Assembly (NCBI GenBank): GCA_016207825.1
Contig: JACQZI010000027.1
Coordinates: 67,607 to 131,606, forward strand
Direction of reading: 5' to 3'
Length of the DNA: 64,000 nucleotides
From: Planctomycetota bacterium
GTDB lineage: Bacteria; Planctomycetota; MHYJ01; JACQXL01; JACQZI01
The notes under the pieces were generated by a model. That model was not told where the DNA came from. It did no database searches and saw only the letters and a program-made list of their open reading frames with translations. Positions 1-64,000 of this stretch are shown here, piece after piece; within the stretch, counting starts at the first letter, position 1; each line of letters begins with the position of its first letter. A program made the position numbers and the translations under genes.

Positions 1-1
1 A

Positions 2-229
2 GAAGAGGCCGCGGATTATATCAAAAAGAGTGTCACCAAGCCCGTCGTGGCGTTTATCGCCGGGAAAACCGCTCCCAAGGGGAAACGGATGGGACACGCC
101 GGCGCGATTATCTCCGGCGGCAAAGGGACCGCCCAGGAAAAGGTGGAAAAGCTCATCAGTTGCGGAATCGCCGTGGTCCCCAACCCGGCGGAAATAGGAA
201 AAACACTCGCTCAAGTCTTAAAAGTCTAA
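2..229 (+). CDS. sucD: Succinyl-CoA ligase alpha subunit, C-terminal fragment
   Basis: Only the last 75 codons are in the window; the reading frame is open from base 2 and the gene starts upstream. The fragment matches the end of the SucD family: a PVVAFIAG strand, then [10 protein letters not shown], where the histidine is the phosphohistidine of the catalytic cycle, followed by SGGKGTA and a PAEIGK helix before the stop. SucD couples succinyl-CoA cleavage to nucleotide triphosphate formation in the TCA cycle, in the cytoplasm with the beta subunit SucC, whose gene usually lies just upstream. Identification is firm although partial. Confidence 0.93.
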
Positions 230-231
230 GC

Positions 232-654
232 AGTTCATAGAGTTTTTGGGGTTTGGAGAGTTTTTAGAGTCAATATGGGATCAATTCAACGGTTTGAAGA
301 TATTAAAGCATGGCAAAAAGCGCGTGAATTAGTCAACGAGATTTATAAAAGCACATCAACAGGATTGTTCGCCAAAGATTTTGGGTTAAGAGATCAGATA
401 CGCAGGGCATCCGTTTCCGTAATGCTTAATATTGCCGAAGGATTTGCCCGCAAGACCAATAAAGAATTTGCCCGGTTTCTTGTCCAGGCGCACGGCTCAT
501 GCGCGGAGGTCCAATCCGCTTTGTACATTGCTTTAGATCAGGGGTATATTACAAAAGATAAATTTTCCGGATTATATGATAGGGCGGATGAAATATCTAA
601 GATGCTTACATCCTTTGGACGGTATCTTATAAAGACCCAATAACTCTATGAACT
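232..654. repeat. 13-bp perfect inverted repeat bounding the S23 gene
   Basis: The 13-mer agttcatagagtt at 232-244 is repeated in exact reverse complement at 642-654. The arms enclose almost exactly the four-helix bundle gene at 275-643, whose stop codon lies in the right arm. The right arm also contains the start codon of nadC (648). This is the architecture of a small cassette inserted between sucD and nadC; there is no transposase. Confidence 0.65.
275..643 (+). CDS. Four-helix bundle protein, S23 / IVP family
   Basis: A 122-residue helical protein of the family first described from open reading frames in intervening sequences of 23S rRNA genes (four helix bundle, S23). The recognisable features are the N-terminal FEDIKAWQKAREL segment, then GLRDQIRRASVSVMLNIAEG and the FARFLVQAHGSCAEVQSAL helix. 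Members form small pentameric bundles; their function is unknown. The gene lies inside a 13-bp perfect inverted repeat and not in an rRNA gene. It starts at ATG 275; no clear ribosome-binding site is seen. It looks like cargo of a small mobile or formerly mobile cassette. Confidence 0.88.
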   Translation: MGSIQRFEDIKAWQKARELVNEIYKSTSTGLFAKDFGLRDQIRRASVSVMLNIAEGFARKTNKEFARFLVQAHGSCAEVQSALYIALDQGYITKDKFSGLYDRADEISKMLTSFGRYLIKTQ

Positions 655-1481
655 CTAAAAACACTATAAACTTAATCAAACTTGCTCTCAACGAAGATAT
701 CGGCAAGGGGGATATTACAAGCAAATCTGTCATCCCAGCTGGCAAGAAAGTAAAAGCGTTTATCATCGCCAGGGAAGATTGTATCATATGCGGACTGCCT
801 TTGATTAATAAGATATATAAAAAGATATCCGGTAATATAAAGATTTCCCTGAAAACACAGGATGGAAAACTGGCAAAAAAGGGGAAAGTCTTAGCAGCGC
901 TAAAAGGACCTGCCCGGCCAATTCTGACCGGTGAACGCACGGTTCTTAATTTCCTCCAGCGGCTTTCCGGTATTGCCACGCTGACCGATAAATTTGTTAA
1001 TAAGGCTAATAAATATAAGGTGAAAATACTGGATACCAGGAAAACCGTTCCGGGCTGGCGCATGCTGGATAAATATGCGGTGAAAACAGGCGGTGGAATC
1101 AACCACCGCAAGGGATTATATGATGCCATATTGATAAAGAATAACCATATTGATATCGCGGGCGGGATAAATAAGATTAGGCTGCCGAAAATGAAATCAG
1201 TTCCGGTCGAGATAGAAGCGAGGAACCTGGGAGAATTCAGTTTGGCGATTAAATTAAAGCCTGATATTATTATGCTCGATAATATGAAAACGGGTAATAT
1301 AAAGCAGGCGGTGAAGTTACGGAATAAGTTTAATCGTAACGTCAAATTGGAAATTTCCGGCGGAGTCAACTTGGATAATGTGGAAAGCTTTGCCCGGACA
1401 GGTGTTGATTTTATTTCAGTGGGCGCCTTGACGCATTCCGCGCCGGCCGTGGATATATCGATGAAGATTTTAGCTGATTAA
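648..1481 (+). CDS. nadC: Nicotinate-nucleotide pyrophosphorylase (carboxylating)
   Basis: A 277-residue quinolinate phosphoribosyltransferase: quinolinate plus PRPP gives nicotinate mononucleotide, CO2 and PPi in NAD synthesis. It carries the family signature DTRKTVPGWRMLDKYAVKTG (about residues 130-150) with the GGGINHR substrate-binding loop and LIKNNHI after it, and the C-terminal EISGGVNLDNV / VDFISVGALTHS phosphate-binding strands of the barrel. The length is normal. The first dozen codons (MNSKNTINL...) overlap the right arm of the inverted repeat around the S23 gene, so the N-terminus may have been rewritten by that insertion. No strong ribosome-binding site precedes ATG 648; the gene may depend on read-through from sucD and the S23 gene. 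Confidence 0.93.
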   Translation: MNSKNTINLIKLALNEDIGKGDITSKSVIPAGKKVKAFIIAREDCIICGLPLINKIYKKISGNIKISLKTQDGKLAKKGKVLAALKGPARPILTGERTVLNFLQRLSGIATLTDKFVNKANKYKVKILDTRKTVPGWRMLDKYAVKTGGGINHRKGLYDAILIKNNHIDIAGGINKIRLPKMKSVPVEIEARNLGEFSLAIKLKPDIIMLDNMKTGNIKQAVKLRNKFNRNVKLEISGGVNLDNVESFARTGVDFISVGALTHSAPAVDISMKILAD

Positions 1482-1487
1482 ATATTA

Positions 1488-1934
1488 GCCACAAAGGCAC
1501 TAAGGCACAAATGAATTTTAAGTCATTATCTGATAAAGAAGAGGAAATCGGAAAGAAAATTGTCGATGCCGCTTATGTGCTGCATAAAAATCTTGGGCCT
1601 GGATTGTTAGAAAAGGTTTATGAAACCTGTTTCTGTTGTGAACTCTCAAAAGAGGACTTTCATATAAAAGACAGGTGGATTTGCCCATTGTTTATGATGG
1701 AGTGACTTTTGATGAAGGATTGCGGTTAGATGTTTTGTTGAAGATTCAGTGATTTGTGAGCTTAAAGCGGTGGACATTGTGAATCCGGTTTGGGAAGCGC
1801 AATTATTAAGTTACTTAAAACTTACAGGTAAAAGGCTGGAATTTATTATTAATTTTAATGTGCCTGTTATTAAAGACGGAATTAATCGGATTATTCTATA
1901 AAAGGTTTTCTTGGTGTCTTTGTGTCTTAGTGGC
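1488..1934. repeat. Imperfect inverted repeat around the GxxExxY remnant
   Basis: Left arm 1488-1511 reads gccacaaaggcactaaggca and beyond; right arm 1906-1934 is an approximate reverse complement (…tgtgtcttagtggc). The same cac/aag-rich arms recur as short empty elements at 37682-37753 and 39122-39197. Here the arms enclose a degraded GxxExxY gene, so this may be the only copy in the window that still carries cargo. Confidence 0.6.
1511..1901 (+). pseudogene. GxxExxY protein, frameshifted remnant
   Basis: The first frame (1511-1705) encodes the start of a GxxExxY-family protein: IGKKIVDAAYVLHKNLGPG followed by LLEKVYE, which contains the GxxExxY motif. It then leaves frame near 1660-1680. 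The next frame reads QVDLPIVYDGVTFDEGLRLD and stops at a TGA near 1750; a third frame continues EDSVICELKAVDIVNPVWEA through SYLKLTGKRL and FNVPVIKDGINRIIL to the TAA at 1899-1901. The three pieces together make one complete protein of about 130 residues, so at least two frameshifts have broken it. The family is small, of unknown role, with a nuclease-like fold suggested by the ICELKAV strand. Confidence 0.85.
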
Positions 1935-1953
1935 GTAAAAGGAGAATTATATT

Positions 1954-2889
1954 ATGAAAATGGCGGTTATCGGTGCCGGGCCAATCGGTTCGATTCTGGG
2001 CGGGTATCTGGCAAAGGGCGGACACGAAATCGCCTTTGTCGATATTCTTAAGGATCACCTTGATGCCGTTAAAGCAAAAGGACTTGTTATTTCCGGCGTG
2101 ACGGAAATTAAAGCCAAAATAGCCGGGACTTACCTCAAAGCAGGCGAGCTGAAATCATTCAAACCGGAAATTATATTTATCTGCCTGAAAGCGCCGGTCG
2201 TGAAAATCATTGCTTCGGAACTACGAACTCTTAATTCAGAACTCCAAACTATTACCTGGGTAAGCTTCCAGAACGGGCTTGAAGTGGAAAAAGACCTGGC
2301 TGATATCGCCGGAGGAGATAAAGTAATACGCGTGGTGATTAACTATGCGGGGAATCTCATCGCGCCGGGCGAGGTCAAGATGTCTTTCTTTAATAAGCCC
2401 AATTATATCGGTTCATTTAATTCTAGGGGTGAGGGCAAGGCAAAGGAAATTGCCGGTCTTATGACAAAGGCGAATTTGGATACGGAATTTGTCAGCGATA
2501 TAAAGAAATACGAATGGGAAAAGGTGATTTTGAACGCCGCGTTAAGTCCGCTTTGCGCGATTACCGGAATGACCATGAAGCAGGCGATGGATTTCCCGGG
2601 AACCTACCGCCTGGTCGAAGAGGTTCTGAAGGAAGGGATTGTTGTCGCCAAAGCATTGAGCTATGATTACGGGGAGAAGTTCTTTGAGCATTGCATCGGA
2701 TATCTAAAAAACGCCGGGCATCACAAGACCTCGATGCATATCGATATAGAGGCCAAGCGCGCGACGGAGATAGATTTTATCAATAAGAAAATCGTGGATT
2801 ACGGGCAGGTTAAAGGCATTAAAACGCCCTATAACGAAACGATTACGAATATCATCAAAGGAATGGAAGTCAGAAACCTCGGCAAGTAA
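1954..2889 (+). CDS. panE: 2-dehydropantoate 2-reductase (ketopantoate reductase family)
   Basis: A 311-residue NADPH-dependent reductase of the ApbA/PanE family, which reduces ketopantoate to pantoate for coenzyme A synthesis. It has an N-terminal Rossmann motif GAGPIGSILGGYLA (residues 7-20), the FQNGLEVEKDL segment, and a C-terminal helical domain with EWEKVILNAALSPLCAITG, which holds the catalytic lysine. A good site (aaggagaatt) precedes ATG 1954. Residues about 88-99 (SELRTLNSELQT) are encoded by a gaactc/aattc simple repeat of the kind dispersed elsewhere in this genome. Paralogues with other 2-oxo acid substrates exist, so the exact substrate is less sure than the family. Confidence 0.82.
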   Translation: MKMAVIGAGPIGSILGGYLAKGGHEIAFVDILKDHLDAVKAKGLVISGVTEIKAKIAGTYLKAGELKSFKPEIIFICLKAPVVKIIASELRTLNSELQTITWVSFQNGLEVEKDLADIAGGDKVIRVVINYAGNLIAPGEVKMSFFNKPNYIGSFNSRGEGKAKEIAGLMTKANLDTEFVSDIKKYEWEKVILNAALSPLCAITGMTMKQAMDFPGTYRLVEEVLKEGIVVAKALSYDYGEKFFEHCIGYLKNAGHHKTSMHIDIEAKRATEIDFINKKIVDYGQVKGIKTPYNETITNIIKGMEVRNLGK

Positions 2890-2894
2890 TCCGC

Positions 2895-3101
2895 TTAGGC
2901 CTTTTCCGCTTTTCCGTTCTTGATAATCAATCCGTTCTCGCCGATATCGTTATTTTCTTCCGCGGGGTCTTCCTTTGAACCGGCGCTTTTGCCGCAGGAA
3001 GGACAGGTGTAATGTTTGCTCGGTAATTCTTTGCCATCTTTAATAACCGTAATGGCAAAAGGCGGCAGGCTTACTCCGCAACGCATACAGAAAGTGACCA
3101 T
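2895..3101 (-). CDS. Small zinc-ribbon-like protein
   Basis: A 68-residue protein with two Cys-x-x-Cys pairs (CMRC near residue 5 and CPSC near residue 33), a typical four-cysteine zinc-ribbon layout, followed by an acidic, low-complexity tail. The start ATG at 3101 is preceded by aggag. It begins 11 bases after the end of holA on the same strand and is probably co-transcribed with it. No family is recognised; binding of a metal is an inference from the cysteine spacing. Confidence 0.7.
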   Translation of the reverse strand: MVTFCMRCGVSLPPFAITVIKDGKELPSKHYTCPSCGKSAGSKEDPAEENNDIGENGLIIKNGKAEKA

Positions 3102-3112
3102 ATTTTTTTCTC

Positions 3113-3970
3113 CTATATTAAGTTAACAATCAATGTTTTTAAAGCAAGATCGTCTGGCATCACGCTGGTTTTGATTACCTTATCCGTTTGAATGAGCTTT
3201 GCGATTTTATCCTTCTGGTTCTTACTGGGATTTGTTTTATAGTGCCATCCGAGGAAACCGATAATCCTTTCGGATGATTCACCCAGAGCTAAAAGCCTGT
3301 CCAGCTCCGCCAGGGCAGATTCCGTTTGCCCGTTTCTGATGTGAGAGACGAGTTTTTTAATATCACCTTCTATCCCGGAATCCACTAAGCCCAGGATATC
3401 GTTTTCTTCGATAGTTGCGCGGGTGCCGGCAAAGAGAATTATTTTTTTAAGAGTATCGTCGATGAGCGTAAGATTGTTTCCGGTATATTCGGAAATTAAT
3501 TTTGCGGTTGAACGCGCCATTGATTTGCCGTAACCGGATACTTGTAAAATAATCCATTTAGGCAGTTCATAATCCGGGATAGATTGGCATTCTATTTGCA
3601 AAACCGTTTTTTCCGGCAGATTCAAAGCCGTATTGGTTTTGATAATCAAGATAATATAACCAGACGGTTGTTTGAGGTATGTGTCCAGGGTGGTTTTTAC
3701 CTCCTCACGGAATTTGGGGTCGCCGGACAGCTCAAGCACGACCAGCTTCTTTTTAGCGAAGAAAGGCAGTGCGCAGAGTTCGGTGAGTAGATTAGCTGAT
3801 GTATAATTTTCCTGCCTGAAAAACGATGCGATGTCCATATCAGGATAAAGAGATTTTATGGCCTCAATTCCTTTATCTTTCAGGAAATCTTCCGTTCCGC
3901 TGAACATGAATACGGGCCGCGCCGGTAATTTGCCCCGCGCAATAGAGGAAAGAAAATCATAGTAGTTCAT
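3113..3970 (-). CDS. holA: DNA polymerase III delta subunit
   Basis: A 285-residue clamp-loader delta subunit. The N-terminal part has the family pattern PVFMFSGTEDFLKDKGIEAI (about 20-39), the DMDIASFFRQENYTSANLL segment with the following LCALPFFAKKKLVVLE strand, and the C-terminal helical collar with SHIRNGQTESALAELDRLLA. The protein opens the beta sliding clamp inside the clamp loader during replication. It is a little shorter than the E. coli protein but within range for the family. The gene is followed closely by the small zinc-ribbon gene on the same strand. Confidence 0.87.
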   Translation of the reverse strand: MNYYDFLSSIARGKLPARPVFMFSGTEDFLKDKGIEAIKSLYPDMDIASFFRQENYTSANLLTELCALPFFAKKKLVVLELSGDPKFREEVKTTLDTYLKQPSGYIILIIKTNTALNLPEKTVLQIECQSIPDYELPKWIILQVSGYGKSMARSTAKLISEYTGNNLTLIDDTLKKIILFAGTRATIEENDILGLVDSGIEGDIKKLVSHIRNGQTESALAELDRLLALGESSERIIGFLGWHYKTNPSKNQKDKIAKLIQTDKVIKTSVMPDDLALKTLIVNLI

Positions 3971-4062
3971 ACGCCAATATTTTACCAGAAATTACCGGAG
4001 TGTCCAGAGAAATTTATAGAATTACTTTGAGTTTCTGATATATTAATGATTAATTGAAAATA

Positions 4063-4695
4063 ATGCAATCAGATTACAATGATTTCTGGCAAAAGCATAT
4101 TGGAGTAAAAGGCAAGCGTTTCGGCTGGTTCCGCCGCAAGCGCTATGCGGTGCTGGCGAAATTATTTCCGCGTTTCATGCTTAAACGGTTCCCGGCGCGT
4201 AAATACCATCTGGGCGTGGCATCCATATCAGAAGGCGATTTTTGCGATATCGGCTCCGGGCTGGGGGGCGCTACCGCGTTGTATAATGCTTTAAGTAATA
4301 AACCGGCTGTAGGAATTGATATATCTGTTGAGGCGGTTTCATTTGCCCAAAGCGAAAAGAAACGGCTTGGGTTTAAGAAAGTCCGGTTTGCGGTAAGCGA
4401 TGTGTTTCGCACGCCTTTTAAGGATAATTCGTTTGATACGGTTTATCTCGGCCAGATTTTGGAACATCTGCCGGATGAGCATAAATCTTTGCGCGAGGCC
4501 TGTCGGATATTAAAACCAAACGGTTTATTAGTGATTACGGTTCCCAAAGAAGATATGCTGCCGAGCCCTTATCATGTTAGGGAGTATACTACAGACAGCC
4601 TGAAAAACCTGCTTAAGCCTTACAGCAATGAAGAAATCGCTTTTTACGACTTTGACAAAACGCGGTTGGCCGCTTCGCTCAGGATTAAAAAATGA
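4063..4695 (+). CDS. Class I SAM-dependent methyltransferase
   Basis: A 210-residue methyltransferase. Motif I is FCDIGSGLGGAT (about residue 60), followed by VGIDIS as the acidic end of strand 2, AVSDVFRTPFKDNSFDTVYL as the motif II/III region, and RILKPNGLLVITVP as post motif III; this is the UbiE/COQ5-like pattern (Methyltransf_11). The N-terminus is basic and aromatic (FRRKRYAVLAKLFPRFML). I chose ATG 4063; an in-frame TTG at 4054 would add three residues. The substrate cannot be told from the sequence. The gene stands alone between holA, on the opposite strand, and a thioredoxin-like gene. Confidence 0.85.
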   Translation: MQSDYNDFWQKHIGVKGKRFGWFRRKRYAVLAKLFPRFMLKRFPARKYHLGVASISEGDFCDIGSGLGGATALYNALSNKPAVGIDISVEAVSFAQSEKKRLGFKKVRFAVSDVFRTPFKDNSFDTVYLGQILEHLPDEHKSLREACRILKPNGLLVITVPKEDMLPSPYHVREYTTDSLKNLLKPYSNEEIAFYDFDKTRLAASLRIKK

Positions 4696-4780
4696 CTATG
4701 TTTATAAGTTATTTTATTTGACTTACTATGGGAATAACCTAAAATCTAAACTCAACATTAAATATGTAAAGGAGATTAAT

Positions 4781-5794
4781 ATGGTGAAGAAAAGCGTTAT
4801 CGGCGGAATAATCGCTGCGTTACTAATTTGCGTAACGCAATCCGCGCTTTTTGCCGGAGACGGGTGGCTTACTTCGTTTGATAAAGGCAAGGAAATTGCC
4901 AAGAAGGAGAAGAAAGACATCATCGTTGATTTTACCGGCTCTGATTGGTGCGGCTGGTGCATCCAGTTGCATGAAGAAGTGTTTTCAACCGATAAGTGGA
5001 AAAAAGAAGGTTCCAAAAAATATGTTATGGTCAGCCTGGATTTCCCCCGCAACAAGCAAATGCCTGAAGATGAAAAGAAAGCTAATGATAAGTTAATGAA
5101 ACTGTTCGGTGTAGAAGGCTTCCCGACTATTTTCCTGGTTGATTCGGATGGCAAACCCTATGCCAAGACCGGTTACCAGAAGGGCGGGCCGGAAAATTAT
5201 CTCAAGCACTTGGGCGAGCTTTCCAAGCAAAAAGAAACAAGAGATAATATAATGTCCGAAATAAAGAAAGCAGAAAAAGAAGAAAGCCTTAAATTGCTGG
5301 ATGAGCTTATAGGCAAGCTTAAGGAGTGGGGTGTTGATGGGGCTTATGTTGAGACAAAAGAAGAAATTGTCGGCCTGGATTCGGACAATAAAAACGGGAT
5401 GAAACTTAAATATTCCGTAGAACTTACATATTATTACCGCAAAGCAGGGGAACCCGATAAGAGTAATGCGTATCTGAATGAAGTGGAAAAATTAAGCGAA
5501 GGTGAAGCCTCTAGTATAAAAATGGATTTTAAGATAGAGGAAATAGAAGCGAAATACCTCCAAGGGCAGAAACCTGATTTCGAAGGCGCAAAAAAGGCTT
5601 TGAACGAGCTTATTAAAGACAACAAAAAAGGGAAAATTGCGCAAAAGGTTTATTTTGAGATTGCCGGAATAGATTATCAGCTTAAGAATAACGAAGCGTG
5701 CATTAAGGATTTGGAAAACGCCTTAAATGCCGCCCCTGATTCAGAGCTTGCCAGCCAGATTAAAGGTATATTAAAGGAAAAGTTTAATAAATAA
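4781..5794 (+). CDS. Secreted thioredoxin-like protein with TPR-like tail
   Basis: A 337-residue exported protein. The start is ATG 4781, after aaggagatt, giving a clean signal peptide (VKKSVIGGIIAALLICVTQS ending near ALFAG); the longer open frame from 4628 overlaps the preceding gene and lacks such features. Residues about 40-150 form a thioredoxin-like domain with the redox motif DWCGWC, as in DsbD-gamma-like and thioredoxin_7 proteins, and a cis-proline context GFPTIFLVD. The C-terminal half is charged and helical with a TPR-like repeat near the end (KVYFEIAGIDYQLKNNEACI). It probably works as a periplasmic thiol oxidoreductase or chaperone. Compare the Cys-x-x-Sec relative at 57701. Confidence 0.82.
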   Translation: MVKKSVIGGIIAALLICVTQSALFAGDGWLTSFDKGKEIAKKEKKDIIVDFTGSDWCGWCIQLHEEVFSTDKWKKEGSKKYVMVSLDFPRNKQMPEDEKKANDKLMKLFGVEGFPTIFLVDSDGKPYAKTGYQKGGPENYLKHLGELSKQKETRDNIMSEIKKAEKEESLKLLDELIGKLKEWGVDGAYVETKEEIVGLDSDNKNGMKLKYSVELTYYYRKAGEPDKSNAYLNEVEKLSEGEASSIKMDFKIEEIEAKYLQGQKPDFEGAKKALNELIKDNKKGKIAQKVYFEIAGIDYQLKNNEACIKDLENALNAAPDSELASQIKGILKEKFNK

Positions 5795-5835
5795 ATTCTC
5801 AATAGGATATATCCGCATTACCGATAGTCATTAAA

Positions 5836-5887
5836 GGTGCGCCTTTAAAGACGCTCCCGCCAGATGCGGGAAATCTTTAAGGGCACC
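5836..5887. repeat. Composite hairpin element upstream of the GT2-kinase gene
   Basis: Outer arms ggtgcgcctttaaaga (5836-5851) and tctttaagggcacc (5874-5887) pair with one mismatch region, and an inner stem cccgc/gcggg (5856-5860, 5866-5870) sits between them. It lies 42 bases after the thioredoxin-like gene and 40 bases before the next start. There is no T-tract, so it is more like a small dispersed palindrome than an intrinsic terminator. Confidence 0.5.
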
Positions 5888-5926
5888 AGCCTCTTTTTAG
5901 AAGTTTCCTTTGGCATAAATAAATCT

Positions 5927-8149
5927 ATGCTTGATTTATCTGTTGTCATTATAAACCGCAATACCCGGGATTCTGTTTTAGAGTGCTTGTCATCAATCGC
6001 AAATAATGTTAAAGAAATTACCTGTGAAATAATAGTGGTGGATAATAATTCCACGGATGGCAGCGTTCAGGCGATAAAGGAAAAGCATCCGCAGGTAAAA
6101 ATACTGGAAAATGAATCCAACGTCGGTTTTGCCTATGCGGTAAATCAGGGTTTGAAGGAGGCAAAAGGACGTTATTACCTGAGCCTTAACAGCGATACGC
6201 AGCTTACCCCGGGCGCTTTGGAGAAAATGGTCCGGTTTATGGATGAAAACCTGTCCGTCGGTATGGCCGGCGCGCAGTTGGTTAAAGAAAACGGAGAGCC
6301 GCAAAACTCATTCGATAATTTCCCCGGAATTATTTCCACCTTGTTCAATAAAAGCGTGTTACGGTTGCTATTCCCATCCAGCTATGCTGGTAAAAATATC
6401 GCCCGTGATGAGGGTATCCCTTTTGAAGTGGAATCGCTGGTCGGCGCCTGCATGATAATCCGGCCTTCGGCGTTGGACAAGACAGGCTGGTTTGACCAGG
6501 ATTATTTCGTTTTCCTGGAAGAAACAGATTTATGCCTCAGGATGCGCAAAGCTGGTCTGAAAGTAATGGTTATCCCTCAAGCCAAGGTGTTCCATTTCCA
6601 GGGCGAAACTAAAAAACAGACCCTGATACCGGCAAAAGTGGAATATCTCGTGTCTCTTTACAAATATTTTCGCAAGAATAGTTCTCTTTCTGTTTACCGG
6701 ATAATCAGGATCACTTATCCTTTCCGTTTATTATGCCAGTCTGTTTTTACCTTTATAGGGTGTGTCTTTACCATCGGGCTGGTTAAACATGTAAGAATTC
6801 AATGCTATACATATTCTTATCTTTTCCTTTGGCATCTTTTATGGTGCCCTGAAGAGATGAGCCTGAAAGGAATCAGCGAAAAACTTAAGCAAATGCCCAA
6901 AACCGTGCCTATTAAGTGGGTTATCCAGGATGTCTATCTGGATACGGATGATTTGCCGGTAGAGCTTGATATAAACCGGATGCCTTACAAACAGGGGTTT
7001 GAAAGCACATTGCTGAAAGAGACCAGGCTAAAAAGGCTGGTAAGATTTAAAACCCCCTTGGGGCGCAGTTACCTTATAAAAATGTATAAGGATATTCATC
7101 CTTTCAGTTGGCTGAAAAACAGGGTAAGCGGAGATAAAGCAATGAGGGATTTGGTTCTTGCCAGGAAGATTTCTTATCTTGGCATTCCCAATGTCGTTCC
7201 CGTGGCCGTCGGATTTAACGACAAATTGCCATGGACGCCGAAGTATTATATCGCGGTAACGAGAGAACTTGAAAATGCCTGCGGATTAAACAACTACCTT
7301 TCGCGCCATCCGCTTGCGGCATACCTGCCGTATAATCAGAACATAAGGAGAAGGGTGGTTAAGGCTTGGGGACAGATGGCAGGCAAGATACATCAGCGTG
7401 GAATCCTGCAAGATGATTTTGACCCTAACAATATTGTCCTGCAGTTTAAAGGGGGAGACGCAGAGTTCTATCTTTTCCTGGTGGATTTTGAAAGGGTAAA
7501 AATACTTAAAAAGCTTTTGCTTAACCAGCAAATACACAGTCTGGCAAAACTGAGCCGTTTAAGCGTAGGGATTAACAATACGGACCGCCTGACATTTTTA
7601 AAGGGCTATCTTAATACGGATAATAAAACAATAATCAAAACATGGATAAAACAGATTAAAAAAGAGTATGATAATAACAAGCTAAAAGATTATTTATGGG
7701 CGGAAAAAGTAAGCCTTTTGGAAAGCAGCCGTATCGGAAGGCATAACACCAAAGAGTTCACGGTATTCTACCGTAAGAAATATCCGGAGAATATGAGGCC
7801 GGGTTTTAACGAAAGCGAAATTATTGCTTTGCTTCGGCGAATAAAAGAGGGGAATACCGTTTTCGGCCCTTTTATGTTTATCAGGGGAAATAAAGAAGTC
7901 GTTGGGTTGTCGGCAAAAGCGTTCCCCCATTACAAAACAGCAAAAAATATATGGCAAAATCTGAATGCTTTATTGAGGATTTATACCGTGCCGGCACTTC
8001 CGGTTGCGTTGATAAAGGATAAAAAGAGTTTTAATAAAGGAATAATCGTCTTCGAGCCGATAAACCTAAATCGCTATGTTTCCGGGTTCTTCGTCAATCC
8101 AAAGATTCAAGAAAGATTGACAGGAATAAATAATATTGGTATAAAGTGA
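5927..8149 (+). CDS. GT2 glycosyltransferase fused to a LPS-kinase-like domain
   Basis: About 740 residues from ATG 5927 (an earlier in-frame start at 5864 falls in a hairpin repeat and adds no family sequence). The N-terminal 270 residues are a family 2 glycosyltransferase: DLSVVIINRNTRD, VVDNNSTDGS, NVGFAYAVNQG, LSLNSDTQ as the DxD-like site, and a FVFLEETDLCLRMRKAG acceptor segment, close to rhamnosyltransferase-like enzymes. A hydrophobic stretch follows. From about residue 390 there is a protein-kinase-like fold of the WaaP/InaA LPS kinase type: KIHQRGILQDDFDPNNIVL as the catalytic loop and FLVDFERVK as the metal-binding Asp. The usual His of the catalytic loop is Asp here. It probably transfers and phosphorylates a sugar on an envelope glycan; the pairing is an inference. 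Confidence 0.78.
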   Translation: MLDLSVVIINRNTRDSVLECLSSIANNVKEITCEIIVVDNNSTDGSVQAIKEKHPQVKILENESNVGFAYAVNQGLKEAKGRYYLSLNSDTQLTPGALEKMVRFMDENLSVGMAGAQLVKENGEPQNSFDNFPGIISTLFNKSVLRLLFPSSYAGKNIARDEGIPFEVESLVGACMIIRPSALDKTGWFDQDYFVFLEETDLCLRMRKAGLKVMVIPQAKVFHFQGETKKQTLIPAKVEYLVSLYKYFRKNSSLSVYRIIRITYPFRLLCQSVFTFIGCVFTIGLVKHVRIQCYTYSYLFLWHLLWCPEEMSLKGISEKLKQMPKTVPIKWVIQDVYLDTDDLPVELDINRMPYKQGFESTLLKETRLKRLVRFKTPLGRSYLIKMYKDIHPFSWLKNRVSGDKAMRDLVLARKISYLGIPNVVPVAVGFNDKLPWTPKYYIAVTRELENACGLNNYLSRHPLAAYLPYNQNIRRRVVKAWGQMAGKIHQRGILQDDFDPNNIVLQFKGGDAEFYLFLVDFERVKILKKLLLNQQIHSLAKLSRLSVGINNTDRLTFLKGYLNTDNKTIIKTWIKQIKKEYDNNKLKDYLWAEKVSLLESSRIGRHNTKEFTVFYRKKYPENMRPGFNESEIIALLRRIKEGNTVFGPFMFIRGNKEVVGLSAKAFPHYKTAKNIWQNLNALLRIYTVPALPVALIKDKKSFNKGIIVFEPINLNRYVSGFFVNPKIQERLTGINNIGIK

Positions 8150-8193
8150 GCTTTTATCCCGTTCCCGTTATTCCGCCAAGACGGGATAACGGG

Positions 8194-8265
8194 GCTGGGA
8201 TAGCTCAACAGTAGAGCACCGGTTTTGTAAACCGGTGGTTGCGGGTGCGAATCCCGCTCCCAGCT
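8194..8265 (+). tRNA. tRNA-Thr (TGT)
   Basis: Acceptor arm GCTGGGA (8194-8200) pairs with TCCCAGC (8258-8264). The anticodon stem ccggt/accgg encloses the loop ttTGTaa, giving anticodon TGT. The T arm gcggg-tgcgaat-cccgc is perfect, although its loop starts TGC and not the usual TTC. CCA is not encoded. It is the first of four tRNA genes leading into tuf. Confidence 0.95.
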
Positions 8266-8372
8266 TTGATAAAGAAGCTGGCAGAAAACAGTAGTCAGTA
8301 AACAGTGTGTTTTTCCTTTGGGGCGGATATAAAGCTGATTACTAATTACTGCTTACTGGTTACTCTTTTAAC

Positions 8373-8454
8373 GGGCAGGTACCCAAGTGGTCAAAGGGGA
8401 CAGACTGTAAATCTGTTGGCGATGCCTTCGGGGGTTCAAATCCCTCCCTGCCCA
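8373..8454 (+). tRNA. tRNA-Tyr (GTA)
   Basis: Acceptor GGGCAGG (8373-8379) pairs with CCTGCCC (8447-8453). The anticodon loop ctGTAaa lies in the stem caga/tctg. A long variable arm (tggcgatgccttcg region), typical of bacterial tRNA-Tyr, precedes the T arm gggggttcaaatccctc. CCA is not encoded. Confidence 0.95.
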
Positions 8455-8525
8455 ATATTTAACTAATAATAAAATAATTCATAACTCGAAACTTTTTTTC
8501 CGTTACGAGTTGTCAGGTGAAGATT

Positions 8526-8596
8526 GCGGGCGTTGCTTAATGGTAAAGCTCCAGCCTTCCAAGCTGGTCACGTGGGTTCGATTCCCATCGCCCGCT
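8526..8596 (+). tRNA. tRNA-Gly (TCC)
   Basis: Acceptor GCGGGCG (8526-8532) pairs with CGCCCGC (8589-8595). The anticodon stem ccagc/gctgg surrounds cttccaa with anticodon TCC. The T arm is gtgggttcgattcccat. CCA is not encoded. It is located in the tRNA cluster before tuf. Confidence 0.95.
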
Positions 8597-8632
8597 CCAG
8601 AAGAAATTTATAACTAAATTATAATATTTATC

Positions 8633-8661
8633 TTGACACTTTTGCTTAAAATAAATATACT
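8633..8661 (+). promoter_or_regulatory. Sigma-70-type promoter of tRNA-Thr/tuf operon
   Basis: TTGACA at 8633-8638 and TATACT at 8656-8661 are separated by exactly 17 bases, a near-perfect housekeeping promoter, 21 bases upstream of the second tRNA-Thr. It should drive tRNA-Thr(GGT), tuf and probably rpmG, tRNA-Trp, secE and nusG. Confidence 0.8.
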
Positions 8662-8682
8662 TCTTAATTCTGTTATTTACAC

Positions 8683-8755
8683 GCTGTTGTAGCTCAGCTG
8701 GTAGAGCACGTCCTTGGTAAGGACGAGGTCATGGGTTCAAGTCCCATCAACAGCT
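8683..8755 (+). tRNA. tRNA-Thr (GGT)
   Basis: Acceptor GCTGTTG (8683-8689) pairs with CAACAGC (8748-8754). The anticodon stem cgtcc/ggacg encloses ttGGTaa, anticodon GGT. The T arm is atgggttcaagtcccat. It is the last tRNA before tuf, 46 bases away, and likely lies in the same transcript. Confidence 0.95.
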
Positions 8756-8801
8756 TGGTATAAGAGCTAATTGAAAAACAAATTATTAGGAGGATTTAAA
8801 A

Positions 8802-10010
8802 ATGGCAAAGGAAAAATTCCAACGAACTAAACCGCACCTGAACGTAGGGACTATCGGGCACATTGACCATGGCAAGACGATTTTAACTAGCACGATCACC
8901 AATGTTTTAGCCAAAGCCAATATGTCAAAGGCAAAAAGCTATGCTGAAATCGCAAAAGGCGGCGAGCAGCGCGGCGAAACCAAAATCCTTACCATCATGG
9001 TCGCCCACGTGGAGTACCAGACTGAAAAGCGTCATTATGCCCACATCGATTGCCCCGGGCATGCTGATTACATTAAGAACATGATTACCGGCGCCGCCCA
9101 GATGGATGGCGCGATTCTCGTTGTTTCCGCGGCTGACGGCCCGATGCCCCAGACCAAGGAACACGTCCTCTTGGCCCGCCAGGTGCAGGTCCCGGCAATC
9201 GTGGTATTCCTTTCCAAGACTGATTTAGTGACAGACCCTGAACTCTTGGACCTGGTTGAAGTGGAAATCAGGGAACTCTTGAATAAGTATAATTTCCCGG
9301 GCGACCAGACACCGGTTGTCCGCGGCGCGGCCTTGAAAGCCCTGGAATGCCTCTGCGCCAAGCGCGATTGCCAGTGGTGCGGCCAGATTTGGAAGCTGAT
9401 GGATGCGCTGGATAGCTATATTCCGCTGCCCGTCCGCGAAGTCGAGAAGCCGTTCCTTATGCAGATTGAAGACGTCTTCAGCATTAAAGGAAGAGGCACC
9501 GTTGGCACCGGCCGTGTCGAACGCGGTAAGATTAAAGTCGGCGAAGCGGTTGATATCATCGGCTTTTCCAAGGAAATCAAGAAAAGCGTCGTAACCGGCG
9601 TGGAAATGTTCAATAAAGAACTCGATGAAGGCATCACCGGCGACAATGTCGGTATCCTCCTGCGCGGCGTTGAAAAGGCCGAGCTCGAAAGAGGCATGGT
9701 CGTGGCGGCTCCGGGAAGCATTACCCCGCATACTAAATTCGAATCGGAAATTTATATTCTTTCCAAGGAAGAAGGCGGACGCCATACCCCATTCTTTGCG
9801 GGCTATCGGCCCCAGTTCTATTTCCGGACGACCGACGTTACCGGCAAGGTTGAATTGCCCCAGGGCGTGGAAATGGTCATGCCGGGCGACAACGTCAAGA
9901 TGGTAGTGGAGTTGCAGGTGCCGGTTGCCATGGAAGAAAAACTGCGTTTCGCTATTCGTGAAGGCGGTAAAACGGTTGGTGCAGGCGTGGTGACTAAAGT
10001 CCTTGCCTAA
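8802..10010 (+). CDS. tuf: Elongation factor Tu
   Basis: A 402-residue EF-Tu that brings aminoacyl-tRNA to the ribosome as a GTP complex. The start follows a strong aggaggatt. G1 GHIDHGKT and G3 DCPGHAD with the catalytic His are intact, and domains 2 and 3 are highly conserved ([40 protein letters not shown]). The effector loop reads [13 protein letters not shown], which keeps the G2 threonine but not RGITI; from memory, planctomycete EF-Tu has a similar divergent loop. The G4 motif NKxD is replaced by SKTD, and four cysteines (CLC, CQWC) occur near residue 190 where relatives have none. It is the only tuf in the window. Confidence 0.95.
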
Positions 10011-10033
10011 AACAACCAGGAACGTTTATAACT

Positions 10034-10183
10034 ATGCGTGAAGGTATTTTTTTGGAATGCACCAAATGCGGAGACCGTTATTACCGGGTCACTAAAAACT
10101 CTAAAAAGACGGGCAAGCTGGAATTGAAAAAATTCTGCCGAATTTGCCGCAGTCATACCGTGCATAAAGAAAGAAAAAAATAG
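10034..10183 (+). CDS. rpmG: Ribosomal protein bL33
   Basis: A 49-residue protein, too short for usual ORF cut-offs, between tuf and tRNA-Trp, the conserved bacterial position of rpmG. It has the bL33 pattern: LECTKCGDRYY at the start, KNSKKTGKLELKKFC and CRICRSHTVHKE at the end, with two Cys-x-x-Cys pairs forming a zinc ribbon (the C+ type). It is a component of the large ribosomal subunit. The site ggaac lies before ATG 10034. The stop is TAG 10181-10183. Confidence 0.93.
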   Translation: MREGIFLECTKCGDRYYRVTKNSKKTGKLELKKFCRICRSHTVHKERKK

Positions 10184-10236
10184 TTCTGGCTTCATCCGGT
10201 AGCAGATTTATTTGTGATTCTCTTTAATCTTAAAAT

Positions 10237-10310
10237 AGGTCTGTAGCTCCAATTGGTAGAGCGCCGGTCTCCAAAACCGGATGTTGGGGGTTCGAATCCC
10301 TCCAGACCTG
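10237..10310 (+). tRNA. tRNA-Trp (CCA)
   Basis: Acceptor AGGTCTG (10237-10243) pairs with CAGACCT (10303-10309), with G as discriminator. The anticodon loop ctCCAaa lies in the stem ccggt/accgg. The T arm is tgggggttcgaatccctcc. It occupies the classical rpmG - tRNA-Trp - secE position. Confidence 0.96.
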
Positions 10311-10336
10311 AATAAATTAATTCATATTGAAAAAAT

Positions 10337-10786
10337 ATGGGATTAAAATATTATAAAAAAGAACAGGGTAAGGTTATCCGCATCGTGACCGCTATCTGCT
10401 TGTTCCTGATGGTGTGTTACGGATATTATTCGCTTTATCGTTTTGTCCCACCCATAAATACCGCAAATGGAAATTATACTTTTTGGGGAACCATTCTTAC
10501 TAAAATACCGTTCTTCGATTTCGGGATTAATTACGGTATGATTATTTCCGCTCTTTTATGCCTGGGCACATGCTTCTTTGTGTATCTTGTCGTTTTAAAT
10601 AAGCCGAAAACCGCTGAATTCCTGATAGAATCCGAAGCCGAGCTTAAGAAGGTTTCCTGGCCCTCCCGCCAGCAATATACCGGCTCATCGGTTGCCGTAA
10701 TTATTTCCGTGGTCGTCTTGGGCCTTTTCCTGGTCTCGGCGGATTGGATATTTTTGCAGTTGATGAAACTCATCAGGATATATTAA
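10337..10786 (+). CDS. secE: Preprotein translocase subunit SecE
   Basis: A 149-residue membrane protein with three predicted transmembrane segments (about 16-33, 60-84 and 115-143). The diagnostic segment is ESEAELKKVSWPSRQQY, the amphipathic helix and conserved KxxWPxR turn before the last transmembrane helix of SecE, which clamps SecY in the SecYEG channel. It is longer than the minimal SecE because of the extra N-terminal segments, as in E. coli. It sits between tRNA-Trp and nusG as expected. Confidence 0.93.
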   Translation: MGLKYYKKEQGKVIRIVTAICLFLMVCYGYYSLYRFVPPINTANGNYTFWGTILTKIPFFDFGINYGMIISALLCLGTCFFVYLVVLNKPKTAEFLIESEAELKKVSWPSRQQYTGSSVAVIISVVVLGLFLVSADWIFLQLMKLIRIY

Positions 10787-10800
10787 AGGAGAAACGAAGA

Positions 10801-11334
10801 GTGGATAAAAAGTGGTATGTCGTCAGGGTTCAAACCGGCAGGGAAGAATTCCTTAAAACCATGCTGGAAAAGCAGATCAAGGAAAAAGGATTGGATTCAT
10901 TCGTTGCTCGCATACTCGTTCCCGTGGAAAAGGTTTCCGAAATACGCGGCGGCAAGAAAAAAGTCGTCGGTCGTAAGCTTTACCCCGGTTACATCATGGT
11001 CGAAATGGAATTGAATGACCAGACTAAGGTGGCTATCCGCGAAACCCCGGGAATCGGTGATTTCGTCGGCTCCAAGAACCCGGTACCCTTGCAGAAGCAC
11101 GAAGTGGAAAAAATGCTCATGCTCGAACATGCGGTCGAATCAGGCGAAAGCCCCAAGATAAAAATAGCATTTAAGAAGAACGATAACGTCCGCATAAAAG
11201 AAGGCGCTTTTGAAAACCTCGAAGGGGTCGTGGAGGAAGTTATTCCTTCCAAGGGCTTGGTTAAGGTGCTCGTGACTATTTTCGGTCGTTCTACCGAGGT
11301 CGAACTGGAATACTGGCAGCTGGAAGCGATTTAG
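10801..11334 (+). CDS. nusG: Transcription termination/antitermination factor NusG
   Basis: A 177-residue NusG. I chose GTG 10801, after aaaggag at 10785-10791, because the family begins with KKWYVVRVQTGRE; the longer frame from 10744 overlaps secE. The N-terminal NGN domain (WYVVRVQTGREEFLKTMLE; GRKLYPGYIMVEMELND; RETPGIGDFVGSKNPVPL) is followed by the KOW domain (NVRIKEGAFENLEGVVEEV; VKVLVTIFGRSTEVELEY). NusG binds RNA polymerase and couples it to Rho or the ribosome. The usual following genes rplK-rplA-rplJ-rplL-rpoB are absent here. Confidence 0.95.
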   Translation: MDKKWYVVRVQTGREEFLKTMLEKQIKEKGLDSFVARILVPVEKVSEIRGGKKKVVGRKLYPGYIMVEMELNDQTKVAIRETPGIGDFVGSKNPVPLQKHEVEKMLMLEHAVESGESPKIKIAFKKNDNVRIKEGAFENLEGVVEEVIPSKGLVKVLVTIFGRSTEVELEYWQLEAI

Positions 11335-11544
11335 GTTCAAATCTTCATTCTTTCACTTATCCTCAAAAGACTGATTTATTCTTAGTATCTTCGCCCCGCT
11401 CCGCTACGGGGATACCCCTCTGACGAGGACACCCAATTATGTTAAAACCTAGGGGTAGCCGATTATTGGGAGTCCCTGACTAAAGGAATGGGATGGCAAC
11501 GAATTTTCCTTGACCCCATTCTAAAATAATATAAGATATTGCGT
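11335..11544. other. Gene-free spacer with short palindromes
   Basis: No coding sequence is seen between nusG and ridA. The stretch 11393-11500 contains short GC-rich inverted sequences (ccccgctccgctacgggg; ggggatacccc) and a gattattgggagtccc segment that resembles sequences in the palindromic region at 61446-61690, so it probably belongs to the same dispersed repeat family. No ribosomal L11 leader or T-tract terminator is recognisable. Confidence 0.5.
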
Positions 11545-11925
11545 ATGAAGAAAATTATTTCCACGGATTCAGCCCCAAAAGCAATCGGCCCTTATTCACA
11601 AGCGGTTGTGGCAGGGCAGTTCCTCTTTGCCTCCGGGCAGATACCGATTAATCCGTTGACTAACGAATTGGTTAAGGCCGGCATTACCCAGCAGACCGAG
11701 CAGGTCATGAATAACCTGAAAGCCGTCATGGAAAAAGCCGGCGGCAGCATGGATTCCATCGTAAAAACCACCATTTACCTGAAAAACATGGGTGATTTCG
11801 CCAAGGTGAATGAAGTCTACGGAAAATACTTTGTTTCCAATCCACCGGCAAGGGCGACTGTCGAAGTCAGCCGGTTGCCCAAAGACGTGGATGTCGAAAT
11901 CGATGCCGTTGCTTTTATTGAATAA
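11545..11925 (+). CDS. ridA: RidA family reactive intermediate deaminase
   Basis: A 126-residue RidA/YjgF protein: [13 protein letters not shown] at the start, [12 protein letters not shown], and a C-terminal [20 protein letters not shown] segment with the arginine that binds the substrate carboxylate (Arg105 in E. coli RidA) and the final glutamate region. RidA hydrolyses enamine/imine intermediates formed by PLP enzymes. I start at ATG 11545 and not at the in-frame TTG 11539. The length and motifs are fully typical. The gene is monocistronic in appearance. Confidence 0.92.
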
Positions 11926-11943
11926 ATAATCTTGTAGGGGCTT

Positions 11944-12053
11944 GCCCCGTTAGAGATTTGGAAAAAAGGATGTTTACTCTCTAAATGGGGGCTGTCTTTG
12001 AAAAATAATATATTTTCGGTTTCCCCGGGTTGAACGGCAATCTCTAACGGGGC
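11944..12053. repeat. 15-bp perfect inverted repeat, about 110 bp element
   Basis: gccccgttagagatt at 11944-11958 is repeated as its exact reverse complement at 12039-12053. The right arm overlaps the first six bases (CGGGGC) of a truncated tRNA-Pro copy. The 80 bases between have no open frame. It could be a miniature element that duplicated part of the tRNA. Confidence 0.6.
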
Positions 12054-12109
12054 GTAGCTCAGTTTGATAATGAGCGTCCCGATAGGCATCGGGGAGGTCA
12101 CTGGGTTTA
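12048..12109 (+). pseudogene. Truncated tRNA-Pro copy
   Basis: The first 19 bases (CGGGGCGTAGCTCAGTTTG) equal those of the intact tRNA-Pro 104 bases downstream, and GAGCG and GAGGTCACTGG also match. The anticodon arm is replaced by the palindrome cccgataggcatcggg and the T arm and 3' acceptor strand are missing, so it cannot fold into a tRNA. Confidence 0.75.
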
Positions 12110-12151
12110 AAGAGGTTTAATAGAAGTAATTGGTTAGTAGTTAATGATAAT

Positions 12152-12227
12152 CGGGGCGTAGCTCAGTTTGGCTTAGAGCGCTGCGTTCGGGACGCAGAGG
12201 TCACTGGTTCAAGTCCAGCCGCCCCGA
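12152..12227 (+). tRNA. tRNA-Pro (CGG)
   Basis: Acceptor CGGGGCG (12152-12158) pairs with CGCCCCG (12220-12226). The anticodon stem ctgcg/cgcag surrounds ttCGGga, anticodon CGG. The T arm is ctggttcaagtccag. CCA is not encoded. A broken partial copy lies just upstream. Confidence 0.95.
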
Positions 12228-12253
12228 TTTTAAATATAAAAGAAGGAGAGTAT

Positions 12254-13222
12254 ATGAAAGCTTGGCAAACCATTTTTATTCTCGCCTTTTTATTCATAAC
12301 GGTTCTCATGGTAAACGGATGCGTTTTCATGACCATGGACTTGAAGCCAAAAGAAGATTTAGAAGAGGTCTTCGTTTCCGGCAACCAAAAGGGCAAGGAA
12401 AAAATACTTATCATCCCCATCCACGGCACCATCCTCGGCGAAGAAGACGACGCCCCGCGCAATTGCGTCACGCCGGTAAAAATTATGGAAATCCTGAACA
12501 AAGCCACCAATGACGATAATATTAAAGCCATCATACTTTCCGTGGATTCTCCCGGCGGCGGGGTAACGGCCAGCGACCGCATTTACAAATGCCTTAAGGA
12601 ATTTAAGAAAAGCCATAACAATATCCCCGTTGTTACCCTGATGAAAGATACCGCCGCTTCAGGCGGATATTATATTTCCATGTCTTCGGATTATATCATT
12701 GCCCATCCCACGACTATCACCGGCAGTATCGGAGTCATTTCCATATTCGTTACACTGGAAGACCTCCTGCAATGGGCAAAGACAGAGGTCATCGTGATAA
12801 AATCCGGGGAGATGAAAGATTCCGGTTCGCCTTTCCGCATGATGAAACCGCAGGAAAAGGAATTCTTCATGAATATCATAAAGGAAATGTATGCCGGGTT
12901 TGTCAATATCGTAGATGAAAACCGCAAAGAGCTTTCGCTTGAAAAGGTGAAAGAACTTGCCGACGGCAGGGTTTATACGGGACGCCAGGCGTTGGATAAT
13001 AAATTGGTGGATGCTATCGGCTACCAGGAAGATGCCGTTACCAAGGCCGAGTCTCTTGCCGGGATTACCGATGCCAAAGTGGTTACCTATAAAAAGCCCA
13101 GGGGCGCGTTGGAAAGCGCCTTCAGCATACAATCAAACAGTGATATCGCCCAGCTCAAGCAGATACTCCTGCAAAATACGACAACACGCTTTATGTATCT
13201 CTGGCTTCCGGGTGCAGAATAA
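12254..13222 (+). CDS. sppA: Signal peptide peptidase SppA, S49 family
   Basis: A 322-residue S49 serine peptidase anchored at the inner membrane. The N-terminal hydrophobic stretch ends LMVNGC, a possible lipobox. The catalytic pair of short SppA enzymes is visible: Ser136 in TAASGGYYIS and Lys188 in SGEMKDSGSP. SVDSPGGGVTASD and TTITGSIGV are the other conserved family segments. SppA removes signal peptide remnants from the membrane. A good aaggag site precedes ATG 12254. It heads a stretch of exported peptidase genes (to 17863) in this window. Confidence 0.9.
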   Translation: MKAWQTIFILAFLFITVLMVNGCVFMTMDLKPKEDLEEVFVSGNQKGKEKILIIPIHGTILGEEDDAPRNCVTPVKIMEILNKATNDDNIKAIILSVDSPGGGVTASDRIYKCLKEFKKSHNNIPVVTLMKDTAASGGYYISMSSDYIIAHPTTITGSIGVISIFVTLEDLLQWAKTEVIVIKSGEMKDSGSPFRMMKPQEKEFFMNIIKEMYAGFVNIVDENRKELSLEKVKELADGRVYTGRQALDNKLVDAIGYQEDAVTKAESLAGITDAKVVTYKKPRGALESAFSIQSNSDIAQLKQILLQNTTTRFMYLWLPGAE

Positions 13223-13267
13223 GATTAGAGTATCAGGTATTCCGCTTATTTTGAAAAGGAGGCGAAT

Positions 13268-13684
13268 ATGCCGTCAAATGGAACCGAACACAGGAAATAC
13301 AAACGCTATGGGGTTAAGGGCTCGGCTGTGCAGTATAAGCCGGATAGTTTCTTCAGCCTCTTTCGCTCTCTTTCCCGAAAATACATCGTGCTCGATATGT
13401 CGACCGCCGGCATGCAGTTTGTTACCAAGGAAGAGTTTAAGGAAGGCACCCATCTCCAGCTGCAGATTAGCGCGCCGCATCTCTATGATCAAATTATCCC
13501 TGTCAAAGGCGAGGTGGTCTGGTTAAGGGCCGCCCCGGAACTGCGTATTAATGTGGTCGGCGTGAAGTTTACCTCGCTGGCGCTGCCGGATAAATCCAGA
13601 TTGAAATCCATCCTTGATGGCGCCGTTCTGGAAAAGGTCCATTACGCCGAGTCGATACACCTGAAAAAAGCGGATAAGATATAA
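13268..13684 (+). CDS. PilZ domain protein
   Basis: A 138-residue single-domain protein with the two parts of the cyclic-di-GMP binding signature: the RxxxR-type HRKYKRYGV at residues 8-16 and the D/NxSxxG motif DMSTAGMQF near residue 43, followed by beta strands (EGTHLQLQIS; KGEVVWLRAAPE; VVGVKFTSL). It is likely a cytoplasmic c-di-GMP receptor, though some PilZ proteins do not bind the nucleotide. A site (aaaaggaggcg) precedes ATG 13268. It follows sppA after 45 bases. Confidence 0.85.
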   Translation: MPSNGTEHRKYKRYGVKGSAVQYKPDSFFSLFRSLSRKYIVLDMSTAGMQFVTKEEFKEGTHLQLQISAPHLYDQIIPVKGEVVWLRAAPELRINVVGVKFTSLALPDKSRLKSILDGAVLEKVHYAESIHLKKADKI

Positions 13685-13773
13685 TAAAATTAAGAGTAAG
13701 GTTCGGATGTTTCCCGGTACAATGCAAAATATAATAGGTTTTGCCGTGGAAGCACTTAAAGAAAGGATGGAAA

Positions 13774-15204
13774 ATGAAAATAAATAAATGGAAATTTAAC
13801 CTGCTGGCTTTAATTGCAGTAAGCATATCATTAACTATAGGTGGTGTTCACACGATACTGGCGCAGGGAAAAAAGGATAAGGCGGAAGTGATTACCGCGG
13901 AGCGAATCATAAAAGACATCAAAATATACCAGAAAGAAGTGGAAGATATTAGGGGTAAGAAATTCAAGGCCGATACTACGGTAAAAAACCAGTCCATGGA
14001 TGAATTTAAGCAATTCGTTAAGGCGGGATTGGATGAGGAGCTCCCGAAAGAAAAGGCGCAGTTAATCCAGGCCGCCTGGTCAAAATTGGGGCTGATCCCT
14101 AAAGATTATGATTTACGAAAAGGATTAGAAAATCTTGTGGTCAGCCAGGCCGGTGCGTATTATGATAATAAAACCAAAACGGTTTATCTGATTAAAACGG
14201 ATGCCCTCCCGCCTTCTATCGTTAAAATGGCGATAGTCCATGAGCTTTGCCATGCACTGCAGGACCAGTATTTTGACCTTACGAAAATCATGAAAGATTC
14301 CATGGGAGACTACGATTATTCGGCAGCCATGCGATTCCTTTATGAAGGCGAGGCAAGCTATGTGGGGAATTTTTATGCGGCCAAAGAAATGCTTTCCGGC
14401 ATGGGAATGGATATGAAATCGGATGACCCGATGATACTCCAGCAGTTTATGCTTTTAAAATCCATGAGCCGGGAGGCCGTGTTAAAACAGAACGATGCAG
14501 AGATGGGCCAGTTAAGCGGGGACTATCCGGCAATAAAAGCAAGCCTGGATGGCGCCAAAACCGCTCCTCCTTTTCTTTATTGGGAACTTAGCGCCCCGTA
14601 TGTTTCCGGCGTGGCAAACATCGCGGAAATCATCGGCCTTAAACTCAAAAACCAGAAACAAGATTATACCGGAGGTTGGCAAAATGTGGATATTGCTTAT
14701 AGCGCAAAATTAGTTTCTACCGAGCAGATCTTTCATCCGGCTAAACTGTTAACGGAAAAAGACGAACCGACAGCGGTTACTCAGCCGGAATTGCCTGAAT
14801 CTTGGGAAGTGGCGTATTCCGATAATCTCGGCGAATTCGGCTTCTGGACGCTTTATGATGTTTATGGGATTAAAGACCCAGCCAAAGCCGCCGATGGATG
14901 GGACGGAGACAAGTATTTCCTGCTCAAAAACAAGGAGAGTGATAATTACGCGCTGTATTTTTCCACGGTTTGGGACACCAATAACGACGCCGCGGATTCT
15001 TTTGAAGCGTATCAAAAAATCGTGGTTGAGAAAAATCCTGACTGGAAGAAAAGCGATGATTCAACCAAACAATCCGTGACATGGAACAGCCCGGACGGCA
15101 AGTTTACGGTTATTATGGCATTGGAAAACAATAAATGGATATCCATGGAAAACATACCGTCCGAAACGGTAAAGTTATGGAAAACCCCTCTGAAGAAAGA
15201 TTAA
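13774..15204 (+). CDS. Exported zinc metallopeptidase-like protein (HExxH)
   Basis: A 476-residue protein from ATG 13774, with a signal peptide (KFNLLALIAVSISLTIGGVH, then ILAQG). Near residue 155 it has MAIVHELCHALQDQYFDL, a HExxH zinc site, and FLYEGEASYVGNFYA about 45 residues later, whose Glu is a probable third ligand, so this is a gluzincin-like arrangement. The rest is mixed alpha/beta without a recognised domain. Similar HELxHALQDQ proteins are known to me from myxobacterial and planctomycete genomes, without assigned function. The in-frame start at 13741 adds eleven unlikely residues. It may act in envelope protein turnover. Confidence 0.7.
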   Translation: MKINKWKFNLLALIAVSISLTIGGVHTILAQGKKDKAEVITAERIIKDIKIYQKEVEDIRGKKFKADTTVKNQSMDEFKQFVKAGLDEELPKEKAQLIQAAWSKLGLIPKDYDLRKGLENLVVSQAGAYYDNKTKTVYLIKTDALPPSIVKMAIVHELCHALQDQYFDLTKIMKDSMGDYDYSAAMRFLYEGEASYVGNFYAAKEMLSGMGMDMKSDDPMILQQFMLLKSMSREAVLKQNDAEMGQLSGDYPAIKASLDGAKTAPPFLYWELSAPYVSGVANIAEIIGLKLKNQKQDYTGGWQNVDIAYSAKLVSTEQIFHPAKLLTEKDEPTAVTQPELPESWEVAYSDNLGEFGFWTLYDVYGIKDPAKAADGWDGDKYFLLKNKESDNYALYFSTVWDTNNDAADSFEAYQKIVVEKNPDWKKSDDSTKQSVTWNSPDGKFTVIMALENNKWISMENIPSETVKLWKTPLKKD

Positions 15205-15286
15205 AGGGAATAAAAACCGTTCGGGAATACAAAGTTGATTGGTGGATTAAGCGCGAAATAAACAATCAAATCGTAAAGGATGCAAC

Positions 15287-16924
15287 ATGATGACAAGGCT
15301 TTTTAAGATGCTACCGGTGTTTTTGCTGGTTTTGGCAATGGCGGCTGACGCAATCGGACAGGAAAAAATCACCAAAGAGGAAAACGACAGATGCGTCGTG
15401 ATTATAATGGTCTATGACGGGGAAGACACCTTTATCGGCAAAGGGACCGGCTTTATCGTGAAAGAGGACGGCCTGGTCGCGACTAATTTCCATGTGATAA
15501 GCGAGGCAAAATCCATAAAAGCCAAGGCAATCGACGGCAGCGTATATAAAGCCAAAGGTGTCGTCTTTGCCGATGCTACCAAGGATTTGGCTGTCCTGAA
15601 AATAGACGCCCAAAATCTGCCCTGCGTGGTATTGGGCGATTCGGATAAGCTGGGCAAAGATGACGAAGTCTACGTCATCGGCTCGCCCGGCATGGAAGAA
15701 AAACATGTATTTTCCAAGGGGAAGATAATCCGCATAAATGACCCTTCCCGGATGTCCAATTGCATCCAGATAAACGCCGGGGCTTCATTCGGGAGCAGCG
15801 GTTCCCCGCTCTTTGACAGGGAAGGGCGGGTCGTCGGCATCGTTTCCGAGGCTTCGGATGTCGTCCAAAGCCGTAATTTTGCCATACCGATAAACCTTAT
15901 CAAGGATAAAATAAACAATGATAAAGTAAAAACTTTGGATGAAGTGCTGACCGGCGATTACCCGGAATACTGGTTTTGGAAAGGCGAGGCTTATGAGCTG
16001 CAGGAGGATTACCCGCAGGCGATGGAGTGTTACAATAAGGCGCTTGGCTTGCGGAAAGATTACGCAGAGGCATATTTCCATCTCGGGTTGGTGTATGACG
16101 CATTGGGTAAAGAAGAAGATGCCTTTAAACATTTCAGCCGGGCCGTGGAATTGCGCCGGGATGATACCCTGATGATAATGAATTTAGCCGCCTCTTATGA
16201 TACCTCCGGCAACGCCCAAAAGGCGATTGAACTCCTGGAAGGCGCGATTAAGCTCGAACCGGAATTTTCCGGCTTGTATTACACCCTGGGCGTTATTTAC
16301 GGCAAGATGAAAAAGACGGATATGGCGCTTAAGTATTACAAGGAAGCGCTCGAGTTATACCCGGATTATTCAGACGCGCTCTGTAATCTCGGCGTCATTT
16401 ACAAGGACGCCGGCAATATCAAGGAAGCGGCGGATTGCTTCAAGCGGACAATAGAAATAAACCCAAAAGACGATATCGCCTGCTATCATTTGGGGGTGAT
16501 ATATTATGATTCCAGGCAATACAAGCAGGCGCGCGACCTTTTCAAAGTGGCGGTTGTTGCCGATAAAAACAACCATGAATATTACCGCTACCTGGCGTTA
16601 TCCTACGGCAGGCTGGGCGCGTTCAAGGAATCTATCCAAGGGTTTGAAAACGCCATCCGCCTTAAGCCGGATTTCACTTCGGCCTATTGCGGGCTGGGCG
16701 CGGTCTATAGCGTCATGGGCAAATATGACGAAGCAATCGCGGTCTTCCAAAAGGCCGTGAAGCTGGACCCAAAGATGGATTCGCTCCATATGAACCTGGG
16801 GAGCATTTACCTGGCCAAAAACGATATTGAATCAGCGGAAAAGGAATATGAGGCGCTCGAAAAGCTGAATAAAGAAATGGCGAACAGCCTGCTGGAGATG
16901 ATAAATAAGAAAAGAAAGGAATGA
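15287..16924 (+). CDS. Exported trypsin-like serine protease with TPR repeats
   Basis: A 545-residue protein with a signal peptide (RLFKMLPVFLLVLAMAADAIG). Residues about 30-210 are a DegP/HtrA-like S1 peptidase: His in ATNFHVIS, Asp in ATKDLAVLKID, and Ser in ASFGSSGSPLFDREG. No PDZ domain follows; from about residue 225 there are roughly nine TPR units (for example YAEAYFHLGLVYDALGK and YSDALCNLGVIYKDAGN). The layout suggests a periplasmic protease whose substrate or partners are chosen by the TPR superhelix. The ATG at 15287 is preceded by aaaggatgcaac. Confidence 0.85.
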   Translation: MMTRLFKMLPVFLLVLAMAADAIGQEKITKEENDRCVVIIMVYDGEDTFIGKGTGFIVKEDGLVATNFHVISEAKSIKAKAIDGSVYKAKGVVFADATKDLAVLKIDAQNLPCVVLGDSDKLGKDDEVYVIGSPGMEEKHVFSKGKIIRINDPSRMSNCIQINAGASFGSSGSPLFDREGRVVGIVSEASDVVQSRNFAIPINLIKDKINNDKVKTLDEVLTGDYPEYWFWKGEAYELQEDYPQAMECYNKALGLRKDYAEAYFHLGLVYDALGKEEDAFKHFSRAVELRRDDTLMIMNLAASYDTSGNAQKAIELLEGAIKLEPEFSGLYYTLGVIYGKMKKTDMALKYYKEALELYPDYSDALCNLGVIYKDAGNIKEAADCFKRTIEINPKDDIACYHLGVIYYDSRQYKQARDLFKVAVVADKNNHEYYRYLALSYGRLGAFKESIQGFENAIRLKPDFTSAYCGLGAVYSVMGKYDEAIAVFQKAVKLDPKMDSLHMNLGSIYLAKNDIESAEKEYEALEKLNKEMANSLLEMINKKRKE

Positions 16925-16990
16925 GCCCTGCGGGGCGATTAGTTGTCGGCAATCAGTTATTAGCGTCTGCCGAATAAAAGGAGATAAAGT

Positions 16991-17083
16991 GTGAAGAAAC
17001 TGATATTCCTGGCTCTTCTCTTGAGCATCCTCGGAATTACACGTCTAATCAACTTATCAACGTATGAACTTATGGGTTTTTAG
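16991..17083 (+). CDS. Orphan signal-peptide-like ORF (probable gene remnant)
   Basis: A GTG at 16991 preceded by a good aaggagata site begins 30 codons with KKLIFLALLLSILGI, a typical signal peptide, then RLINLSTYELMGF and a TAG stop. The product is only an export signal with a short tail. It is probably what remains of a truncated exported protein, or a very short membrane peptide. No further match in other frames downstream is evident, because the next gene is convergent and starts 10 bases later. Confidence 0.4.
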   Translation: MKKLIFLALLLSILGITRLINLSTYELMGF

Positions 17084-17092
17084 CAAACTTTC

Positions 17093-17863
17093 TTATTTAA
17101 TCACGAAATAGATTTCCGGGACGGGATTAGCTTTCGGCCAGGCCGCCCGTTCGGCTTCCGCCGGGAACTTGAAAGAAGGAAAACGTTTCAGGATTAAGAC
17201 CTCACAATCCGCGCAGAGCGGTGTAATGCGGCTCCGCGGGTCCATCACGCATTTCTTAACCGGCTTATCCGGCTGTCCCTTGTAAGGATACTCGTCCGGC
17301 AGGTGGAACATGGAGTGGTTAAACTCGTGGAGGATTCCCGCGCCAAAAACTCTTAGCCCGATATCGGGTGATTTATCCCCGCCGATATCCAAAAGGTTCA
17401 CGCCGACGGTAATCAGCCCGCCGAAATAGGCATGCCCGCCCTGATTCTGCGCCATCTTTTCGAGTGTTAGATATGCCTTGTCGCCGTTATTCAGGAGAAT
17501 CACTTTCTTTATGAACATATTACCGTAGGTATCGTTCCAGATAAGCTGGGAAAACCTCTGCAGTCCTTTCTTGAGCTTATCAATATCTTCCGGGGTGGCG
17601 TCGTATTTTATGGCCGCGTTCATGCAGAGTCCCACCGGCGCGGCTTGGGAGTAGAAAATCTTGGGAACCCCGTTTTCATCCAGCTTAAAGCCTTTTAACT
17701 CTTCATCCGCCATCCATTCGCCGTCTATCATTTGGAAACCCCGCGCCTGCATGGCGTGCATCATGTAATCTTCCGAAGTCAGGCCGGGTGCGGTGGGTTT
17801 ACTCTGGCAGGCGTTAAGGATAATCAATCCGCTTAATAAAGCGGGCAGCATAACCTTTTTCAT
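17093..17863 (-). CDS. Lipoprotein with M64-like metallopeptidase motif
   Basis: A 256-residue lipoprotein: the signal peptide PALLSGLIILNAC has a lipobox cysteine near residue 19. Near residue 180, GILHEFNHSMFHLPDEYPY has a HExxH pair and the L-x-DEY continuation seen in IgA-peptidase M64-like proteins (HEFGHSFxxLxDEY). Further on CVMDPRSRITPLCADC contains cysteines as in archaemetzincin-type C-terminal regions. It is thus a probable zinc peptidase at the inner face of the outer membrane or on the inner membrane. Family assignment is tentative; the zinc site itself is clear. Confidence 0.65.
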   Translation of the reverse strand: MKKVMLPALLSGLIILNACQSKPTAPGLTSEDYMMHAMQARGFQMIDGEWMADEELKGFKLDENGVPKIFYSQAAPVGLCMNAAIKYDATPEDIDKLKKGLQRFSQLIWNDTYGNMFIKKVILLNNGDKAYLTLEKMAQNQGGHAYFGGLITVGVNLLDIGGDKSPDIGLRVFGAGILHEFNHSMFHLPDEYPYKGQPDKPVKKCVMDPRSRITPLCADCEVLILKRFPSFKFPAEAERAAWPKANPVPEIYFVIK

Positions 17864-18028
17864 ATAACGAATCCTTTCAATTATTAAATGAATGGAAGTT
17901 TAATATAGAAGCTGGGTATCGTTCTGTCAACAGAAATGCTTGAGTTTGTCGAAGATGACAACATTGTAATGTTTTATCCTTCCACTTATTCTTAATCTTA
18001 TTTTGCTTCTTACTTAAATCGTTTTTCC

Positions 18029-18292
18029 GGCAGGGGGAGGTGGGCTTTTCGTGAGAGGGGAACAAGCCGTTTGGGAGAGGGGTCTGGCCATTCGCAATGG
18101 GGAATTAAGCCTGCCAAAGAGACGGGAATAAATCTTTTAATAGGGGAGTCTGGCTGATTTGGGGGAGGGAAATAGCCGGCACGGGAGGGGGTTCTGGCTG
18201 GCAAGAGACGCCGGTTTATGCCGTTTGAGAGGGGAGTCTCGCCTGGCTAAAACGGGGATTAGGCGATTTTAGTAGGGGGGTATATACCCTAC
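18029..18292. repeat. Degenerate tandem array, 12 units of exactly 22 bp
   Basis: Reading 22 bases per line from 18029 gives 12 units in strict register without any indel. Each has a G-tract at positions 5-10 (A at 4 in 9 of 12), GCC or GC at about 15-17, and T-rich positions 20-22; examples are gagaggggagtctcgcctgg (unit 10) and aataggggagtctggctgat (unit 6). Units share perhaps half of their bases, but the pitch is fixed. No open frame is maintained (22 is not a multiple of 3) and there are no identical repeats, so it is neither coding nor CRISPR. A comparable array lies at 39846-40132. Confidence 0.75.
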
Positions 18293-18303
18293 CTACCCCC
18301 CTA
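18273..18303. repeat. 10-bp inverted repeat closing the 22-bp array
   Basis: taggggggta (18273-18282) and tacccccct plus a (18294-18303) are perfect reverse complements around an 11-base loop. The left arm is in the last 22-bp unit. It could form a strong hairpin 66 bases before the PIN gene; there is no T-tract directly after it. Confidence 0.6.
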
Positions 18304-18368
18304 TCACAGCCTTTTTTCCCGAAAATTATAGTTGACATGTTTCCGCTGATTTGATAAAGTAAACAACT

Positions 18369-18845
18369 ATGCCGAAACTAAAAATATATTTGGATTCATC
18401 CGTTCCAAGCGCTTATTATGATAAGCAAAAACCGGCGCGTCAAAAGATTACTCAAAAATGGTGGGACGAAGTGATGAAGCGGGATTATACGGTTTATATA
18501 TCACAGGTAACGGAAACCGAGTTAAATGCGACTAAAAATTTGCATTTACGCGAAAACCTGCGTAATTTAGTCGGAAATCTGCCTGTTTTGGAAATACCTG
18601 ACAACGCAAAAGGGTTAGCCGAATTGTATATTGAAAATGATATTATACCGGACGAGTACTTTAACGATGCGCTTCATATTGCCGTTGCCACATTAAACGG
18701 GATAAATATTCTGGCAAGTTGGAACTTTGTCCACCTGGTTAATCTTGAAACCAGGAGGAAAGTTAAGGGGATAAACCTGGTAAAAGGATATAACGAAATT
18801 GATATTGCCAGTCCGGAAGAATTAGGAGGAGGAAAATATGTCTAA
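18369..18845 (+). CDS. PIN domain protein, probable toxin
   Basis: A 158-residue PIN-domain protein. The first strand KIYLDSSVPSAYYD carries the first acidic residue, TETELNAT the second, and YFNDALHIAVATLNG the third acidic position plus helix, followed by ILASWNFVHLVN, the final strand with Asn in place of the frequent Asp. PIN proteins of toxin-antitoxin pairs are metal-dependent RNases. The gene overlaps by eight bases a small gene at 18838, which may be its partner. The order toxin first is less common in VapBC systems but is usual in a subgroup of such PIN proteins in environmental genomes. Confidence 0.75.
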   Translation: MPKLKIYLDSSVPSAYYDKQKPARQKITQKWWDEVMKRDYTVYISQVTETELNATKNLHLRENLRNLVGNLPVLEIPDNAKGLAELYIENDIIPDEYFNDALHIAVATLNGINILASWNFVHLVNLETRRKVKGINLVKGYNEIDIASPEELGGGKYV

Positions 18846-19008
18846 AACACTTCAAAAAGTAAACCCGGCAGTTGAGTTTGCAAACGACCCGATGCTTCAG
18901 GAATTACATAAAACCAGAATTAAAATCTATTCGGAAATAAAAAACACGGATGAGCAGTCGCTGAAGAAATATTTCCAGAAGAAATCTAATGAATTCCGGA
19001 AGAAATAA
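18838..19008 (+). CDS. Small charged protein, probable antitoxin partner of PIN
   Basis: A 56-residue frame from ATG 18838, with a strong taggaggagg site upstream inside the PIN gene, overlapping the PIN stop codon by eight bases. The product begins SKTLQKVNPAVEFANDP and ends KYFQKKSNEFRKK; it is hydrophilic and probably helical. The overlap, ribosome-binding site and size fit an antitoxin translated together with the PIN toxin. No DNA-binding fold is recognisable, so the role is an inference from position. Confidence 0.65.
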   Translation: MSKTLQKVNPAVEFANDPMLQELHKTRIKIYSEIKNTDEQSLKKYFQKKSNEFRKK

Positions 19009-19165
19009 AGGTGGAATACGATAATTGAAATGGACACTCCGAACCACACCGGTATTCCTTAAACTGTATACCCCCTATTCCTACCTAATTCTGTATTTTC
19101 AGCCATAGGCTAATTCCAGCCTATAGATGTGCAATTTGTTATAAAATAGTTATATCTGCTTGATT

Positions 19166-19516
19166 TTACCACTCAAATTTAGCCGCTATTTCTCCATCAA
19201 CCATAACCATACAAACCATTCCTGATTGTCCTAACAACGATGTGGTTTTAGTTAAAACCGCTGTGACTTTATGTCCATCATGAGTTCCTTCCAATGTTTT
19301 CGAACTAGAGAAAGCCCCTACAGCACTTTTAATAACTTCTGTTCCATTTATCGTAATTGTTACTACTCCGGTTGTTTTATTCCAATTTCCGTTAATTTGC
19401 CATGCTGCGGAAGTACTCCCAGCAGGGCGATAACTGGATGAGCTTGACGCACTACACCCGTTAAATAAAAAGAATAAAACCGCAATGCTGACGAATACAA
19501 CTATTAGTTTTTTCAT
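19166..19516 (-). CDS. Small lipoprotein
   Basis: A 116-residue protein from ATG 19516, behind aaaggaa. KKLIVVFVSIAVLFFLFNGC is a lipoprotein signal peptide with lipobox LFNGC; a Ser-rich linker follows, then a beta-rich C-terminal region (WQINGNWNKTTGVVTITING; HKVTAVLTKTTSLLGQSGMV) that ends EIAAKFEW. No family is recognised. It is next to another lipoprotein gene on the same strand, with a strong hairpin between them. Confidence 0.6.
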   Translation of the reverse strand: MKKLIVVFVSIAVLFFLFNGCSASSSSSYRPAGSTSAAWQINGNWNKTTGVVTITINGTEVIKSAVGAFSSSKTLEGTHDGHKVTAVLTKTTSLLGQSGMVCMVMVDGEIAAKFEW

Positions 19517-19561
19517 ACCATTTCCTTTCATTAAATACTTAATTTAAAGCAACCGTGGTTA

Positions 19562-19597
19562 GCAAGAAGGCCGCATTTCCCTATGCGACCCTCTTGC
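19562..19597. terminator. Strong hairpin between two lipoprotein genes
   Basis: gcaagaaggccgcat (19562-19576) pairs with atgcgaccctcttgc (19583-19597) over 15 positions with one G-T and few mismatches, around a six-base loop. On the plus strand it is followed by tttattt. Both neighbours are on the minus strand, where the T-tract is lacking, so it may act as processing or attenuation structure between them. Confidence 0.5.
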
Positions 19598-19613
19598 TTT
19601 ATTTGCCCATAAA

Positions 19614-20021
19614 CTATTTCTGAGCTTTTTCCTTTTCAATTGTTTCCCAAACAAGAGGCGATATTTCATTTTTAGCAACCTTACTTTCGTTCAAACAGCC
19701 ATTAATCACCTCAACTTTGTAGCAACCATCGTTACGCACGACATAACAAGGGGTATTCCCTGACGCATAATCTTTAAGGTCTTGTTCCAAACCGCTTCCG
19801 TACCCTGATTTTCTCGCATAAATCGCACCATCCGCGAAATCAATAATTAACCAAAGACCGCCGCTAGTCAGTAGGTCAAGGACAACATAACCAAATTGAA
19901 CATTTCCTCTTTCGTGAGGTTTTTTGGTGCCATCTAGAATAGTTGCACAATTTATATTTGCTATTAAAAGCATCGCAATTACAAGCAATATCAGCGAAAC
20001 AACCAATCGGTTTTTTGACAT
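19614..20021 (-). CDS. Lipoprotein of unknown function
   Basis: A 135-residue protein from ATG 20021, which follows aaaggagaaat; the longer frame from 20078 lacks a proper site. RLVVSLILLVIAMLLIANINC is a lipoprotein signal sequence. The mature start CATILDGTKKPHE and the hydrophobic segment YVVLDLLTSGGLWLIIDFAD recall small lipoproteins with a CxxIxxG start and a glycine-rich helical hairpin, but the resemblance is weak. Three later cysteines (PCYVV, GCYKV, NGCLN) may form disulphides. It is probably an envelope protein of the accessory region. Confidence 0.6.
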   Translation of the reverse strand: MSKNRLVVSLILLVIAMLLIANINCATILDGTKKPHERGNVQFGYVVLDLLTSGGLWLIIDFADGAIYARKSGYGSGLEQDLKDYASGNTPCYVVRNDGCYKVEVINGCLNESKVAKNEISPLVWETIEKEKAQK

Positions 20022-20455
20022 ACCTATTTCTCCTTTACTTGTTTGGTTTTCTTGAATTAAAATGTGTTGAGCTTTCAAGAGGTTTCAACACTTAACCCCT
20101 CAAACGGACAGGCCTTACAGAGATATTATGTTAATTAATACCACCTCCTTTCGCCTGATGAATTGGGTAAACTGATAGAAATAAGTTTAATAGAGAGGAA
20201 AAGAATAGGGAGGGAATTATAGTAATTTGTCTCATAAACTCTGCCCGCCTTTTAGCCCAATAAAAAAGGGCAAGGAACCACTGCTGGATTTTACCGCTTT
20301 CCATCCGCCAAGACTTCCAGACGGACCAGCATGAGTGGCACCCCGCCCCAAAGGGCAGAGTCCCCGTCTGGAATTCACAAATTGTTGGCGGATGGAAATA
20401 CTTTTTCTTTTGCCTTTAATGGTATTAACTAAGGCAAGAAAAGTCAAGATAAAAA
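20022..20455. other. Gene-free stretch with inverted repeat
   Basis: No supported gene. The stretch contains a 14-bp perfect inverted repeat, tttccatccgccaa at 20298-20311 and its complement at 20385-20398, enclosing a second pair ccagacgg / ccgtctgg. The short frames here are encoded by this palindrome and are not credible. Purine-rich and AT-rich sequence fills the rest. Confidence 0.55.
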
Positions 20456-20483
20456 TTGTTTTTATACAGTATTTTGGTATACT
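20456..20483 (+). promoter_or_regulatory. Possible sigma-70 promoter of the 20494 gene
   Basis: TTGTTT at 20456-20461 and TATACT at 20478-20483, 16 bases apart, lie just before ATG 20494. Transcription would start a few bases before the start codon, giving an almost leaderless mRNA, in agreement with the lack of a ribosome-binding site. Confidence 0.5.
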
Positions 20484-20493
20484 TAAAATCTAT

Positions 20494-21675
20494 ATGACTG
20501 ATTATGTAACCGCCGACACCATACGGGGAGATTTACAGGGATATGCGCCCATTGCCAATACTCTAATACAAATAGGCGATAATGCATTTAGCGACCTTGA
20601 CCGATTTTTTAAGGGAATCACAATAGAACCTTATATTTGGATTGATAAGAAATCGGGCTTTACCGAAAATGATATTTATGACTTAACATATAAGCTATAT
20701 AATTTCAATGTTACACTTATACAATTGCTTTGGAATTTATCCAGTGTAAACAATTTAACGGCGTTTCCTGATATTAATTCAATAATTGGTGCTTTAGATG
20801 ATTGCATAAAGCAAGGCGCTCAATTTCAGGGGAGAATAAGTATATTACATAATAAAGTCAGCCCTGATAAAGAGAGAGAAAAAATAGGAGGGTGTGTACA
20901 AGGCGGAACAGAGGAACATAAAAAATTAGACTATCTTCATAGAATATTCCAATTAAAGACTATTTTTGACAGACGAATAGATATTATTAATAAACAATTC
21001 CCAAACATTATTGACCGTTTGAATGAAATAATAAATGTAAGTTATGCGAAAAAAGATATAATGGCTCAAGAAACAAAAACACCGCCAGTGGGTTCGCGAA
21101 TTACTATCCGTCTTGTTGAAAAAGGGCATAAATTAACTGTAAATGGTGATAAATTAGAAAGTACTCCAAAACTTCTTTCCAATATCATTTGCGCACGGGC
21201 TTATGGAGTGCAAACCGCTGAAGCCTTAGTAAAGGCATCCGCCAAGTTTATGCGTAATGTCTTTCGTCCTAATTGTAAAGTTGGACGGACTAAATGGGAC
21301 ATCAAAAACCAGAAGAAAAATTTAGGGCGGGAAATAAAACGGATAAACAGCCTATTTCCTCAGCCAATAATAAAGTGGGATAAAAAGAATGCAGAGTGGA
21401 TACAAGCAGGCGAACAATATATTAATTTTCAGAAAGAAAGCAGTAATAAATTGTTATCTCCGAATGAACTGAGAGATTTTATTCAGCCATACCTTTCCAG
21501 CGTCAGACGTACCAGCGAAGAAGTCAGGAAAAGCAAGACTGTTTCACCCAAGAGTAAAACCTTTACGACGTCCCCTGATAAAATAGATTATGCGGCTAAT
21601 CCTTCCAAAGAGAGTATTCAAAAACGTAGAGAAGGCAAGAAAGCTTACGAAGAATCAGACGACGATAACAATTAA
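20494..21675 (+). CDS. Unrecognised protein, possible winged-helix segment
   Basis: A 393-residue protein that I do not recognise. I start it at ATG 20494 because the upstream extension to 20335 is encoded by a palindromic repeat. Residues 1-190 are alpha-helical with many hydrophobic heptads. After a short linker (AQETKTPPVGS) a segment from about residue 205 (ITIRLVEKGHKLTVNGDKLE ... GREIKRINSLFPQPIIKWDK) has the strand-helix-helix-strand pattern of OmpR-type winged helices, which is only a suggestion. The tail is polar and ends in a run of acidic residues (EESDDDNN). The gene is AT-rich compared with its neighbours and has its own promoter and terminator, consistent with transfer. Confidence 0.55.
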   Translation: MTDYVTADTIRGDLQGYAPIANTLIQIGDNAFSDLDRFFKGITIEPYIWIDKKSGFTENDIYDLTYKLYNFNVTLIQLLWNLSSVNNLTAFPDINSIIGALDDCIKQGAQFQGRISILHNKVSPDKEREKIGGCVQGGTEEHKKLDYLHRIFQLKTIFDRRIDIINKQFPNIIDRLNEIINVSYAKKDIMAQETKTPPVGSRITIRLVEKGHKLTVNGDKLESTPKLLSNIICARAYGVQTAEALVKASAKFMRNVFRPNCKVGRTKWDIKNQKKNLGREIKRINSLFPQPIIKWDKKNAEWIQAGEQYINFQKESSNKLLSPNELRDFIQPYLSSVRRTSEEVRKSKTVSPKSKTFTTSPDKIDYAANPSKESIQKRREGKKAYEESDDDNN

Positions 21676-21727
21676 CCTCCTACTGATAATATTATATTAA
21701 CCGTCTCAAGGTAATACATATTACCCC

Positions 21728-21753
21728 CGGTGTAAACTGCTTTACACCGTTTT
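21728..21753 (+). terminator. Rho-independent terminator
   Basis: cggtgtaaa (21728-21736), loop ctgc, and tttacaccg (21741-21749) form a perfect 9-bp stem followed by TTTT, 52 bases after the stop of the 20494 gene. Confidence 0.75.
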
Positions 21754-21914
21754 CCCATCCTATCGAGCTTTAAAACATATTCATAACTCCTTATTACATC
21801 TTAAGATAAAAATTCGCATGTTTTTTTCAGCTTCTATACATTTTTTCTCCGTTACCCCCTTTTTTACGCCTATATAACTGAGGAGAGATATAACTCTCCC
21901 AGAAAGGAGTTCCT

Positions 21915-22160
21915 ATGATGAACTATATAGGTTCACGGATATTAGCCAAGGCGGTGGAAAAGGGAATCATCAGCGAAATTGAGGCGGAGATAGTAGTAAA
22001 GAATGCCTGCTATGAGCGGTCTTTTATTTACATCTCTTTGGAATTGAGTATGCCCACTAAAGTAGCAGAACGGCTTTATAATGGAGCAATCCCGAAACTA
22101 AGAAAGTGGCTCCATAAAGAAGTTATAATAATGCCAAGAGGGAAGATTATCTGCGATTAA
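21915..22160 (+). CDS. Small hypothetical protein
   Basis: An 81-residue protein with a perfect aaggagt site seven bases before the double ATG. It begins MNYIGSRILAKAVEKGIISE, continues IEAEIVVKNACYERSFIYIS and ends basic (RKWLHKEVIIMPRGKI). It is probably alpha-helical; no family is recognised. It is followed by a hairpin with TTTCT (22173-22203), a likely terminator. It belongs to the accessory region together with the gene at 22459. Confidence 0.55.
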   Translation: MMNYIGSRILAKAVEKGIISEIEAEIVVKNACYERSFIYISLELSMPTKVAERLYNGAIPKLRKWLHKEVIIMPRGKIICD

Positions 22161-22172
22161 GAGTTCTGCCGG

Positions 22173-22203
22173 GGAGAGCCGGGATAGAAGGCGCTCTCCT
22201 TTC
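22173..22203 (+). terminator. Possible terminator hairpin
   Basis: ggagagc (22173-22179) pairs with gctctcc (22193-22199) around a 13-base loop and is followed by ttt. It lies 13 bases after the preceding stop codon. The long loop makes it a moderate candidate. Confidence 0.45.
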
Positions 22204-22264
22204 TGTCCCGCCCGGCTGACTACTTTTGAATGGCTACCTGTTAATGCCTGTTACGGGCAAAGTC

Positions 22265-22375
22265 ATGGAAACTAAACAGGCGAAAACTATTATGAAAAAG
22301 AGTTTTTGGAAGCGAATCATAAGAGCGGTTTTAGAAATCGTTCTTACCGTGGTTCGTAACAGGGCTAAAAAGTAA
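22265..22375 (+). CDS. Possible small cationic peptide
   Basis: A 36-codon frame: METKQAKTIM then KKSFWKRIIRAVLEIVLTVV and RNRAKK. The second part is a basic amphipathic or membrane-active-like helix. It lacks a clear ribosome-binding site, and coding status is uncertain; it is listed because it is the only candidate gene in a 300-base gap and the composition is peptide-toxin-like. Confidence 0.3.
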   Translation: METKQAKTIMKKSFWKRIIRAVLEIVLTVVRNRAKK

Positions 22376-22399
22376 TTAGCCAAAAGCGCAAAGTAAAAA

Positions 22400-22444
22400 G
22401 CCCTGAACCATGCCCCCGCTAAAGACGTGGTCAGGTATCAGGGC
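22400..22444 (+). promoter_or_regulatory. Leader with two exclusive hairpins before the 22459 gene
   Basis: gccctga (22400-22406) can pair with tcagggc (22438-22444). Alternatively ctgaacca (22403-22410) can pair with tggtcag (22428-22434). The two pairings share bases and exclude each other, and the first lies against the gggagg ribosome-binding site. This resembles a translational switch, but pairing alone does not prove it. Confidence 0.35.
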
Positions 22445-22458
22445 GGGAGGATATTACG

Positions 22459-23256
22459 ATGAGTATAATAAAAATGCATCTGATTTTAGCCATTAACCCA
22501 TTGACCCAGGCAGTCGCCAAAATCGGCAAGATATGGGCAGACGGCTTGAGTAACAATGCGGAGAAAATGGATGACCGCATCAAAACAAGTATCCCGGATG
22601 AAATGACCTATCTTTCCAAGCTGGCGGATACTTCCGAACTGGAATTCCGCCGGGTGATTGACCCATCCTTTACCAACCGTAAAGGCGAGGATAAGAATAA
22701 GATTAATGCCACACAGGCATATAAAATCAGGAAGTCTTATCCAAAATACCAGCGGAACCGGACCCATATGTTCGAGACCGTTGACGGCGTTACTGCCAAG
22801 CGGTTTAAGGACAGGGTTCAGGCATCACAGGATACCTATGCGGAAAGGGTAAGCGAAACGACCCTCGCCTTTACCGGCATAAAGAGCCTGGAATCAGGCC
22901 CGGCAAGGATTGTGATATTCTGGCTGACCGGCGACCCCAAGGCGCGCGGGTTAATCAGGCCTGCCGACCGGATTATGGCGCCGAGCGAGCCTTTCAGCGT
23001 TACCACGCCGGAGAAAAGGAACCTTTTAAGGCAGGCGCTTTCCACCCGCTTAATCCAGAGCGGGATGCGGATTGTCCATTCGGCTCTGTCTGGCTCCATC
23101 ATCACGGAGATGAATAATGTGGGCAATTCGGTAGTCCAGGGATATCTTGACCCATCTTTAGGGCTGGAGTCCTTTACTCCGGGCGGGGCGAGCCATCTTG
23201 ACTTTATCAAGGAGAATGGGCAGTTGTTCCTTTCTGTTAAGGTTAGTCAGGTGTAA
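22459..23256 (+). CDS. Unrecognised protein of the accessory region
   Basis: A 265-residue protein with a gggaggat site before ATG 22459. It begins with a hydrophobic stretch (MHLILAINPLTQAVAKIGKI), then long charged segments (NRKGEDKNKINATQAYKIRK; YPKYQRNRTHMFETVDGVTA) and ends in strands (ARIVIFWLTGDPKARGL; ENGQLFLSVKVSQV). There are no cysteines. No family is recognised; the lack of close neighbours of known function leaves no functional hint. A strong terminator follows at 23343. Confidence 0.55.
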   Translation: MSIIKMHLILAINPLTQAVAKIGKIWADGLSNNAEKMDDRIKTSIPDEMTYLSKLADTSELEFRRVIDPSFTNRKGEDKNKINATQAYKIRKSYPKYQRNRTHMFETVDGVTAKRFKDRVQASQDTYAERVSETTLAFTGIKSLESGPARIVIFWLTGDPKARGLIRPADRIMAPSEPFSVTTPEKRNLLRQALSTRLIQSGMRIVHSALSGSIITEMNNVGNSVVQGYLDPSLGLESFTPGGASHLDFIKENGQLFLSVKVSQV

Positions 23257-23342
23257 ACCAGTAGCGAGTAGCGAGACGGCCCCCCGACATCCGTCGGGGG
23301 ACGCCTGATAAATGTTAAACGGGTAGAGGCGGGTTGATAAGA

Positions 23343-23375
23343 GAGGGCGGGGTTTATCCCGCCCTCTTTCTTTAT
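23343..23375 (+). terminator. Rho-independent terminator
   Basis: gagggcggg (23343-23351) and cccgccctc (23358-23366) form a perfect 9-bp GC-rich stem with loop gtttat, followed by tttctttata. A second hairpin cccccgac/gtcggggg (23281-23300) precedes it. Together they close the accessory region before bamA. Confidence 0.8.
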
Positions 23376-23504
23376 AGGATTTGGACCAAATATATGCCAT
23401 CTTTCACTTGACAAATAAGCGTTATTTTGAGATTATACGCAATAATTTTAACACTAAAACACGAAACTGGAATATGAAACACGGAAGAATTATTTCGTGC
23501 CCCA

Positions 23505-23592
23505 TTCTGGGACTCCCTATTACGGTACGCCCCACGTGCGGGGCTGACCGCCGAGGGGTCGGGTGTCCCCGAAGCAAAGCGGAGTGGGGCTT
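23505..23592. repeat. GC-rich palindromic element before bamA
   Basis: The stretch contains gccccacgtgcggggc, a gaggggtcgggtgtcccc segment and a closing agtggggc, composed like the palindromic elements at 11393-11500 and 61446-61690. It lies 36 bases before the bamA start and has no open frame of its own. Confidence 0.5.
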
Positions 23593-23627
23593 TCGTGATA
23601 GCTTCTGTGTTTTCGTGTAGAAGCCCT

Positions 23628-26009
23628 ATGAAATATAATATGCTTAAATGGTTTTGGGTCTGCTTTTTCCTGGTTGCCTTAGCCCTGCCTTTTTCCCGGG
23701 CGGAGGAAAAGGATGAGGGTAAAATAATCAGGAAAGTGGAAGTCATCGGCCTGGAGCGCCATGCCCAATCCGAAATCGCCACCCATATCCAGTCCGCGGA
23801 AAACGCCCCCTTTTCCTATAAGACCTTCCAGGAAGATATCCAGCGCCTGAATGACACCGGCATCTTCAGTTCCATCAACTGGGAAATCATGCCCATGGAT
23901 GACGGCGTAAAGATTATCATCTACGTCAAGGAAAACGAAATAGTCGAGAATATTTATTACGACGGCTTTGCCCACGTGAACGTCAAAACACTGGTGAATG
24001 ATTTAAAGCTTAAGACAGACGGCCCTTTCAACGAGTATTATCTCCTGAGCGATAAGAAGCTCCTGGAAGAGGAATACCGGAAGAAAGGCTACCATTTCGC
24101 CGAGGTGACCGTTAAAAAATCCAAGGGCCTGCGCGGCGTCCTTATCATCTATTCCGTGCGCGAAGGGCCGGCCGTCCGGGTCAACCGGATAACCATCACC
24201 GGCAACAAGTCTTTCCCCAAAAGGCGCGTCCTGCTCATTTTCCCCAAGCACCCGATTATGGGCAAGATGCGGACCAAGGAAAGCCACTGGTATGGAAGCC
24301 ATTATTTTGTGGAATCCGAGGTATTCGTCGACCTTTCGCTCATCGAGAATTTTTACCGCGACGAAGGCTGGCTGGATGCCGCCGCTTTTGTCGGCGATAT
24401 GGTATTTACGGAAAAGAAGGACAGGGTGAATATCAATATTAATATCGTGGAAGGCGCCCGCTATTTTATCCGGAAAATAGACGTGGTCGGGAACGCGAGC
24501 ATCCCGACCGGGGAGCTTTTAAAGGATTTGACGATGAAAGAAGGCTCGGCTTACCGGATGGAAGAGGTGGTCAGGGCAATCAAGGTGATGCGCCGCCGTT
24601 ACGGGAAGCTGGGGATGATAGATTGCATGATAGAGCCGCGCATGCATTACCCGCAGGAAGGCACGCTGGATTTGACTTTCCATATTGACGAATGCGGCAA
24701 GAAATACCTGGGCAAACTTAATATTACCGGCAACCATAAAACCAAAGATAAGGTAATCCGCCGCGAGTTTACCATTCATCCGGGAGAGCTTTTGGATTAT
24801 GAGAAGGTGGAAGCGAGCCTCGACCGGGTGGGCGCGACGATGTTTTTCCAGCAGGTAAAGCCGCCGGAGTTCGATGACGGTTACGGGGAAAACGTTAAAG
24901 ACATGAACCTGGAAATAGAAGAGGGCCCCACGGGCAGCCTCAATATCGGCGGCGGTTTCAGCTCGAACAGCGGCTTCGGCGGGATGCTTTCCATTACGCA
25001 GAATAATTTCGATATTGCCCGGACGCCGGAAAGTGTCGGCCAGTTTTTCACGGGCGGCTCGTTTGCCGGGGGCGGTCAGCGGTTTGCGATTACCCTGCGC
25101 CCGGGAGTGAAGCTGACCCAATTCAGCATACAGTTTGTGGAACCGTACTTATTCGATAAGCCCCTGATGCTGGGCGCTAACTATTCGATATGGGACCGCA
25201 ACTGGATAGATTATTCCGAAACGCGCTCGACGACCGGGCTGTCGCTCGACCGGCGCTTTAAAGGCGGGCTGATAATCGGGTGCGACATGAATTTCCAGTA
25301 TATCGATATTTCCCAGGTGGATGACGATGCCTCTTCCATCATACAGGATTTGGAAGGGACGGACCGCGCGAATGCAATCATTCCTGCAATCACTTTTGAC
25401 AGGCGTAATTTCCGGCTCCTGCCGACCAAGGGCTACCGCTTGCACCTGGAAAACTCTTTTACCGGCGGGTTTATGGGCGGTGATTTCGACTTCATGAAAA
25501 CCGTCTTCCGGGCGGAAAGCTACTTCCCGATTATCGAGGAGCAGAATAAGCTTATCTGTAATATGATATTCAGGTTAGGGCGCGTTGTGAATACGTCCGA
25601 TACGGAAGAAGTTCCGTTTTACGAAAAGTTCTATGCCGGCGGCACGGATACGGTCAGGGGTTTTGATTACCGGACCATCAGTCCCAAGGACCCCGGTGAT
25701 AACGATTTATCGATTGGCGGGCTGGTTTATAACGTGGTAAACTTGGAGGTGACTTATCCTTTATACCGGGGTGATGAAACCACCAAGCCTTTTGAAATAC
25801 CGCGCTTCGTGATGTTTGTCGATGCGGGCAATGTCGCCGATAAGATACAAGACCTGACCGCGGATACATACCGTGTTTCCTGGGGCTTTGGTTTCAGGAT
25901 GTACCTGGGCGGTTCGGTCCCGATAAACCTTTTTGCCGGATTCCCCTTGAAGATGGAAGACGGCGACGATCGCGATACGATACAGTTTGATATCGGATTT
26001 ATGTATTAA
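23628..26009 (+). CDS. bamA: Outer membrane protein assembly factor BamA
   Basis: About 793 residues from ATG 23628 (a further ATG at 23640 is possible). A signal peptide (LKWFWVCFFLVALALPFSRA) is followed by five POTRA domains, with repeated openings such as IIRKVEVIGLERHAQSEIAT, VRVNRITITGNKSFPKRRVL and KKYLGKLNITGNHKTKDKVI, and from about residue 440 the Omp85 beta barrel with SLNIGGGFSSNSGFGG, the lid-lock type FYAGGTDTVRGFDYR motif (the RGF triplet) and a C-terminal strand ending DIGFMY with an aromatic terminus. BamA inserts beta-barrel proteins into the outer membrane. It leads the block bamA-skp-lpxD-lpxC/fabZ-lpxA. Confidence 0.95.
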   Translation: MKYNMLKWFWVCFFLVALALPFSRAEEKDEGKIIRKVEVIGLERHAQSEIATHIQSAENAPFSYKTFQEDIQRLNDTGIFSSINWEIMPMDDGVKIIIYVKENEIVENIYYDGFAHVNVKTLVNDLKLKTDGPFNEYYLLSDKKLLEEEYRKKGYHFAEVTVKKSKGLRGVLIIYSVREGPAVRVNRITITGNKSFPKRRVLLIFPKHPIMGKMRTKESHWYGSHYFVESEVFVDLSLIENFYRDEGWLDAAAFVGDMVFTEKKDRVNININIVEGARYFIRKIDVVGNASIPTGELLKDLTMKEGSAYRMEEVVRAIKVMRRRYGKLGMIDCMIEPRMHYPQEGTLDLTFHIDECGKKYLGKLNITGNHKTKDKVIRREFTIHPGELLDYEKVEASLDRVGATMFFQQVKPPEFDDGYGENVKDMNLEIEEGPTGSLNIGGGFSSNSGFGGMLSITQNNFDIARTPESVGQFFTGGSFAGGGQRFAITLRPGVKLTQFSIQFVEPYLFDKPLMLGANYSIWDRNWIDYSETRSTTGLSLDRRFKGGLIIGCDMNFQYIDISQVDDDASSIIQDLEGTDRANAIIPAITFDRRNFRLLPTKGYRLHLENSFTGGFMGGDFDFMKTVFRAESYFPIIEEQNKLICNMIFRLGRVVNTSDTEEVPFYEKFYAGGTDTVRGFDYRTISPKDPGDNDLSIGGLVYNVVNLEVTYPLYRGDETTKPFEIPRFVMFVDAGNVADKIQDLTADTYRVSWGFGFRMYLGGSVPINLFAGFPLKMEDGDDRDTIQFDIGFMY

Positions 26010-26115
26010 TGATTAGTTAATGAAAATCCCAGCCAAACTGCGGTTGGGATAAGACGCTGTAACAGTCTTTGGCTACTTCGTATCCAAAGCCTTAACAGCC
26101 TCTAAGGAGGAGAAT

Positions 26116-26751
26116 ATGAAAAAGCTATTAGCAATGGCGTTGATAACCCTGGTGATAGTGGCAGCCGGTAAACTGACTTGGTTAAGCGGACAGGCAGCGG
26201 AAACCCCGCCGGTTCCGCCCGTGCCGCCGGTTCCCGCGCCAGCCCCGGCCGGGATTAAAATCGGGGTGGTTAATATTTTCGATGTGTTCAGCAAGTTCAA
26301 AAAACGCGATGCTTACCAGAAAGAACTAAGCAAGGAAGAAGCCGAAGAATACAGGAGCTGGAAAAAGGATTACGATGATGTCATAATGGAAAACCAGAAG
26401 TTGATGGAAGAAAACAACGACCCGAACAGCGATTTATGGGCGACCCTTTCCAGCCGCATAGAAACGCTCAGGATGCAGAAGGAACAGCGCATTAAGTTGT
26501 GGCGTAAACGGATGAACAAGAAAATCAATACCCAGATGGCGCAGCTTTATAATGAAGTCCGTGAAACCATAGATGCTTACGGCAAGGAAAAAGGTTTTGC
26601 GCTGATACTTAAAACAGAACCGGACCGCATCGTGAATTCCAATAACCAGGATGAAGACGCCCAGATGGGGATTAATTTCCGGACGGTTCTTTTCAGCCAG
26701 GGCGCCGTTGATATTACCGCCGATATCATTAAGAAACTTAACGGAGAATGA
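26116..26751 (+). CDS. skp: OmpH/Skp family periplasmic chaperone
   Basis: A 211-residue exported protein: signal peptide MKKLLAMALITLVIVAAGK, a Pro-rich spacer made of PPV/PAP repeats (residues 34-53), then the OmpH domain beginning IKIGVVNIFDVFSKFKKRDA and a long coiled coil rich in Lys and Glu, ending FRTVLFSQGAVDITADIIKKL. Skp chaperones unfolded outer-membrane proteins to BamA. The order bamA, skp, lpxD is conserved among diderms. ATG 26116 is preceded by aaggagg. Confidence 0.9.
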   Translation: MKKLLAMALITLVIVAAGKLTWLSGQAAETPPVPPVPPVPAPAPAGIKIGVVNIFDVFSKFKKRDAYQKELSKEEAEEYRSWKKDYDDVIMENQKLMEENNDPNSDLWATLSSRIETLRMQKEQRIKLWRKRMNKKINTQMAQLYNEVRETIDAYGKEKGFALILKTEPDRIVNSNNQDEDAQMGINFRTVLFSQGAVDITADIIKKLNGE

Positions 26752-26754
26752 TTT

Positions 26755-27756
26755 GTGCAGGTTAATGTTTCGCAATTAGCCCGTTTGGTTAACGGGAAGG
26801 TTTCCGGGAACGGGAATGCGGCGATAAGCGGGTTTGCCGGCATAAACGAAGCGCGCAAGGGCGATGTCACTTTTATCGCCAACGATAAATATATCGGATG
26901 CCTTAAAGCGACGAGGGCTTCGGCCGTGGTCGTTTCCGCCAAGCTTAAAGCCAAGACGAATATTCCTTTAATCCGCACGAAGAACCCGGATTTTGCATTT
27001 ATTAAGATTGCGGAATATTTTAGTTTAAACCGGGCGGCCTTTAAGCCCGGCATCCACCGGACGGTGATTGTCGGGGCGAATGCCCGGATAAGCCCTTCGG
27101 CGGCCGTGCAGGCGTATGTCACAATCGGGGAAGGAACGAGAATCGGCAGCCGGACAGAAATATATCCGAATGTTTATATCGGCAAAAACGTAACCATCGG
27201 GGATAATTGCCTGGTTTACGCGAACGTATCCATACGGGAAGGAACCGTCATCGGCAACAATGTGATTATCCATAGCGGGACGGTCATCGGTTCGGACGGA
27301 TTCGGTTACGCGCAAATCGGTCGGAGACGCTATAAAATTCCGCAGACGGGAATCGTGGTGATAGAAGACGACGTGGAAATCGGGGCGAATGTCACCATTG
27401 ACCGGGCGCGGTTTGATAAAACAGTTATCGGGAAAGGAACCAAGATTGATAACCTGGTGCATATCGCACATAATGTGGTTATCGGAGAGGATTCCGTCTT
27501 GGTCGCCCAGGTGGGGATTTCCGGCAGTGCCCGCTTGGGAAAGAACGTTACCATGGCGGGTCAGTCGGCAACGGTCGGCCATATTTCCATCGGGGATAAT
27601 GTGATGGTTGCCGGGCGGTCGGTGGTGACCAAGAATATTCCTTCGGGGGCGGTTATTTCCGGCTTCCCTGCGCAATTGCACAAGAAGCAATTGAAGCAGG
27701 AGGCGTTAATCAGAAGACTGCCCGAATTATATAAGTCCTTGAAAAACAGGAAGTAA
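26755..27756 (+). CDS. lpxD: UDP-3-O-acylglucosamine N-acyltransferase
   Basis: A 333-residue LpxD from GTG 26755, three bases after the skp stop, with ggag upstream. The N-terminal domain ([18 protein letters not shown] ... [13 protein letters not shown]) is followed by a left-handed beta helix of hexapeptide repeats ([20 protein letters not shown] and further). The catalytic His lies in [15 protein letters not shown]. LpxD adds the second hydroxyacyl chain in lipid A synthesis at the cytoplasmic side of the inner membrane. The length is normal. Confidence 0.95.
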
Positions 27757-27766
27757 TTTAGTTTAT

Positions 27767-29065
27767 ATGATGCAGTCAACAATCGGAAAAGCGGTTTCGT
27801 TCGAAGGAGTGGGCGTATTTTCCGGGAACAAGGTCAAGATAACCCTTGCGCCGGCCGCTCCGGATACGGGCGTTGTTTTTATCCGAAGCGACCTGAAAGA
27901 CAGCCCGCGCATCCCGGCGACGGTTGATTTTGCCCAGACCAGATATCGCCATACCTGCCTGGTAAACAATGACGCATCGGTTGAGACGGTCGAGCATTTA
28001 CTTGCATCCTTGCACGGATTCGGGATTGATAATTTGGAAATAACCATAGACGCGCCTGAATTGCCGGTGGGCGACGGCAGTGCGAATGAATTCATTAAGC
28101 TCCTTCAATCGGCGGGTAAGGTCATGCAGGATTCTGCCAGGAAGGAATTTGCCCTTAAAGCGCCCGTGGCGATAGAAAAGAACGGGGTTTCTTTGGTGGC
28201 ACTGCCTTCGGATGATAAGCTGACCGTTGATTATACTTTAAAATACGATGCGCCGATAATCGGGACGCAGAACATGAGGGTTTCTGTCAACCAGGACGAG
28301 TTCTTGAGGGAAATCGCGCCGGCAAGGACTTTTTGCCTGGCGGAAGAAATAGAACAGTTTAACAAAATGGGGCTGGGCAAGGGCGGCTCATATAAAAATA
28401 CGTTGGTGGTGGATAAAGACAAGGTCGTGGATAACGAACTGCGTTTCCCCAACGAGTTTGTTCGCCATAAGATACTTGATTTAATCGGCGATTTATTTTT
28501 ACTGAATGTTTCCCTTAAAGCGCACATCATTGCTTTGAAGACCGGGCATGAGGATAATCTTAACCTGGTAAAGGCGCTGCACGGCGTGATAAATTCAATC
28601 CAGCCCGCGTATCCGGCGAAAAGGGAAACGCTTTTGGACGTAAGGGAAATACAAAATATCTTGCCGCACCGCTATCCTTTTTTATTGATAGACAAAGTAA
28701 TCAAGATGGAAGGATATTCGCGGGTGGTTGGCTTGAAGAACGCGACGGCAAACGAGCATTTTTTCCAGGGGCATTTCCCGGGGCAGCCGGTAATGCCGGC
28801 GGTTTTGCAGTTGGAGGCGATGGCGCAGCTTGCCGGGGTGCTTTTATTGCGCCGGGCGGGAAATGAGAAGAAACTCGGGATTCTGATGGCGATAGATGGC
28901 GCAAAACTGAGGAAATCGGTCGTTCCGGGTGACCAGCTGTTTATCGAGGCTGAAACTATCCGTTATAAGACAAGAACGGCGGAAGTCCACGGGAAAATAT
29001 TGGTTGATGGCGAGCTCGTTTCCGAGGCTGATTTTAAGTTTATGCTGGTAGATAAGGAAAACTAA
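27767..29065 (+). CDS. lpxC/fabZ: LpxC-FabZ fusion (lipid A deacetylase / dehydratase)
   Basis: A 432-residue bifunctional protein. Residues 1-280 are LpxC, the zinc deacetylase of UDP-3-O-acyl-GlcNAc: TVEHLLASLHGFGIDNLEI holds the catalytic Glu and a zinc His, NEFVRHKILDLIGDL the second His and Asp ligands, and KTGHEDNLNL the general acid His. Residues about 285-432 are FabZ, a beta-hydroxyacyl-ACP dehydratase with ILPHRYPFLLIDKV (active-site His) and GHFPGQPVMPAVLQLEAMAQ (active-site Glu). The fusion is known from Bacteroidota and some other diderms, including PVC lineages. It occupies the place of fabZ between lpxD and lpxA. Confidence 0.95.
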   Translation: MMQSTIGKAVSFEGVGVFSGNKVKITLAPAAPDTGVVFIRSDLKDSPRIPATVDFAQTRYRHTCLVNNDASVETVEHLLASLHGFGIDNLEITIDAPELPVGDGSANEFIKLLQSAGKVMQDSARKEFALKAPVAIEKNGVSLVALPSDDKLTVDYTLKYDAPIIGTQNMRVSVNQDEFLREIAPARTFCLAEEIEQFNKMGLGKGGSYKNTLVVDKDKVVDNELRFPNEFVRHKILDLIGDLFLLNVSLKAHIIALKTGHEDNLNLVKALHGVINSIQPAYPAKRETLLDVREIQNILPHRYPFLLIDKVIKMEGYSRVVGLKNATANEHFFQGHFPGQPVMPAVLQLEAMAQLAGVLLLRRAGNEKKLGILMAIDGAKLRKSVVPGDQLFIEAETIRYKTRTAEVHGKILVDGELVSEADFKFMLVDKEN

Positions 29066-29068
29066 AGT

Positions 29069-29878
29069 ATGGCTAATATTCATTCTACCGCGGTTGTTTC
29101 TCCCAAGGCGCAACTGGATCCGGATGTGGAAATAGGCGCTTATGCCTTTATCGGGGACGATGTTATTATCGGAGCGGGTACGAAAATATGGAATCACGTA
29201 ACCATTACCGGCCACACCACGATAGGCAAAAATAACAAGATTCTTCCTTACGCGGCAATCGGGCTGGCGCCGCAGGATTTGACTTATAAAGACGAGCCGA
29301 CTCAGGTTATTATCGGGGACAACAATACCATCAGGGAATTCGTCACGGTTAATCTGGGGGCGGTAAAGGGGGAAAGCAAAACGGTTATCGGTAATAATAA
29401 TCTTATCATGGCGTACAGTCATATCGCGCATGATTGCATTTTGGAAGACAATATCGTGATGGCCAATTCCGTCCAGCTGGCCGGGCATGTCAAGGTGGAG
29501 AAATGCGTTTCTTTCAGCGGGCTGGCCGGGGTGCATCATTTTACCACCATCGGGGAATATTCATTCGTCGGCGGGGTCAGCCGGATTGTGCAGGATGTCC
29601 CGCCTTTTATGATGGTGCACGGAAATCCGGCAAGGGTCCGGGCGGTGAATATTATCGGGCTGGAGCGGCGCGGCTTTTCCGCGGAAGCCGTTAAGGCAAT
29701 CAAGAGTGCTTACAAGCTTATCTGGCATTCCAAAAATACGCCGATGCAGGCGATAAGAATGCTGGAAAAGCAGAAGGATAACCTGCCGGAAGTTAATACT
29801 TTGATTCAATTCGTGAAGAGCGCGCAAAAAGGGGTGGAAGGAAGAGCCAAGGAGCTGCTTCGTAAAAAAGGTTTTTAA
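29069..29878 (+). CDS. lpxA: UDP-GlcNAc O-acyltransferase
   Basis: A 269-residue LpxA, the first enzyme of lipid A synthesis, which moves a hydroxyacyl chain from ACP to UDP-GlcNAc. It starts three bases after the fusion gene stops. Hexapeptide repeats run from IHSTAVVSPKAQLDPDVEIG to about residue 185; the catalytic His is in IMAYSHIAHDCILED, and VEKCVSFSGLAGVHHFTTIG and GVSRIVQDVPPFMMVHGNPA are conserved substrate loops. The C-terminal helical domain (EAVKAIKSAYKLIWHSKNTP) is complete. Confidence 0.95.
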   Translation: MANIHSTAVVSPKAQLDPDVEIGAYAFIGDDVIIGAGTKIWNHVTITGHTTIGKNNKILPYAAIGLAPQDLTYKDEPTQVIIGDNNTIREFVTVNLGAVKGESKTVIGNNNLIMAYSHIAHDCILEDNIVMANSVQLAGHVKVEKCVSFSGLAGVHHFTTIGEYSFVGGVSRIVQDVPPFMMVHGNPARVRAVNIIGLERRGFSAEAVKAIKSAYKLIWHSKNTPMQAIRMLEKQKDNLPEVNTLIQFVKSAQKGVEGRAKELLRKKGF

Positions 29879-29927
29879 ACACAGATATTTGTTTTCCGTA
29901 TTTTGATTTAGCGCGATAAGGAGTTTT

Positions 29928-30917
29928 ATGAATTGGAAAAACAAGAAAGTCTTGGTCACGGGCGCCGGAGGGTTTATCGGCAGCCACCTGGTTGAAGAGC
30001 TGGTTAAAATGGGTGCCGATGTCAGGTGCTTTATCCGTTATAATTCGCGCGGCGATTGGGGCCAGATAGAGTTTTTACCGGAAAGAATAAAAGACCACCT
30101 GGAAATTATCATGGGGGATTTGAAGGACAGCGATGCGGTCAGGAAAACCGCCAAGAAGTGTGATACGATTTTTCACCTGGGCGCGTTGATTGCCATTCCT
30201 TATTCATACATACATCCGCTGGATTTTGTACAGACCAATATAACAGGGACGGTAAATCTTTTGAACGCCGCGTTGGAAAATAAAGTGGAAAAGTTTATCC
30301 ACACTTCAACCAGCGAAGTTTACGGGACGGCGCAATACGTGCCGATTGATGAAGCGCATCCTTTGCGGGGGCAATCCCCTTATTCGGCGAGCAAAATCGG
30401 CGCGGACAAGATGGCGGAAAGTTATTACCGGGCGTTTGGCTTAAAGGTGGCGGTTATCAGGCCGTTTAACGCCTACGGACCGAGACAGTCTGCCCGGGCG
30501 ATTATCCCGACGATTATCACGCAAGCTTTGACAAAAGGTATGATTCACCTTGGTTCTTTATCCCCGAAAAGGGATTTTACTTATGTGGGCGATACGGTAA
30601 ATGGTTTTATCAAGATTGCCGAATCGGAAAAATCCGTGGGTGAGGTGATTAATATCGGTTCAGGGAAGGAAATAAGCATCGGCGAACTGGCTGATTTGAT
30701 AGCTAAATTAAGTGTCCGGAAGATAAAAGTGGTTTTCGATGATAAACGGATAAGACCGCCTAAAAGCGAGGTCGAAAGGCTTTTAGCGGATAATAATAAA
30801 GCGCATGATTTGATTAACTGGGAACCGACCGTTTCTTTGGAAGAGGGGTTAAAGAAAACAATAAGCTGGGTCAGGCAAAATATTAAGCGTTATAAATGTG
30901 ATCTTTATAACGTGTAA
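29928..30917 (+). CDS. NAD-dependent 4,6-dehydratase, LegB-like
   Basis: A 329-residue short-chain dehydrogenase of the extended type. Residues 8-19 are TGAGGFIGSHLVEE; HTSTSEVYGTA and SPYSASKIGADK give the Thr/Ser and YxxxK catalytic elements; RPFNAYGPRQSARAIIPTI is typical of LegB, the NDP-sugar 4,6-dehydratase of legionaminic acid synthesis. No other leg genes lie nearby, so the product is more likely a 4-keto-6-deoxy sugar used by the reductase at 31640. The gene follows lpxA by 49 bases with a caaggag-like site (aaggagtttt). It opens the polysaccharide cluster that runs to 35640. Confidence 0.82.
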   Translation: MNWKNKKVLVTGAGGFIGSHLVEELVKMGADVRCFIRYNSRGDWGQIEFLPERIKDHLEIIMGDLKDSDAVRKTAKKCDTIFHLGALIAIPYSYIHPLDFVQTNITGTVNLLNAALENKVEKFIHTSTSEVYGTAQYVPIDEAHPLRGQSPYSASKIGADKMAESYYRAFGLKVAVIRPFNAYGPRQSARAIIPTIITQALTKGMIHLGSLSPKRDFTYVGDTVNGFIKIAESEKSVGEVINIGSGKEISIGELADLIAKLSVRKIKVVFDDKRIRPPKSEVERLLADNNKAHDLINWEPTVSLEEGLKKTISWVRQNIKRYKCDLYNV

Positions 30918-30932
30918 GTAGGGACGTTTGAT

Positions 30933-31643
30933 ATGAAAAGAGCCGTAATTTTAGCCGGAGGAAAAGGCGCCAGGCTTGCGCCGTATTCCACCGTCCTTCC
31001 CAAGCCTTTGATGCCGATAGACAGCATGCCTATATTGGAAGTGGTTATCAGGCAACTTAAGTTTTACGGGTTTACCCAATTGACGATTGCCGTCGGGCAT
31101 CTGGCCGAATTGATAGAATCATTTTTCGGAGACGGAAGAAAATGGGGTGTGAAGATCGATTATTCCAGGGAAGATAAGCCCCTGGGAACAGCCGGGCCTT
31201 TATCCTTGGTTAAGAATTTAAAGACGCCGTTTCTGGTGATGAACGGTGATTTGCTTACCACGCTAAGTTACAGGGATTTTATGAATTGCCATACCAAATC
31301 CAAGGCGATTGCCACACTAGGGGTTTTTCAGAGAGCGGTTAAGATAGATTTGGGGGTAATAAAAAGCGACAGCAAAAATATTATCAGGGAATATATAGAA
31401 AAGCCGTCCTTGGAATATGATGTCAGTTCTGGAATTTATGCCTTCAATCCGTCCGTCCTGAAGCACATCCCAAAAAACAGGCGATTGGATTTGCCGGATT
31501 TGGTTCGTAATCTGATCGCAAATAAAGAAACTGTGATGGCGTATAAATTCAAGGGGTATTGGCTGGATATCGGGCGCCATGATGATTACGCGCAGGCCGC
31601 GGAAGAATTCAGCAGGAACCGGCGCAAGTTTTTAAGACAATGA
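30933..31643 (+). CDS. Sugar-1-phosphate nucleotidyltransferase
   Basis: A 236-residue nucleotidyltransferase of the GlmU/RmlA/ManC-like fold: VILAGGKGARLAPYSTVLPK at the start carries the GGxGxRL pyrophosphorylase motif and the lysine, FLVMNGDLLTTLSY the metal-binding Asp, and YWLDIGRHDDYAQA the C-terminal motif. It makes an NDP-sugar from a sugar phosphate and NTP. Its position between a 4,6-dehydratase and a 4-reductase suggests that it supplies their nucleotide sugar, perhaps GDP-linked as in the PtmE/LegB pathway; this is inference. It overlaps the next gene by four bases. Confidence 0.83.
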   Translation: MKRAVILAGGKGARLAPYSTVLPKPLMPIDSMPILEVVIRQLKFYGFTQLTIAVGHLAELIESFFGDGRKWGVKIDYSREDKPLGTAGPLSLVKNLKTPFLVMNGDLLTTLSYRDFMNCHTKSKAIATLGVFQRAVKIDLGVIKSDSKNIIREYIEKPSLEYDVSSGIYAFNPSVLKHIPKNRRLDLPDLVRNLIANKETVMAYKFKGYWLDIGRHDDYAQAAEEFSRNRRKFLRQ

Positions 31644-32563
31644 AAAAAGCTTTAATCACAGGGGTAAACGGATTCAGCGGCATTCATCTGGCGGAGTTTC
31701 TTCTGGGTCAAAAGGTAAGTGTTTGCGGGATAGATATCTCTCCGAAGATTTCCCATCACTATAAAATCAGGACGGATATTAAATACATAAAGCTTGATAT
31801 CCTTGATGCGAAGGCGGTATCAAAGGTAATCCGGGATATAAAACCGGATTATATTTTTCACTTGGCTGGTTTATTAAAGGGTGATAACCTTGCCGAGTTT
31901 TTAAAGGTGAACGTCCAAGGCACGCAAAATATCCTTGAAGCGGCATATGTCGTAAAATCAAAAGTCCTTATCAGCGGCTCGGCCGCTGAATACGGAATAG
32001 TTTCAAGCAAAGAGCTGCCTATTAATGAAGAAACGCCGCCGCGGCCCATCGGTTTTTACGGCATCAGCAAGCTGGCGCAGACGATGCTGGGATACCAGTA
32101 TTTTATAACCAGAGGAATGCCGGTTTGTTTAACCAGGGTGTTTAATATGACCGGGCCTGGGGAAAAGCAATCGATGTTTTGCTCTTCCGTCGCACAACAG
32201 ATTAAGCGCATTGCGGAGCGCACAGCAAAGCCGGTTATTTATGTCGGCAATATTACCCCGAAACGAGATTTTATTGATGTTCGTGATGTGGTTCGCGCGT
32301 ATTGGGCGATTATTAACAAGGGAAAAATAGGCAGGATATATAATATTTGTTCAGGGAAAGCATACGCGATGAAAGATATTATAAAAATGATGGGGAAAAT
32401 CGCCCGCGTGAAAAAGCTGGTTATAAAACCTGATCCGCGAAAGGTTCGCGCGATAGATATCCCGGTCCACAAGGGCGATTATTCGGCGCTCCGTAAAGAT
32501 ACCGGATGGAAGCCGGCAATCAAGCTTGAACAGACATTAAAAGATATTTTACAATTCGTATAA
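31640..32563 (+). CDS. rmd: GDP-6-deoxy-D-mannose reductase-like enzyme
   Basis: A 307-residue SDR family protein with TGVNGFSGIHLAEFL at the N-terminus, the catalytic SGSAAEYG and YGISKLAQ (YxxxK), and TRVFNMTGPGEKQSMFCSSV, NITPKRDFIDVRDVVRAYW as in Rmd enzymes that reduce GDP-4-keto-6-deoxymannose to GDP-rhamnose. It starts at ATG 31640 inside the end of the nucleotidyltransferase gene. With the two upstream genes it would make one 6-deoxyhexose nucleotide. Assignment to Rmd is good; the sugar stereochemistry is not provable here. Confidence 0.8.
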   Translation: MKKALITGVNGFSGIHLAEFLLGQKVSVCGIDISPKISHHYKIRTDIKYIKLDILDAKAVSKVIRDIKPDYIFHLAGLLKGDNLAEFLKVNVQGTQNILEAAYVVKSKVLISGSAAEYGIVSSKELPINEETPPRPIGFYGISKLAQTMLGYQYFITRGMPVCLTRVFNMTGPGEKQSMFCSSVAQQIKRIAERTAKPVIYVGNITPKRDFIDVRDVVRAYWAIINKGKIGRIYNICSGKAYAMKDIIKMMGKIARVKKLVIKPDPRKVRAIDIPVHKGDYSALRKDTGWKPAIKLEQTLKDILQFV

Positions 32564-32576
32564 GGAGTTGCTCTCC

Positions 32577-33557
32577 ATGAAAGCGCTTTATCTGGTAGCG
32601 GCTCTCCCCACCGCAAATAACCCCCGCACCGGCGTTTTTGTCAGAGAGCAGATTGATTCGCTTAGGGTTAAAGGCGTTGAGATAGATACGCTGGTCGTTA
32701 ACGACAGAAAAGAGGATAAATACGGCGCTTATTTGAAGGCAATTGTCAAACTAAACAAAAAGATAAGGCAAAACAGATACGACTTTATACATGCGCATTA
32801 TGGCTCTCTTGGTTTGATTGCCTGTTGCCAAGCCAAGTTGCCCTTCGCGATAACTTTCTGGGGGGATGATGTTTTAGGTACCCCGGATAAAACAGGACGT
32901 TATAAAACAAGAACGAGTTTGCTGGTTGCCTTAAACAAGATTAATGCCAATAAAGCATTCATGGTTATTGTCCAGTCTGAAGAGATGAAAAAACGCCTGG
33001 GGAAACCTGACGCGTTTATCATTCCGTTCGGGGTTGATTTAAACCTGTTCAATCTTACTAATAAAGACGATGTTTGCGCAGCCTTAAAGATAAATTCCGG
33101 TAAGAAACGGATTTTGTTTGCCAACGATTCCTCTATTCCGGTAAAACAATTTAACTTGGCCAGGAAAGTATTTGATGTGGTAAAAGAAAAACGTCCCAAT
33201 ACAGATTTGGTTGTTACAAATAAATATCCGCGCGAGGCGATGCCTTTATACATGAACGCCTGCGACGCGCTGATTCTTACGTCTTTACACGAAGGCTCCC
33301 CGAATGTAATTAAGGAGGCGATGGCCTGTAACCTTCCGATAGTTTCGGTTGATGTAGGTGATGTCCGCGAGGTAATCAAGGATACGAAAAACTGTTTCAT
33401 CACTTCACGAGATCCGAAAGAAATGGCGGAGCGAATTATACAGATTTTTGATTCGGGCGAACGCAGCGACGGTCGAGAACATATCGGTCATTTAGATATA
33501 AATAATATCGCCCAGCAAATTATAGAAGCATATAAAAAAGCATGCAAAAAGTCTTAA
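32577..33557 (+). CDS. Glycosyltransferase family 4
   Basis: A 326-residue GT-B glycosyltransferase. I take ATG 32577, after taaggagttg. The N-terminal donor-independent half has YLVAALPTANNPRTGVFVRE and HAHYGSLGLIACCQAKLPFA; the C-terminal half has the GT4 EX7E-type region SLHEGSPNVIKEAMACNLPI. It is cytoplasmic or membrane-peripheral and probably adds a sugar to a lipid-linked glycan or LPS core. It overlaps the next glycosyltransferase by 16 bases, so they are likely translationally coupled. Confidence 0.85.
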   Translation: MKALYLVAALPTANNPRTGVFVREQIDSLRVKGVEIDTLVVNDRKEDKYGAYLKAIVKLNKKIRQNRYDFIHAHYGSLGLIACCQAKLPFAITFWGDDVLGTPDKTGRYKTRTSLLVALNKINANKAFMVIVQSEEMKKRLGKPDAFIIPFGVDLNLFNLTNKDDVCAALKINSGKKRILFANDSSIPVKQFNLARKVFDVVKEKRPNTDLVVTNKYPREAMPLYMNACDALILTSLHEGSPNVIKEAMACNLPIVSVDVGDVREVIKDTKNCFITSRDPKEMAERIIQIFDSGERSDGREHIGHLDINNIAQQIIEAYKKACKKS

Positions 33558-34717
33558 TGGTTGTTCACTCGTATTACCCTTCGGACCCGCGCGTAAAACG
33601 CGAAGCGGTTGCGCTGCATGATAAAGGGTTTGAGGTTGATGTCGTTTGTTTGCGGGAGAATAACGAGCGGCGGTATGAAACCGTAAACGGAATAGGCGTT
33701 CACCGCCTGCCTGTTAAAAGGCATAGGGGAAGCGGTTTTTTTATCTATTTGACCGAGTATTTGACTTTTTTCTTCTTAGCCTTATTAAAAACCTCTTCAC
33801 TATTTATCGAAAAGCGCTACAAAATAATCCAAATACATACCTTGCCGGATTTTCTGGTATTTTGTTCTTTGGTTCCAAAATTATTCGGAGCCAGAGTTAT
33901 ACTGGATATGCATGAGGTCATGCCGGAATTCTTTTCCTACCGTTATGGCATTCCGAAAGAACACCCGGCAAATCGTATTATTCAGCTATCCGAGAAGTTG
34001 TCAATCATGTTTGCCGACCATGTGATTACGGTAAGCGATACGCTCAAAGAAATACTGGTTTTGCGCGGCGTCCCCGCTCATAAAATAACGATAATAATGA
34101 ATGTCGCGGATGAAAAACTATTTAAGCCGCGTGTAACGACACAGGTTAAGCAAAAAGTTTTTACATTGGCTTATCACGGATTGTTATCGGGTATATATGA
34201 CCTTAACGTTGTTTTTACCGCTTTAAAAATACTTAGGGGGAAGATTCCAAATCTAAGGTTTATAGTTATCGGTAAAGGCCCGCAAGGCCCGGAATATAAA
34301 AATGCCGTTTGTAAGTTAGGTCTGGAATCTGTCGTATCTTTTGAAGGGCATATGCCTCAGGAGAAAGTTATTCCATTGCTTAATAATGTTGATATCGGAA
34401 TTGTCCCGTTGGATAAAAGCGAGTTTACTCAGATTGCTTTTCCGACAAAAGTGGTTGAATACATTGCCATGGGAATACCGGTGATAACCGCTAACCGAAA
34501 AACCGTTAAACAATATTTTAATGATAATACAATTGCCTTTTATGAGGCGGGCGACCCGCAATCTCTGGCGGATAGAATTATTGAATTATACCGGCATCCG
34601 GAAAGATTGAATAATCTGGTAAAAACCGCTTCGGATTGTTATAAAGAAATAAGCTGGGATAAAATGAAGAATCGGTATTATCAACTGATGGATAATATTG
34701 TGGGAGGAACGAGATAA
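33542..34717 (+). CDS. Glycosyltransferase family 4
   Basis: A 391-residue GT-B enzyme: LMVVHSYYPSDPRVKREAVA at the start, a hydrophobic segment (GFFIYLTEYLTFFFLALLKT) near residue 65, DMHEVMPEFFSYRYGI, HVITVSDTLKEILVLRGVPA and the C-terminal nucleotide-sugar site FPTKVVEYIAMGIPVITANR. It resembles WbuB/FNL-type transferases of O-antigen loci. The following epimerase gene overlaps by one base. The acceptor and donor are unknown. Confidence 0.85.
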   Translation: MQKVLMVVHSYYPSDPRVKREAVALHDKGFEVDVVCLRENNERRYETVNGIGVHRLPVKRHRGSGFFIYLTEYLTFFFLALLKTSSLFIEKRYKIIQIHTLPDFLVFCSLVPKLFGARVILDMHEVMPEFFSYRYGIPKEHPANRIIQLSEKLSIMFADHVITVSDTLKEILVLRGVPAHKITIIMNVADEKLFKPRVTTQVKQKVFTLAYHGLLSGIYDLNVVFTALKILRGKIPNLRFIVIGKGPQGPEYKNAVCKLGLESVVSFEGHMPQEKVIPLLNNVDIGIVPLDKSEFTQIAFPTKVVEYIAMGIPVITANRKTVKQYFNDNTIAFYEAGDPQSLADRIIELYRHPERLNNLVKTASDCYKEISWDKMKNRYYQLMDNIVGGTR

Positions 34718-35640
34718 TGTATTTGGTTACGGGCGGCGCCGGTTTTATCGGTTCGCATATTGCGGAAGCTCTTGTTAAGCAGGGCAAGAAGGTGCGGATT
34801 CTGGATAATTTCTCTAAAGGCCGCATGGAAAACCTCAAAGGAATTCTCGATAAAATACAGTTGATAAAGGGTGATATCCGCAGTAAACCCGATGTAAGGC
34901 ATGCGGTTAAGGGCGTTAAATATATCTTCCATGAAGCCGCATTATGCTCTGTTCCTAAATCACTGGATAATCCTGGAGAGTTTAATGAAGTAAATGTTAC
35001 CGGCACTTTAAATCTTCTTATGGCGGCACGTGAATACGATATTAAGCGGTTTGTCTTTGCTTCTTCAAGCTCAGTCTACGGCAATGATAAAACCTTTCCG
35101 AAAAAAGAATTCTTTTTCCCTCAGCCCATTTCCCCATATGCTGCCAATAAACTGACCGGAGAATATTATTGCCGTGTTTTCTGGGAATCTTACAGGTTGC
35201 CTACGGTTGTATTGCGTTATTTCAACGTTTTCGGCCCCAGGCAGAGGTTGGATGACCAGTATGCTGTGGTTATCCCAAAGTTCATTTCGTCATTGTTAAA
35301 TAATCAAAAGCCTCCTGTTCATGGTGATGGCAGGCAATCCCGTGATTTTACTTATGTTGTTAATGTGGTTCGAGCCAATCTTATTGCTATAAAAGCCAGG
35401 CCGCATTCCTTTGGTAAGGTTTTTAATGTCGCTTGTAATAATGCGTACACCATATTAGATTTAATAAAGATTCTTAATAAGCTTATGGGAAAAAATATAA
35501 AACCGGCTTTTTTGCCTTCCCGTAAAGGGGATATTAAACACAGCTGGGCTGATATTTCGCTTGCCAATAAACATTTGGGTTATAAACCGCTGGTCGGATT
35601 TGAAGAAGGGTTAAAACAAACCATAGAATATTTCAAGTAA
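34717..35640 (+). CDS. NAD-dependent sugar epimerase (WbpP/GalE-like)
   Basis: A 307-residue extended SDR: VTGGAGFIGSHIAEALVKQG (residues 4-23), the catalytic SSSSVYGNDKTFPKKE and SPYAANKLTGEYYC (YxxxK), and LRYFNVFGPRQRLDDQYAVV. The pattern is that of UDP-GlcNAc/UDP-glucuronic acid 4-epimerases such as WbpP. It supplies a sugar nucleotide for the surface polysaccharide made by this cluster. Its start overlaps the previous stop by one base; it is the last gene of the polysaccharide operon. Confidence 0.85.
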   Translation: MYLVTGGAGFIGSHIAEALVKQGKKVRILDNFSKGRMENLKGILDKIQLIKGDIRSKPDVRHAVKGVKYIFHEAALCSVPKSLDNPGEFNEVNVTGTLNLLMAAREYDIKRFVFASSSSVYGNDKTFPKKEFFFPQPISPYAANKLTGEYYCRVFWESYRLPTVVLRYFNVFGPRQRLDDQYAVVIPKFISSLLNNQKPPVHGDGRQSRDFTYVVNVVRANLIAIKARPHSFGKVFNVACNNAYTILDLIKILNKLMGKNIKPAFLPSRKGDIKHSWADISLANKHLGYKPLVGFEEGLKQTIEYFK

Positions 35641-35659
35641 CTACAACAGGAGATATATA

Positions 35660-35980
35660 ATGATAACCATTGATGACTTCAGGAAAATAGAATTGAAAAC
35701 CGGTAAAATAATATCCGTGGAAAACCACTCCAACGCCGATAAATTATATGTGCTGAAGGTTGATATCGGCGGGGAAATCAGGCAGATTGTCGCTGGATTA
35801 AAACCGTATTTAAAACCCGAGGAATTGCTTAATAAGAATGTCGCGGTTGTAGTGAACCTTCAGCCGGCAATACTGCGCGGAGTAGAAAGCCAGGGGATGG
35901 TGCTGGCGGCTTCGGCAGAAGGATTGGTTACAATTTTAACCCCTGATAAAGAAGTGCCTCCCGGCTCCCGGGTATCTTAA
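35660..35980 (+). CDS. tRNA-binding domain protein (MetRS C-terminal / CsaA type)
   Basis: A 106-residue OB-fold protein: IDDFRKIELKTGKIISVENH and NADKLYVLKVDIGGEIRQIV, then VNLQPAILRGVESQGMVLAA are the conserved strands of the tRNA-binding domain seen at the C-terminus of methionyl-tRNA synthetase, in Arc1p and in the chaperone-like CsaA. Here it is free-standing. It may be a detached MetRS-beta subunit or a CsaA-like protein. The stop at 35980 overlaps the end of the convergent acetyltransferase by four bases. A ggagat site lies before ATG 35660. Confidence 0.88.
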   Translation: MITIDDFRKIELKTGKIISVENHSNADKLYVLKVDIGGEIRQIVAGLKPYLKPEELLNKNVAVVVNLQPAILRGVESQGMVLAASAEGLVTILTPDKEVPPGSRVS

Positions 35981-36591
35981 TAAGGTTTCTTGGTTAAGCC
36001 GGTAACGCATCTCAGGTCTTTTATATTCCGCCGTGCTTTTGCCGGATTACCGTAAGCAACCGCCCGCGCCGGAATATCCTTTGTCACGACCGAGCCCGCC
36101 CCGATTAAAGCGTATTCGCCTATTTTCACGAATGGCAGTATGGTCGAACCCGCCCCGATTTGCGCGCCTTTTCCGATGGTCGGCCCTTTCATGCATTCCC
36201 TGGAAAACTTGCATCCCGGATGCATATCATTGGCGATGGTCACTCCGGGCGCCATAAACGCGCCGTCCCCGATACTGGTAAACTGCGCCACGTAACAATT
36301 GGAATGGATTTTGACGTCATTCCCGATTTTGCAACCGTAATCAATCACCGAATTATTCCATATCTTAAAATCGTTCCCGATAGAGTTTTCTTCCCTGATG
36401 ATGACGTTATGTCCGGTCTCCAGGTTATCGCCTATTTTCGAGCCCAGATATACGATGCTCCCGCGCCTGACCTTGGCGTTTTTCCCGATAACCAGCGAAC
36501 TATCCGCAATCTTCCTTTGCGGTTGGTAGCCGACTTCGGTATTCTTTTCGAATTTATATCCTCTACCTAACAAAATCTTTTTTCTTATCAT
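35977..36591 (-). CDS. Left-handed beta-helix acyltransferase
   Basis: A 204-residue hexapeptide-repeat transferase from ATG 36591 (a TTG at 36603 would add four residues). Repeats run from about residue 30 to 180 (SSLVIGKNAKVRRGSIVYLG; IGNDFKIWNNSVIDYGCKIG; IGKGAQIGAGSTILPFVKIG), ending IGAGSVVTKDIPARAVAYGN, the usual closing motif of sugar N-/O-acetyltransferases such as WbpD/WlbB. The start overlaps the end of the carbamate kinase gene on the same strand by 29 bases. It probably acetylates an amino sugar nucleotide for surface glycans. Confidence 0.83.
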   Translation of the reverse strand: MIRKKILLGRGYKFEKNTEVGYQPQRKIADSSLVIGKNAKVRRGSIVYLGSKIGDNLETGHNVIIREENSIGNDFKIWNNSVIDYGCKIGNDVKIHSNCYVAQFTSIGDGAFMAPGVTIANDMHPGCKFSRECMKGPTIGKGAQIGAGSTILPFVKIGEYALIGAGSVVTKDIPARAVAYGNPAKARRNIKDLRCVTGLTKKPY

Positions 36592-37591
36592 TTGAGAATC
36601 CAATCAAAAGATTGTCCCCTTCTTTTTTATAATCCAAATCCGAATAAATATAAGTCCCGTTTTCCGGTTTAACCAGAGCTCTTTTAAGGTTGTCGGCAGA
36701 GGTTATGATGACCTTTCCGTCCACCTGTTCGAGGTACATTATCGCTGCTTTCACTTTCGGTCCCATGCTTCCGCTCCCGAAATGCCCTTCCTTTAAATAT
36801 GCCTTTGCTTCGGTTAAAGACATCTTGTCAATCGCTTTCTGGTTTGGTTTTCCGTAATTTAGATATACTTTCGGAATCGTGGTTAATATTAAAAGCGTTT
36901 GCGCCTTCATCTCGCTTGCCAGTATTGCCGAGGCAACATCTTTGTCAATTACCGCTTCGATGCCTTCATAATCATTATCCGCTTTTTTCCAGATGGGGAT
37001 TCCGCCGCCGCCTAAGGCAATGACCACGTGCCCGTCCACGGCGAGGTCGTGTATCATCGGGCGCTGGATTATCTTTACCGGCATCGGGGATGCCACCACA
37101 CGGCGGTATCCGCGGCCGCTGTCTTCTTTCATCTGCCACTTGCGCTCTTTTTCCAGGATGCCCGCTTTTTCCTTGTCAAAGAAGGGGCCGATTGGCTTGG
37201 TTGGATTCTTAAATGCCGGGTCGTCTTTATTGACCACCACCTGCGTAATCATCGTGACGACATAGCGTTTTATTTTATGCCGCCTCAGTTCATTAAGTAT
37301 TGCCTGCTGCAAAATATAGCCGATGCTCCCTTCGGACTTGGCGACGCAGACATCTATGGGCATTGACGGAACCTGCTCACTGGCGGATTCATTTTGTATT
37401 AGGATATTGCCAACCTGCGGGCCGTTGCCGTGCGTGATAACCAGGTCGTAATCTGCCTTAAGTAAAGGAAATAGCTCCTTGGCAGTGCGCGCGGCGTTGG
37501 CTTCCTGCTCGCTGATAGTCCCTTTTTCCTTCTCGGTCAGGAGCGCATTCCCGCCCAATGCTAATACCAATAGCGGTCTTGTTTTGTTCAT
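36563..37591 (-). CDS. arcC: Carbamate kinase
   Basis: A 342-residue carbamate kinase: LALGGNALLTEKEKGTISEQ at the N-terminus, VITHGNGPQVGNILIQNES, RRVVASPMPVKIIQ, VVIALGGGGIPIW and HFGSGSMGPKVKAAIMYLE are all family signatures. It transfers phosphate between carbamoyl phosphate and ADP, usually as the ATP-yielding last step of arginine or agmatine fermentation. It is about 30 residues longer than typical ArcC because of a C-terminal extension. No arcA or arcB lies in the window. Confidence 0.93.
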   Translation of the reverse strand: MNKTRPLLVLALGGNALLTEKEKGTISEQEANAARTAKELFPLLKADYDLVITHGNGPQVGNILIQNESASEQVPSMPIDVCVAKSEGSIGYILQQAILNELRRHKIKRYVVTMITQVVVNKDDPAFKNPTKPIGPFFDKEKAGILEKERKWQMKEDSGRGYRRVVASPMPVKIIQRPMIHDLAVDGHVVIALGGGGIPIWKKADNDYEGIEAVIDKDVASAILASEMKAQTLLILTTIPKVYLNYGKPNQKAIDKMSLTEAKAYLKEGHFGSGSMGPKVKAAIMYLEQVDGKVIITSADNLKRALVKPENGTYIYSDLDYKKEGDNLLIGFSNDKKKDFVR

Positions 37592-37681
37592 AGTTTTTAT
37601 TAAGGATACCGGGTAAATGTTAAAACTGAATTATAGTAACTTTTGCCTTTGGGTCAATCAAAATAAGATTTAATCAATTCT

Positions 37682-37753
37682 GCCACTAAGACACAAAGGC
37701 ACAAATAGGAAAAACTAATAATTTAATTCTTAGTGTCTTGGTGCCTTCGTGGC
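37682..37753. repeat. Short cac/aag inverted-repeat element at aroDE 3' end
   Basis: Left arm gccactaagacacaaaggca (37682-37701) and right arm ending cttcgtggc (37729-37753) are imperfect complements around 26 AT-rich bases. The right arm supplies the last eight codons and stop of aroDE. The same arms flank the GxxExxY remnant at 1488-1934. Confidence 0.6.
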
Positions 37754-39103
37754 TAATTTTTGGAATAATGCGAATTGAAGACCTGCTTGGTTAATAAACA
37801 TCTCCAGCCCGCTTATGATGCGGCATACTTTTGCCCGCGCCTGGCGCAGCAATTTAGTTTCAGGCGGACGGTATATTGTATCCATAACCGCTAATCCTTT
37901 ATGCAGGAGCTTTGCCGGGATTGGAGCGGCGTTTGGTTTCGGCATCATCCCGACAGGCGTGGCATTGATTAAAATATCAGTTTGCTTCATTGTTTCTTTT
38001 ATCTTATGCCATTGAATAGCCTTGCATCCCAAGTCACGGGCCGCTTTTACGGCTTTGTCATAATGGCGATTGGCAATGGTAACCCTTGCTCCGTTATTTA
38101 TAAGTTCATGGGCGATTGCCCGCCCCGCCCCGCCCGCTCCGAGGATTAAAATCTGCTTATCTTGCACTGAGCCTGTCGAAGCGCCTAAAGCCAGAATTGC
38201 GCCCCTGCCGTCCGTATTCGTACAGATAAAACCGCCTTTCTTGTCGCGGTAAATAGTGTTAACTACGGAATTCCTTATCACTTTCTCTTTGAATGGCATC
38301 GTCACGCTAAGCGCGCGGATATCCAGCGCACGCATCAGTTCAGGCAGAACCTTTATATTATGTATAAGGAACGGCAGATAAACCGCATTCATTTTGTATC
38401 TCTTGAATAATCCGTTGAATAATACCGGGCTTAGGGAATACTTTACGGGATTACCGATTAGGCCGAAAACACGTGTTTTATTGTTTATCTTATCTGCCTG
38501 GTAATTATATTTCATCTCGTGGTAATCCAGTTGCCCCTCTGCGGTCCCTTCGGCGTTGTTAAGCGAGGCGTAAGACATCCATCCCCCGAACCGGCGGTAG
38601 AGCACACGGCTTGATAATCCTGCCTCTCCCATACAAAAGGCTGTGGTTGGTATAGTATCTTTGGTGTGTTTCAGTAAATTGAATATTTTAAGGTTATCCA
38701 ATATATCATTAGCATAAGTGACTATCTTAATAACATCCGACCTGGTTTCAGCCATTTGCTTATGGAGCCGTTTAAGGAAAGCCAACGAGGGCGTTTCCTT
38801 GAAATCATGGTAAGAAGCGATTATCTTAGGCAGTCCTCGCTTGATATGGGGCATGTCTTCAAACGCTACATCCACATAGTCAAAGCGTCCGGAATCAATG
38901 GCGGATTGGAGGAGGCGGATATTGTTCTTGGAGCGGCAAGTGAATATTAACCTGGTCCGGCCGGTTTTGGGAATGCGCTTTATATCGAAATCAGGAATCC
39001 CATCCGCGCGGAGCTCGATAAAATCCGGCTTTTCCTTGAGAGCCAGTTGGAGTTTCTCCATCAGGCCACTGAACGATGTCGCTTTAATCGATATACACAA
39101 CAT
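37730..39103 (-). CDS. aroDE: Bifunctional 3-dehydroquinate dehydratase / shikimate dehydrogenase
   Basis: A 457-residue fusion. Residues 1-210 are a type I dehydroquinase: ELRADGIPDF, IIASYHDFKETP with the catalytic His, and DVIKIVTYANDILDN with the Schiff-base Lys. Residues about 212-450 are shikimate dehydrogenase: GLIGNPVKYSLSPVLFNGLF, SVTMPFKEKVI with the catalytic Lys, TNTDGRGAILAL, the NADP loop LILGAGGAGRAIAHEL and GLEMFINQAGLQFALF. Together they convert dehydroquinate to shikimate. Such fusions are known from plants, Chlamydiae and Planctomycetes. The C-terminal ATKAPRH is encoded by a dispersed inverted repeat. Confidence 0.94.
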   Translation of the reverse strand: MLCISIKATSFSGLMEKLQLALKEKPDFIELRADGIPDFDIKRIPKTGRTRLIFTCRSKNNIRLLQSAIDSGRFDYVDVAFEDMPHIKRGLPKIIASYHDFKETPSLAFLKRLHKQMAETRSDVIKIVTYANDILDNLKIFNLLKHTKDTIPTTAFCMGEAGLSSRVLYRRFGGWMSYASLNNAEGTAEGQLDYHEMKYNYQADKINNKTRVFGLIGNPVKYSLSPVLFNGLFKRYKMNAVYLPFLIHNIKVLPELMRALDIRALSVTMPFKEKVIRNSVVNTIYRDKKGGFICTNTDGRGAILALGASTGSVQDKQILILGAGGAGRAIAHELINNGARVTIANRHYDKAVKAARDLGCKAIQWHKIKETMKQTDILINATPVGMMPKPNAAPIPAKLLHKGLAVMDTIYRPPETKLLRQARAKVCRIISGLEMFINQAGLQFALFQKLATKAPRH

Positions 39104-39121
39104 AATAAATCTTTTAAATCA

Positions 39122-39197
39122 GCCACAGAGGCTCAGAGAACACGGAGACCAAACATTTTATTTACAATTTCCTCTGTGCCCTCTGTGCCTCCGTGGC
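39122..39197. repeat. Short cac/gag inverted-repeat element
   Basis: gccacagaggctcagagaac (39122-39141, continuing to cacggag) is an imperfect complement of 39171-39197, which ends tgcctccgtggc. It lies between the divergent aroDE and NifU-like genes and belongs to the same family as 37682-37753 and the arms at 1488-1934. Confidence 0.6.
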
Positions 39198-39218
39198 TAA
39201 TTTGCCACCATAATTACC

Positions 39219-39246
39219 TTGCTAAAACCGAAATTTATGTTATAAT
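39219..39246 (+). promoter_or_regulatory. Sigma-70-type promoter of the NifU-like gene
   Basis: TTGCTA (39219-39224) and a perfect TATAAT (39241-39246) with 16 bases between them, 44 bases before ATG 39290. Confidence 0.6.
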
Positions 39247-39289
39247 AATACTCTTATAAGTTAAAGTAAATATAAAAGAAAGGATAGTT

Positions 39290-39562
39290 ATGGCAGAAAA
39301 GAAAGAGGCTTGCGGATGCCAAGGAACCTGCGGCGGACTGATGACCAAGGTGGAAGCAGCGTTAAATAAAATCCGTCCGATGTTAGCTGCGGACGGCGGT
39401 AACGTGGACCTTGTTTCCGTGGATGCGGCGAGCGGCGTGGTAAAGGTAAAGCTGGTCGGCGCCTGCGGATGCTGCCCGATGAGCCAGATGACCCTGAAAA
39501 ACGGGATTGAACAGGCATTGAAAAAAGCCATTCCGGAAATCAAGAAAGTCGAATCGGTTTAA
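39290..39562 (+). CDS. NifU-like C-terminal domain protein (Fe-S scaffold)
   Basis: A 90-residue NifU-type scaffold domain. LNKIRPMLAADGGNVDLVSV is the conserved helix and strand, and VGACGCCPMSQMTLKNGIE carries the Cys-x-x-Cys that binds the transferable cluster (here CGCC, with an extra Cys in the pair). Two further cysteines occur in the N-terminal ACGCQGTCGG, which is not part of the usual domain and might bind metal. The gene is monocistronic, between its own promoter and a strong terminator. Confidence 0.9.
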   Translation: MAEKKEACGCQGTCGGLMTKVEAALNKIRPMLAADGGNVDLVSVDAASGVVKVKLVGACGCCPMSQMTLKNGIEQALKKAIPEIKKVESV

Positions 39563-39590
39563 GCCGCATTTCCTATCCAATAGAAGATAA

Positions 39591-39625
39591 GGCGTCCCGA
39601 CGATTGCGTCGGGACGCCTTTTTTA
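39591..39625 (+). terminator. Strong rho-independent terminator
   Basis: ggcgtcccgacg (39591-39602), loop attg, and cgtcgggacgcc (39607-39618) make a perfect 12-bp stem followed by ttttttatt. It ends the NifU-like gene. Confidence 0.9.
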
Positions 39626-39845
39626 TTCCACCCGTCTTCGTATATTTCAGGGCTGTCATACTTAATTCCATTGTCTTTTTTTCCGCAAGGGGTGGATAAA
39701 TTTCTGGGGGCTGTAGTACGCCTAACTCCATATTTACAAGGGTGTTATGAACTCTGCAGGCTGTATCTCCTTGTTTTATAAGAAATTGGGGCGATTTTCC
39801 ACCTCTCTGACCACTACCCCCCCATCCCCACCCTCCCTATGGGGT

Positions 39846-40132
39846 ATTTCTACGGTAGGGAGGGGCGGTCTGTATGGTGGGGATGGTTATTCCGGACGGC
39901 AGGGTAGGATGTTCTGTAGGACGGGGTAGAATATTCTGTACGGTTGGGAGGGGTGTTCTGCACGGACGGGTAGTGCCCTCCGTACGGACGGGATGGTTAT
40001 TCCGCAGGGTGGGGAGCAGTGTTCCGTACGGCAGGGAGTAATCCTCTATTGGGTGGGGATGGATGGTTTATACGGTATGGATATACCCTTCATACGGCAG
40101 GTAGGGAGCCTTTGTAGGGAGGGGCGGGGGTT
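39846..40132. repeat. Degenerate tandem array, 13 units of 22 bp
   Basis: From 39846 the sequence reads as 13 consecutive units of 22 bp (one of 23 at 40044). The consensus is about TTCYGTACGGnnGGGRRGGnTG; examples are ttctgtacggttgggagggg (unit 5) and ttccgtacggcagggagtaa (unit 9). Few units are alike over their full length, yet the pitch holds. A C-rich stretch (39817-39839) just before it is roughly the complement of the units. The whole gap 39626-40183 has no gene. The array parallels 18029-18292 but with a different consensus. Confidence 0.75.
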
Positions 40133-40183
40133 TTAAAAAGTTATAAATAGTCGATTAAACGGCATGATAGCTAATGTTTCGCT

Positions 40184-41245
40184 CTACTTCTTTTCCGTTC
40201 CTCCATTGGGATTTGCCTCGCTTGCTTTCTTTGGAATAGGCGGACCGGTTTTGATACTCTCAAAGAAAAACTCGTCTTCATTTCCATTAGCGGGTTTTAT
40301 TATTAAAGTTCCATATATGTAGTTGGAACCAGAGGCACGGCCGCGCCAAGTTGACGTGTCACCATTTTTGTTCTTCTGAACGGCTTCCCATTTAGTTTCA
40401 TTACGATATTTTACATTTGAATAATCTGTCGGAGCGTATCCTTGGGATGCAAACACCTTGGAACTCATCTTAGTTTCTGTAAATGTTAGCTGGTCTTTAT
40501 ATGAATTTTCTGTCGTCCAATGGTGAGCCGCAACACAAACTTTAATTACCCAAACACCATCCGGATATGATTCCCGGACAGGAGGAGTAATCTTTCTCCA
40601 TTTGTTTTCATTATAGCTCCCACATTCCCACTCAGTCGCCAAAGAATATTCATCAGGCCATCGTGTTACAGGTTTTCCCCCTGTATCTTTTCTCCAAAAA
40701 CCCAGATGATAACTCCCTATAAATGTCATCTTCCCGTCTTTTCCATAGTCAGCAGGGAAGGCGCAGAATCCGAACTTGTTTAGATTTGTGTAATCTTTAC
40801 CGTCGTTATCGTAATCCTGCCTGTAAGGAACCCCATTTTCATCCAGAGTTATGGCCATATAATAGTAACCTTGTTTTGGAATCGGTTTCTCTGGCGGCAC
40901 CCATGAATATGCTTCTCTGAGCGGTGCAAAATCAGCCTGCGCTAATTCGATATCAATATATCCATTCCTTATCGCATAATATCCTGCTACATCCGCCGTC
41001 CAAAAGTCTAATTGACCGGTACCGCTACTCGACGTACATCTAAAAGGTAAAACACTAGAAATAAACGCTTGGAATTGTTTCAGCACCGCGGCTTCGTTTC
41101 TCTCCAAAGCGGTTGGTGTAAATAACAAGATTACAATTAGCGTAGTTATAATCAATAAAGACAACAGAACCCAAAGCCGTTTTCTCCTCGGCTTAGCCGA
41201 AGTCTGTTCTGCTTGTGTATTTTTTTCTGGCAGTTCAGATACCAT
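40184..41245 (-). CDS. Membrane-anchored exported protein of unknown function
   Basis: A 353-residue protein with a short cytoplasmic, Lys/Arg-rich start and one transmembrane helix (LWVLLSLLIITTLIVILLFT, residues 28-47). It is followed by TALERNEAAVLKQFQAFISS, a pseudopilin-like helix, and a large mixed domain with KQGYYYMAITLDENGVPYRQ and NLNKFGFCAFPADYGKDGKM. This arrangement recalls DUF2950-like and prepilin-like proteins that are numerous in planctomycetes, but the match is not certain. Charged low-complexity sequence ends the protein. It follows the BamE-like lipoprotein gene (41260-41784) after 14 bases. Confidence 0.6.
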   Translation of the reverse strand: MVSELPEKNTQAEQTSAKPRRKRLWVLLSLLIITTLIVILLFTPTALERNEAAVLKQFQAFISSVLPFRCTSSSGTGQLDFWTADVAGYYAIRNGYIDIELAQADFAPLREAYSWVPPEKPIPKQGYYYMAITLDENGVPYRQDYDNDGKDYTNLNKFGFCAFPADYGKDGKMTFIGSYHLGFWRKDTGGKPVTRWPDEYSLATEWECGSYNENKWRKITPPVRESYPDGVWVIKVCVAAHHWTTENSYKDQLTFTETKMSSKVFASQGYAPTDYSNVKYRNETKWEAVQKNKNGDTSTWRGRASGSNYIYGTLIIKPANGNEDEFFFESIKTGPPIPKKASEANPNGGTEKK

Positions 41246-41259
41246 ATTAAACTTGCTTC

Positions 41260-41784
41260 TTATTCCTCGCTTATTTCGGTAAGGATGCCGTTGGTGAAAA
41301 CCACCTTAGTCGTTTGATAGGGGCTCCTTTGATAGGTCCATTCCTCGGTCGAGCCGTATTTGCTTAAGTCCGTCTTGGTGCTTACCGGCACGCCCCACGC
41401 CATCTTTACCTCAACCGGTTTCATGGTGAGAACCAGTTTTTCATTGATGATGTTTTCCACCTTCTCGTCAATATTGCGCCGGTATATCGGGTCGCGTTCG
41501 GCAAAGAGCACCCATTCCCTGACCGTTTCCCAGATATTGTCCGAAGGGCTGTATTTGCGGCGTTCGATTACTTTTTCGCCTTTGATAAAAACGATATTAT
41601 CAATATAGTTATTAACATAGAGCCAGATTTCGTATTTGGTGTACCGGATTTTCATGGTCTCCTTAGGCCTTTCCCAGCCTTTCATAATCCGGAGCTCTTC
41701 GGTCAGCATTCCGGGACGGATTTCCTGGCAGCCGATGGCAAAGAGTAAATAAGTTGATAAGAGGATAAGAAAGAAATATTTCAT
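41260..41784 (-). CDS. Lipoprotein with BamE/SmpA-like repeats
   Basis: A 174-residue lipoprotein from ATG 41784 (the frame extends to 41829 but the signal peptide starts at MKYFFLILLSTYLLFAIGC). The mature protein has two segments of the SmpA/BamE pattern, in which a MxxEExRxMKGWxRP-like helix is followed by paired strands (TKYEIWLYVNNYIDNIVFIK; STEEWTYQRSPYQTTKVVFT) and a final NGILTEISEE. BamE-type proteins bind BamD and support BamA. It may be an envelope-assembly factor or just share the fold. It precedes the 40184 gene on the same strand. Confidence 0.6.
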   Translation of the reverse strand: MKYFFLILLSTYLLFAIGCQEIRPGMLTEELRIMKGWERPKETMKIRYTKYEIWLYVNNYIDNIVFIKGEKVIERRKYSPSDNIWETVREWVLFAERDPIYRRNIDEKVENIINEKLVLTMKPVEVKMAWGVPVSTKTDLSKYGSTEEWTYQRSPYQTTKVVFTNGILTEISEE

Positions 41785-41829
41785 AAAATATAAATCTTTA
41801 GTAAGCGGATTAAGCCGATTCAGCCCCAC

Positions 41830-42009
41830 TCTTCCCGCTTCGCGGGATTCGGGGACGCCCGATTAACAATTATTACTTGAATGGGCGCAGATTTTTCTAT
41901 ATCTATTATCAGTTCAATCCATTTACTTTACTGATTCTATCATTCCCCCAGTAAAAGGCAACAAATTTTAATAGACAATCGATCCGAATAAAAGTAAAAT
42001 GACTTCTCT
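41830..42009. other. Divergent intergenic region before ispG
   Basis: No gene. It begins with the short palindrome cccgcttcgcggg and a ttcggggacgcccgat segment (about 41835-41865) of the dispersed GC-rich family, followed by about 140 AT-rich bases that should hold promoters for ispG and the opposite lipoprotein gene; no clear -35/-10 pair could be chosen. Confidence 0.4.
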
Positions 42010-43077
42010 ATGATAAAACGCCATAAAACAAGAGCAGTCTGGATTGGCAAGGTCAAAGTCGGCGGCGGCGTCCCGGTCTCCGTCCAGTCCATGACCAAGA
42101 CCAAAACCGAGGATATAAAATCCACGGTCCGCCAAATCCGCGAACTCGAGGATTTGGGATGCCAGATTATACGCCTGGCAATCCCGCGGATGAGCTCGGC
42201 GCAGGCGATTTCCAAGATAAAGAAACAAATTCATATACCGATAGAGGCGGATATACATTTTAATCCGGAACTGGCTTTGGAAGTAATAAAGCAGGGGGTG
42301 AATTCCGTCCGCCTGAATCCGGGAAATACCACAAACAAAGATGCGATAAGGGAAGTGGTGGCTCAAGCCAAGAAGCGGGAAATACCGATTCGGGTAGGGC
42401 TTAATTCCGGTTCGGTGTGGGGTTATAAGGGTAAAACGGGTAACACGATGGAGCAAAAACTGGTAGCCTGCGCGATAGAATTCAGCCGGTTCCTGGAATC
42501 GCTCAAGTTCCGTGATATCATGGTATCATTAAAGGCGTCCGATGTCGTTTCCACGATTAACGCCTATAGATTAATCGCCCAGAAAACTGATTATCCCTTA
42601 CATCTTGGCGTGACCGCGGCCGGGCCGTTAAACAGTTCGATAATAAAATCCGCAATCGGAATCGGCTCGCTCCTGGCGGACGGCATCGGAGATACGATAA
42701 GGGTTTCGATAACCGGCACGCCGCATGACGAGGTGCGCATTGGCCATGAGATTTTGGAATCGCTCGGGTTAGCCAAAAGGCGTAAACCGGAAATAATCGC
42801 CTGCCCGACCTGCGGCAGATGCGAGATTGATATTGTGAAAATTGTGAAGCAAGTGGAATCACTAATCAAAAATCCGAAATCCGAAATCCGAAATCCGAAA
42901 TTAAAGATTGCGATAATGGGATGTGTGGTAAACGGTCCGGGCGAGGCCAGGGAGGCGGATATCGGAATCGCCGGAGGAAAGGATTTCGCTTTCCTCTTCA
43001 AGCATGGCAAGAGAATACGCAAAGTCCCAAGCGGAAAAATCGTCCCGGAATTTATAAAAGAAATAAAGAAATTATAA
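42010..43077 (+). CDS. ispG: 4-hydroxy-3-methylbut-2-enyl diphosphate synthase
   Basis: A 355-residue IspG/GcpE of the non-mevalonate isoprenoid pathway; it converts MEcPP to HMBPP with a [4Fe-4S] cluster. The N-terminal barrel has VSVQSMTKTKTEDIKSTVRQ and ADIHFNPELALEVIKQGVNS; the cluster domain has IIACPTCGRCEIDI and IMGCVVNGPGEAREADIG, giving the three ligand cysteines and the Glu. Residues about 288-296 (NPKSEIRNPK) are encoded by a four-copy 7-base tandem repeat that lies between the two cluster motifs and lengthens a linker. Start ATG 42010. Confidence 0.94.
   Translation: MIKRHKTRAVWIGKVKVGGGVPVSVQSMTKTKTEDIKSTVRQIRELEDLGCQIIRLAIPRMSSAQAISKIKKQIHIPIEADIHFNPELALEVIKQGVNSVRLNPGNTTNKDAIREVVAQAKKREIPIRVGLNSGSVWGYKGKTGNTMEQKLVACAIEFSRFLESLKFRDIMVSLKASDVVSTINAYRLIAQKTDYPLHLGVTAAGPLNSSIIKSAIGIGSLLADGIGDTIRVSITGTPHDEVRIGHEILESLGLAKRRKPEIIACPTCGRCEIDIVKIVKQVESLIKNPKSEIRNPKLKIAIMGCVVNGPGEAREADIGIAGGKDFAFLFKHGKRIRKVPSGKIVPEFIKEIKKL
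42872..42899 (+). repeat. ATCCGAA x4 tandem repeat inside ispG
   Basis: Four exact copies of the heptamer ATCCGAA. A change of one copy would shift the ispG frame, so copy number is under selection or the repeat is recent. Related attcgca/gaattc repeats occur at 58660-58690. Confidence 0.85.
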
Positions 43078-43120
43078 CTCTTAAACTTTTAAACCCTTGA
43101 ACTTTTAAACCAAGGAGCTT

Positions 43121-45094
43121 ATGTCCCAGCGCAGAATTACTGCCATACTAATTGTCATCTTCCTGCTTTTCGGCTTACTGGAGGTGAAATTGTTTTCTCT
43201 CCAAATACTTAACGGTTCGTATTACAAGGTGGAAGCGCAGAAACGGAGCATGCGGATAGAATTGATTCCGGCATTACGCGGAAAGATTCTTGACCGTAAT
43301 GGCAAAATATTAGCAGAGGATAAAACCGCTTTTGATATGTATATTGTCCCGGCGCAGATTAATAAGAAGCCGGATACGATTCCGGCGTTGGCAAAAGTGC
43401 TGGGGGTGAAGAAAGAGGATGTAGAAAAGAAGTTCAAAGATATCATAAACCAGATTAACCGTAAGGCGGAAGGCAAAACCGAACGCGAAGCCAAGAAAAT
43501 CATCACGCGAGAGATGCGCGGTTCTTATAAAATCTGGGTGAATGTCAGCCTGGATACGGTGGTGGAGATAGAAGCCAATCCAACGCGCTATCCGGGAGTC
43601 TTTGTCGAGGAAAAAGTCAAGCGAGCTTATCTTTATGACGACCTGGCATGCCATATCATCGGCTATATGGGGCAGATTTCCTCAGAAGAGTACCAGTATC
43701 TGAAGAAAAAGGATTATTTCGTCCAGCACATGAACCCGATGGTGGATGATACCACCTGCCAGATACTGGAGGATAAGGGCGAGTTTATTGCCAAGCAGTT
43801 CGGCAGGTTCGGAGTGGAGAAAAGCTTTCAGGAAGAGCTTACCGGTGTAGACGGCGTGCGCACGGTGGAGATGGATTTTATCAACCGGGTGGAAAAAGAA
43901 CTCAGCCGTTTCCCTCCGACCGATGGGAAGGATATTTACCTGACGATAGATGCAGGCTTGCAGAAACAGATAGAAACGCTTCTTAAGGATAAAGTGGGCA
44001 ATACCAAAGCCGGCTCAGTTATCGTGATGGACGTTACCAACGGAGAAATCCTGGCAATGGCGAGTGCGCCCGGATTTAATCCGAATCTTTTGCAGAGCCC
44101 GGTTTCCAAGGAAACAGTCGATTATATTTTCCACCATCCCAAACAGCCGCTTTTTAACCGGGTGATTGCCGGGCAATACGCGCCGGGCTCGCTTTTTAAG
44201 ATTGTCACGGCGACGGCTGGGTTGCAGGAAAACAAGATAAGCAGTTCCACTTATTTTAATTGTGACGGGTATTATTCGAGAAGCTCCAAACACTTCAAGT
44301 GCTGGATAGCCGAGCATAACCGTGAGCACGGTTCTATGAATGTGGTAAGCGGGCTCCAGCATTCCTGCAACGTGTTTTTCTTTAATACGGGCAGGGTTAC
44401 CGGAGAGGAAAACATCCTCGGCTGGGCGGCCCGTTACGGCTACGGCAAGAAGAGCGGCATTGACCTTAAAGGCGAGGTGGAAGGATTGCTCCCTTCTCCG
44501 GAACAAAAACTGCATCGATATAAGCAAAAATGGGCCGTAGCCGATACACTTAATATATCCATTGGACAGGGTGATTTAATGGTAACGCCGATACAGGTCG
44601 TGCGGATGATGGCGGCGGTTGCCAACGATGGGCTTCTTTTGACTCCGCGTATCATAAAGAATGATGTTAAATCGTTATTCCTATCCGAGCCATCCGGCGA
44701 AATAACCCAGCAGAGGGGGGAAGAGCTTAATATTTCAAACGAAGCGCTTTCTTTGATAAGGCGGGGTTTATATGAAGTGGTCCATTCACCAGGCGGAACG
44801 GCAAACGGCCTGGGATTGAATGCGTTTCCGGTTGCCGGAAAGACAAGCACCGCGGAAACAGGGACCGCGACGATAGAGCGTTTGCCGCACGCCTGGTTTA
44901 CCGGTTTTGCGCCCTACGACCCTTCAGATTCCTCAGGACGAACCGGCAAGCCGCGCTTTGCCTTTGTGGTAATGATTGAACAGGGCGGAAAAGGAAGCGC
45001 GACCTCGGTGCCCATTACCGCCGGTTTTATGGAGACCGCTTTGAACGTTGTCGGAGTGGAAACTTCCTCCGAAAAAGAGAAGGATGAGGAATAG
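43121..45094 (+). CDS. mrdA: Penicillin-binding protein 2 (peptidoglycan transpeptidase)
   Basis: A 657-residue class B PBP. One N-terminal transmembrane helix (ITAILIVIFLLFGLLEVKLF), the pedestal with ALRGKILDRNGKILAEDKTA, and a transpeptidase domain with the nucleophile motif GSLFK (about residue 357, SxxK), the SCN triad (QHSCNVFFFNTG) and KTSTAETGT as the KTG-type motif (KTS here). It cross-links peptidoglycan in the elongasome. It is followed by rodA, as usual. That the organism has mrdA-rodA means it builds a conventional wall, which many but not all planctomycetes do. Confidence 0.94.
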   Translation: MSQRRITAILIVIFLLFGLLEVKLFSLQILNGSYYKVEAQKRSMRIELIPALRGKILDRNGKILAEDKTAFDMYIVPAQINKKPDTIPALAKVLGVKKEDVEKKFKDIINQINRKAEGKTEREAKKIITREMRGSYKIWVNVSLDTVVEIEANPTRYPGVFVEEKVKRAYLYDDLACHIIGYMGQISSEEYQYLKKKDYFVQHMNPMVDDTTCQILEDKGEFIAKQFGRFGVEKSFQEELTGVDGVRTVEMDFINRVEKELSRFPPTDGKDIYLTIDAGLQKQIETLLKDKVGNTKAGSVIVMDVTNGEILAMASAPGFNPNLLQSPVSKETVDYIFHHPKQPLFNRVIAGQYAPGSLFKIVTATAGLQENKISSSTYFNCDGYYSRSSKHFKCWIAEHNREHGSMNVVSGLQHSCNVFFFNTGRVTGEENILGWAARYGYGKKSGIDLKGEVEGLLPSPEQKLHRYKQKWAVADTLNISIGQGDLMVTPIQVVRMMAAVANDGLLLTPRIIKNDVKSLFLSEPSGEITQQRGEELNISNEALSLIRRGLYEVVHSPGGTANGLGLNAFPVAGKTSTAETGTATIERLPHAWFTGFAPYDPSDSSGRTGKPRFAFVVMIEQGGKGSATSVPITAGFMETALNVVGVETSSEKEKDEE

Positions 45095-45113
45095 AATACT
45101 AGATAACCGGGGG

Positions 45114-45133
45114 ATCCCGACCGAAGTCGGGAT
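45114..45133. repeat. Short palindrome between mrdA and rodA
   Basis: atcccgac-cgaa-gtcgggat, a perfect 8-bp stem of the TCCCGA/TCGGGA class seen also at 55332-55354. No T-tract follows, so mrdA and rodA may still be co-transcribed. Confidence 0.5.
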
Positions 45134-45179
45134 AATCTGGTATTCTGATTCTCTGATGTTCTGATATACTGTAAAACAT

Positions 45180-46301
45180 ATGCCGCGCAGTTTAAATTCA
45201 GTCGTAATCATCCCGATGCTTCTACTTACATTAATAGGCATCATCGCCATCTGGAGCGCCGCGCCGGATGTTTCTGATAAGTTAACCGGCCTGTCCAGAA
45301 TATTTGCCAATCAGGCGGTTAAGCAGATTGCTTTTACGCTCGTTGCGCTTCTAGCTTTCGGGATAATACTTCTGGTCAACTATTATAAACTGAAGGATTA
45401 TACTTATGCGTTATACATCGGACTTTTGGTTTTGATTTTATTGCTGATAGCCTGGGGCCGGGTATCGCACGGAGCCCGTCGCTGGTTCCAGCTGGGGCCT
45501 TTTGCTTTGCAGCCATCAGAATTTATGAAAATCGTGCTGGTTCTTATGCTTGCCCGGATAATGATGCATAAGCGCAATGTCGAACGCTTCAGGGATTTAT
45601 TTGTCCCTTTGATTGTTACGCTCATTCCTTTCGGACTGGTTTTTCTCCAGCCCAGTTTAGGGACGGCCCTTTTGTTTCTGCCTACATTTGTCGTGATGGT
45701 TTTTGTTTCAGGAACGCCTGCCAGGAATATTATTATTATGTTTGTCGTTATCGCAATTATTGCCCCGATAGGGTATTTCTTTGTGCTTAAGGATTACCAG
45801 CGTTACCGTTTGCTCGGATTTCTTACCCCATCAACGATACCTTCGAGCGAAGGTTTCCAGTTGATTCAATCCAAAGTGGCAGTTGGCTCGGGAAGCATCA
45901 TCGGGCGCGGATGGGGAGAAGGTGATTCTTCCGGTTCACTCTTCGTTCCGGAACGGCATAATGATTTTATCTTTACCACCATAAGCGAGGAATGGGGCTT
46001 CGTCGGGAGCTCGCTGGTGATTGTTTTATACCTGATAATGTATCTGGGGGCGGTTTTTATCGCTTATAATACCAGGGAGCCTTTCGGGCGGCTTGCTATA
46101 CTCGGTTTGGTCACCTATTTAACGGCGCAGACTTTTATCAATATCGGAATGACGATAGGGTTTGCGCCGATTACGGGCTTGCCCATGCCTTTCGTCAGTT
46201 ACGGAGGTTCTTCGCTTCTTTCTTCTTATATTGCCATGGGATTGATTGTCAATATCGGGGTGAACCAGCTTCCTTCATTTGCCTCAAGGGATTTTGAATA
46301 A
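45180..46301 (+). CDS. rodA: Rod shape-determining protein RodA
   Basis: A 373-residue SEDS glycosyltransferase with about ten transmembrane helices. LGPFALQPSEFMKIVLVLMLA, FLQPSLGTALLFLPTFVVMV, and PERHNDFIFTTISEEWGFVG and GLPMPFVSYGGSSLLSSYIA near the C-terminus are SEDS family signatures; the conserved Asp of the active site is in ERHNDFIF or nearby. It polymerises glycan strands together with PBP2 (upstream gene). ATG at 45180; no strong ribosome-binding site. Confidence 0.94.
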   Translation: MPRSLNSVVIIPMLLLTLIGIIAIWSAAPDVSDKLTGLSRIFANQAVKQIAFTLVALLAFGIILLVNYYKLKDYTYALYIGLLVLILLLIAWGRVSHGARRWFQLGPFALQPSEFMKIVLVLMLARIMMHKRNVERFRDLFVPLIVTLIPFGLVFLQPSLGTALLFLPTFVVMVFVSGTPARNIIIMFVVIAIIAPIGYFFVLKDYQRYRLLGFLTPSTIPSSEGFQLIQSKVAVGSGSIIGRGWGEGDSSGSLFVPERHNDFIFTTISEEWGFVGSSLVIVLYLIMYLGAVFIAYNTREPFGRLAILGLVTYLTAQTFINIGMTIGFAPITGLPMPFVSYGGSSLLSSYIAMGLIVNIGVNQLPSFASRDFE

Positions 46302-46312
46302 AGCCGGGTTGG

Positions 46313-47536
46313 TTACTCGTATCTTAAAGCTTCTATAGGATTAAGCCGGGATGCCCTCCATGCCGGGAAAAAACCGAAGAATATCCCGACTGCTGCAGAG
46401 AAAACAAAAGCCAGGACAGCCGATTGCGCCGAAACCAGGACGGGCCAGCCGTTGGAATTAGCGATGATTTGCGCTGCAGTGCCGCCAAGGATTATCCCGA
46501 AAATGCCCCCAATTCCGGCCAGGACCATGGCTTCCACCAGGAATTGTAATAAGATATCCTTGCTGCGTGCGCCGACTGCCATGCGCAGCCCGATTTCGCG
46601 CGTCCGTTCCGTAACCGAGACGAGCATGATATTCATGATGCCGATTCCGCCGACAATCAGTGAAATAGAGGCGATTACCGCCAAAAGGAGTGTCATCAGG
46701 GTTGAAGTGCTGGTGATAGCCTCGGTTATTTCTGCCGTATCAACGATGCTGAAATCGTCGTCGGTTCCTTCTCCCAGTTTGTGGCGTTGCCGTAAAATGG
46801 ATGTAATATCGGCTTTAGCAGGCTCGATTGTTTTTATCGAGGTGGCGCTGACCAGGAGCTGGTTGACGCTGTTAAAAGAACCTCTCTGTAGAAAGCGGCT
46901 GACCGATGACCAGGGGGCGATGATTACATCATCCTGGTCCTGCCCGAAAGCGGCGCTTCCTTTCTTTTCCATCAAGCCTATTATCCTGAAAGGCATATTT
47001 CTGATGCGGATTGTTTTTCCGACAGGCGATTCCGTATTGAATAATTCCTTGGCGACCGTCGCGCCGACAACGCATACTTTAGAAGCGGCTTTGACATCCG
47101 AATCGGTAAAAAAGGCGCCTTCTTTTACCTGCCAATTCCTTACTTCCAGATAACTCGGAGAGACGCCGCTCACGCTGACGCCCCAGTTTTTATCCTGATA
47201 AATTGCCTGGCCGCCTGCCCGGACCATGGGAGAGACCGCTTTGACGTAAGGGCATTCATTCATAATCGCATCGGCATCCTGCGCTGTCAGCGTGGAGCGG
47301 GTGCCGGCGCCGAAGTGGAATCCTCCGGAAGAGGCGCTGCCCGGAAATATCATCAGGATGTTATCGCCCATGCTGCTGATTTGTTCTTCTATCATCACGG
47401 TGGCTCCCTGGCCGACCGCCACCACTGCAATTACCGCGGCAATGCCGATGATGATGCCCAGCATGGTCAGGATAGAGCGGACTTTGTTCCTTATCAGCGC
47501 CCGCAGGGCGACTTTTAATGTAAGAAATAAGCTCAT
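46313..47536 (-). CDS. MacB-type ABC transporter permease
   Basis: A 407-residue permease of the FtsX/MacB class: one N-terminal transmembrane helix (RSILTMLGIIIGIAAVIAVV), a periplasmic MacB-type domain (about 50-270) with VKAVSPMVRAGGQAIYQDKN and IIGLMEKKGSAAFGQDQDDV, then three C-terminal helices with SISLIVGGIGIMNIMLVSVT, ERTREIGLRMAVGARSKDIL and ALRYE. It is the mechanotransmission subunit of a tripartite efflux or lipoprotein transport system and lies last in the operon with ATPase, adaptor and TolC genes. The ATPase is separate, unlike E. coli MacB. Confidence 0.9.
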   Translation of the reverse strand: MSLFLTLKVALRALIRNKVRSILTMLGIIIGIAAVIAVVAVGQGATVMIEEQISSMGDNILMIFPGSASSGGFHFGAGTRSTLTAQDADAIMNECPYVKAVSPMVRAGGQAIYQDKNWGVSVSGVSPSYLEVRNWQVKEGAFFTDSDVKAASKVCVVGATVAKELFNTESPVGKTIRIRNMPFRIIGLMEKKGSAAFGQDQDDVIIAPWSSVSRFLQRGSFNSVNQLLVSATSIKTIEPAKADITSILRQRHKLGEGTDDDFSIVDTAEITEAITSTSTLMTLLLAVIASISLIVGGIGIMNIMLVSVTERTREIGLRMAVGARSKDILLQFLVEAMVLAGIGGIFGIILGGTAAQIIANSNGWPVLVSAQSAVLAFVFSAAVGIFFGFFPAWRASRLNPIEALRYE

Positions 47537-47540
47537 ATTG

Positions 47541-48227
47541 TTAATTTGGGACGATTTGCCCGTCCCTTATATGTATCAGCCTTTTAGCGTATTTGGCAAT
47601 ATCGTGTTCGTGGGTAATAAGAATTATCGTGATGCCTTCCTTGTTAAACTGGTTAAAGACATCCATTATTTCTTCGCTTGATTTGGTATCGAGGTTTCCT
47701 GTCGGCTCGTCAGCCAGGATAATCGGCGGTTGGTTAATCAAGGCGCGGGCGATTGCCACCCTTTGCTGCTGCCCCCCGGAAAGCTGGCTGGGGTGATGGT
47801 ATATTCTATCGCTGAGGCCTAAGCGCTTCAGCATATTTATGGCTTTCTCTTTTTTCTGTCGCCCGGAAAGGGCGTCACCATTTTCTCCCAGGCTGTAAAA
47901 CAAAGGCAATTCCACATTTTCCAGGGCGGTGGTGCGCGGCAGGAGATTAAAGCTCTGGAAGACAAAGCCGATTTTCTTATTACGTATTTGAGCCAGGGCG
48001 TTGCGGTTTAAGCCGGTCACTTCTTTATCTTCCAGTAAATACTGCCCGTCGGTGGGCTGGTCCAGGAATCCGATAATATTCATAAGTGTGGTTTTCCCTG
48101 AACCGGAAGCGCCCATGACAGCGACGAATTCACCTTTATCAATATTAAGCGAAACGCCCCTTAAAGCGGGGATTTCTATCTCGCCAACCTTGTAAGTTTT
48201 AGTTATACGGTTAAGAGTAATAAGCAT
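47541..48227 (-). CDS. ABC transporter ATP-binding protein (MacB/LolD type)
   Basis: A 228-residue ATPase: Walker [11 protein letters not shown]-loop [20 protein letters not shown], signature [20 protein letters not shown], Walker [12 protein letters not shown] and the H-loop ILITHEHD are all intact. The sequence is of the MacB/LolD/FtsE group, with the typical ENVELPL segment. It powers the permease at 46313, whose gene follows five bases later. Together with the adaptor and TolC it should form an ABC efflux assembly spanning both membranes. Confidence 0.92.
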
Positions 48228-48230
48228 AAT

Positions 48231-49589
48231 TTAACGCCTGCGCCCCGGACTGGGCATAAAAGGGTTGGTTTTTGTCGTTGTTTCCGTCGTGTCTGTAATT
48301 CCGGTGACGATTTCCATCCCGTCAGAGACCTCCCCTTTTATTATTTCCGTGAAAGAGCCGTCTGAAATACCGGTTATTATGGGGATGGATTTTAGGAGCT
48401 TTTTGTCTGTCAGGACCCAGAGCTTGCTTTTTTGCATTCCTGTTTTTGACATGGAACTTCTTCTGCCAGGGCCGTGGTCGCTTGAGAAGCCCGGCCTTTC
48501 GCGCCTCATGGAAGATCTTGTCCTTGAAGAATCCGTTCCAGATATGCTTGAAGGTCCCCGTTCTCCCGGAAGGGCCGGAAATTCAGCTTCAGCGGTTTTG
48601 GAGATTGAATCCGTTTCCGCAACAAGGCTTTCATCCGGAATAAAGCGCAGGGCGGAGTTGGGGACTTTGAATACATCCATGCGGCGTTCTACTTCAATGG
48701 TGAGGTTGGCGGTCATGCCAGGAAATAATTTTTCATCCGGGTTTTCGGCGCTGATAATAACCGTATAGGTTACCACGTTGGAAACCGATGTGGCGGAAAG
48801 CCTTACCTGGGTTACCACACCGAAAAACTCTATGTCCGGGTAAGCGTCTACGGTGAATTTTACCGGCTGCCTTTCTTTTATTTGCCCGATATCGGATTCG
48901 GGAATGTTTGCCTGTATTTGTATTTGTTTTAAATCCGTGGCGATAATGAAAATCATCTGGGCAGACGTGCTACCTACCACCATTTGTCCTTCATCCACAT
49001 TGCGTGATATGACTATCCCGTCCACCGGGGATTTTATCGTTGTATATGCCAGGTCTACTTCCGAAGATTGCAAAGCTGATCTGCTTTGGTCGACCGAAGC
49101 CAGAGAGACTTTAAGCTGTGCGGAAATGGAATCGTAATTTGCAATCGCCGCGTCTAATTCAGATGTGGAAATCAAATCGCGCTCGGCGAGTTTTTTGGAG
49201 CGGGTAAGTTCGTTTTGCGCCTGCAATAAGCTGGCACGGACGCGTTCCACATCGGCTTCACTGCGGATTAAATTAGCTTTGCTTTGGGCGACCTTTGTTT
49301 CATAAACCGCCGGGTCTATCTGGGCGACGATTTGCCCTTCGGTTACCTTGGAATTATAATCGGCATATAGTTTGAGAATCGGGCCTGTTACCTGGGTGCC
49401 GACCTGGACCTGTTTTAAGGGTTTTACTTCGCCCGTAGCACCGACAGTTTGAATGACGTTCCCTTTTTCAACCGTGGCGGTTCGGAAGCTTGTCGAGCCG
49501 GCGTCTTTTCTGAAGAGTTTCAATCCTGCCCAGCTCAAGAAGGCGATTACAACGATGATAATAAGAAGCTTAAGTTTTTTCATGATCAT
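48231..49589 (-). CDS. MacA-like periplasmic adaptor protein
   Basis: A 452-residue membrane-fusion protein. The start codon overlaps the TolC stop in an ATGA. One N-terminal helix (LKLLIIIVVIAFLSWAGLKL) is followed by the lipoyl half-motif VGTQVTGPILKLYADYNSKV, a coiled coil (about 85-180; SKANLIRSEADVERVRASLL), the second lipoyl part SPVDGIVISRNVDEGQMVVG and beta-barrel strands. Residues about 330-400 form a Ser/Arg/Pro-rich insertion absent from ordinary MacA. It links the MacB-type transporter to TolC. Confidence 0.9.
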   Translation of the reverse strand: MIMKKLKLLIIIVVIAFLSWAGLKLFRKDAGSTSFRTATVEKGNVIQTVGATGEVKPLKQVQVGTQVTGPILKLYADYNSKVTEGQIVAQIDPAVYETKVAQSKANLIRSEADVERVRASLLQAQNELTRSKKLAERDLISTSELDAAIANYDSISAQLKVSLASVDQSRSALQSSEVDLAYTTIKSPVDGIVISRNVDEGQMVVGSTSAQMIFIIATDLKQIQIQANIPESDIGQIKERQPVKFTVDAYPDIEFFGVVTQVRLSATSVSNVVTYTVIISAENPDEKLFPGMTANLTIEVERRMDVFKVPNSALRFIPDESLVAETDSISKTAEAEFPALPGERGPSSISGTDSSRTRSSMRRERPGFSSDHGPGRRSSMSKTGMQKSKLWVLTDKKLLKSIPIITGISDGSFTEIIKGEVSDGMEIVTGITDTTETTTKTNPFMPSPGRRR

Positions 49590-50941
49590 TTTTCTCCTAT
49601 GGTGCTTTTGATAAGTGCGATGGCTGTCTGGTAATCGAACTGGGCCTGGATTTTATCTACCTGTGCTTTGGTTAAAGAAACCTGGGCATCGGTTACTTCC
49701 ACGGCGGACGCCTTGCCGATTTTGTAACGTTCGGTAATCAAGTTCAGTGTTTCCGCCGCCTGCTTGACCGTTAAATCCGCCAGGGTCAGGCGTTCTTGGG
49801 CGGATTCCAGTTGTGCTACCGCGCGGGTCAGGTCAAGGTAAATTTTCTGTTCCAAAGAAGCCTTTGCCGCCCTGGTGGATCTCAGATTTGCCACAGCCTG
49901 GTCGATTTGGCTGGTATTCTGGAATCCATTGAAGAGATTTAAACCCAAAGAGCTGCTTAATGACCAGTTCCAGACCAGGGGGAATTCGCTGCCGCTCCAC
50001 CGGTAACTGCCGCTTAAGGAAAGCGAAGGAAATAGATTGGCGATTGCCTTGTCAACCGATGCCGAGGCCGCGCGCTCGCGGGATTGCTGGGCCAGAAATT
50101 CAGGCTGTTGTTCCTTGGCGGTTTTAAGAAGGCTCTCGAAAGAATAATCTTTCATCTCCGCTGGTTTTGATTCCTCAATCGTATATTCCGGGTCTTCGGC
50201 CAGGCCGAGCGTGTTATTAAGAACCGCCCGAGCTGTGCGCAAGTCATTGCGGCTGTTGACCAGGCTGATGCGCGCGTTGCTTAAATCCACTTCTGCCTTG
50301 GTGATATCGTATTTAATCTTTCCGCCGACCTCTACCTGGATTTTAGTTTGTTCCAGGTGTATTTCATACTGTTTTACGGTTTCCTCGGCCACTTTAAGCA
50401 ATGCCTGTTGTTTTGATAAATCGTAATACGCCTGCTTGACGTTATAGGCAAGAGAATTTTCCGCTGCTTTCAATGATGATTCCGCGGTAAGCTTGTTTTC
50501 ATAAGCCTGGCGGATATTGGCGGGTGTTTCGCCGAAATCATAAATCAACTGGCTCAAAGAAACGCCGGTTGAATAAGAAGAGTCCCCTAATGTATTATCA
50601 GCCGTCTTGGTTGATGTGTTTGAAGTGGATTTAGAAACGCTGGCGTTTGCGCTGACCGTGGGAAGGTATCCGGCAATCGCGTCACCGTATTGTTTTTCCG
50701 AACTTATAAGGGATTGCCTTGACTGGACCATGGAAGGATGGTATTGCAGGGCGATTTCCAGCGATTTATCCAAAGTCAATACGGAATCCTTGGTTAATCC
50801 TATTTCCGAAGCCGTAACGGTCCGTTCTCCCGCAGGTATATTATCCGTATCCTGCGCCTTGCGCGCCTCGCGGACGGATGAGCACCCTGTTACCAGCCAA
50901 GCAGCCGCCAATACAAAAATTAAAAGTTGTCTAAGGCTCAT
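49586..50941 (-). CDS. TolC family outer membrane lipoprotein
   Basis: A 451-residue TolC/OprM-like efflux channel. ATG 50941 begins a signal with lipobox: SLRQLLIFVLAAAWLVTGCS; the frame can be extended to a GTG at 50971 that overlaps the previous stop. Two OEP repeats are visible, with SVSKSTSNTSTKTADNTLGD near the barrel part, ARISLVNSRNDLRTARAVLN and long helices rich in Ala, Gln, Glu; ITERYKIGKASAVEVTDAQV is the typical second-repeat motif. It forms the outer-membrane conduit of the MacAB-like system in this operon. Confidence 0.9.
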   Translation of the reverse strand: MSLRQLLIFVLAAAWLVTGCSSVREARKAQDTDNIPAGERTVTASEIGLTKDSVLTLDKSLEIALQYHPSMVQSRQSLISSEKQYGDAIAGYLPTVSANASVSKSTSNTSTKTADNTLGDSSYSTGVSLSQLIYDFGETPANIRQAYENKLTAESSLKAAENSLAYNVKQAYYDLSKQQALLKVAEETVKQYEIHLEQTKIQVEVGGKIKYDITKAEVDLSNARISLVNSRNDLRTARAVLNNTLGLAEDPEYTIEESKPAEMKDYSFESLLKTAKEQQPEFLAQQSRERAASASVDKAIANLFPSLSLSGSYRWSGSEFPLVWNWSLSSSLGLNLFNGFQNTSQIDQAVANLRSTRAAKASLEQKIYLDLTRAVAQLESAQERLTLADLTVKQAAETLNLITERYKIGKASAVEVTDAQVSLTKAQVDKIQAQFDYQTAIALIKSTIGEK

Positions 50942-50970
50942 AATTTTTTTCTCTCTCTTTCTAATAAGCA

Positions 50971-51393
50971 CTATTTTTTATCTTCTTTCGGGTTGTCGAA
51001 TGATTTCCTGCGCCTTTCGGCCATTTCTTTGTCGAATTTTACAATCTGCTCGTTATTAAGAACGGCGCGTATTTCCGAATCCATTCCGTCAAAAGTAGTG
51101 CGCATGGCATTTGATAATGCGGTAAATCTTTCTTTGACGATGGTGTATATCTGTTTTGCCTGTTCCTCGGTCAAATCGTAATTTCTACGCATATGCGAAA
51201 CGACTGCATTTGTCCGCTCTTCTAAATTCCCGTGTCCCGGCCTGTGATGGAAGAGAATCGTTTGGGCTAAAATGCCCCCGATAAAGATTCCGCAAACCAA
51301 AAAGCTAAGGCACAGGATAATCAAGCGCCACTTCTTGCGGTGCGGTGCAGGAGGCGGCAATGGGCTTTTTTCTGCTAACAAGTCCGTATTCAT
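50971..51393 (-). CDS. CpxP/Spy-like periplasmic stress protein
   Basis: A 140-residue protein from ATG 51393, whose start overlaps the stop of the upstream gene by four bases. A signal-anchor (WRLIILCLSFLVCGIFIGGI) is followed by a helical domain YDLTEEQAKQIYTIVKERFT and IRAVLNNEQIVKFDKEMAER, the two LTxxQ-type motifs of CpxP/Spy and of metal-resistance periplasmic sensors (heavy-metal-resistance family). It may sense the envelope stress that triggers the ECF sigma encoded two genes upstream, or act as a chaperone. The function is inferred from sequence pattern and position. Confidence 0.7.
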   Translation of the reverse strand: MNTDLLAEKSPLPPPAPHRKKWRLIILCLSFLVCGIFIGGILAQTILFHHRPGHGNLEERTNAVVSHMRRNYDLTEEQAKQIYTIVKERFTALSNAMRTTFDGMDSEIRAVLNNEQIVKFDKEMAERRRKSFDNPKEDKK

Positions 51394-51638
51394 AATAGCA
51401 CGTTCCTTATTGATTCGAAAAACGCGGTTAAGGGATCCTGCGGGACGAGGCATATCTGCCAAAACAGGATGAAAGAACTGACCGTTGCCAGGCTGCTTGT
51501 AATAAGGAGCCAGGAACTGACAACAGGCTCTTCCTTCGCCAGGATGCTTTGGATGACCGATTGGGTTACATCCAAAGAAGGGGTTTGTTCTTCCCTGGCG
51601 CTTTCGGCTAATTTTTCAATGATATCAAATTCTTTCAT
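51390..51638 (-). CDS. Small single-pass membrane protein, possible anti-sigma factor
   Basis: An 82-residue protein with a short acidic cytoplasmic part (EFDIIEKLAESAREEQTPSL) and one transmembrane segment (WLLITSSLATVSSFILFWQI, residues 43-62). It overlaps the sigma factor gene upstream and the CpxP-like gene downstream by four bases each (ATGA), so the three are translationally coupled. This position is the classical place of an anti-sigma factor; the cytoplasmic part is too short for a zinc-binding anti-sigma domain, so this is inference only. Confidence 0.6.
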   Translation of the reverse strand: MKEFDIIEKLAESAREEQTPSLDVTQSVIQSILAKEEPVVSSWLLITSSLATVSSFILFWQICLVPQDPLTAFFESIRNVLL

Positions 51639-52282
51639 ATAGACATCTTTTCGGTAATAAGTTTTTTAAGCTTTCCGCGCGCCCGATGCAGCCGGACTTT
51701 TGTCATAATAAGGCTCCATCCGGTAAGTTCTGCAACCTCTTTAACGGAACATTCTTCGAAATAAGTAAGCGTCAGCGCCAGTCTATCCTTGGGAGGAAGG
51801 GTATCCAGCATGGAATGAATAATTTCCGCGGCGCGGTCAGGCTTTATTTTATCTTTACTTATTATAATTTCATCAAGCCCTTCCAGAGACCGTTGGTCTT
51901 TCAAAGTCCTGGCCGTCTTTTTCCAGTAGCGGTAGCCTGTCCTTACGGCGATTTTCATGAGCCAGGGGAGGAAAGGTGAACCTTGCTTAAAACTTCTTAA
52001 AGAGCCGTATGCTTCCACAAAGACATCCTGGACGAGTTCTTCAAGGCGTGTCCGGTCGCGCGTAAAACGCCACATCTTTGCCGTGACCTGGTTCTGATAG
52101 CGTTTGATTAATTCCGTAAAAGCATCACGGTTTCCGTTAAGAATCTCGGTTATATCCCGGCTATCGACTTGCTCAGGCGGGTTATCCAGGGCATAATCAA
52201 CGTCCGTGGCGTTTTGCAAGAAGAGCGCCAGCCTGCTGGTGATAAATACAGGCTTAGGTAGTTTTAATTCTGCAGTCAGCAT
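51635..52282 (-). CDS. ECF-type RNA polymerase sigma factor
   Basis: A 215-residue sigma-70 family ECF factor. Region 2 is DAFTELIKRYQNQVTAKMWR to EELVQDVFVEAYGSLRSFKQ with FLPWLMKIAVRTGYRYWKK, and region 4 is LPPKDRLALTLTYFEECSVK with VAELTGWSLIMTKVRLHRAR, a helix-turn-helix. The N-terminus has a 35-residue extension before region 2. ATG 52282 follows aaggacg. It is the first gene of the operon that ends with the MacAB/TolC efflux proteins and so most likely controls it. Confidence 0.92.
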   Translation of the reverse strand: MLTAELKLPKPVFITSRLALFLQNATDVDYALDNPPEQVDSRDITEILNGNRDAFTELIKRYQNQVTAKMWRFTRDRTRLEELVQDVFVEAYGSLRSFKQGSPFLPWLMKIAVRTGYRYWKKTARTLKDQRSLEGLDEIIISKDKIKPDRAAEIIHSMLDTLPPKDRLALTLTYFEECSVKEVAELTGWSLIMTKVRLHRARGKLKKLITEKMSI

Positions 52283-52443
52283 AATTCGTCCTTCTTTATA
52301 GTATATTGGTAAGATATTTTTAAAAGGTTACATGAAAATATTATTTTAGTGCATTTTGTGGTGCGGCCTGTCTTTGGAGTCGTTCACCGCCGATTAACCT
52401 TTTCATCAGCCTGCCAATCTTATAATAACCCCGGACGATACAA

Positions 52444-52477
52444 AAAGTTCCGGTAAAACAATAAAGACCGGAACTTT
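52444..52477. promoter_or_regulatory. 11-bp inverted repeat in divergent promoter region
   Basis: aaagttccggt (52444-52454) and accggaacttt (52467-52477) are perfect complements around 12 bases. The site lies in the 290-base gap between the divergent sigma-factor gene and the 52575 gene. The gap also carries TTGCAT-N16-GATAAT (52523-52550), a possible promoter for 52575. An operator is a more likely reading than a terminator because no T-tract follows. Confidence 0.5.
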
Positions 52478-52574
52478 CACGCCATTAAAGTGTTATTAAT
52501 AAAGTATAGCCTACATAATTTATTGCATGATTTCCAGATAAAAAGATAATATAACGTCAGGAGGAGTGAAAGAT

Positions 52575-53435
52575 ATGAAAAACATATTGACTTATGCAAA
52601 TTCAGCGGTGCTGGTGGTCTTGGTTGTTGGCCTGGCATGGGGGGTTATGGAGTTTTATGACTATAAAGAAGAAATAGATGCGCTCAAGCAGTCCTTGAAT
52701 AAAGCGGCGCCTGTTGTTCCGGGCGGTTCCGAAGGCGCGGCTTCCGAGCTGGAGGCGCGGCTTTCTTTGCTGGAAGATTTCGTGGATAGGCTGACCGAGC
52801 AATCCGTCAGGGATAATACGGATGATAAAGAGAAAATACAGGCCTTGCAGAACCAGATGGCGGACGACCTTTTCGGCACCATCGGGAATAATTTTAACAG
52901 GGAAGACGGCTCTGCCCCGGCCACCATAGATGATGTGAAAAAGATTGTCCAGGAAGAGCTCCAGAAAAGCCGTTCCCAGCGCAATAATTTCAGGCCTCCG
53001 GAAAGGAAGACCGTTACCATCGATGAGCTTGCCGAGGAACTGAAACTTACTTACGACCAGAAAATAAAGCTCCAGCAGGTGCTGTTTGCACAGGAGCAGA
53101 AATTGGTGGAAGCCGCCTTCGGGATTAAAGACCAGGTGCAGATGCAGGCTTTCAAGACAAAGTTAATCTTGAGCGCGAATGATGAGAATATCAAAAAAGA
53201 GCTTACCCAGCAGGTCAGGGATAACCGCCGCAGTATTTTCCCCGTATTCGGCGGGACTATTACGCAGATCAGGGAAGTTGTCGGCAATGAAAAGCTTCCC
53301 GAATATTTCAATTACGAGGTGGATACCAAAAGTGAATTTGCCCCGGCCCTGAAAATCATCCAGGATTCTTTCGGCAGTAACTTCGGCCCGCAAAGGAACC
53401 GGGGAGGCCAGAGCCAGCCTAATCCGCAAAGATAA
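52575..53435 (+). CDS. Membrane-anchored coiled-coil periplasmic protein
   Basis: A 286-residue protein from ATG 52575, after aggaggag. One N-terminal signal anchor (SAVLVVLVVGLAWGVMEFYD) is followed by coiled-coil heptads (KEEIDALKQSLNKAAP; SELEARLSLLEDFVDRLTEQ), and a helical domain TIDELAEELKLTYDQKIKLQ that resembles the LTxxQ motifs of CpxP/Spy-like proteins. The tail is rich in Asn, Arg, Gln (FGPQRNRGGQSQPNPQ). It is transcribed away from the ECF sigma operon, which has its own CpxP-like protein, so the two may share regulation. Function unknown. Confidence 0.6.
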   Translation: MKNILTYANSAVLVVLVVGLAWGVMEFYDYKEEIDALKQSLNKAAPVVPGGSEGAASELEARLSLLEDFVDRLTEQSVRDNTDDKEKIQALQNQMADDLFGTIGNNFNREDGSAPATIDDVKKIVQEELQKSRSQRNNFRPPERKTVTIDELAEELKLTYDQKIKLQQVLFAQEQKLVEAAFGIKDQVQMQAFKTKLILSANDENIKKELTQQVRDNRRSIFPVFGGTITQIREVVGNEKLPEYFNYEVDTKSEFAPALKIIQDSFGSNFGPQRNRGGQSQPNPQR

Positions 53436-53478
53436 GATTGATTGTTCATTTCGGCGGGTTGTTTGTCCGGAAAAATTC

Positions 53479-53793
53479 TTATTGTTTCTCCCGGAAAGAG
53501 TAGCCGCATTTGGTTCCGGGAAATACGATATTACGGTCTTTGATGTCTCTTTTATCTATCGGGAAATAGCGGCACACTTTGGAGCGGGAATCATAAAGCT
53601 TGCATGCAGCCGCTTGGGTATGGTTGGTTAAAAAAGGGCATTCAAAATTTATCTTGCAGCAGGCGCCGCAGCGCTGGCATTCGCCTTCCCTTTGCGAAAG
53701 CATTTCTTGGGTCCGGCGGGGCGTCAGGTAAATTATGCACATCCGCCTGATTTTTCCCCACATAAGGACCGTATGGTTTATAATCTGTTTCAT
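53479..53793 (-). CDS. YkgJ-like cysteine-cluster protein
   Basis: A 104-residue protein with the CxxCGxCC pattern (ECQRCGACCKINFECPFL) followed by further cysteines (CKLYDSRSKVCRYFPID and TKCGYSF). This arrangement of eight cysteines defines the YkgJ/UPF0153 group, thought to bind Zn or an Fe-S cluster; the role is not known. The start is uncertain, since ATG codons also occur at residues 11 and 18 of this frame. Confidence 0.8.
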   Translation of the reverse strand: MKQIINHTVLMWGKIRRMCIIYLTPRRTQEMLSQREGECQRCGACCKINFECPFLTNHTQAAACKLYDSRSKVCRYFPIDKRDIKDRNIVFPGTKCGYSFREKQ

Positions 53794-53917
53794 CTTTCGC
53801 TTAAATAAACGGCAATCGTTTATTACACTTTAGCTAAAAAAGGCGATTTAGTCAAGAAAGATATTAATTTAATCGGTTGTTTCGCATTAAATGAAAATAA
53901 AAATTTAGTAGGTTTTC

Positions 53918-53947
53918 TTGACCTTTTTGATTACATGCTTTTATAAT
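53918..53947 (+). promoter_or_regulatory. Sigma-70-type promoter of the HgdB-like gene
   Basis: TTGACC (53918-53923) and TATAAT (53942-53947) are 18 bases apart, 51 bases before ATG 53999. Confidence 0.65.
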
Positions 53948-53998
53948 AGGGCTCACTGCATAGATAATATACATTAGAGAAAATAAGGAGAAATCGTG

Positions 53999-55159
53999 AT
54001 GAGTAATGTAATTGCGACTAAAAGCGTTCCGGGAATGGAAATGTTTAAGGAATGGTATGAGGCGCGCCATGAATACGCCAAGGAATGGAAGAAGAACCAT
54101 CCCAAGGGAAAAGTGATGGGTTATTTCTGCACCTACGTTCCTGAGGAAATTCTTTATGCGGCTGATGTCCTGCCTGTCAGGATTTTAGGCTCGCATGAAC
54201 CGCAGGATGTGACCGAGCCGCATATCTTCGCGATGTATTGCCCTTTCTGCCGGGATTGCCTGGCCCAGGGTTTGAAGAATCGTTACGATTACCTTGACGG
54301 CATCATGATTGCCCAATCGTGCCTCCATATCCGGCAGGCGTTTACCTCGTGGCAGTTGCATATCCCGGTGCCTTACAGTTATTATCTCCCGATGCCGAAT
54401 AATCTCCAGACTCCTCACGCGACTCCTTATCTTGCCGGTGAACTGGCCGCATTCAAGAAATCCGTGGAAGAATGGACCGGCAAGAAACTTACGGACAAGG
54501 ATTTGGACAAAGGCATCGAGATAATGAACAGGAACAGGAAATTGCTTAAGCAGATTTATGAGACCAGGAAATTAGAAAATTCTCCGGTTACCGGTTTGGA
54601 TGCGATGTATCTGGCGGTTTCCGCGCAGATGGTTGATAAAAACGAGCATTCCCGCGCGATGGAAACGGCATTAAAGAAATTAGCATCTGCCAAAACCGAA
54701 CGCCCGACCGGGACACGGCTGATGATTCTGGGAAGCGAAGATGACGACACGGAATTCGTCAATATGGCTGAATCCTGCGGGGCAACCTTTGTGATAGACG
54801 ACCACTGCACCGGCTCGCGGTATTTCTGGAACGAAGTCACTCCCGGCAGCGACCGTTTGGCGGCAATCGCCAAGCGCTATGTGGAACGTCCGGCATGCCC
54901 AAGCAAGGACTGGCCCCAGCGGACCCGCCTGGCGCATATAATGAAACTGGCAAAAGACTATAGGGTGCAGGGGGTGATTGTGATACAGCAGAAATTCTGC
55001 GACCCGCACGAGCTGGATATCCCGGCGATACAAAAGATGTTTAAGCAAAGCAATATCCCCACGCTATTCCTGGAATTCGACGTAAGCGTTCCGGTGGGCC
55101 AGTTCAAGACGCGCGTAGAGGCATTCCTGGAAATGATTCAGCAGGAAGATTTATTCTAA
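53999..55159 (+). CDS. 2-hydroxyacyl-CoA dehydratase / benzoyl-CoA reductase-like subunit
   Basis: A 386-residue protein of the HgdB/HgdA/BcrB/BcrC family (from ATG 53999, behind aaggag). The N-terminal domain shows KVMGYFCTYVPEEILYAADV and LPVRILGSH, then YCPFCRDCLAQGLKNRYDYL; the C-terminal domain has MILGSEDDDTEFVNMAESCG, VDDHCTGSRYFWNEV as a pattern close to VDDLCTGSR of benzoyl-CoA reductase subunits, and IQQKFCDPHELDIPAIQKMF. Such proteins hold a [4Fe-4S] cluster by cysteines and normally act as heterodimers with an ATP-dependent activase. Here the gene is alone; no partner or activase is nearby. Confidence 0.85.
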   Translation: MSNVIATKSVPGMEMFKEWYEARHEYAKEWKKNHPKGKVMGYFCTYVPEEILYAADVLPVRILGSHEPQDVTEPHIFAMYCPFCRDCLAQGLKNRYDYLDGIMIAQSCLHIRQAFTSWQLHIPVPYSYYLPMPNNLQTPHATPYLAGELAAFKKSVEEWTGKKLTDKDLDKGIEIMNRNRKLLKQIYETRKLENSPVTGLDAMYLAVSAQMVDKNEHSRAMETALKKLASAKTERPTGTRLMILGSEDDDTEFVNMAESCGATFVIDDHCTGSRYFWNEVTPGSDRLAAIAKRYVERPACPSKDWPQRTRLAHIMKLAKDYRVQGVIVIQQKFCDPHELDIPAIQKMFKQSNIPTLFLEFDVSVPVGQFKTRVEAFLEMIQQEDLF

Positions 55160-55172
55160 TAAAGCGGGAGTT

Positions 55173-55270
55173 CCCCGCCTGTGAAGGCGGGGGTGAAAGC
55201 CGTTTCCAGCAACAAAGTTGCTGGACAAGCGAAGCTTGAACCCGTAAGAACCACGCCTGTAAAGGCGTGG
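55173..55270. other. Four consecutive short-loop hairpins
   Basis: Within 98 bases there are four perfect hairpins: ccccgcct-gtga-aggcgggg (55173-55192), ccagcaac-aaa-gttgctgg (55206-55224), caagc-gaa-gcttg (55226-55238) and ccacgcct-gtaa-aggcgtgg (55251-55270). The first and last share the core CGCCTGTRAAGGCG. The design could be a structured RNA, or the end of a lost IS200/IS605-type element, whose ends and associated guide RNAs are rich in such hairpins. No tnpA or tnpB remains. A fifth, looser palindrome atcccgaca/tgtcgggat is at 55332-55354. Confidence 0.5.
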
Positions 55271-55388
55271 GAATCTATGCGCCGGAAAAGGTCTTGACAA
55301 CCACTCCGTTTTACTGTGGAGCCGCAGCGACATCCCGACACAAAGTGTCGGGATATAAATACATCCATCTTGTAGTGAGAAACGAACG

Positions 55389-57401
55389 ATGCCAAAACTA
55401 AAGCCATTAGCCGACCAGCCCGACACCCGTCCGACCGAGTCATCCGGGCGGAGGACACCCGGTCTGGCGGGTTACCCGCCTGAACGAAGCATTCGGGCAG
55501 GTCTGGAAGAAATCAAATCCGCCCATAATAAAGAAAATTGGTTTACGGTAAAACGCCTGGGCGAAAAGACAATAAAATCATTATCTTTTAACTCCCTTCC
55601 GCCTTCAGATAAATACCAGCTATATTGCTATTTAGGCGATGCTTATCGCTTTCTTGGAGAATTTTCACGTTCACTGGATATTTATTATAAAGCATCTTTA
55701 CTTGCTTCTAAACGCCTCAAACCTCCTTATAACGCCATGATATTCAGTGTTCTGGGGCTTAATTTCCTGAATATTGGAAACATCAATCAGGCATTAAACC
55801 AATTCAAGAAAGTCGAGCAATATTATCAGGAATGCGGCGATAAATTATACCCGATGGATACATCAAGGCGTTTCTATAATCTTTTAGGGCTTGGTTATGT
55901 ATATCTCCATAAAGACGAACTGGATGAAGTGAAAGAAACCATTGAAAGAAAACTGCCCGCATACTTGTCATTATTATCTGACAAGGATATTGTTATGGAG
56001 TATTACCATCTAAAAGGAGAATATTTGATAGCGATAAAAAACTATAAGGATGCCCGCGTATCTTTTTGGGAATCTATTAAAATCGGCGAGCAAATCAATT
56101 TACCCGCTGGTGTTATTACCGCAAAAATACATCTCGCCATAATTGACCTTATAGAAAACCAAAAGCGCTTCGCTATTCAGAATCTGCAAACTATTCTGAA
56201 GGATGCACAACGGCTAAAACTCAATGATATTGTTTGTGAAGTCGGGCTTCTTTTAAGTAAATGTTACAGCCTTAGCGGCTTCCCTGATAAAGCAATAATA
56301 ATAGAAAACCGCATTAAGCCTATTCTGTCCAAGCTTGATACGGTTTGGCTCTATGAAAAAACCCGGGAATTCGATAGGCTCTATCAACAATTACAGGGTA
56401 AACCCAAACATATATCCAAATTTATCCCGAAGATACTGGTTCAAACCCTTGATGGCCGTTATGAAAAGTCGGCTGATAAGTATACCATTGTTGGTAATCA
56501 TCCCGCAATGCAAGAAATTTATCATCTTATAGAAAAGATTGCTCCGACAGACTTACCGGTGTTGATTCAAGGCGAAACCGGCACGGGAAAGGAACTTATT
56601 GCCAGTGCCATACATAATAATAGCCGGCGTGTAAGCAAAACCTATTTCCCCTTTAACTGCGGGGCGCTTCCGGAAACGCTTATTGAAAGCAGTTTATTCG
56701 GCCATACCAAAGGCGCTTTCACCGGTGCAATCGAAGAGAAAAAAGGTTATATTGAGCTCGCTTCAGGCGGCACGCTATTTATAGATGAAATCGCCAATAT
56801 GTCTCCGTCTATGCAGCAGAAGTTACTACGAGTTCTTGAAGAAAAACTTCTCTGGCGTGTTGGTGCCTCAAAACCAATTCAGATAGATACCCGCTTTATC
56901 TTTGCCAGCAATCAGGATATTGAACAACTGGTTAAGCGAAAACTCTTCAGGGAAGACCTGTTTTACCGCATCAATACGATAGTGATAAATCTTCCTCCCC
57001 TCCGCGACCGAAAGGATGACATTCCGTTATTGGCCCAGCATTTTCTACGAAAATATGGTCGTCCCTCGTCTCTCGTCTCTCCTTCCGCCCTTTCCCTTTT
57101 TACCGCCTACCCCTGGCCCGGCAATATCCGTGAACTGGAAAACGAAATAAAACGCATCTGCGCCTTATATCCCGATGTCAAAGTTATAGAAGAATCAATG
57201 TTATCTGATACCATCCGTAATTACCAACCACCTGCCCATCCGCCGAAAAGCAAATCCCTTAAAGAGTCAACTCTATCATATCAACGAAAATTTATTAAAG
57301 ATGTTTTAGACAGTTGTAATGGAAATATCACCCAGGCGGCCCATTTATTAGCATGCGCCCCGGCTAATCTCTGCCGGAAAATGAAGTCGTTAAAACTTTA
57401 A
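55389..57401 (+). CDS. Sigma-54-dependent activator with TPR sensor domain
   Basis: A 670-residue bacterial enhancer-binding protein. Residues about 75-330 are TPR-like repeats (QLYCYLGDAYRFLGEFSRSL; MIFSVLGLNFLNIGNINQAL) in place of a receiver domain. The AAA+ domain follows: Walker A GETGTGKE (about 398), the sigma-54 contact loop GAFTGA (about 442), Walker B GGTLFIDEIA, then FREDLFYRINTIVINLPPLR and WPGNIRELENEIKRI. The C-terminal Fis-type helix-turn-helix is NITQAAHLLACAPANLCRKM. Residues about 9-40, rich in Pro/Arg/Gly, are encoded by palindromic repeat DNA. The likely target promoter is immediately downstream (57610). Confidence 0.92.
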   Translation: MPKLKPLADQPDTRPTESSGRRTPGLAGYPPERSIRAGLEEIKSAHNKENWFTVKRLGEKTIKSLSFNSLPPSDKYQLYCYLGDAYRFLGEFSRSLDIYYKASLLASKRLKPPYNAMIFSVLGLNFLNIGNINQALNQFKKVEQYYQECGDKLYPMDTSRRFYNLLGLGYVYLHKDELDEVKETIERKLPAYLSLLSDKDIVMEYYHLKGEYLIAIKNYKDARVSFWESIKIGEQINLPAGVITAKIHLAIIDLIENQKRFAIQNLQTILKDAQRLKLNDIVCEVGLLLSKCYSLSGFPDKAIIIENRIKPILSKLDTVWLYEKTREFDRLYQQLQGKPKHISKFIPKILVQTLDGRYEKSADKYTIVGNHPAMQEIYHLIEKIAPTDLPVLIQGETGTGKELIASAIHNNSRRVSKTYFPFNCGALPETLIESSLFGHTKGAFTGAIEEKKGYIELASGGTLFIDEIANMSPSMQQKLLRVLEEKLLWRVGASKPIQIDTRFIFASNQDIEQLVKRKLFREDLFYRINTIVINLPPLRDRKDDIPLLAQHFLRKYGRPSSLVSPSALSLFTAYPWPGNIRELENEIKRICALYPDVKVIEESMLSDTIRNYQPPAHPPKSKSLKESTLSYQRKFIKDVLDSCNGNITQAAHLLACAPANLCRKMKSLKL

Positions 57402-57458
57402 TCTTTCGGAACAAAGCCGGATTAAATCGCCTAAAAGATAACACGTAGAAGCACGCTT

Positions 57459-57508
57459 GTTACCAAAAAGTAACTAAATTACCGAAGGTATTATCATTTT
57501 GATAATAC
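57459..57508. promoter_or_regulatory. Palindromes, probable activator binding sites
   Basis: Two inverted repeats lie 100-150 bases upstream of the sigma-54 promoter: gttac-caaaaa-gtaac (57459-57474) and the perfect gtattatca-ttt-tgataatac (57488-57508, 9-bp arms). This is the usual distance for enhancer sites of sigma-54 activators; the Fis-type domain of the upstream gene product would bind such dyads. Binding is inferred. Confidence 0.6.
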
Positions 57509-57609
57509 TTATTGCGGGGCTCATTTTACTATCCGCGCGGTTGTTATCCTAACTCCTTGTTTATAAAGCATTAGGTAATTTGTGCGTTTCCTTTAATTTC
57601 CCTGAGACT

Positions 57610-57625
57610 TGGCACGATATTTGCT
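57610..57625 (+). promoter_or_regulatory. Sigma-54 (-24/-12) promoter
   Basis: TGGCACG-atat-TTGCT matches the RpoN consensus TGGCACG-N4-TTGCW at every position, with GG at 57611-57612 and GC at 57623-57624. It is 75 bases before ATG 57701 and 209 bases after the stop of a sigma-54 activator gene. It should drive the selenoprotein-like gene and its followers. Confidence 0.85.
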
Positions 57626-57700
57626 CTAAAATGAAGCATATATTCGCACGAACCTGAAAATAAGTCTCTGGTTGCTCCGGCGAATAGAGAGGAAAATGAC

Positions 57701-58612
57701 ATGAAAAAGCATAGTTTTCTGGTGTTGATTTTATTAGGCCTGTTAGCGGCGGTCGTAGTGGCGGATAATGAAAGAGGTAAAGCTAAAATCACATGGGAAA
57801 AGAATTACGATGTGGCATTGAAAAACGCTCAAACTACGGGTAAACTCGTCCTGGTATTTTCCACCTGCGACTGCTGAGCGGTTCAGCGGGCAGAAGCAAG
57901 CCGTGTGCTTGCGGATGAAACGTTCATAGAGCTTACCCGGCAATTCCACATGGTTAACGGCACCGCCAAAGAAGCGGATAAATTCAAGATGGACGAATAT
58001 ACTAAAAAAGGCGGAATGGTGATTGTTGATCCCGATGAGAATGAAATCATCCGCGGGTCTTTTCTCTACCGGAGCCAGGGGCAAGCCGCTCCCGAAAAAG
58101 CGCTGGAAATAATAAATGGCGCCTTAAAAATATATGCTCCCAAAGAAATTGACTGGTTAGATTCGCTTGAAAAAGGAGTAGAACTCGCGAAGGATGGTAA
58201 AAAACTGTTATTTATCGCCTTTGCCGACGACCAGCAAGATTCGCTGAAAACCCTGAAGGCGCTGGAAAACCCGTTCCTGGTTAAAACCAATGAAAAATTC
58301 GTATTTGTTAAGGTAAAAACGGCAAAAAAACCGGATAAACCTTCCGCTAAAAAGGAAACGGATGAGGAAAAGAAAAAACGTGAAGCCGAGATAGCGGTAT
58401 CGCTGGCACAAATGGATAAGTGGAAAGTTTCCTCCGCGCCGGTTATTTTCATCGTTGACCCGGGCGAGCCTGAACCGGAAAAGAAACCATTGCAAAAAAT
58501 AACCGGCCTGCGTGATACGGTGTATCTGAAGAAAAATATGAACAAGGCTTTGGATGATTACCGTAAGTCGCAGGAAGAAAAGAAACAAAAAGAGGAAAAA
58601 GAAAAGAAATAA
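57701..58612 (+). CDS. Thioredoxin-like candidate selenoprotein (Cys-x-x-Sec)
   Basis: Start ATG 57701 follows gagaggaaa. The frame runs through an in-frame TGA at 57875-57877 (codon 59) and continues to TAA at 58610-58612, 303 residues if TGA is read as selenocysteine. Residues 4-22 (HSFLVLILLGLLAAVVVAD) are a signal peptide. The TGA falls in FSTCDC-U-AVQRAEASRVLADE, exactly where thioredoxin-fold relatives have the CxxC redox motif (compare DWCGWC in the 4781 gene), giving C56-D-C-U59. The rest is a thioredoxin-like domain with GGMVIVDPDENE, a second such repeat (APVIFIVDPGEPE) and a Lys/Glu-rich tail. A SECIS-like hairpin follows the TGA. Alternatively it is a pseudogene or carries one read error. 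Confidence 0.75.
57875..57912 (+). promoter_or_regulatory. UGA codon with candidate bacterial SECIS hairpin
   Basis: After the TGA (57875-57877) and 18 bases comes gcaagc (57896-57901), loop cgtgt (57902-57906) and gcttgc (57907-57912): a perfect 6-bp stem with a 5-base loop whose second base is G. The loop begins 24 bases after the TGA. From memory, bacterial SECIS elements need a stem-loop with a G among the first two loop bases about 16-37 bases after UGA, so it fits. A SelB-binding role is inferred. Confidence 0.65.
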
Positions 58613-58634
58613 CGATTATCGAGGTGATGTGTTT

Positions 58635-58892
58635 ATGAGTAAAACTGCGGCCAGAAACCTGAATTCCGAATTCGCAATTCGCAATTCAGTTTGCCCCCCT
58701 TTAACCACGGACGATATCTTCACCCTGCGCGGTAAACCAATGGTTAAATGTATTGAACCGGCTAAAAACTTGAATTTACCAGTTGAGCGGCGCAATCAGA
58801 AATGGGTTTATGTGTCTCTTCATACAAACAATGAAGAGCATTATTTCTTTAAAGATGGCTATTTAGTAGGCTGGAAACGAATGAGTCTGTAA
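58635..58892 (+). CDS. Small protein with BamE-like pattern
   Basis: An 85-residue protein from ATG 58635, 22 bases after the selenoprotein-like gene, with gaggtgat upstream. The segment TTDDIFTLRGKPMVKCIEPA and KWVYVSLHTNNEEHYFFKDG then YLVGWKRMSL follows the pattern of SmpA/BamE-like domains (helix with LxGxP, then strands W-Y and Y-F-x-DG). There is no signal peptide, so it is cytoplasmic or truncated. Residues 9-18 (LNSEFAIRNS) are encoded by an attc/gaattc simple repeat. It is probably part of the sigma-54 operon. Confidence 0.5.
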   Translation: MSKTAARNLNSEFAIRNSVCPPLTTDDIFTLRGKPMVKCIEPAKNLNLPVERRNQKWVYVSLHTNNEEHYFFKDGYLVGWKRMSL

Positions 58893-58909
58893 GGACAAAA
58901 GGAGATAGT

Positions 58910-61441
58910 ATGAAAAAATCGTTATTATTAATCTGTATACTTGGTGTCCTTTGTGCCTTTGTGGTGTCGCAGGCCGTCTATGCCGGTTCCTGGCCGGATT
59001 TCTCCAATCCCGGCGGCGGCTCGTGGTATACCGGCTACTACCGTCCTGTCTCCATCAACAACACCGCCGGCGCGCAAACCGATTACCAAGTCGCCATTAC
59101 CCCTTTTACCGATTCTAACTTTATTAATAATTCAGGACTGGTCGGCTCGTGGCACTTCTCGGAAGGTTCGGGCACCACCACCGCCGATATGTCCGGTAAC
59201 AGGAATAACGCAACGCTTAACGTTGGTGGAACTCTGGTTGATAACTGTGATGCCACCGCCGGCTGGACCGCTTCCGCCGCCGGTTCAGTAAGCCTTAATA
59301 ATAGCCTTTACCGGGAAGGCGCTGGCGCGGTAAACTGTATAAAAACAGGGTTAACTACCACTCAAGTATTTTTTTACAAGACCATTGCCGTAACTAATAT
59401 GCAGAATAAATGGCTTAATGTATGGGTATATATCAACAACCAGGCTACCCTTAACAAAATTGGCCTGATGGAAGTGTTTGCGCTGAAGTCTGATTATTCC
59501 TGGTATATCTATAAAAGCCCTATTTTGCCTGCTTCTCTACAGGTGGGTTGGAACCTCTTATCGCTTGATACCGCTAATCCCAGCGGGACATTCGGAACGC
59601 CGGATTTAACACAGGTAAACCAAATAAGGCTTGATGTTGACACCAATACTATCGATAAGACTTACGCCGCGGGCGATATTATTATGGACTATTGGTTCCT
59701 GTCTAATACCCAACCGACCTTTCCCGCCTGGACAGACGGCAAATTCGGCAAGGCGTTATCCTTTGACGGAGTGGATGATTATTTGGAAATCCCATCTTCT
59801 TCCTCGCTAAATAATTTAATTACTGCAACATGGGAAACCTGGGTATACCCAACGCTTTCTGTTAGAGGGGATGGTCACCAACAAAAAATAATCTGGAGAA
59901 ATGGCCCTTCGGCAAGTAATGCATCTATACAGATGTATTGGGCAGGCGATACTTTTACAGTTGGAGCGTATGTAAATGCTTGGAATACGGCATCAAAAGG
60001 GGGATACAATATAAATCAATGGTATCATGTGATTGGAACTTTAGACGGTTCAAATATTAAACTCTATATTAATGGAGTTAATGTAGCAACTACGCCATGC
60101 GGGTCACTTGGAACAGGTTCAACAGTATGGAGATTAGCAACATGGGATTCTACCGGCTATGATTTCAAAGGCATCATAGACGAAGTCCGCATTTATAACC
60201 GGGCGCTTACGTCCGCCGAAATTTCCACCCGCTATAACTACTATACCACTAAACTCAAAGGCGATTATTCGGATATCCGCTTCACCGCCTCAACCGCCAC
60301 CGGCAGCGCCGAACTTTCTTACTGGCAGGAAACTGATAATAAATTCTGGGTCAAAGTCCCCAATCTGCCCGCCAATAATTCTTATATCTATATGTATTAC
60401 GGCAATCCCTCGGCAACCTCGGTTTCCAATATCAATACCGCCTTTATCTTTGGGGATGATTTCTCGGTCGGCGGCCTTAATCCGGCTTGGGCGACTTATC
60501 AAAACGGCGGCGGAACAATTACCGTAACTAATGGCGCCGCCGTCCTGGATTGCAATAGTTTCGCCGGTTGTGTCCGCCTCGAAAAAGCGGGATTGGCCGC
60601 GCCGTATATTATTGATGCCATCGCTAAAATAGAGTACCCCTATGGAGCTCATCGTTTCCGATTCTGTTCCCAAAACGCAGGATTTGATATCGGTATCTTT
60701 GATAGCAACAACATTTATTTCAATGCTTGGACGGGCGTGGTTGTGGCAAATACTGCCTATGTAAGGTTAAAACAGATACATCAGTCTAACCGGGTTGACT
60801 GGCAGATATTTAATCTGGACGGCTCGCAGGTTTATAATAATAACTATGTCCCGGGAGGAGCGCCGAGTGGTATCTATTATTATCTTGGAGACGACCCCAA
60901 CGGGGGCTGTAAAGTTACCCTGGATACCGTCTTCGTCCGCAAATATGCTTCGCCCGAACCGACTGTCGCCGCGCCGGGTGCGGAGTCTTATGGCTCATCC
61001 AAACGTGTGGAAACCGCGAACTGGGCAAGTTTGTGTCCGGCCGGAAAAGCTATCGTAATGGGACAGTCTATCGCCCAGGTCTCCTTTACCGCCTCGGTTA
61101 CAGGCACGAATATTGCACGCTGGAAGAAGTTCCGCATAGATAAAAACATTACCGGCGTTGCTACTCCCGTTCCCGACAACAAAATAGAAATCCAAATCTG
61201 GATGGAAAATAATAATAACGGCTTCTGGGATACCGGCGATACCTTTATCTCTAAAGGCAATTTTACCAACGGCATCTGCTACCTTAATATGAAACAATGG
61301 CAGGTAACGACTACAACTAAGACTTATTATATTGTATATAAATTAGCGGGAGATATTGGGGGAGGACAGAGAGCTGGCGTGAAAATAGTGGACAGTAGTT
61401 ATTTGGAATTCGAGAATGCGACATGTGTAGGTGTTCCATAA
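58910..61441 (+). CDS. Secreted LamG / DUF2341-type surface protein
   Basis: An 843-residue exported protein behind aaggagat. The signal peptide is KKSLLLICILGVLCAFVVSQ-AVYAG. Residues about 40-85 (YRPVSINNTAGAQTDYQVAI) and 455-520 (YSDIRFTASTATGSAELSYW; YIYMYYGNPSATSVSNINTA) are the two halves of a DUF2341-like domain. A LamG/concanavalin-like domain spans about 280-440 (ALSFDGVDDYLEIPSSSSLN; WYHVIGTLDGSNIKLYINGV; IDEVRIYNRALTSAEI). The C-terminal 150 residues (RWKKFRIDKNITGVATPVPD and following) recur almost unchanged in the RCC1 protein at 62225. It probably binds carbohydrate or protein at the cell surface. Confidence 0.85.
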   Translation: MKKSLLLICILGVLCAFVVSQAVYAGSWPDFSNPGGGSWYTGYYRPVSINNTAGAQTDYQVAITPFTDSNFINNSGLVGSWHFSEGSGTTTADMSGNRNNATLNVGGTLVDNCDATAGWTASAAGSVSLNNSLYREGAGAVNCIKTGLTTTQVFFYKTIAVTNMQNKWLNVWVYINNQATLNKIGLMEVFALKSDYSWYIYKSPILPASLQVGWNLLSLDTANPSGTFGTPDLTQVNQIRLDVDTNTIDKTYAAGDIIMDYWFLSNTQPTFPAWTDGKFGKALSFDGVDDYLEIPSSSSLNNLITATWETWVYPTLSVRGDGHQQKIIWRNGPSASNASIQMYWAGDTFTVGAYVNAWNTASKGGYNINQWYHVIGTLDGSNIKLYINGVNVATTPCGSLGTGSTVWRLATWDSTGYDFKGIIDEVRIYNRALTSAEISTRYNYYTTKLKGDYSDIRFTASTATGSAELSYWQETDNKFWVKVPNLPANNSYIYMYYGNPSATSVSNINTAFIFGDDFSVGGLNPAWATYQNGGGTITVTNGAAVLDCNSFAGCVRLEKAGLAAPYIIDAIAKIEYPYGAHRFRFCSQNAGFDIGIFDSNNIYFNAWTGVVVANTAYVRLKQIHQSNRVDWQIFNLDGSQVYNNNYVPGGAPSGIYYYLGDDPNGGCKVTLDTVFVRKYASPEPTVAAPGAESYGSSKRVETANWASLCPAGKAIVMGQSIAQVSFTASVTGTNIARWKKFRIDKNITGVATPVPDNKIEIQIWMENNNNGFWDTGDTFISKGNFTNGICYLNMKQWQVTTTTKTYYIVYKLAGDIGGGQRAGVKIVDSSYLEFENATCVGVP

Positions 61442-61445
61442 CACA

Positions 61446-61690
61446 CCCCTTCCTGCCCGACTGCGGTCAGGCGGGTATCCCCTCTCCGCCCGGACGAGCC
61501 GTTCGGACGGGTTTTTAGAGGGGATGGAACACCGCCCCCCTACGGGGACTCCCGATTATTCGGGGTGTCCCGCCATGCCATAGGCAGGTCCGCCTTTGGC
61601 GGAAAACGAAGTGGAGCGGGGGAATCCCGACCCCGCCTTGCGGGGTCGGGGCGTAGGCGTTCCCGAATAAATTCGGGACGACGGAATCCC
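61446..61690. repeat. Dense cluster of GC-rich palindromes
   Basis: The 250-base gap after the LamG gene consists almost wholly of short inverted repeats: cccgactgcggtcaggcggg, gcccggacgag-ccgttcggacgggt, cccctacgggg, cctgccataggcagg-like (in inverted order), gaccccgccttgcggggtc and cccgaataaattcggg. They resemble those at 11393-11500, 23505-23592 and 41835-41865. They may be nested insertions of small dispersed palindromes. No gene is present. Confidence 0.6.
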
Positions 61691-61708
61691 GTAGGTTTTA
61701 GATAGTTT

Positions 61709-61930
61709 CTAAAGAAGATTATTAAATTCTTCAGTGGTGAGATTAACTGTTCGGAGGATAGATTTCAATGTGCCTCTATCAAGTTCTTTATGGTCAGGAA
61801 CCGTTACCGGTAAGCGGTTGGGGTGGTAGAGCCTTATATGACTGCCTCTTTGCTTGCGGATATAATACCCGATTCGCTGGAGAGCGGTTACTACCTCCCG
61901 GCCCGAGACCACCGGTAAAGGCAGACTCAT
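61709..61930 (-). CDS. hicA: HicA-type toxin
   Basis: A 73-residue double-stranded-RNA-binding-fold toxin of the HicA family: LPVVSGREVVTALQRIGYYI, then RKQRGSHIRLYHPNRLPVTV with the catalytic His in GSHIRL, and VPDHKELDRGTLKSILRTV. HicA toxins cleave mRNA and tmRNA. The start overlaps the end of hicB by four bases. In this pair antitoxin comes first, which is the less frequent HicBA order but is well known. Confidence 0.9.
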   Translation of the reverse strand: MSLPLPVVSGREVVTALQRIGYYIRKQRGSHIRLYHPNRLPVTVPDHKELDRGTLKSILRTVNLTTEEFNNLL

Positions 61931-62136
61931 ACGGCAATTTCCTCTACCTTGGTGTGGTCTTCAGGGATTGGTTTCCCTTCTTCTTTATAACACTCCAGCG
62001 CCAGTTCAATGGCTTCCTTAATATTCTTAAGCGCCTCCGGGAGTGTTTTGCCCTGGGAGATACAACCGGAAATAGCCGGACACTCGGCCACGAGGTACCC
62101 GTCTTCACCTTCGGTAAGAATAATTTTATAGACCAT
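61927..62136 (-). CDS. hicB: HicB-type antitoxin
   Basis: A 69-residue HicB: YKIILTEGEDGYLVAECPAI with SGCISQGKTLPEALKNIKEA and IELALECYKEEGKPIPE, the degenerate RNase H-like fold that covers the HicA active site. It lacks the extra C-terminal DNA-binding domain of long HicB proteins. ATG 62136 is preceded by a ggggg-rich site (caaggggga). Co-translated with hicA. Confidence 0.9.
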   Translation of the reverse strand: MVYKIILTEGEDGYLVAECPAISGCISQGKTLPEALKNIKEAIELALECYKEEGKPIPEDHTKVEEIAV

Positions 62137-62224
62137 TTTATTCCCCCTTGTTTTTTATCTAAAATAAGTATAACAAGTAATCCGTATAAAAGCAAGGAAA
62201 ATTATTAAAGGAGAGGGAAATTAT

Positions 62225-64000
62225 ATGAAAAACAGGAGTTTAGTAATTTGGATTTGTTTGATCATTGTTTGGTCATTGGTCATTGGTAATTTGTGTAATT
62301 TCGCCTACGGCGACAGCTGGTCCGAAACCGTCTTTACCAATACAGGCAGTTCCTTCTCCAATACCGTCACCACCACCGGCTCGGCCGAAGTTAATTTATT
62401 ATCCACCAGCCTTAATGCCGTAACAATTACCGCCGGAGTATCTTCAAATTATACATTAGGCGTTTTTTCTGATAATAAACTCCGGTCATGGGGACATAAT
62501 ATGACCGGGCAATTGGGCTTGGGCGATGCCATCCAGCGCAACTCACCCGTTCAGGTCGGCGCAGATAGCTGGAAAGCAATCGCGAGCTCAGGTGACCCAT
62601 ATCTTTTGGGACAAATTTATGGGCATAGCGCCGGGATTAAAACTGATAATACACTTTGGACATGGGGATGTAATATGTATGGCCAATTAGGCTTGGGCGA
62701 TACTAACCAGCGTAATTCTCCCGTTCAGGTCGGCGCCAATACATGGAAAGCAGTTGCTTGCGGCAATCACTATACCTTAGCTATCCGTTCTGACGATACC
62801 TTATGGGCTTGGGGGTATAATGGATTTGGTAATTTAGGCGATGGAACCACCACCCAGCGCAATTCACCTGTCCAGATAGGGGCAAGCACATGGAAAGCAA
62901 TTGCCTGTGGAGGTTATCATACATTAGGGATTAGGTCTGATAATACCCTTTGGGCATGGGGTGCTAACGATTACGGGCAACTGGGGCTGAATGATACCAC
63001 CCCGCGCAGTTCTCCTGTCCAGGTTGGGGCAAGCACATGGCAAATAATTTCTGCCGGCGGCACACACAGTTTGGCTATCCGTTCTGACAATACCTTATGG
63101 GCTTGGGGGTATAATGGCTTTGGTGAGGTAGGTGATGGGACAACTACCCAACGCAATTCTCCTGTTCAGGTGGGGGCAAGCACATGGAAAACGGTTTCTG
63201 CCGGAGGTCATAGGGGAACTTTTTATGTTGGATATTCAATAGGAATCCGTTCTGACGATACTCTCTGGTCATGGGGATCTAATAACAACGGGCAATTGGG
63301 CTTGGGCGATACTACAAACCGTCTCTCGCCGGTGCAGGTCGGGACAGATGCCAATTGGAAAACAGTTGTTTGTAGCTGGGCACATACTATGGCTGCAAAA
63401 ACAACTGGTTCATTATGGGCTTGGGGATATAATTTTTATGGCCAATTAGGCTTGGGCGATACCGTCAACCGTAATTCACCCGTTCAGGTCCCGTTAAGCG
63501 CTTATGTCGCCGGCGGAAATTATGTTTCCCCCCTCATTACCTTCATAAATGCCACCTGGGGCGTTTTGACTTATACCGTAACCTCTCCGACCAACACCAC
63601 TGCCACGGTGGATGTGCTTAAAGGCTCTGATAATTCGCTTCTGGTTGCCAATGTCCCGTCCGGGACAAATTTATCCCTGACTTATCCGGCGACTTTTACC
63701 GGAATCACCGGCATTAAACTGCGCGTTAACATGGCGACTACTAATGCATCCCAAACGCCCTTGCTGTCCGATTGGACGGTTGGTTGGGATGGCCCAAAAG
63801 TCCAGACCTCCGCCTGGACGATGTTGACCAACGGCAATACGCCGGTAAAGATGGGCGAATCTATCGCTTATGTCAAGTTTAACGCAAATACCATTTCCGG
63901 CACAGCACGCTGGAAGAAGTTCCGGATAGATAAGGGCGTTACAGGCGTTGCGACCCCCTGCCCGGATAACAAAATAGAAGTCCAAATCTGGATGGAAAAT
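62225..64000 (+). CDS. Secreted RCC1-repeat protein (3' end outside window)
   Basis: The frame is open from ATG 62225 (behind aaaggagagg) to the last base, 592 codons. The signal peptide is RSLVIWICLIIVWSLVIGNL. Residues about 80-425 hold seven RCC1 repeats, each with LWxWGxNxxGQLGLGD(T)xxRxSPVQVG (the first begins LRSWGHNMTGQLGLGD), enough for one complete seven-bladed propeller. A beta-rich linker (TFINATWGVLTYTVTSPTNT) follows and then the start of the same C-terminal module as in the LamG protein: RWKKFRIDKGVTGVATPCPD. It is probably a surface protein; the ligand is unknown. Confidence 0.88.
   Translation, partial: MKNRSLVIWICLIIVWSLVIGNLCNFAYGDSWSETVFTNTGSSFSNTVTTTGSAEVNLLSTSLNAVTITAGVSSNYTLGVFSDNKLRSWGHNMTGQLGLGDAIQRNSPVQVGADSWKAIASSGDPYLLGQIYGHSAGIKTDNTLWTWGCNMYGQLGLGDTNQRNSPVQVGANTWKAVACGNHYTLAIRSDDTLWAWGYNGFGNLGDGTTTQRNSPVQIGASTWKAIACGGYHTLGIRSDNTLWAWGANDYGQLGLNDTTPRSSPVQVGASTWQIISAGGTHSLAIRSDNTLWAWGYNGFGEVGDGTTTQRNSPVQVGASTWKTVSAGGHRGTFYVGYSIGIRSDDTLWSWGSNNNGQLGLGDTTNRLSPVQVGTDANWKTVVCSWAHTMAAKTTGSLWAWGYNFYGQLGLGDTVNRNSPVQVPLSAYVAGGNYVSPLITFINATWGVLTYTVTSPTNTTATVDVLKGSDNSLLVANVPSGTNLSLTYPATFTGITGIKLRVNMATTNASQTPLLSDWTVGWDGPKVQTSAWTMLTNGNTPVKMGESIAYVKFNANTISGTARWKKFRIDKGVTGVATPCPDNKIEVQIWMEN

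Follow-up and report, generated by a model that had tools for sequence, protein, structure and literature searches.

The TGA-containing gene and its surroundings

The window, by which we mean the whole 64 kb stretch of planctomycetal DNA analysed here, carries on its forward strand a single open frame that runs from an ATG at 57701 to a TAA at 58610-58612 and is interrupted by one internal stop only, a TGA at 57875-57877 (codon 59). A previous sequence-only reading had proposed exactly this frame as a candidate selenoprotein gene, and our coordinates agree with it, no other stop being present. The features of the locus, with the evidence for each in brackets, are:

55389..57401, + strand: sigma-54 enhancer-binding activator with TPR, AAA+ and Fis HTH parts, the likely regulator (domain matches)
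57610..57625, + strand: sigma-54 -24/-12 promoter TGGCACGATATTTGCT (12 of 12 consensus positions)
57686..57693, + strand: Shine-Dalgarno-like element AGAGAGGA (sequence)
57701..58612, + strand: predicted selenoprotein gene of 303 aa with Sec codon 59, encoding a predicted exported tandem thioredoxin-fold protein (frame, Thioredoxin_7 at E 2e-9, paralogues, model)
57701..57766, + strand: aa 1-22, a signal sequence or hydrophobic helix at the N-terminus (MKKHSFLVLILLGLLAAVVVAD; modelled as helix 3-21)
57785..58138, + strand: thioredoxin domain 1, about aa 29-146, with C56-D-C58-U59 (Thioredoxin_7, model, AGR2/AGR3/ERp19 at Z about 12)
57875..57877, + strand: TGA predicted to be read as Sec, at the N-terminus of helix 60-71 and in the alignment column of the first WCxxC Cys (alignment, model)
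57896..57912, + strand: putative SECIS apical hairpin GCAAGC-CGUGU-GCUUGC, loop at TGA+27 (stem comparison)
58142..58570, + strand: thioredoxin domain 2, about aa 148-290, without Cys (model, DsbD C-terminal domain at Z about 12.9, sequence)

The residues around codon 59 read VFSTCDCUAVQRAEASRVLAD, so that the motif is C56-D57-C58-U59. With the TGA read through and Sec entered as C, domain 1 reaches 37.7 bits against Thioredoxin_7 (PF13899), above its gathering cut-off of 27 bits (E 2e-9). The signal sequence was called from its residues and the model helix, and would serve to export the product.

The promoter at 57610-57625 is the only perfect sigma-54 site of its kind in the 64 kb window and, as rpoN is present in the source genome, the -24/-12 element, the sigma factor gene and an enhancer-binding protein are all there. 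Transcription of the gene is thus probably sigma-54-dependent and, judging from gene order, switched by the adjacent activator at 55389-57401. One of the paralogues in the same genome (L019) has a TTGACA-17-TATAAT-type (sigma-70 type) promoter instead.

Directly downstream lie a small 112-aa frame without a Pfam match (58554-58892) and then a gene for an 843-aa LamG/DUF2341 protein (58910-61441). Elsewhere in the window, 4628-5794 encodes a Cys-type thioredoxin-like protein (Thioredoxin_2/Thioredoxin_7) without a TGA, and a second candidate, the TGA at 26749-26751, which is followed by an open frame, turned out to be ordinary, belonging to an OmpH-like gene that ends beside LpxD.

Decoding of the in-frame TGA

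All four genes of the Sec pathway, which had been suggested as a check on the candidate, are found in the source genome: selA (SelA match of 546 bits), selB (354 bits), selC, a tRNA-Sec gene near selB (70 bits, anticodon TCA), and selD (364 bits), which has an in-frame TGA of its own in the motif GCVGUAGK. This latter position is the classic Sec site of SelD. For selC, only tRNA-Sec model matches above 60 bits were accepted; those of 40-54 bits were set aside, as they are probably other long-arm tRNAs. With selA, selB, selC and selD complete, the source genome is, by its gene content, able to make and insert Sec. Across the class, selA accompanies the TGA-bearing homologues in all genomes that gave any, in G017 as a fragment only, and none of the listed homologue matches comes from the four genomes without selA (G004, G006, G007 and G008).

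Two further copies of the gene in the source genome, 65% and about 47% identical to it, carry TGA at the same codon, in the motifs CDAU and CGAU; Cys56 is kept in all three. One of the copies (L024:1495-2769) is fused to a C-terminal phosphatidylethanolamine-binding domain (PEBP, PF01161). Coding conservation extends to both sides of the TGA, as had been claimed from the sequence, with dN at 0.23 before and 0.22 after it, indicating equal selection on the protein on both sides; the comparison rests on dN, dS being saturated.

A class-wide profile search returned matches in 19 of 23 genomes, many of them with exactly one TGA, and for 60 further retrieved stretches every stop was mapped onto the profile. 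Among 110 domain matches, TGA falls exactly at the U59 column in 78 and up to two columns away in 7 more; Cys stands at this column in 19, and TAA or TAG in none. Apart from a TAG that precedes one gene, next to its start, and a TAA at offset +196, near the C-terminus, all other stops coincide with domain ends. The U59 column corresponds to the first Cys of WCxxC, with WUGPC, WUHFC and WUGAC in some homologues and WCGPC and WCHFC in others, and the relatives have TGA or Cys at one and the same column. In total, 80 distinct homologous sites across related genomes, most of which are metagenome assemblies, have a TGA at most two positions from the attacking Cys of WCxxC; since 60 of the loci behind them were picked for having a TGA, the proportion of TGA is biased, while its position is not.

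The three close CxxU copies are found only in the source genome. A search of genome contigs with them gave no relative, one with proteins of the genus g14 did, and the plasmid records searched held no relative. Among the relatives, L020 (G017:C235) has two in-frame TGAs five codons apart (STUSTSSUAK) and adjoins another copy with a single TGA. L042, L043 and L206 of genus g14 have the motif QCHGISGLWUPGK, a further shifted arrangement with Sec but no Cys at +3 and a Cys some 8 residues upstream.

Behind the TGA of the window gene, GCAAGC (57896-57901) and GCTTGC (57907-57912) enclose the loop CGTGT (57902-57906), which is the geometry described previously: a 6 bp stem and a 5-base loop with G in second place, starting 18 bases after the TGA. 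Taken alone, this hairpin is weak evidence, because, of all TGA triplets in the window, 9.7% have a G-loop stem of at least 6 bp behind them, and such a stem arises in 19% of synonymous versions of the gene, and neither the folding-energy nor the stem test is significant for it (p 0.15-0.19). It is the comparison across homologues that makes it significant. Since amino-acid conservation can mimic RNA conservation, each site was tested against synonymous shuffles of its own codons. In a first set of 26 Sec sites, folding energy is below expectation (mean z -1.46, p 2e-6); in 15 Cys sites it is not (mean z -0.07). Over the 80 Sec sites, the longest stem whose loop has a G at its first or second base has a mean length of 7.01 bp, against 4.35 +/- 0.18 in the shuffles (shuffle maximum 4.86), with the loop starting mostly 26-28 bases after the T of the TGA; in 16 Cys sites it is not enriched (4.4 vs 3.9 +/- 0.35). 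The hairpin is thus kept at the same distance in relatives, and a SECIS hairpin downstream of the TGA is found at the level of the family, the window hairpin by itself standing at p 0.19. Within the source genome, codons 66 and 70 change from GCA/CTT in the window gene to GCC/CTG in L024, both synonymously, which amounts to a compensatory replacement of an A-U by a C-G pair in the stem. In the comparison with L019, the hairpin itself forms the longest stretch of codons identical to those of the window gene.

These data bear directly on the two ways in which codon 59 might not encode Sec. If the gene were a pseudogene or the TGA a sequencing error, the TGA would be a true stop leaving two fragments; such stops are common in metagenome assemblies, and a GTG at 57905 could start the 235-aa remainder. 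This would leave unexplained why two paralogues and about 80 homologous sites share the TGA, why TAA and TAG never occupy the column, why the protein is equally conserved past the TGA and why the hairpin is selected at synonymous sites, and we consider it highly improbable. We give equally little credence to a reassignment of TGA to Trp or Gly, or to readthrough by a near-cognate tRNA, which would place another residue at position 59. TGA reassignments do occur in other bacterial lineages, but here TGA terminates 6 of the 42 long frames in the window, which makes a global reassignment unlikely, and a tRNA-Sec with anticodon UCA is present together with SelA, SelB and SelD; homologues with Cys at the U59 column and the hairpin behind most of the homologous TGAs likewise speak against it. 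Decoding of UGA codon 59 as Sec is thereby strongly supported and very likely, the proposal of a selenoprotein being borne out by the sel genes, the paralogues, the homologue column and the hairpins. SelB and tRNA-Sec would decode the codon, guided by the hairpin 18 bases downstream.

Fold and redox site of the predicted protein

The AlphaFold2 model (pLDDT 89) starts with a hydrophobic helix, continues with a pair of thioredoxin folds and ends in a long helix. The second thioredoxin-like part anticipated from the sequence is hence seen in the model as a tandem fold, and its domain 2 lacks Cys. Domain 1 is structurally near AGR2, AGR3 and ERp19 (Z about 12), and domain 2 near the C-terminal domain of DsbD (Z about 12.9). 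Residue 59 lies after strand 49-54 and just ahead of helix 60-71, the usual place of the active site, so that the TGA does occupy the redox position of a C-D-C-TGA thioredoxin fold. The earlier suggestion that Sec replaces either the resolving or the attacking Cys holds for the attacking one and not for the resolving one, as both alignment (first Cys of WCxxC) and model place Sec59 at the attacking position of domain 1.

What sets the three CxxU proteins of the source genome apart is the partner of this residue. Position +3 from Sec holds no Cys, and Cys56 stands three residues ahead of Sec, whereby the redox pair appears inverted relative to the UxxC relatives; the cis-Pro motif, GYPT in the latter, is GG or CG in the former. 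From the start of the first active-site helix, Sec would act as the attacking residue and Cys56 (CxxU) or the adjacent Cys58 would probably resolve it, closing a selenenylsulfide with Sec59. Domain 2, having no Cys, is probably a substrate- or partner-binding or a structural domain, by analogy with the b domains of PDI.

For the protein as a whole, we hold with high confidence to the joint reading of a selenoprotein with predicted export, two thioredoxin folds, an attacking Sec59 in a CxxU motif and probable sigma-54 control. Its activity can be suggested with less assurance: we lean towards a periplasmic thiol/selenol oxidoreductase that would reduce disulfides or peroxides and be recharged by a DsbD-like donor. 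A selenoprotein that is not a disulfide reductase, be it a monothiol-like chaperone or a seleno-peroxidase in which Cys56 and Cys58 form no selenenylsulfide with Sec, would fit the structural proximity of domain 1 to AGR2 and AGR3, the missing Cys at +3 and the GG in place of the cis-Pro motif. The retention of Cys56 in every source-genome copy argues against it, as it fits a CxxU redox pair, and we regard this alternative as possible but rather unlikely.

Probable class-wide expansion and relation to known selenoproteins

The type represented by the window gene is part of a very large group of Thioredoxin_7-like selenoprotein genes found in its class of Planctomycetota. In G014, G016 and the class loci L173-L232, very many Thioredoxin_7-like genes contain one in-frame TGA each, while TAA and TAG are absent; in G014, 30 of the 44 matches for a Thioredoxin_7-like fold, other families not counted, carry a TGA, whose position was checked for part of the 30. 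For comparison, the reported record for one genome is 63 selenoprotein genes, all families included. It seems somewhat more probable than not that the class has radiated Thioredoxin_7-like selenoproteins to tens of genes per genome, giving selenoproteomes among the largest known, and that the window gene comes from a side branch that shifted the resolving Cys from behind Sec to ahead of it (UxxC to CxxU) and lost the cis-Pro, with one copy passing to sigma-54 control. If so, one fold would have been much expanded in a lineage that is not among the groups usually noted for many selenoproteins, Thermodesulfobacteriota, Synergistota and Clostridia (PMC13188914), offering a natural set for studying the change from Cys to Sec and the origin of a SECIS hairpin within coding sequence. 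Automatic annotation would cut such TGA-bearing genes short.

The expectation that no selenoprotein of this type had been described agrees with what we found in the literature and in profile collections. Of the 119 families of prokaryotic selenoproteins compiled in a 2026 review (PMC13188914), none is, in its Table 1, a tandem Trx7 selenoprotein like the window protein, and the parts of PMC4807772 and PMC12013277 available to us describe none of this kind; among NCBIfam models, none reaches its cut-off for the window protein. Planctomycetes P1 and P2 from Porphyra, of the same phylum, have complete Sec machinery and putative selenoproteins, of which the main text describes FdhA and FmdB (PMC4807772).

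Several known proteins resemble the window protein in part. DsbH (2ju5), AGR2/AGR3/ERp19 and the C-terminal domain of DsbD share the fold of its two domains, but are Cys enzymes or chaperones that contain no Sec and, in the matched structures, a single thioredoxin domain. TsoB (NF045694), a rhodanese/DsbD fusion-like selenoprotein, is similar to the UxxC relatives in its DsbD-like thioredoxin part (up to E 2e-25), whereas the window protein is unmatched at E 0.01, does not reach the curated cut-off and has neither the rhodanese nor the DsbD membrane parts. The VPGUxxT family (NF041382, NF041383) also comprises thioredoxin-like selenoproteins and weakly matches relatives of the window protein, but its motif differs and the window protein itself is unmatched at E 0.01. 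The nearest known family is Trx7/PDZ (NF041199), the sole Thioredoxin_7 entry among the 119, which likewise has a Thioredoxin_7-type domain with Sec in CxxU (PMC13188914, Table 1). The match to it is weak and local (E 0.004 for the window protein, 1e-5 for L024), at 16.1 bits against a curated cut-off of 300, and where NF041199 has a PDZ domain, the window protein, which has none in Pfam up to E 1, has a second thioredoxin fold. Because no NCBIfam cut-off is reached, the NF041199 score is 16 of 300 bits and the PDZ domain is missing, we regard the window protein, on these profile comparisons, as a new family or subfamily of thioredoxin-like selenoproteins, one that would add to the known families an unusual CxxU motif on a predicted exported tandem thioredoxin scaffold.
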